Of a DNA stretch of 17,229 nucleotides, positions 1 to 17,229 are shown piece by piece. Source of the stretch: Dehalococcoidia bacterium (GTDB lineage Bacteria; Chloroflexota; Dehalococcoidia; UBA3495). A program made the position numbers and the translations under genes. The stretch covers positions 1 to 17,229 of the forward strand of contig JAPKDE010000032.1 of the NCBI GenBank assembly GCA_028822675.1, given 5' to 3'. Each line of letters begins with the position of its first letter. The stretch's first letter is position 1. A model generated the notes under the pieces. The model did no database searches. It saw only the letters and a program-made list of their open reading frames with translations, and was not told the origin of the DNA.

Positions 1-53
1 TGCCAAGTCTTTTTGATTTGTTCTAGGCGCGCGGTTTCCTGGGGCGTGGGCAT
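1..53 (-). CDS. N-terminal fragment of an unidentified gene, cut by the window edge
   Basis: An ATG at 53..51 on the minus strand opens a frame that runs off the window, reading MPTPQETARLEQIKKTW. It is preceded by a strong Shine-Dalgarno sequence (CGGAGG, with ATTGC before the ATG), which is the main reason to believe it. It lies downstream of the DUF59 gene on the same strand, 114 bp away, with a hairpin between them, so the two could be co-transcribed. Seventeen residues are too few to name a family. Confidence 0.55.
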   Translation of the reverse strand, partial: MPTPQETARLEQIKKTW

Positions 54-106
54 GCAATCCTCCGGATGGGATGATGGGCAGATGGTTTATGGCGCTGAAA
101 TGTTAT

Positions 107-137
107 CCCAGGAGCAGGCACAGGTGCCTGCCCTGGG
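107..137 (-). other. Stem-loop downstream of the DUF59 gene
   Basis: CCCAGG, a bulged A, then GCAGGCA pairs with TGCCTGC and CCTGGG around a CAGG loop, giving 13 base pairs with one bulge. No T-run follows on the minus strand, so it is not a classical intrinsic terminator. It could be an RNA-stability or partial-termination structure between the DUF59 gene and the partial gene at the window edge. Confidence 0.45.
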
Positions 138-167
138 CGTTGGTTGGCAAATTAGAAACTGCCTGGG

Positions 168-473
168 TTAGATGCCCAGCTGGGAGCGGGCTTCTTCGCT
201 AATCTGTTCGGGAGACCAGGGTGGGTCGAAGACCATTTCTATCTCGACTTCCTCAACGCCGTCTAGTTCTTGTATGGCCCACTCAGCCTGCTGGCCAATG
301 TACGGGCCCATGCCGCAACCGGGGAAGGTTAGCGTCATCTGTACGTAAACGTCTGAGTCCTTGACCTGGACATCATAGACCAGGCCGAGGTCAACGATGT
401 TTACTGGAATTTCCGGGTCATACACAGTTTTCAAAGCCTCATAAATCGCTTCTGTGGTTACAACGTCTGCCAT
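168..473 (-). CDS. MIP18/DUF59 family protein (PaaD/SufT-like Fe-S assembly factor)
   Basis: A complete 101-residue protein of the MIP18 (DUF59) family. Such proteins take part in Fe-S cluster assembly or delivery (SufT) or in phenylacetyl-CoA oxygenase maturation (PaaD). The sequence shows the usual family blocks: DPEIPVNIVDLGLVYDV at residues 19-35, then TLTFPGCGMG with the single conserved Cys at position 53, and the closing DPPWSPEQ near residues 83-90. Its length is normal for a single-domain member. The start is supported by the Shine-Dalgarno sequence TAGGAGA seven bases upstream, and a near-consensus promoter lies a short distance upstream (505-533). No suf, isc or paa genes are visible nearby, so its client is unknown. 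The family call is firm; the exact role is inferred only. Confidence 0.9.
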   Translation of the reverse strand: MADVVTTEAIYEALKTVYDPEIPVNIVDLGLVYDVQVKDSDVYVQMTLTFPGCGMGPYIGQQAEWAIQELDGVEEVEIEMVFDPPWSPEQISEEARSQLGI

Positions 474-504
474 GATTATCTCCTAATCGCAAACTTCTGA
501 CTGA

Positions 505-533
505 ATTATATTAAAGTCGACCAAGTTGGTCAA
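505..533 (-). promoter_or_regulatory. Sigma-70-type promoter of the DUF59 gene with a palindrome over the -35
   Basis: On the minus strand TTGACC (533..528) is followed by exactly 17 bp and then a perfect TATAAT (510..505), 32 bp before the ATG. The palindrome GACCAA-G-TTGGTC (519-531 on the plus strand) overlaps the -35 and the start of the spacer. That is a typical position for a dimeric repressor. Confidence 0.75.
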
Positions 534-596
534 CAATTATTCTTAACATTTTTGTGGCGCGATTTTTGGCGCGACGACCGTGGTTTACGCGCATCC

Positions 597-659
597 TTCG
601 ACAAGCTCAGGACGAACGGTTTGGCTGGTAACTGGCCCGTTCGAGGTGAGCCTGTCGAA
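597..659. repeat. Imperfect inverted repeat (REP/MITE-like palindrome)
   Basis: Two 23-bp arms at 597-619 and 637-659 are inverted copies differing at 4 positions, separated by 17 bp. The left arm begins TTCGACAAGCTCAGGACG; the right arm ends GTGAGCCTGTCGAA. It lies in the gap between the DUF59 promoter and the end of the MDR gene. Similar TTCGACAAGCTCAGG palindromes occur as dispersed intergenic repeats in many environmental bacterial genomes. No second copy is present in this window. Confidence 0.65.
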
Positions 660-683
660 CCATCTGATCGTCGTGCAACAAGC

Positions 684-722
684 GTTAATTGCCAAAGCCT
701 TAAGAGTGCTTAAGGAATTAAC
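684..722 (-). other. Compound hairpin at the 3' end of the MDR gene
   Basis: CCTTAAG (698-704) and CTTAAGG (709-715) form a perfect 7-bp stem with an AGTG loop. It is extended by GTTAATT (684-690) pairing with AATTAAC (716-722) across a one-sided 7-nt bulge. The structure overlaps the stop codon of the MDR gene (712..710 on the minus strand). There is no U-run, so it may be a weak terminator or a 3'-end stabiliser. Confidence 0.5.
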
Positions 723-1678
723 AGCAACTTGCCGGTGGTGGCCCTGCTCTCAAGTTGACGGTGCGCTTCCGAAGCGTCGGACAACGGGAATTCGCCGCCG
801 ATCCTGAGATTCAGTTCTCCGGAAGCAACCCAGCCAAGAACGTCGCCGGCCCGCTTTTCCAACTCGGCACGGTTGACCGTGTAGTCCCCGAGACCAGGGC
901 GGGTGAGTGAAAGTGACCCAGCGCCCAAGATTCCAGGGCTAATGGGATCAGGCGCTCCGCTGGCGGCACCGTAGAGGACCATATGGCCCCGACGACTCAG
1001 GCTGCTGATGCTCTGGAGGAAAGTGGTTTTTCCCACGCCGTCGTACACCGCCTGTACGCCCTCGCCGTCAGTGGCTTTCTTGACCTCTTCGGCAAAGTCC
1101 TTCTGGGTGTAGAGAATCACATGGTCAGCGCCGGCCCCTTTGGAGAGCTCAGCCTTTTCTTCAGTGGAAACGGTGGAGAACACATAGCCGCCCAGACGTT
1201 TAATCATCTGAGTCAACAATAGCCCCATTCCGCCGGCTCCAGCGTGGACAATGACCCGGTCGCCCTTCTGCACGGCATAGGTGGAGTGACAGAGATAGTG
1301 GGCGGTCATCCCTTGTAGGATGGCGGCAGCGCCAGCTTTGGCGTCTACACCGCTGGGCCGGATCATCAAGCGCCAGGCGGGCACAACGGCCAGCTCGGCA
1401 TAGGTGCCGGGAGCGGTGCAGTAGGTGACTTCGTCGCCCACCTTGACTTCCGTTACGCCGGGGCCAATAGCCTGAACAACTCCAGCGCCTTCTACGCCAA
1501 TGATGCGAGGCAGGGGCGGGCCGGGGTTTACGCCCTGGCGGCTGTAGACATCGGTGAAGTTAACACCGGCCGCTTGAATTTTGACTACTGCCTCTCCCTC
1601 TCCGGGAGTGGGGTCGGCCACGTCGACGTACTTCATTACCCCGGGACCGCCGAATTCGGTGATCTGTGCTGCTTTCAT
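710..1678 (-). CDS. NAD(P)H:quinone oxidoreductase-like MDR protein
   Basis: A 322-residue medium-chain dehydrogenase/reductase of the quinone oxidoreductase (zeta-crystallin/QorA) group. These cytosolic enzymes reduce quinones or enoyl-type substrates with NAD(P)H. Visible features are the GroES-like N-terminal half (for example AAGVNFTDVYSRQG at residues 37-50 and GVEGAGVV at 61-68), the Rossmann motif AGAGGMG at 146-152, and the C-terminal GKLLLIP. The catalytic and structural zinc ligands of true alcohol dehydrogenases are absent, as expected for this group. Its length matches the family. The start is fixed by the Shine-Dalgarno sequence CAGGAGG just upstream. It sits alone between non-coding gaps, so its natural substrate cannot be read from context. 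Confidence 0.9.
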   Translation of the reverse strand: MKAAQITEFGGPGVMKYVDVADPTPGEGEAVVKIQAAGVNFTDVYSRQGVNPGPPLPRIIGVEGAGVVQAIGPGVTEVKVGDEVTYCTAPGTYAELAVVPAWRLMIRPSGVDAKAGAAAILQGMTAHYLCHSTYAVQKGDRVIVHAGAGGMGLLLTQMIKRLGGYVFSTVSTEEKAELSKGAGADHVILYTQKDFAEEVKKATDGEGVQAVYDGVGKTTFLQSISSLSRRGHMVLYGAASGAPDPISPGILGAGSLSLTRPGLGDYTVNRAELEKRAGDVLGWVASGELNLRIGGEFPLSDASEAHRQLESRATTGKLLLIP

Positions 1679-1827
1679 GTTGAGCCCTCCTGAATCATCG
1701 TAAAAATAATGGCTATAAACCGATATTTCTTAGGTGTCTTATGAATGGCGGTAAGTATACACCTGGGATAGATGACAGGCCCGCCGAAAAATCATGCGAT
1801 AAAGAATGGCGGCAATGGAGAAAATAA

Positions 1828-1858
1828 AAAGGCTGGGCCGTTTACCGGCCCAGCCTTT
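1828..1858 (-). terminator. Intrinsic terminator of the PEPCK-like gene
   Basis: GGCTGGGCCG (1831-1840) and CGGCCCAGCC (1846-1855) form a perfect 10-bp GC-rich stem with a 5-nt loop, extended by A-T pairs. On the minus strand it is followed by TTTTTATTTT. It lies 16 bp beyond the stop of the gene ending at 1874. Confidence 0.85.
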
Positions 1859-1873
1859 AAGAACTGCTGTTTG

Positions 1874-4147
1874 TTAGGAGGTGATGCCCAGAGCAGACAG
1901 GGCAGAATCGCTATTTGGAATACTGAGTCCTGACTCCTTGAACATCTCCTGAAGCTTCTGCGACACGGCCGCGTCAGGTGAGATCCCCTCGCCGCGACGG
2001 GCTTCCAAGTCGGCTAGGGTGTTATAAGGTTGGTCCACATTCCAATAGAAGGAAAGCAACCAGGTCAACTCGCGTTCGTTATTGGGAACCGGGATATCCG
2101 AGATGTCATAGATGTTGTTCAACACCTTGGTGTAGCGGAGGATTCCGGCCTTGTCCGCGGAGTTCTCGCCGTAGAATCTGCGGCGGCTCAATTCGGTGAT
2201 GCGCTGGGTGTAGTCGGCGTCTCCGTAAATGTTCTTTGGCAGCCACTCGGTGCGGAGGTCAACGATTTCGTTGCCGTTTTCATCGACAATGGCAACCGCT
2301 GCATCAGAACCCAACTCGGGCTCGTATTCGAACTTCACTGCGTCTCGGAGCAGTGCTTCCTGGAGCATGAGCGTCAGATCCCGTGGGATCTTCTTGTATC
2401 GGTCTCCGGTGGCCGCGCTATTGCTGTCAGCTCCCACTCCGCCGGTATTGAATACGAAGTACTGTTGATTAAGTCCGCCCTCTTCAATCTTCTTGACGAT
2501 GTTGTAGAGGTTGTTGGCGTTCTCGTCTTCCAGTCCAATAATGAATGGGTCTGAGAAGTACTCAACATAAGGCTGGCCGATGACACCGATAGCGGCACCC
2601 ATCTGAACTGCTTCACCATACATCAGACTCCTGATGTACTGGTCGGCAGACAGTCGGCGCAGCGGCGGCACCACAGTGTTTTGGCGCATCACTGCTTGCC
2701 AGAACACCTGGTCGGTGTCTTCCATTGGTACGTGAACGCCCGCAGTCTCTCGGCCGCTGGTGATCCTGCCCAAGATGTCGTTGGCGCCCTTTCTGGCGAC
2801 CAGCCTGTTGCGGGAAAGGGTCACCCGCATGTTGCGGACAGGGTTGGCTAGGAAGTTGGGCTTGTATGAAGACATGTCGATCGGCACGTTTTCCAACGTC
2901 TCTTCGGCGTTGGGGTCTTGGTCGGTGCCGCGAACGGATTCAAAGGTGATGGGGTCTTCTGCGTGGTTGAGACCAAACGGCATGGCGTACATGTTGTTCT
3001 CTGTGCCGTCGATGCCGTAGTAAATGGTGGACTGCTTGCCGTCTTTGTCGACCTTGATGGGGTCTTTCAATTCCTGCAGCAGGACAATATCGTCGTTCAT
3101 CGGGTAAACGCCTTCATCGGCGTCGGTCTTCAAGCTGAGCCTCTTGGCCAGTTCGCTGTTGGCGAGCTCCAGCATGATAGTCAGGGTGCTCTTGCCGTGA
3201 AGCGATGGCCCAACGGTAATTAAGGCAGTGTTCTTGCTTTGGCCGGTTAGTGTCTTGGCGCGGGCCATGCTGAGGGCGGCTTGGATCGCCAAACCGTCTT
3301 TTTCTTTGACTAGGAACATGGCGATGGATAGCGGGCCCATTTTGTGTTCGCCAACATAGTCAAAGCCCAAGTGGAGCGAAAGGCCACGAGTGGGAGCCTT
3401 GAAGACTAGTTGGGTGAAGCCGGCGTCAATTAGTCGTTTCTTCAGTTCTTCCGGCAATCCCAGATCTTCCATCCAATGGGGTAGAGATACCTCAAGGATG
3501 TCTGGGGTTTGGCGGCTGATTTCTTCGGTGGCCGGGAAAGTGAGTTGACGCCACATGATAGGAATCTGCATGTACTTGGTGCCAAAGAGCATCTGGCGGG
3601 CGTGGAAAGAGCGCCCAGGGGCGTCTCCCACCTGGCGGTCTGACTGGACAATGGTGTCGCCTGCAGTCAATTTCTCTTCCAGGAATTTGTTGATGTAGCT
3701 GAAGACCTCAGTGAATAAGACCTGGTTCTCAGTGCTGAAGACCACGCCGTCACGGTTCTTTGCGAACCCGTCGATAAAGTACATTGTCAGGTCGGGGCGG
3801 CGTACCACACCCAATTGGCTGAAGAACGCGTATCCGCCGGTGTCCAAGCGGACGACCACTCCGGGCCATGCACGACCAGCGGCTTTCCCCGCAGCGTTGG
3901 CTACCTCTGCCTCTTTGTCGATGGCGCCGGCTTCAGTTAAGAAGGCCTGTTGCTCGGCCTCTGGGAGGTCTTGCAACACGTTCATGTGGCTAACTAGCCA
4001 TTCTTGGGAAGGGTTGTTAAATTCGGCGCCGGGCTTATGACCCTGATGGGCCAAAGCAACCAGACGGTCCAGCTCTTTTACGAATGCCGGGTCGGCAATG
4101 GGGCCGGCAAGGGATGATCCAGCGGGTGGTTGTTGTTTGGGGCTCAT
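1874..4147 (-). CDS. Large ATP-dependent PEP carboxykinase-like protein
   Basis: A 757-residue protein whose central and C-terminal parts resemble ATP-type phosphoenolpyruvate carboxykinase (PckA), the gluconeogenic enzyme that converts oxaloacetate and ATP to PEP. The likeness rests on a P-loop-like GPSLHGKST (residues 313-321) in place of GLSGTGKTT, on YPMNDDIVLL (348-357) where PckA has its metal-binding GDDEHGW, on PPLRRLSADQYI (494-505) matching PPVSRLTADQ, and on FVFNTGGVG (564-572) matching the LVNTGW region. About 230 N-terminal residues and a ~130-residue C-terminal tail have no clear counterpart, and PckA is usually near 540 residues. The Shine-Dalgarno sequence is weak (GGAAT about 10 bases before the ATG). 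A dedicated terminator follows, so it is probably monocistronic. The fold assignment is reasonable; activity as a true PEPCK is uncertain because the phosphate-binding loop is altered. Confidence 0.65.
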   Translation of the reverse strand: MSPKQQPPAGSSLAGPIADPAFVKELDRLVALAHQGHKPGAEFNNPSQEWLVSHMNVLQDLPEAEQQAFLTEAGAIDKEAEVANAAGKAAGRAWPGVVVRLDTGGYAFFSQLGVVRRPDLTMYFIDGFAKNRDGVVFSTENQVLFTEVFSYINKFLEEKLTAGDTIVQSDRQVGDAPGRSFHARQMLFGTKYMQIPIMWRQLTFPATEEISRQTPDILEVSLPHWMEDLGLPEELKKRLIDAGFTQLVFKAPTRGLSLHLGFDYVGEHKMGPLSIAMFLVKEKDGLAIQAALSMARAKTLTGQSKNTALITVGPSLHGKSTLTIMLELANSELAKRLSLKTDADEGVYPMNDDIVLLQELKDPIKVDKDGKQSTIYYGIDGTENNMYAMPFGLNHAEDPITFESVRGTDQDPNAEETLENVPIDMSSYKPNFLANPVRNMRVTLSRNRLVARKGANDILGRITSGRETAGVHVPMEDTDQVFWQAVMRQNTVVPPLRRLSADQYIRSLMYGEAVQMGAAIGVIGQPYVEYFSDPFIIGLEDENANNLYNIVKKIEEGGLNQQYFVFNTGGVGADSNSAATGDRYKKIPRDLTLMLQEALLRDAVKFEYEPELGSDAAVAIVDENGNEIVDLRTEWLPKNIYGDADYTQRITELSRRRFYGENSADKAGILRYTKVLNNIYDISDIPVPNNERELTWLLSFYWNVDQPYNTLADLEARRGEGISPDAAVSQKLQEMFKESGLSIPNSDSALSALGITS

Positions 4148-4850
4148 GATTTCGGATTCCGTTATTAGTAAGATTGGGTTACTGTGCTGCTACTGTTGGG
4201 CTGGCACGGGTAACTCGGCAGGCGTAACGCACAAAGCCGACAGTATGCTACATCCTACCTAGTCTCAAGTAAAGGCTTGCTCTGTGACTGGGGCAACGTG
4301 AATTCAAGGAATCGCCTAATCTTCGCCGCCTATTTACTGACCTGCCCCATCTCAGCTTGGTTTTGGGGCCAAGATTAGCCAGATTTTACCAACCACTCCG
4401 AGAATATATTCAAGCGAATATCAAGCGAGTTTTCCGAGCAAGTTTTAGAGGCGAATTCAAGCCAAGGTTCCCATCAAATTGGAGCTAAGAACGCCGATAT
4501 ATACCGGCCATCCGCCCTTGGGTTTAACGCACCAATTCAATTAGAGGAAACACGTAATCAGCCACACGCTGGACCAGTTAGCCCTCCCCAGGAGGAAACC
4601 TTCGGATTGCCTTTGCAGCCGGTAACTGGTATCCTTTTAAGGTGATTTGTGCTTCTAAAGAGGCATATTCCACTATAGAGAACCCCCCGTAAAGAACGCA
4701 GTGAAGATTCCGGATACAGGCTCCCAATTACGGTCTCCGGATACCTCCTCTAAGCACTCCGGCCAGTCCCTACCTTGTTAGTGGTAGTCTGGCGCACGTT
4801 TACGATAGCTGAACACGGACCGAAGACTTACTGAAGGTGGAGGTACTTGA
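4148..4850. other. 703-bp non-coding region between divergent genes
   Basis: I see no ORF with coding character and no RNA gene. On the minus side a weak promoter candidate for the PEPCK-like gene is TTGAGA (4268..4263) with CATACT (4247..4242), spaced 15 bp. Other small features are the direct repeat TCAAGCGA at 4410-4417 and 4421-4428, and CCGGATAC repeated at about 4709 and 4736. The plus-strand GTG at 4851 has a good Shine-Dalgarno sequence. The region is long for this tightly packed window and may hold promoters and long 5' leaders for both genes. Confidence 0.5.
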
Positions 4851-5672
4851 GTGACGACTGAGCAAAGCCCTTTAATTTCGGAAGCTCTGAAGCATTTTGT
4901 GGCAGCCAAGAAGTCCGCAAAAACAGTCCAGCAAAGTCACCAGGAACTAGGCCGTTTTGTGGCCTGGTGTGGCAGGGAACGTAGAGTTTCCGAATTGGCG
5001 CCCTCAGAAATTGCTGAGTACGCTCAGCAGATTGGTCTTGGCGGAGCAGAGTCCGTCACTCGATTAGGCCCCGTTAAGATTTTCCTCGCTTATTGGAAAG
5101 ACCAGGGATGGATTGAAAACGGTCTGGCATCCCACCTCAGAGTCCCCCGCACCCGCCGCACTGCCGCAAAGTCCAATGTCCGGACCAATGGCCGCAGCGG
5201 CACCTCCGGCTCCCAACTCAGCCAAGAAGGCTACGACCGCTTGGTTGGTCAACTTGATGACCTGAAAGACCAACGGGCTCTCGTGCTCGAAGATATCAAA
5301 CGGGCCATGGCAGATAAAGACTTCCGTGAAAACGCCCCTTTGGATGCAGCCAAAGACCAGCAGGGAATCGTTGAACTCCGCATTCGCGAACTTGAAGCCA
5401 GCATCAACAACGCTCAGATACTTCCTGAGGGCGTGTCCTCCAAGGTAGCCCGCTCCGCAGTTGGTGCCAAGGTCACCCTGAAAGATACCAACTCCGGAAA
5501 GACCTTGGCATACACACTGGTAGATGTCCGTGAAGCAGACGTATCTGAAGGTAAGATTTCGACTACCTCACCAGTCGGTCAGGCCCTTTTGGACCGGACA
5601 GTAGGTGAAGAAGTCACAATCAACGTCCCCAAAGGAACTCTCCGGTACTTGGTGCAACGCATCACTGGCTAG
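4851..5672 (+). CDS. Fusion of a recombinase-type SAM-like domain with a GreA-type transcription factor
   Basis: A 273-residue protein with two recognisable parts. Residues about 6-100 match the N-terminal core-binding (SAM-like) domain of tyrosine recombinases such as XerC/D: a long helix with the pattern SAKTVQQSHQELGRFVAWC, then the LAPSEIAEYAQ block and RLGPVKIFLAYWKDQGWIE. No recombinase catalytic domain follows. Residues about 121-273 form a full GreA: LSQEGYDRLVGQLDDLK opens the coiled coil, the tip reads DKDFRENAPLDAAKDQQ with the expected acidic pair D157 and E160, and the C-terminal FKBP-like domain ends with SPVGQALLDRTVGEEV and LRYLVQRI. GreA rescues backtracked RNA polymerase by stimulating transcript cleavage. 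The linker (101-120) is basic and Gly/Ser-rich. The start is GTG with AGGTGGAGG upstream. Two terminators follow. The domain calls are strong; how the extra domain alters function is unknown. Confidence 0.88.
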   Translation: MTTEQSPLISEALKHFVAAKKSAKTVQQSHQELGRFVAWCGRERRVSELAPSEIAEYAQQIGLGGAESVTRLGPVKIFLAYWKDQGWIENGLASHLRVPRTRRTAAKSNVRTNGRSGTSGSQLSQEGYDRLVGQLDDLKDQRALVLEDIKRAMADKDFRENAPLDAAKDQQGIVELRIRELEASINNAQILPEGVSSKVARSAVGAKVTLKDTNSGKTLAYTLVDVREADVSEGKISTTSPVGQALLDRTVGEEVTINVPKGTLRYLVQRITG

Positions 5673-5695
5673 TTAGATTCTCAACATGGAACATC

Positions 5696-5734
5696 AAAAG
5701 GTCGCCCCATTAAACCGGGGCGGCCTTTTATTTT
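5696..5734 (+). terminator. Intrinsic terminator of the GreA-fusion gene
   Basis: GGTCGCCCC (5700-5708) pairs with GGGGCGGCC (5717-5725, one G-U pair) around an 8-nt loop, with flanking A/T pairs and a TTTTATTTT tract. It lies about 25 bp after the stop codon. Confidence 0.9.
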
Positions 5735-5813
5735 GCCAAAATATGAGTTGAGCTATGACCGGAAAATGACTAGACATAAAACCGTGGTTAAACCGTGCTT
5801 AAAAATGACAAAC

Positions 5814-5848
5814 AAAAGGCGTCCCATTAACCGAGACGCCTTTTTATT
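5814..5848. terminator. Second, bidirectional terminator between the convergent genes
   Basis: GGCGTC (5818-5823) pairs with GACGCC (5835-5840), flanked by AAAA and TTTTTATTT on the plus strand and TTTTGTTTG on the minus strand. It can therefore stop both the GreA-fusion transcript and the peroxiredoxin transcript ending at 5880. Its loop (CCATTAACCG) closely resembles that of the terminator 110 bp upstream. Confidence 0.75.
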
Positions 5849-5879
5849 TGCCTGTGAGTCCGGTGTGGCTAGGTTTGAG

Positions 5880-6341
5880 CTAGTCTAGCTCTTCAACCAC
5901 GCCGAAGATGTCTACGGGGTTGGGCAGAGTGCCCGGTTCGTATTCCTCACGGAAACGAATCACGCCACCTTTGTCGATGATAATCACGGCCCGTTTGCTG
6001 GCACCGCGCTCTTCGTTGAAAAGGTCGTAAGCCTTGCTGGCTTCACCCTTGGGATGGAAGTCGGACAACTCCGGGTAGGGTAGTCCGCCCAATGCCGTGC
6101 TCCACGCCTTGTGGGAAGGAACTGTATCGCAGCTTATGCCCAGAACCTGAGCATTGTTATCCTCGAACCGTTTGTACTCCTGACGGAACGAAGTTGCTTG
6201 TGTCGTTCAACCAGCGGTGAAATCGAACACGTGGAATGAAAGGACAACTGTCTTCTCGCCCTTGTAGTCGCTTAGGGAAACATCCCCATCGGCGGAAGGC
6301 AGTTTAAAATCGGGGGCTACATCGCCAACTTGAGCCGGCAT
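5880..6341 (-). CDS. AhpE-like peroxiredoxin, probable selenoprotein (in-frame TGA at the peroxidatic position)
   Basis: A thioredoxin-fold peroxiredoxin that reduces peroxides through a reactive Cys or Sec. Read through a TGA at 6209..6207, the frame is uninterrupted for 153 codons, the usual AhpE length. Residues 1-44 hold VGDVAPDFKLPSADG and VLSFHVFDFTAG. Codon 45 is TGA, where the family has the peroxidatic Cys (the FTxxC motif). Then come TTQATSFRQEY, VLGISCDTVPSHKAW with Cys71 as a possible resolving cysteine, and KRAVIIIDKGGVIRF carrying the conserved active-site Arg. Both halves are well conserved and in the same frame, and a stem-loop of bacterial SECIS type follows the TGA. I therefore read TGA as selenocysteine. 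I chose the ATG at 6341 because AAGGTGGGAAT precedes it and the protein begins at the normal place; an ATG at 6413 would add 24 non-family residues. The alternative is a pseudogene with a Cys-to-stop change. No sel genes lie in the window. Confidence 0.85.
6161..6193 (-). promoter_or_regulatory. Candidate bacterial SECIS element
   Basis: Thirteen nucleotides after the TGA, the mRNA can fold as CUUCG-UU-CCGU, an 11-nt loop CAGGAGUACAA, then ACGG-UU-CGAGG. This gives nine base pairs (one G-U) around a symmetric U-U/U-U internal loop. The GG in the apical loop lies about 26 nt from the UGA, within the spacing known for bacterial SECIS elements read by SelB. The loop's G residues are at its third and fourth positions, slightly later than the usual first two. 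Confidence 0.6.
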
Positions 6342-6401
6342 ATTCCCACCTTTTAAATTGTAGATTTGGGCACCGCAGAAATACGAAGCCCATGGGCGCA
6401 G

Positions 6402-6407
6402 ATTATA
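6402..6407 (-). promoter_or_regulatory. Probable -10 element of the peroxiredoxin gene
   Basis: A perfect TATAAT (6407..6402 on the minus strand) lies 60 bp upstream of the chosen ATG. No convincing -35 hexamer is seen at 16-18 bp, so activator help or a weak promoter is possible. A start of transcription here would exclude the upstream ATG at 6413, supporting the shorter protein. Confidence 0.45.
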
Positions 6408-6463
6408 CCTCACAATTTAATGGGGGACACTCATTTGGCAGATTAAATCCGTTCTGAACGCCG

Positions 6464-6472
6464 TGATATACT
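6464..6472 (+). promoter_or_regulatory. Probable extended -10 promoter of the exonuclease gene
   Basis: TGATATACT contains the extended -10 TGn followed by TATACT, about 67 bp before the GTG start. No good -35 is visible, which is usual for extended -10 promoters. Confidence 0.4.
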
Positions 6473-6538
6473 TGGCCGCGTTGTCGATAGGGACATTTAC
6501 TGGGGTTTTCGGGTCATCTTTTTTGTGGGGGATGTGTA

Positions 6539-7528
6539 GTGCAGGCGGAGTTCAAAAGCGGCGTTTACCTGCCAGAGTTAGACCTCTGGATGGATTCAAC
6601 CAGAAAGCGTGAGTTCAGTCTGATTTCCCACGCCCACTCAGATCATACAGCCCGCCACATCAGGCCGGTTCTCACCCCCAATACGGCCAAACTCCTGGGT
6701 GATTACCTCAAAAAGTCAGACCCCATCCTGCTCCCCTACCATGAGCCCTATGAGACCCCGGCCTATACCATGACGCTGCACCCGGCTGGCCATTGCCTTG
6801 GCTCAGCCCAAGCGTTGATTGAATCAAAGCAAACCGGCGAAAGACTGCTCTACACCGGGGATATCAAAAGTCGCAAAAGCCCCACCAATGAACCCTTGGA
6901 GCCGGTGGCCTGCGACACCCTGGTCTTAGAGTCCACCTACGGCCGACCCGAATACGTGTTTCCCCCGGAAGAACAGGTGTTGGAGACGGCATTTAAAACC
7001 CTGAGAATGTGGCTGTCTCGTGGTCTACGTCCGGTAATTCAAGGTTGGCGGTTGGGCAAGTCACAGGAGTTATTGCACCACATGTTGGGCCAGGGTTTTG
7101 ATGTCATGGTGGAGGAGAGCATCTACCTGGGCACTCAGATTTACCTGGAGGCCGGGGTGGAGTTTCCCGGTCAGGTGAAGATGTTTGAGGGCGATTGGCC
7201 GGAGGGCTGGATACTAATGTTCCCGCCCGGAAAACGCCGTGAGGCCCTAAAGCACTTCAGAGGCAAACGCACTCTGGAGATGACTGGCTGGGCGACATCT
7301 GGCAGCATGCCTTGGGGGCGAGGGGCTGATGCCAGCCTGCCCTACAGCGACCACCCCGACTTCAACGAGTTGGTGGAGTACGTCCAGGCAGTTTCGCCCA
7401 AGCAGGTCTACACCGTGAACGGGTTTCCCGAGTTGGCCGTCAGGCTGCGGGAGTTGGGCTACCCAGCCGTCCATCTATATGCCAAAGGCCAACCGCAGGA
7501 CGAGGGCTTTCAGATGAAGCTGGTTTAG
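6539..7528 (+). CDS. Metallo-beta-lactamase-fold exonuclease (RNA-processing/ligase-associated type)
   Basis: A 329-residue metallo-beta-lactamase-fold nuclease resembling the bacterial 'mRNA 3'-end processing factor' or ligase-associated DNA exonuclease group, which acts on nucleic acid 3' ends with two metal ions. Visible metal-site motifs are HAHSDH at residues 31-36, HPAGH at 81-85, the Asp of YTGDI (D108), LESTYG at 129-134, and YSDHPDFNELV with H272. The length fits that group, and the C-terminal part ends in a QVYTVNGF strand typical of it. The start is GTG with a purine-rich GTGGGGGAT upstream; no better in-frame start is seen. No DNA ligase or helicase gene, the usual partners of ligase-associated members, lies in the window. 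It is divergent from the peroxiredoxin and convergent with the broken transporter. Fold and nuclease class are firm; DNA versus RNA substrate is open. Confidence 0.85.
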   Translation: MQAEFKSGVYLPELDLWMDSTRKREFSLISHAHSDHTARHIRPVLTPNTAKLLGDYLKKSDPILLPYHEPYETPAYTMTLHPAGHCLGSAQALIESKQTGERLLYTGDIKSRKSPTNEPLEPVACDTLVLESTYGRPEYVFPPEEQVLETAFKTLRMWLSRGLRPVIQGWRLGKSQELLHHMLGQGFDVMVEESIYLGTQIYLEAGVEFPGQVKMFEGDWPEGWILMFPPGKRREALKHFRGKRTLEMTGWATSGSMPWGRGADASLPYSDHPDFNELVEYVQAVSPKQVYTVNGFPELAVRLRELGYPAVHLYAKGQPQDEGFQMKLV

Positions 7529-7563
7529 GACTTCCCGCTGTGTTAATCGGGACCTATGCCCGG

Positions 7564-8872
7564 CTATAAAATATATGCTGCCAACAGCATCGCCACAGCA
7601 CCAATGGGTAGAATCCACCCCACATAGATGATCCATTGGTTGGGCAACCTGGAATTCATCGCCGCCAGCAGGTCGGCCTTTGGTAGCAGCCACGCAATTA
7701 GGGCAGCGCCCAGAATCCCCGCAACAATCACCACGCCAGACCCTGCCATTTCATCCATGAAGTCCAGGAATGGTTTGCCGTTCAGTTCCAGCCCCACTGA
7801 GGTAAAGCTCAGCGCAGACGGTATTCCCAGCGCCGTGTCCACCACCACTCCAATCAAATCAGCAGCCCACCGCGGAACGTGGAAATCGTCTCGAATTGGG
7901 GCCAGGACCACTGCCAATCCGCCGGTGCAGGACGTGAACGCAGCCAAGAACAAGAGGGTAAAGAAAACTATGCTGAGAGCTCTTCCGGCAGCTAGTTCAC
8001 CGAAGACCGCTGGGAAGGCAGTGAATGAGAGCTGGCTGCCCGTTTCTGGGACAATGCCAAAGGTGAAAACAATGGGGAACACCATGAGGCCGGCCAGGAC
8101 GGAAACAAAGGAGTTGGTGGCCACGATGGCCACGGATGAAGCAACGATGTTGACCACCCTGGGCGTGTAACTGCCGTAGGTGATCAACAACGCCAGGCCG
8201 ATGCTGAGGGAGTAGAACGCTTGCCCCGCCGCCATCCGCCAAGTTTGAAGATCCAAGAATTTGTCCAGATCAAAATTGAATTAGAAGTCGTTTGCTGGGC
8301 CTGATCCATCAAGGGTCTGCGCATAAACAGCCAAACTGGCGATGCCCAGAACCAATAGCGGCAGCATGACTCGGCTGATCTTCTCTATGTAGCCAATGCC
8401 GTTCCACATCACCGCTAGGACCAAAGCTGATACAACGAAGAAGTACCACAACGAAGAATACCCGGACGTAAATTCGTCAAAGGTTCCAAGGGTGCCTCGC
8501 ACGGCGTCTACGGTGTAGCCAAGGGTCCAGCCGGTCACCACGAAGTAGTAGCTCATGATTGAGATTGTCAGCGCCACAACTAACCAACCGACCCACGGCC
8601 CCCAGCGTTTGTTGACGTAGCGGAAGGTGCCCACCGGGCCGCGACTGGTCAGATTTCCAGCGCTTGATTCCAGAATTCATTATTGGAAACCCAATGGCCA
8701 GGATACAGATGGCGTAGGCGACAATGAATGTGCCCCCGCCGTTCTGCTCCACCATGTAGGGGAAACGCCAGATATTTCCCAGATCAACAACACCGGCTAT
8801 CGATGCGATGATAAAAATTCCCTGGGATGACCAAACGGGGCGGGTTCGAGTTCCATCTACAACCCGCGTCAT
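7564..8872 (-). pseudogene. Broken sodium:neurotransmitter-type symporter (NSS/SLC6 family)
   Basis: About 436 codons encode a membrane Na+-coupled amino acid or amine importer, but the frame is interrupted twice. The N-terminal segment has the family hallmark GVVDLGNIWRFPYMVEQNGGG in TM1. Near 8674-8677 (the AATT after IGFPIM) the frame changes by one base. The next frame reads LESSAGNLTSRGPVG, the family's TM2-loop motif, and continues to ANDF. An in-frame TAA follows at 8283..8281. The same frame then resumes with FNFDLDKFLDLQTWRMAAG and runs through several hydrophobic segments, including LFLAAFTSCTGG and IPSALSF, to a stop at 7564. Counted together, the parts give an almost full-length NSS protein. 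Either the gene has recently decayed or the assembly contains two local errors; two separate lesions favour decay. The start has a poor ribosome-binding site. Confidence 0.8.
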
Positions 8873-9050
8873 CTCATAGGTAGTCTAAGGGTTTTCCATT
8901 CATGGATCCTGTGGGTCGCTGGAGTCTCAATCTTTCGAGTAGTATATCTGGAACTTGGTTTGCGAAGTTCGGGTAATATAAGGTCTCAATCGCGACACCT
9001 GAAGCAATGTCTGTATAAAAACGCCCGTACCAAAAGGAGAATTCCTCGAT

Positions 9051-10463
9051 ATGACCAACGAGATTCTACGCTCTCTTCTTCCGTTTGCCGGATGGAACGA
9101 CGAGCGCGCCAATGACCTGACCATTACCAGTGGCACCGACCCACTTTTGCCCACTTCGTTTCGAATTACCGATACCAGCACGGCAGCTCTGGGTGCCCTT
9201 GGCCTGGCGGTGTCCGACCTCTGGGAATCCCGCACCGGACGCCGCCAGCAAGTAACCGTGGATGCCCGCCGGGCGACAGCCTCACTCCGCAGTGGTAAAT
9301 ACATGCAGTTGGACGGCGCTGGAGTCTCCACTGAGCGGAATACCGTGATGGGCACCTACCCGACAAAAGACGGCCGCTGGAGTTATCTCCACTGCAACTT
9401 TCCCAACCACCGCGCCGCTGCTCTCAGCGTGCTTGGAGTGACTGAAGACCGTGCTGAGGTGGCCAAGGCCGTGGCCAAATGGGACGCCCTTGATCTGGAA
9501 GAGGCCATCATCGCCGCCAAGGGGGCCGGCGGCATGGTGCGGACAATGGAAGAATGGGCCAAACACCCCCAAGCCGCAGCCATCGCATCCTTGCCCCTGA
9601 TGGAGATCGTCAAAATCGCTGACAGCCCGCCCGAGCCGCTGCCGGAGGGCTCACGTCCTTTGTCCGGTGTCCGAGTGCTAGACCTGACCAGGGTACTGGC
9701 CGGGCCAACCTGTGGGCGGACATTGGCGGAGCACGGCGCTGACGTCATGAAGATTACTGCTGGACACTTACCCAACCTCGGGTATCAGGAATACGACACC
9801 GGCCACGGCAAGCTGAACGCCCAACTGGACCTTCGAGACGAAAAACAGATGGAAACCCTGCGCGGGCTTGTCCGCCAGACAGATGTGTTCTCCCAGGGCT
9901 ACCGGCCTGGGACGCTGGGTGGGCGTGGTCTATCTCCTGAGGAGTTGGCCGAGCTACGGCCCGGAATCGTCTATGTGTCTCTGTGTGCTTTCAGCCACCA
10001 GGGGCCGTGGGCGTCGCGCCGTGGTTTCGACACCGTGATACAGACCGTCAGTGGCATCACCAATCGCCAGGGGGAATTGTTCCCCGGCGCCGCTCCAGGC
10101 CCGCAGTTCTACCCTGTGTCCGCCATCGACTACCTGACCGGCTACCTGATGGCCTTCGGTGGCATGGTGGCCTTGAACAAGAGAGTCCATGAGGGCGGTA
10201 GTTGGCTGGTGCGCATCTCCCTGGCGCAGGTTGGCCGTTGGCTCGTCAGCCAGGGTGAGATTCCGGAGTCCGACCTAAAGAATATTCCTGACGAGTTCAC
10301 CTCTGAAGAAGTAGCCGGCTGGTCCATGGTCACCGAGACACCCATGGGCAAACTTGGCCATCTGGGGCCAGTGTTAGGCTTATCTGAAACCACACCGAAG
10401 TGGGCTAGACCGTCAGTGCCTTTGGGCCACCATGACCCGGTCTGGCCGGAGCGCTCCAAGTAA
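9051..10463 (+). CDS. Family III CoA-transferase (CaiB/BaiF type) with an extra N-terminal half-domain
   Basis: A 470-residue cytosolic enzyme that moves CoA between carboxylic acids. From about residue 203 it begins like a normal CaiB/BaiF protein (PLSGVRVLDLTRVLAGPTCGRTLAEHGADVMKI) and continues through RPGIVYVSLCAFSHQGPW to VSAIDYLTGYLMAFGG, where D360 fits the catalytic Asp that forms the acyl-enzyme anhydride. Residues about 35-190 also look like the second half of a CaiB protein (TDTSTAALGALGLAVSDLWESRTGRRQQVTVD, with D41 in the equivalent place). The order is thus C-half, N-half, C-half, rather than one 400-residue unit. An AGGAG lies 11 bases before the ATG, slightly far. A hairpin follows the stop. 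It sits between two broken genes but is itself intact. Substrate unknown. Confidence 0.85.
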   Translation: MTNEILRSLLPFAGWNDERANDLTITSGTDPLLPTSFRITDTSTAALGALGLAVSDLWESRTGRRQQVTVDARRATASLRSGKYMQLDGAGVSTERNTVMGTYPTKDGRWSYLHCNFPNHRAAALSVLGVTEDRAEVAKAVAKWDALDLEEAIIAAKGAGGMVRTMEEWAKHPQAAAIASLPLMEIVKIADSPPEPLPEGSRPLSGVRVLDLTRVLAGPTCGRTLAEHGADVMKITAGHLPNLGYQEYDTGHGKLNAQLDLRDEKQMETLRGLVRQTDVFSQGYRPGTLGGRGLSPEELAELRPGIVYVSLCAFSHQGPWASRRGFDTVIQTVSGITNRQGELFPGAAPGPQFYPVSAIDYLTGYLMAFGGMVALNKRVHEGGSWLVRISLAQVGRWLVSQGEIPESDLKNIPDEFTSEEVAGWSMVTETPMGKLGHLGPVLGLSETTPKWARPSVPLGHHDPVWPERSK

Positions 10464-10497
10464 ACGACAAACTTAAAACTTCTGGCATCGACACTAA

Positions 10498-10526
10498 AAA
10501 GGGGCAAGGATATTTCTTGCCCCTTT
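10498..10526. terminator. Terminator-like hairpin after the CoA-transferase
   Basis: GGGGCAAG (10501-10508) and CTTGCCCC (10516-10523) form a perfect 8-bp stem with a 7-nt loop and flanking A/T pairs. On the plus strand only three T residues follow directly. On the minus strand there are five, so it is a modest terminator in its expected direction. Confidence 0.6.
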
Positions 10527-10571
10527 ACCATTTGTGGAGTACAGTGGCGCGCACATAGCCACGTCGGTTAA

Positions 10572-10613
10572 CCCATCACGGTGGTTTGATGGGCGATACG
10601 GTTCACTACCGTA
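10572..10613. promoter_or_regulatory. Two palindromes upstream of the P450 gene
   Basis: CCCATCA (10572-10578) is mirrored by TGATGGG (10587-10593). TACGGT-TCACT-ACCGTA (10597-10613) follows four bases later, ending about 28 bp before the start codon. The second has the size and spacing of a dimeric regulator site. Confidence 0.35.
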
Positions 10614-10641
10614 ATTCAGGAAATCGAATCAAGGTATGAAT

Positions 10642-11877
10642 ATGCCAGAAAATCTCTCAACGAATTTACTGGACATTGATCTCAACGGCCCAGAGGCGGT
10701 CTCAGACCCTTACCCGATCCACGATCAATCCAGAAGCCAAGACCCTGTGCACCTAAGCCCCCACAATGGTGTCTGGTTCATCAGCCGCTACGATGATTTG
10801 ATCTCGTTGGTCCGAGATGAACGGATGTCCTCCGATCGGTTTCGGGCGATGACTGCAAACCTATCAGAAGAGGATAAAGAACGGCTCGCCCCCCTGATCG
10901 GTGCCGTCTCGGCTTGGATGCTAATGTCGGACCCGCCTTCTCATACCAGAATGCGTACGCTGGTTAGCAAAGCATTTACTCCCCGCATGATTGAGACGAT
11001 GCGGTCCCGGATTGAAAAACTTGTGGACGAGATGCTGGATCAAGTTTCTGAAAACGGAAGAATGGACGTGATTGCCGACCTGGCGGCCCCTCTGCCAAGT
11101 ATCGTGATCTCTGATTTGCTGGGCGTGCCAGGGAAAGACCATGTCCAATTCAAGAAATGGTCGGATGATATAGCGGCAGGAACCGCGGGGACCGCTACCG
11201 TGGGAACCCAATCGGAGCGGTATTTGCTCGCCCAGAATAGTTTCATTGAGCTCTCCGATTATTTTCGGGAAAAGGTTGATGAGCTATGGAGTCACCCTCA
11301 AGACAACCTACTAAACGCTATGGTGGAAGCGGAAGAGGCAGGGGATAGGCTCACCCAGGAAGAGTTGTTCGCCAACTGCGTCCTCCTGATGTTCGCTGGT
11401 AACGAGACCACCACCAACCTGATAGGGAACGGGACTTTGGCCCTGATGCAAAATCCAGAGCAGATAAAATTACTACAGCGAGATGGTGAATTGATTGGAA
11501 CGGCGGTGTAAGAATTGCTGCGTTACGACAGTCCTGTGCAGAAGCTGACCCGCCAGGCCATCACCGATATCGAGATTGGCGGCAAGATAATTAAAAAGGG
11601 AGGCTTAGTGAGCCTTGGCTATGGCGCTGCCAACCGGGACTCAGAGCAATTTTCAAATCCCAATCAACTGGATATCACACGGGCAGACAATCGTCACGTT
11701 GCATTTGCCCAGGGGATCCATTATTGCCTGGGCGCAGCTTCGGCGCGCCTAGAGGGCCAGATTGCCATCGGTACATTGGTCAACCGTATGCCCGATATTA
11801 AGCTGTCATCGGAGGACCTGGAATATAACCCCAGCACCGTGTTACGGGGACTGAAGACCCTGCCGGTCTCATTCTAA
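10642..11877 (+). pseudogene. Cytochrome P450 with one in-frame nonsense codon
   Basis: A class I bacterial P450 of about 411 codons, a haem monooxygenase that would need a ferredoxin partner not found here. The I-helix oxygen-binding motif AGNETTTN is present. An in-frame TAA at 11509-11511 is followed directly by ELLRYDSPVQ, which holds the ExxR motif. The haem loop FAQGIHYCLGAASARLE carries the Cys ligand. Relatives commonly read AVEELLRYDSP here, so the TAA replaces one Glu codon and a single GAA-to-TAA change explains the break. Everything else is intact and in frame. I prefer the ATG at 10642 because AAGG lies seven bases before it; an ATG at 10636 is too close to that site. Without read-through the product would lack the haem ligand and be inactive. 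A sequencing error is the alternative. Confidence 0.85.
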
Positions 11878-11894
11878 ACAATAATCTTTAAACC

Positions 11895-11930
11895 AAAAGG
11901 GCCGTCCCGATTCATCGGGACGGCCCTTTT
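11895..11930. terminator. Strong bidirectional terminator between P450 and leuA
   Basis: A perfect 16-bp inverted repeat (AAAAGGGCCGTCCCGA and its complement) with a TTCA loop. TTTTTAATTT follows on the plus strand and TTTTGGTTT on the minus strand. It lies between two convergent genes and can serve both. Confidence 0.9.
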
Positions 11931-11957
11931 TAATTTGCTATCTGCAAGACCCTTGTC

Positions 11958-13523
11958 TTAGTCGGGCGTGCTGCCTAGTTCTGGGACGTTTGACTCGTCG
12001 TCGGAGGCCAACTGCCGGTTGACCGCGCTGAGGTAAGCTTTGGCGCTGGCGACGATGATGTCGGTGTCTGCGCCTCGGCCAGTGTAATTACGGCCGTCCT
12101 TCTCGATGCGGATGGTCACGGTGCCTTGGGAGTCGATTCCCTCGGTTACCGCCTGGACATTGAAGTCGACCAGTTTGGAGTCGGTGCCGATGGCCCGGTC
12201 AATGGCGTTGCAGACCGCGTCCACGGGGCCGTTACCGGTGCAAGCATCGGTGATGGACTCGCCGTCCGGTCCAATGAGTTTGACTGTGGCGGTGGGGATT
12301 CCCTGGTCGCCGCCGGTGAACTGCACATGGTCCAGGGTATAGCTGATCGGCTCGGTGGCCGTCCGCTTTTCCTCGTCCATGAGTATCTCTAGGTCGCGGT
12401 CGGTGACTTCACGTTTCTTGTCGGCCAGGTCTTTGAACGACTCGAATACCTTGGCCAAATCCTCGCGAGAGAGGGTATAGCCCAGATCTTCCAACCGGGA
12501 CTGCAATCCGGCCCGGCCACTGAGCTTGCCCAACACCAAGGTGTTGCCGGGGACGCCAACGCGCTCCGGCTGCATGACTTCGTAAGTGGAACGGTTCTTC
12601 AACACACCGTCCTGGTGGATACCAGAGGCGTGCCGGAATGCGTTTTCGCCGACGATGGCCTTGTTGGCCTGAACCGCCATGCCAGTGATGCGGCTGACCA
12701 TGCGGCTGGCTTGGTAAATCTGGGTGGTGTCGGCGTTAATCTCGACGCCAAAGTGGTCTTTACGAGTGTCCAGGCCCATGATGATTTCTTCAATGGAGGC
12801 GTTGCCGGCGCGTTCGCCGATGCCGTTAATGCAGCCTTCAACTTGACGTGCGCCGAACTCTACAGCAATCAGGCTGTTGGCCACGGCCAAGCCCAAGTCG
12901 TTGTGACAGTGGACACTTAGTGTGACGTTTTCGATGCCCTTCACGTTGGCTTGGACATCTTTCAGCAACTGGCCAAAGCCGGTGGCTGAGGGGATGGCGT
13001 AACCGACAGTGTCGGCAATATTTATGGTGGTAGCTCCAGCCTTGATTACCTCTTCCAACATGTGGAACAAGTACTCAGGGTTGGTCCGGGTGGCGTCCAT
13101 GGGAGAGAACTCAATGTCGTCGCAGTAACCCTTGGCCTTGGTCACGCTGGAGATGGCCATCTCCAAAACATCTTCTCGGTTCTTGCGCAACTGGTGCATC
13201 TGGTGAATCTCTGACGAAGAGAGGAACACGTGGATGCGAGGTCGCTTGGAGTGCTCCACAGCCCTGGCCGCCTGTTCCACGTCGTCGGCGACGGCCCGAG
13301 CCAGAGATGCGATGATGGGTCCGTCAATCTCTTTGGCGATGTTGGTCAATGATTCAAAGTCTCCCGGTGAGCTGGCGGCGAATCCGGCTTCAATGATGTC
13401 CACCTGCATCTTCTGCAATTGGCGGGCAATCTCCATTTTCTCAACACCGGTCATGCCAATGCCGGCCGATTGTTCTCCGTCGCGGAGGGTTGTGTCCAAG
13501 AGGAATACTCGTTCTTTAGCCAT
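11958..13523 (-). CDS. leuA: 2-isopropylmalate synthase
   Basis: The first committed enzyme of leucine synthesis, condensing acetyl-CoA with 2-ketoisovalerate. At 521 residues it is the full-length bacterial form. The catalytic TIM barrel shows DTTLRDGEQSAG (10-21), the metal-binding HCHNDLG (H205 and H207), GIGERAGNAS (234-243) and HASGIHQDG. From about residue 390 there is the C-terminal regulatory domain (HVQFTGGDQG, GNGPVDAVCNAID, GRGADTDIIVASAKAYL) that binds leucine for feedback inhibition. It is the last gene of the ilvB-ilvN-ilvC-leuA run. Its ribosome-binding site (ATAGGT, seven bases before the ATG) is modest and sits beside a stem-loop switch candidate (13538-13596). The terminator at 11895-11930 closes the operon. 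Confidence 0.97.
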   Translation of the reverse strand: MAKERVFLLDTTLRDGEQSAGIGMTGVEKMEIARQLQKMQVDIIEAGFAASSPGDFESLTNIAKEIDGPIIASLARAVADDVEQAARAVEHSKRPRIHVFLSSSEIHQMHQLRKNREDVLEMAISSVTKAKGYCDDIEFSPMDATRTNPEYLFHMLEEVIKAGATTINIADTVGYAIPSATGFGQLLKDVQANVKGIENVTLSVHCHNDLGLAVANSLIAVEFGARQVEGCINGIGERAGNASIEEIIMGLDTRKDHFGVEINADTTQIYQASRMVSRITGMAVQANKAIVGENAFRHASGIHQDGVLKNRSTYEVMQPERVGVPGNTLVLGKLSGRAGLQSRLEDLGYTLSREDLAKVFESFKDLADKKREVTDRDLEILMDEEKRTATEPISYTLDHVQFTGGDQGIPTATVKLIGPDGESITDACTGNGPVDAVCNAIDRAIGTDSKLVDFNVQAVTEGIDSQGTVTIRIEKDGRNYTGRGADTDIIVASAKAYLSAVNRQLASDDESNVPELGSTPD

Positions 13524-13537
13524 TATTGTTACCTATA

Positions 13538-13596
13538 CCCTTTCTGATTTTTGAATTAGGTGTGCCTTTCCCGCTAACTGCGGTGTTCAGAAAGGG
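13538..13596 (-). promoter_or_regulatory. Attenuator-like alternative stem-loops ahead of leuA
   Basis: In the leuA leader CCCUUUCUGA (13596..13587) is fully complementary to UCAGAAAGGG (13547..13538), which ends just before the leuA Shine-Dalgarno sequence. The same CCUUUC can instead pair with GAAAGG (about 13569..13564) in a shorter hairpin enclosing CCGC-AGUUA-GCGG (13583..13571). The two pairings exclude each other. The stop codon of the small ORF lies inside the inner hairpin. No U-run follows, so any control would be translational or Rho-linked rather than intrinsic termination. Confidence 0.5.
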
Positions 13597-13684
13597 GCCC
13601 CAGGTTCGCGTAGTCAACCGCCGCCAGCCCTGCCAGGACCAGCGGGCGATGATCGACTACGCTCAACGCCTCCGGGTTATTCAT
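13574..13684 (-). CDS. 36-residue small ORF between ilvC and leuA (possible leader peptide)
   Basis: An ATG at 13684 preceded by CTGGAG at a seven-base spacing opens a 36-codon ORF that starts MNNPEALSVVDHRPLVLAGL and ends in SEHRS with TAG. Six Leu and four Val make up over a quarter of its residues. The TAG lies 50 bases before the leuA ATG, inside the alternative stem-loops described at 13538-13596. Its position between ilvC and leuA, its good ribosome-binding site and its valine/leucine content suggest a leader peptide coupling leuA expression to translation. However, it lacks the run of consecutive regulatory codons seen in classical leu leaders. It has no recognisable domain. An 8-bp inverted repeat (13608-13615 and 13655-13662) lies within it, so it could instead be chance coding within a repeat element. 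Confidence 0.45.
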   Translation of the reverse strand: MNNPEALSVVDHRPLVLAGLAAVDYANLGPLSEHRS

Positions 13685-13709
13685 GATGATGCTCCAGTTT
13701 TTCTGTGTT

Positions 13710-13742
13710 GCTCACCAAACCCGATTCGGTGATTTAGTGAGC
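13710..13742 (-). other. Stem-loop between ilvC and the small ORF
   Basis: GCTCACCAAA (13710-13719) pairs at 9 of 10 positions with TTTAGTGAGC (13733-13742) around a 13-nt loop. It lies about 55 bp after the ilvC stop and just upstream of the small ORF. There is no T-run, so it looks like an intercistronic processing or stability element rather than a terminator. Confidence 0.4.
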
Positions 13743-13797
13743 GGTTCTCGCTGCGACTTTTGCGAAAGACAAATGATATGAAAGCGCGGCGAGCCGC

Positions 13798-14793
13798 CTA
13801 TTTGGGGTCCATCCAGGGCATCATGGCCCTGAGTTCCTTACCGATGTCTTCGATCTGGCTGCTCTGTGCCTGCTGGCGCAGGGCGTTGAATCGAGGACGG
13901 CCTTCGTCATTCTCAGCGATCCATTCCTTGGCAAACGTGCCATCCTGAATCTCTTTAAGAACGGCGCGCATGTTGTCTCGTACGTGTTCGTCGATGATGC
14001 GGGGGCCGCGGCTAAGGTCGCCGTACTCAGCAGTGTCGCTGACCGAGAACCGCATGTAGTTGAAGCCACCCTGATACATCAGGTCAACAATCATCTTCAG
14101 CTCGTGCAGGCACTCGAAGAACGCGATCTCCGGGGGATATCCGCCTTCTACTAGAGTATCGAATGCTGCTTTGACCAGGGCGCTCACACCACCGCAGAGG
14201 ATGGCTTGCTCGCCAAACAGGTCGCTTTCAGTCTCGAACTGAAGGGTGGTCATCAGCACGCCGGAGCCAGTGCTGCCGATGCCCTTGGCGTAGGCTAGGC
14301 CAATGTCCTTGGCGTTGCCGGTGGCGTCTTGGTGGACGGCCAACAGGCTGGGAACTCCCACACCCTCGGTGAATAGCTCGCGCATGCGGTGACCGGGGGC
14401 CTTGGGGGCGACCATCATGACGTCCATGCTGGTCTGAGGTACTACCTCTTTATAGTGGATGCTGAAGCCGTGGGCGACCATCAAGGCGCTGCCGGGCTTC
14501 AGGTTGGGTTCAATCTGCTCGCGGTAGATGCGACCCTGGATGTGGTCGGGAATGACCATCATCAAAACGTCTGCTTCTTTGGCAACATCGGGAACGTCGG
14601 CCACTCGCAGTCCGGCGGCTTCGGCAACGGCCCGACTTGGGCTCTCAGGATAAAGGCCAACGACCACGTTCTGTCCGTTGTCCTTCAGGTTGAGGGCGTG
14701 GGCATGGCCTTGGCTGCCGTAGCCGATCATGCCGATTGTCTTGCCTTCTAGGTGCTTGAGGTCTGCATCCTTGTCGTAATAAACATCTACCAT
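13798..14793 (-). CDS. ilvC: Ketol-acid reductoisomerase (class I)
   Basis: Second step of valine/isoleucine synthesis: NAD(P)H-dependent rearrangement and reduction of acetolactate or acetohydroxybutyrate. At 331 residues it is a short, class I enzyme. Features are the Rossmann motif GYGSQG (24-29), the cofactor-selecting loop YPESPSR (48-54), HGFSIHY with catalytic H108, VAPKAPGH, the Mg-binding SDLFGEQAILCGG, and FECLHELKMIVDLMY. The cofactor loop keeps two serines, as in NADPH enzymes, but has Tyr where Arg or Lys is common and a Glu where Gly is common. Cofactor choice is therefore unclear. The ribosome-binding site is GGAAGGA. It lies 82 bp after ilvN, with a hairpin in the gap, and upstream of the small ORF and leuA. 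Confidence 0.97.
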   Translation of the reverse strand: MVDVYYDKDADLKHLEGKTIGMIGYGSQGHAHALNLKDNGQNVVVGLYPESPSRAVAEAAGLRVADVPDVAKEADVLMMVIPDHIQGRIYREQIEPNLKPGSALMVAHGFSIHYKEVVPQTSMDVMMVAPKAPGHRMRELFTEGVGVPSLLAVHQDATGNAKDIGLAYAKGIGSTGSGVLMTTLQFETESDLFGEQAILCGGVSALVKAAFDTLVEGGYPPEIAFFECLHELKMIVDLMYQGGFNYMRFSVSDTAEYGDLSRGPRIIDEHVRDNMRAVLKEIQDGTFAKEWIAENDEGRPRFNALRQQAQSSQIEDIGKELRAMMPWMDPK

Positions 14794-14819
14794 CTTAGTT
14801 TTTCCTTCCCCGCTGATTT

Positions 14820-14860
14820 AATATTGACTTGTCTAGTGGGCACGAATGCCTAACAATATT
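14820..14860 (-). other. Intercistronic stem-loop between ilvN and ilvC
   Basis: AATATTG and CAATATT (14820-14826 and 14854-14860) form a perfect 7-bp outer stem. Within it the mRNA reads GGCA-UUCG-UGCC, a 4-bp stem with a UUCG loop. No U-run follows. It probably marks an RNA-processing or stability point that separates ilvBN from ilvC-leuA. Confidence 0.45.
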
Positions 14861-14875
14861 GCCCATGCTAAAGTG

Positions 14876-15430
14876 TCAGCCAGTGCCGTTGGACTGACCT
14901 GAAATCTCGTCAAGCCCGTTATTCAAACCGTTGGCCTGACCTCGGACCATTGCGACTACGCCGGTTCGGTGCATCTCTAGGATCCCGAATGGAGCCAATA
15001 GGTCGTTCAGGGCGTTTACTTTATCCTCTTCGCCGGTGATCTCGATGACCATAGATTTTCGGCCAACGTCGATGATATTGGCCCGAAAGAGGTTTACGAT
15101 CTGGATTATCTCGCCCCTAGTCCCGGTGGTGGTCTTGACCTTGATTAGGGCCAACTCACGGGCCAGGATGCGCTCGTTGGTGATATCGGCCACTTCAAGG
15201 ACATCAATGAGTTTGTCCAGTTGTTTGGCCACCTGGCCCACGGTGTAATCATCGCCGTCGACTACAAATGTCATACGCGATAGGCCCGGCTGCTCGCTGT
15301 TGCCCACGGCCAGACTGACAATGTTGAACCCCCGGCGGCGGAACATGCTGGCCACGCGGGTTAACACGCCTGGTTTGTCTTCGACCAGGGCAATCAACGT
15401 GTGTAGCTCTCTGGTTTTTGTCTGGACCAT
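14876..15430 (-). CDS. ilvN: Acetolactate synthase small (regulatory) subunit
   Basis: The regulatory partner of IlvB; it raises catalytic activity and carries valine feedback control. The 184-residue protein has an N-terminal ACT domain (LHTLIALVEDKPGVLTRVASMFRRRGFNIVSL) followed by the usual C-terminal ALS_ss domain (ELALIKVKT, GEIIQIVNLFRANIIDVG, EITGEEDKVNALNDLL). I chose the ATG at 15430, one base after the ilvB stop (TAAAATG), which suggests translational coupling. A TTG at 15439 would add three residues and overlap ilvB by 8 bp. The last ~20 residues are Gly/Asn/Ser-rich (NGLNNGLDEISGQSNGTG), a small species-specific tail. Confidence 0.95.
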   Translation of the reverse strand: MVQTKTRELHTLIALVEDKPGVLTRVASMFRRRGFNIVSLAVGNSEQPGLSRMTFVVDGDDYTVGQVAKQLDKLIDVLEVADITNERILARELALIKVKTTTGTRGEIIQIVNLFRANIIDVGRKSMVIEITGEEDKVNALNDLLAPFGILEMHRTGVVAMVRGQANGLNNGLDEISGQSNGTG

Positions 15431-15431
15431 T

Positions 15432-17126
15432 TTAGGCAATCTCTTTGGACGCCGGTTCTTCTAGCATTTCTTTGACCGATTGGCCCGAGGGAATAAATGG
15501 GAACAAGCCCTCGTCTTCCTTCACGATGAAGTCGACAATCACCGGTCCGGCGGTCTCCATGGCTTGCTGCACAGCGTCCGCCACCTCTTCCTTTTTGGTG
15601 ACTCGAATACCTCGGATTCCGTAGGCCTCCGCGATCTTCACGAAGTCGGGGTTGCCAGTGTATTGGCTGGCGATGTATGTCTCGTCGAAGAACAGTTCCT
15701 GCAACTGATGGACCAGGCCAAGCGAGTTGTTGTTCAAGATGGCGAATTTGATATCTGCGCGACTCTCCACCGCAGTGGCGATGTCGCACATGGTCATCTG
15801 GAATCCGCCGTCGCCGGCGACCGACCACACGGTGGTGTCGGGCCGTCCAATCTGGGCGCCCAGTGCGGCAGGGACTTCGAATCCCATGGTTCCCAACCCG
15901 CCCGAAGTTATGAAGGTATTGGGCTCGGTGAACTTGCAATGCTGAGCGGCCCACATCTGGTGCATGCCTACGCCGGTCACAACGATGCCACGGCCCTGCG
16001 TTATTTCGGTCAACTGCTGTAACACAAACTGGGGCAGGAGTTCATCGGACTCGCGGACGATATGCGACGGGTGTTGGGCTTTTAGTTCATCGATTCGCCG
16101 CAGCCAATCGATATGAACGTTGGCCTCAATCTTGGGCAGCAATTGTCCTAGGACTTCTTTTAGGTCGCCGACGATCCCCACGGAAGTCGGGACGTTCTTG
16201 TCCACCTCGGATGCGTCGATGTCCACGTGAATGAACTTGGCGTTGGGAGCGAATGCTGATAACCGGCCGGTAACGCGGTCGTCGAACCGCATACCCAGAC
16301 CGATGATCAAGTCGGACTCGTCGATGGCCAGGTTGTTATAGGCCATGCCGTGCATGCCCGACATGCCAAGGCTCAGTTCGTGGTCCGATGGGATCGAACT
16401 GATACCCAACAGCGTCGTAATAACCGGGATCTGGGCCTTCTCCGCAATCTCGGTCAAGAGACCGTAGGAATGGGAGATGAGCACGCCGTGGCCGGCCATG
16501 ATTAAGGGCCGTTCGGATTTGTTGATCAGTTTGGCGGCGGCGGCCACCTGAGCCTCAGGTGCTTCGCCCGGAACCTTGTATCCGGGCAATTTGGTCTCTG
16601 TGGGCCAGATAAATTCTGTCTTCTCGCCGAGTAAAACGTCCCTGGGAATGTCCACCAAGACCGGGCCAGGACGTCCGGTGCGCGCGATGTGGAAGGCATC
16701 GTGAATGGCTTGGGCAACGTCTTTCACGTCCATGACCAGCATGTTGTGCTTGGTGATAGGTAGGGTGACGCCGGTGACATCGGTTTCTTGGAAGGCGTCG
16801 GTGCCGATGGCCGGCCTGGGAACCTGACCGGTGATGGCGACCATAGGGACTGAGTCCATTTGAGCGGAGGCGATGCCGGTGACCAGGTTGGTGGCGCCGG
16901 GGCCGGAGGTGGCAACACAAACGCCGACCTTGCCGGTGGCGCGGGCAAAACCGTCGGCGGCCATGGCGGCGGCCTGTTCGTGGCGCACCAAGATGTGCCG
17001 GATGGCCGGGTAGGTGGAGAGGGCTCCATACAGAGGAAGCACCGCACCGCCGGGCAGTCCAAATACCACGTCAACGCCCTCTTTAAGAAGGCTTTCGCAA
17101 ACTATTTCAGCGCCGGTTAGTTCCAT
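15432..17126 (-). CDS. ilvB: Acetolactate synthase large (catalytic) subunit
   Basis: A ThDP- and FAD-dependent enzyme making acetolactate or acetohydroxybutyrate, the first common step of branched-chain synthesis. At 564 residues it is full length. The three domains are in order: the PYR domain with GLPGGAVLPLY (23-33) and catalytic E50 in VRHEQAAAMAADGFARATG; the central FAD/DHS-like domain (IIGLGMRFDDRVTG, 274-287); and the PP domain with the ThDP-binding AGDGGFQMT (437-445) through NNNSLG (465-470). Position 475 is Leu (LVHQLQELFF), where most acetolactate synthases have Trp. The ribosome-binding site is weak (AGTGGAAT). It is the first gene of the operon, and ilvN follows after one base. 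Confidence 0.96.
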   Translation of the reverse strand: MELTGAEIVCESLLKEGVDVVFGLPGGAVLPLYGALSTYPAIRHILVRHEQAAAMAADGFARATGKVGVCVATSGPGATNLVTGIASAQMDSVPMVAITGQVPRPAIGTDAFQETDVTGVTLPITKHNMLVMDVKDVAQAIHDAFHIARTGRPGPVLVDIPRDVLLGEKTEFIWPTETKLPGYKVPGEAPEAQVAAAAKLINKSERPLIMAGHGVLISHSYGLLTEIAEKAQIPVITTLLGISSIPSDHELSLGMSGMHGMAYNNLAIDESDLIIGLGMRFDDRVTGRLSAFAPNAKFIHVDIDASEVDKNVPTSVGIVGDLKEVLGQLLPKIEANVHIDWLRRIDELKAQHPSHIVRESDELLPQFVLQQLTEITQGRGIVVTGVGMHQMWAAQHCKFTEPNTFITSGGLGTMGFEVPAALGAQIGRPDTTVWSVAGDGGFQMTMCDIATAVESRADIKFAILNNNSLGLVHQLQELFFDETYIASQYTGNPDFVKIAEAYGIRGIRVTKKEEVADAVQQAMETAGPVIVDFIVKEDEGLFPFIPSGQSVKEMLEEPASKEIA

Positions 17127-17229
17127 TTTTTATTCCACTGCCTCGCTCATCCGGATCTCCGACTGATGTCGCGAGTCCTGCTCATCCTGAGCTCCGATTA
17201 CAGTCGAGAGTCACGATGAAATCGGACTT
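17127..17229 (-). promoter_or_regulatory. Upstream region of ilvB with an imperfect direct repeat
   Basis: No ORF of note. Two 23-bp copies matching at 16 positions start TCCGACTGATGTCGCGAGTC (17158-17180) and TCCGATTACAGTCGAGAGTC (17193-17215). Between them is the hairpin GCTCA-TCC-TGAGC (17180-17192). The 35-bp period and the place upstream of ilvB would suit a regulator site or a leader RNA. I see no T-box signature. The window ends before the region does. Confidence 0.3.

Follow-up and report, generated by a model that had tools for sequence, protein, structure and literature searches.

A predicted AhpE-like selenoperoxiredoxin of Chloroflexota with two conserved hairpins downstream of its in-frame UGA

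Introduction

Peroxiredoxins (Prx) that carry selenocysteine (Sec) after a Thr-x-x motif (TxxU) are presented as an established selenoprotein family in the accessible portions of published surveys (PMC1088965, PMC2398784, PMC13188914, PMC9312934). The available sections of the Sargasso Sea and GOS selenoproteome reports count 43 and 253 Prx genes, respectively, and define the family by TxxU alone (PMC1088965, PMC2398784). In the bSECIS model, as outlined in the accessible text of a 2026 review, the recoding signal is a short coding-sequence stem-loop after the UGA with its loop 16 to 37 nt away, and SECIS-based searches for selenoprotein genes assume this distance (PMC13188914). The same text states that a subset of genes departs from the model (PMC13188914), and exceptions are therefore foreseen in general. 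Here, we analyzed a 17,229-nucleotide stretch of Dehalococcoidia DNA (the window) that contains an AhpE-like peroxiredoxin gene with TGA at its catalytic codon, together with relatives of this gene and their genomes.

Results

The peroxiredoxin gene and its product

Direct translation of the minus strand from 6341 to 5880 yields 153 residues with a single internal TGA at codon 45 (6207 to 6209) and a final TAG. The original prediction of two peroxiredoxin halves sharing one frame and split by this TGA was borne out: joined, with the TGA taken as a residue, they score 125.8 bits against Pfam AhpC-TSA (PF00578). The TGA occupies the peroxidatic position (FTAG-TGA-TTQ), and a T-x-x-U motif (T42-A-G-U45) is present within the AhpC/TSA domain. 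The top relative among solved structures is M. tuberculosis Rv2238c/MT2298 (5c04; E 7.6e-28), which we take to be AhpE, and codon 45 aligns with the Cys of its FTxxC motif. On the basis of translation, Pfam, the structure match, and relatives, we annotate 5880 to 6341 (minus strand) as an AhpE-like selenoperoxiredoxin gene with UGA probably read as Sec.

The ribosome-binding site expected for this gene is, on direct reading, probably the purine-rich AAGGTGGG upstream of the ATG (6345 to 6352, minus strand); many relatives (not counted) have comparable purine-rich runs before their ATG. A terminator-like inverted repeat lies ∼35 bases beyond the stop codon (5814 to 5844, minus strand) and is a weak candidate, with two such repeats found versus 1.3 expected in the scanned stretch. 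The gene is isolated: its neighbors on both sides lie on the opposite strand, one encoding a GreA/GreB-like factor and the other a product that weakly matches a metallo-hydrolase domain. The GreA/GreB protein (4851 to 5672, plus strand) is extended at its N terminus by about 120 residues, which return no Pfam match and presumably resemble a recombinase core-binding domain. Elsewhere in the window, a sodium:neurotransmitter symporter gene (7564 to 8872, minus strand) appears split over more than one frame, with a PF00209 match in 7564 to 8256, the part run against Pfam, and the other pieces judged by eye, and a cytochrome P450 frame (10636 to 11877, plus strand) is interrupted by an in-frame TAA (11509 to 11511), both parts matching PF00067 in the same frame.

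TGA at the catalytic codon across relatives

Scanning GTDB with one genome per species provided 47 close loci, which together with the window make a set of 48 genes. The original prediction pointed to the catalytic column and to scattered further stops as the features to inspect in homologues. The column is TGA in 47/47 loci and in the window, and no other stop interrupts the matched part of any of these genes. Among distant matches, 3/19 have one further TAG or TAA, and those matches reach query residue 155 to 157, beyond the usual gene end. Record titles assign 44 of the 47 loci to Chloroflexi/Chloroflexota, Dehalococcoidia, or SAR202; the remaining ones are L038 (Entotheonella), L034 (titled Proteobacteria), and L043 (titled Armatimonadetes). 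The phylum search for L034 returns the same five genomes as that for L038. Of the 144 genes that make up a wider set, 97 carry TGA at this position and 47 carry TGC/TGT, duplicates having been left out of the counts (L072 and L142, equal to L016; L143 and L144, equal to L077 and L078; L219 and L220, equal to L034 and L038). Forty regions, 28 without a stop and 12 with TGA, were hand-picked from a listing and are thus nonrandom.

Database proteins bear the marks of this codon. Among the 120 homologues listed out of 547, 23 span the motif, with W in 13, C in 9, and L in 1 (P0010). P0002 is locus L004 translated with TGA as Trp (99.4% identity), and W at the catalytic column is consistent with translation by a TGA=Trp code. 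Most of the other listed homologues begin after the TGA, as expected of broken gene calls and as anticipated for callers that split the gene in two. The homologous proteins P0003, P0012, P0013, and P0016 are Cys forms with the residues A-Q-V-L-G. Such forms were sought in 400 genomes of the phylum, which gave 19 matches, 3 of them without a stop and none of these 3 with the motif, and in viral contigs, where nothing was found; a Clostridia record contained one Cys peroxiredoxin and no AhpC-TSA match containing a stop. Divergent TGA peroxiredoxin subfamilies (FTNT-U, FSPG-U, WTPV-U, and FTGV-U) occur in the Chloroflexota sample and in the Entotheonella phylum (L130 to L141, L145 to L160, and L224 to L227), with two divergent TGA peroxiredoxins each in genomes G034, G038, and G688.

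Two further positions were compared. The Pro of the PxxxTxxC/U motif (residue 38), a conserved active-site residue of peroxiredoxins, is replaced in all 48 close genes, by Val in 47, including the window (Val38), and by Ile in 1. In the wider set, it is replaced in 79/97 Sec versus 6/47 Cys genes and kept in 18/97 and 41/47, respectively, kinship being ignored in this comparison. Cys71, regarded in the original prediction as normal, is indeed common in the close set (45/48 genes) but not invariant, as only 55/97 Sec genes of the wider set have Cys there, which rules it out as an obligatory resolving residue. The simplest reading of the Cys71 counts would be a one-selenocysteine mechanism.

Selenocysteine machinery in relatives' genomes

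Matches to tRNA-Sec above 60 bits were found in 37/47 relatives' genomes and were lacking in 10. The threshold was set at 60 bits because weaker matches also occur in the 14 well-known control genomes (14/14 at E 0.001). Over the cut-offs, the controls gave tRNA-Sec in five and SelB, SelA, and SelD in two each. ARAGORN identified tRNA-SeC with anticodon TCA in 10/10 tRNA genes fetched. SelB was over the cut-off in 41/47 relatives' genomes and not in the other 6, SelA reached at least 150 bits in 40/47, and SelD was over the cut-off in 45/47; in 44 of these 45, SelD contains a single in-frame TGA. The SelD match of the Entotheonella genome G038, which also holds L038, has no in-frame TGA, unlike these 44. 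A SelW-like match with TGA was present in 30/30 genomes searched.

All four factors (tRNA-Sec, SelA, SelB, and SelD) were found in 5/5 chromosome-level genomes (G016, G029, G030, G031, and G038) and also in G001, the nearest relative, which shares 91.8% DNA identity with the window over 4595 to 7528. G043 lacks SelA, SelB over the cut-off, and tRNA-Sec above 60 bits, and its locus lies on a 3.2-kb contig that is possibly misbinned. Missing factors in other genomes may reflect draft assembly. With each of the four factors in most relatives' genomes and TGA in 48/48 genes, the call of a probable selenoprotein is supported.

Two hairpins downstream of the UGA

Hairpin 1 spans nt 16 to 48 after the UGA (6161 to 6193, minus strand) and consists of 5 bp, a 2×2 internal loop, 4 to 5 bp, and a 9- to 11-nt loop. 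Its stems lie at columns 17 to 21/45 to 49 and 24 to 28/38 to 42 of the 54 bases from the TGA, and 82.3% of the cells are paired. Covariation is 0.258 versus 0.143 ± 0.012 in shuffles, none of 500 being as high, and is lost on sliding the partner. Synonymous shuffles of 14 codons from +3 gave a z of −2.34, with 96% of the 48 genes below −1, whereas z ranged from −0.61 to +0.36 in 10 upstream scan windows and in 25 scan windows from +21 on. A second signal in the same scan, with z of about −1.3 to −1.4 at +12 to +18, corresponds to hairpin 2. Hairpin 1 is positioned as bacterial SECIS elements normally are, with its loop falling within the range of 16 to 37 nt after the UGA. No base exceeds about 0.5 at loop nt 28 to 33 in the 76 two-hairpin genes. 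Single-sequence folds gave the 16-to-48 span in only 11 of these 76 genes and other spans in 65 (mean length, 37.7; SD, 4.3). RNAalifold returned no consensus structure for the 54-column alignment, a 71-nt piece of the window was no more stable when folded than its shuffled versions (z −0.83), and Rfam gave nothing above threshold in the window.

Hairpin 2 spans nt 55 to 73 (6136 to 6154, minus strand) and has an 8-bp stem closed by a GUU triloop (6146 to 6144), its general form being AUGCCCAG-GUN-CUGGGCAU. Aligning 49 genes (48 distinct) shows pairing in 98.7% of hairpin 2 cells and three both-side changes. The stem is kept in distant genes despite residue and codon changes, as ACCCAA/UUGGGU in L075 and L076 and as GCUCA/UGAGC in L077, L078, and L080. 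In 43/48 close genes, the GUN triloop at nt 63 to 65 is closed by exactly 8 bp, whereas none of the 47 Cys genes has more than 3 bp. Pairing reaches 89% of cells in the Sec sequences (95 distinct) versus 83% in shuffles (0/200 as high) and 57% in the 47 Cys sequences versus 55% in shuffles (9/200 as high). Covariation in the Cys set likewise scores above its shuffles (0.207 versus 0.163), and this score by itself is therefore not specific. Within the 144-gene set, hairpin 2 is present in 76/97 Sec versus 1/47 Cys genes (Fisher P = 4.5e-20, kinship ignored); L220 (equal to L038) and L221, in which hairpin 2 is shorter and one outer pair is broken, were scored as lacking it.

Codon choice agrees with these patterns. 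Third bases in the stem are biased relative to codons for the same amino acids in the rest of the genes (Ala C/T, 92% versus 61%; Gln CAG, 98% versus 76%; Leu NTG, 86% versus 55%; Gly C/T, 88% versus 67%), whereas the third base in the loop is free (Val GTG, 33% versus 38%). In the two-hairpin genes, G63 and U64 reach 0.99 and 1.00, and Val occupies residue 66 in 75/76. Another Sec peroxiredoxin subfamily from the Entotheonella phylum (L224 to L227) has both hairpins. A quick tree, which lacks one row (L046, judging by length) and leaves many forks unresolved, needs six Sec/Cys changes, and the Sec branches that carry hairpin 2 fall in several separate places; a kinship-free pairs test of hairpin 2 against Sec, with only two supported pairs, was not significant. 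Collectively, the sequence data support selection on both hairpins and a link of hairpin 2 with Sec.

Comparison with SelD and SelW-like genes

Among the SelD genes of the same genomes, 29/38 have a stem of exactly 8 bp under a G-started triloop at nt 30 to 32, and the loop begins with G in 38/38. Hairpin 2 thus looks like the single SECIS hairpin of SelD shifted by 33 nt, which is the length of hairpin 1 in the window. The unpaired bases between UGA and stem number 19 in SelD and, once hairpin 1 is folded, 13 + 6 = 19 in the window. All 38 SelD rows were oriented for the 8-bp count, while 4 of them (L173, L176, L185, and L189) were on the wrong strand in the UGA-to-stem and codon-shuffle runs. 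In the latter (L161 to L198, with the same four mis-stranded rows), scan windows starting at nt 111 to 147 after the UGA gave z of about −0.6 to −1.2, a possible sign of further RNA structure at nt 110 to 160 of SelD. The loop of SelW-like genes falls within nt 18 to 30 in 17 of the 19 read (20 fetched). Hairpin 2 is missing from 21 Sec peroxiredoxin genes; in 13 of these, a single hairpin with a G-started loop lies at 16 to 37 nt, and the loop reads CGUGC in five of the 13. These data suggest two forms of one signal, either a single hairpin at the normal distance or a displaced recognition hairpin plus a spacer hairpin.

The reading that we favor, if tentatively, is that SelB binds hairpin 2, while hairpin 1 acts as a spacer whose folding would take up 33 nt and bring hairpin 2 to its usual effective distance from the UGA. 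The stem length and loop that hairpin 2 shares with the SelD hairpin, the 19 unpaired bases in both genes, the near-invariant G63, U64, and Val66 compared with the variable loop of hairpin 1, and the single G-loop hairpin of the 13 genes that lack hairpin 2 all argue for it. Of the bSECIS criteria, hairpin 2 has the loop (3 to 9 nt, G in the first two positions) but not the distance: its loop lies ∼60 nt from the UGA, against 16 to 37 nt in most known bacterial SECIS elements according to the accessible text of the review (PMC13188914). Further points against it are that the 19-nt equality rests on the consensus fold, which single-sequence folding reproduces in 11/76 genes, and that a loose bSECIS form (at least 5 bp, −3 kcal/mol, loop at 16 to 37 nt) is found in 35/76 two-hairpin genes and in 8/47 Cys genes. 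We put forward, at somewhat short of an even chance, a new SECIS architecture in selenoperoxiredoxins of Chloroflexota and the Entotheonella phylum, with the SelB recognition hairpin ∼60 nt past the UGA and a hairpin of ∼33 nt in between.

A serious competitor, which we place next in order, is that hairpin 1 is itself an ordinary SECIS and hairpin 2 an auxiliary element that might, e.g., pause the ribosome, shield hairpin 1 from misfolding, or protect messages stopped at the UGA. The standard distance of hairpin 1, its covariation, and the strongest synonymous-shuffle signal over its 14 codons speak for this reading. It leaves unexplained both why hairpin 2 and the SelD hairpin are alike in stem length and loop and why the loop of hairpin 1 has no conserved G.

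Hairpin 2 could also reflect a palindromic regulator-binding site in the DNA or simply follow from preferred A-Q-V-L-G codons, the codons under the palindrome being common in GC-rich genomes. This is improbable: the five outer pairs form in 71/82 Sec genes versus 12.8 expected from the genes' own codon usage, whereas Cys genes with a comparable motif form them in 1/11 versus 1.0 expected. The 24 G-U cells at three stem positions of the alignment are as expected for RNA, and in genomes with both forms of the enzyme the hairpin is limited to the Sec copy (G016, in L016 and not L119; G105, in L077 and not L121; G319, in L140 and not L104).

Discussion

We conclude with high confidence that the window encodes an AhpE-type Sec peroxiredoxin whose UGA at codon 45 is recoded under a coding-sequence signal comprising two RNA-selected hairpins after the UGA. 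In the mechanism that we propose, SelB carrying Sec-tRNA-Sec would read codon 45 as Sec, as the machinery seen in relatives suggests, and the resulting selenolate would, by homology, attack peroxides in place of the peroxidatic Cys. The recoding signal would be the coding sequence 3′ of the UGA, with hairpin 1 at nt 16 to 48 and hairpin 2 at nt 55 to 73. Codon choice, covariation, and the comparison with Cys genes support selection on both hairpins at the RNA level, and one or the other would be the hairpin bound by SelB.

A changed code, in which TGA would specify Trp or another standard amino acid, could account for the W found at the column in some databases, but it is very improbable and was rejected, given the tRNA-Sec with anticodon TCA and the SelA, SelB, and SelD found in relatives' genomes, as well as Cys at this column in other relatives. 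A pseudogene or sequencing error, to which the stop in the P450 gene elsewhere in the window lends some color, was likewise rejected and is the least credible of all, with the same-codon TGA in 47 other assemblies, no other stop, and reading frames conserved on both sides.

The protein broadens a known selenoprotein family to many genomes of Chloroflexota, in which gene callers split the gene or read Trp. The RNA part matters more than the protein part. If hairpin 2 is the recognition element, the 16- to 37-nt rule really concerns folded distance, genes with a displaced signal may be overlooked or assigned the wrong hairpin, and the locus would offer a simple way to test how SelB gauges distance to the ribosome.

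Comparison with known systems

The open-licence PMC literature, as far as its accessible text goes, yielded no description of a two-hairpin SECIS form, and no title or abstract on selenoproteins of Chloroflexi, SAR202, or Chloroflexota was found to describe this gene. TxxU peroxiredoxins are already established, and the window protein is therefore a new lineage of TxxU selenoperoxiredoxin; the expectation of a credible new selenoprotein member stands as to lineage, but not as to kind. By description, which is the level of the comparison and is limited to the available parts of those reports, the TxxU Prx of the Sargasso Sea and GOS marine samples likewise have Sec after Thr-x-x and belong to the same Pfam family (PMC1088965, PMC2398784). 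The full PxxxTxxU motif, as given in the accessible text of the review (PMC13188914), is absent here, with Val38 at the Pro position and Pro in 0/48 close genes.

M. tuberculosis Rv2238c (1xvw, 4x0x, and 5c04) is the best solved relative over residues 4 to 139; it has Cys where the window protein has Sec and no Cys at the place of Cys71. AhpE is reduced by mycoredoxin and has one catalytic residue. PrxU (NF040737), whose name presumably marks a selenoprotein, is also a thioredoxin-dependent peroxiredoxin, but the window protein scores 68.9 bits against a cut-off of 270 and is not a member. Against Prx-SUH (NF045827), a thiol peroxidase selenoprotein, it scores 29.9 bits with a cut-off of 298, and the Prx-SUH motif is given as CxxU in the accessible text of the review (PMC13188914), compared with TxxU in the window protein. 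Finally, hairpin 2 shares a G-U-N type of loop with the bSECIS model as outlined in that text (PMC13188914), but its loop lies 60 nt from the UGA with another hairpin between; hairpin 2 is a more unusual feature than the protein.
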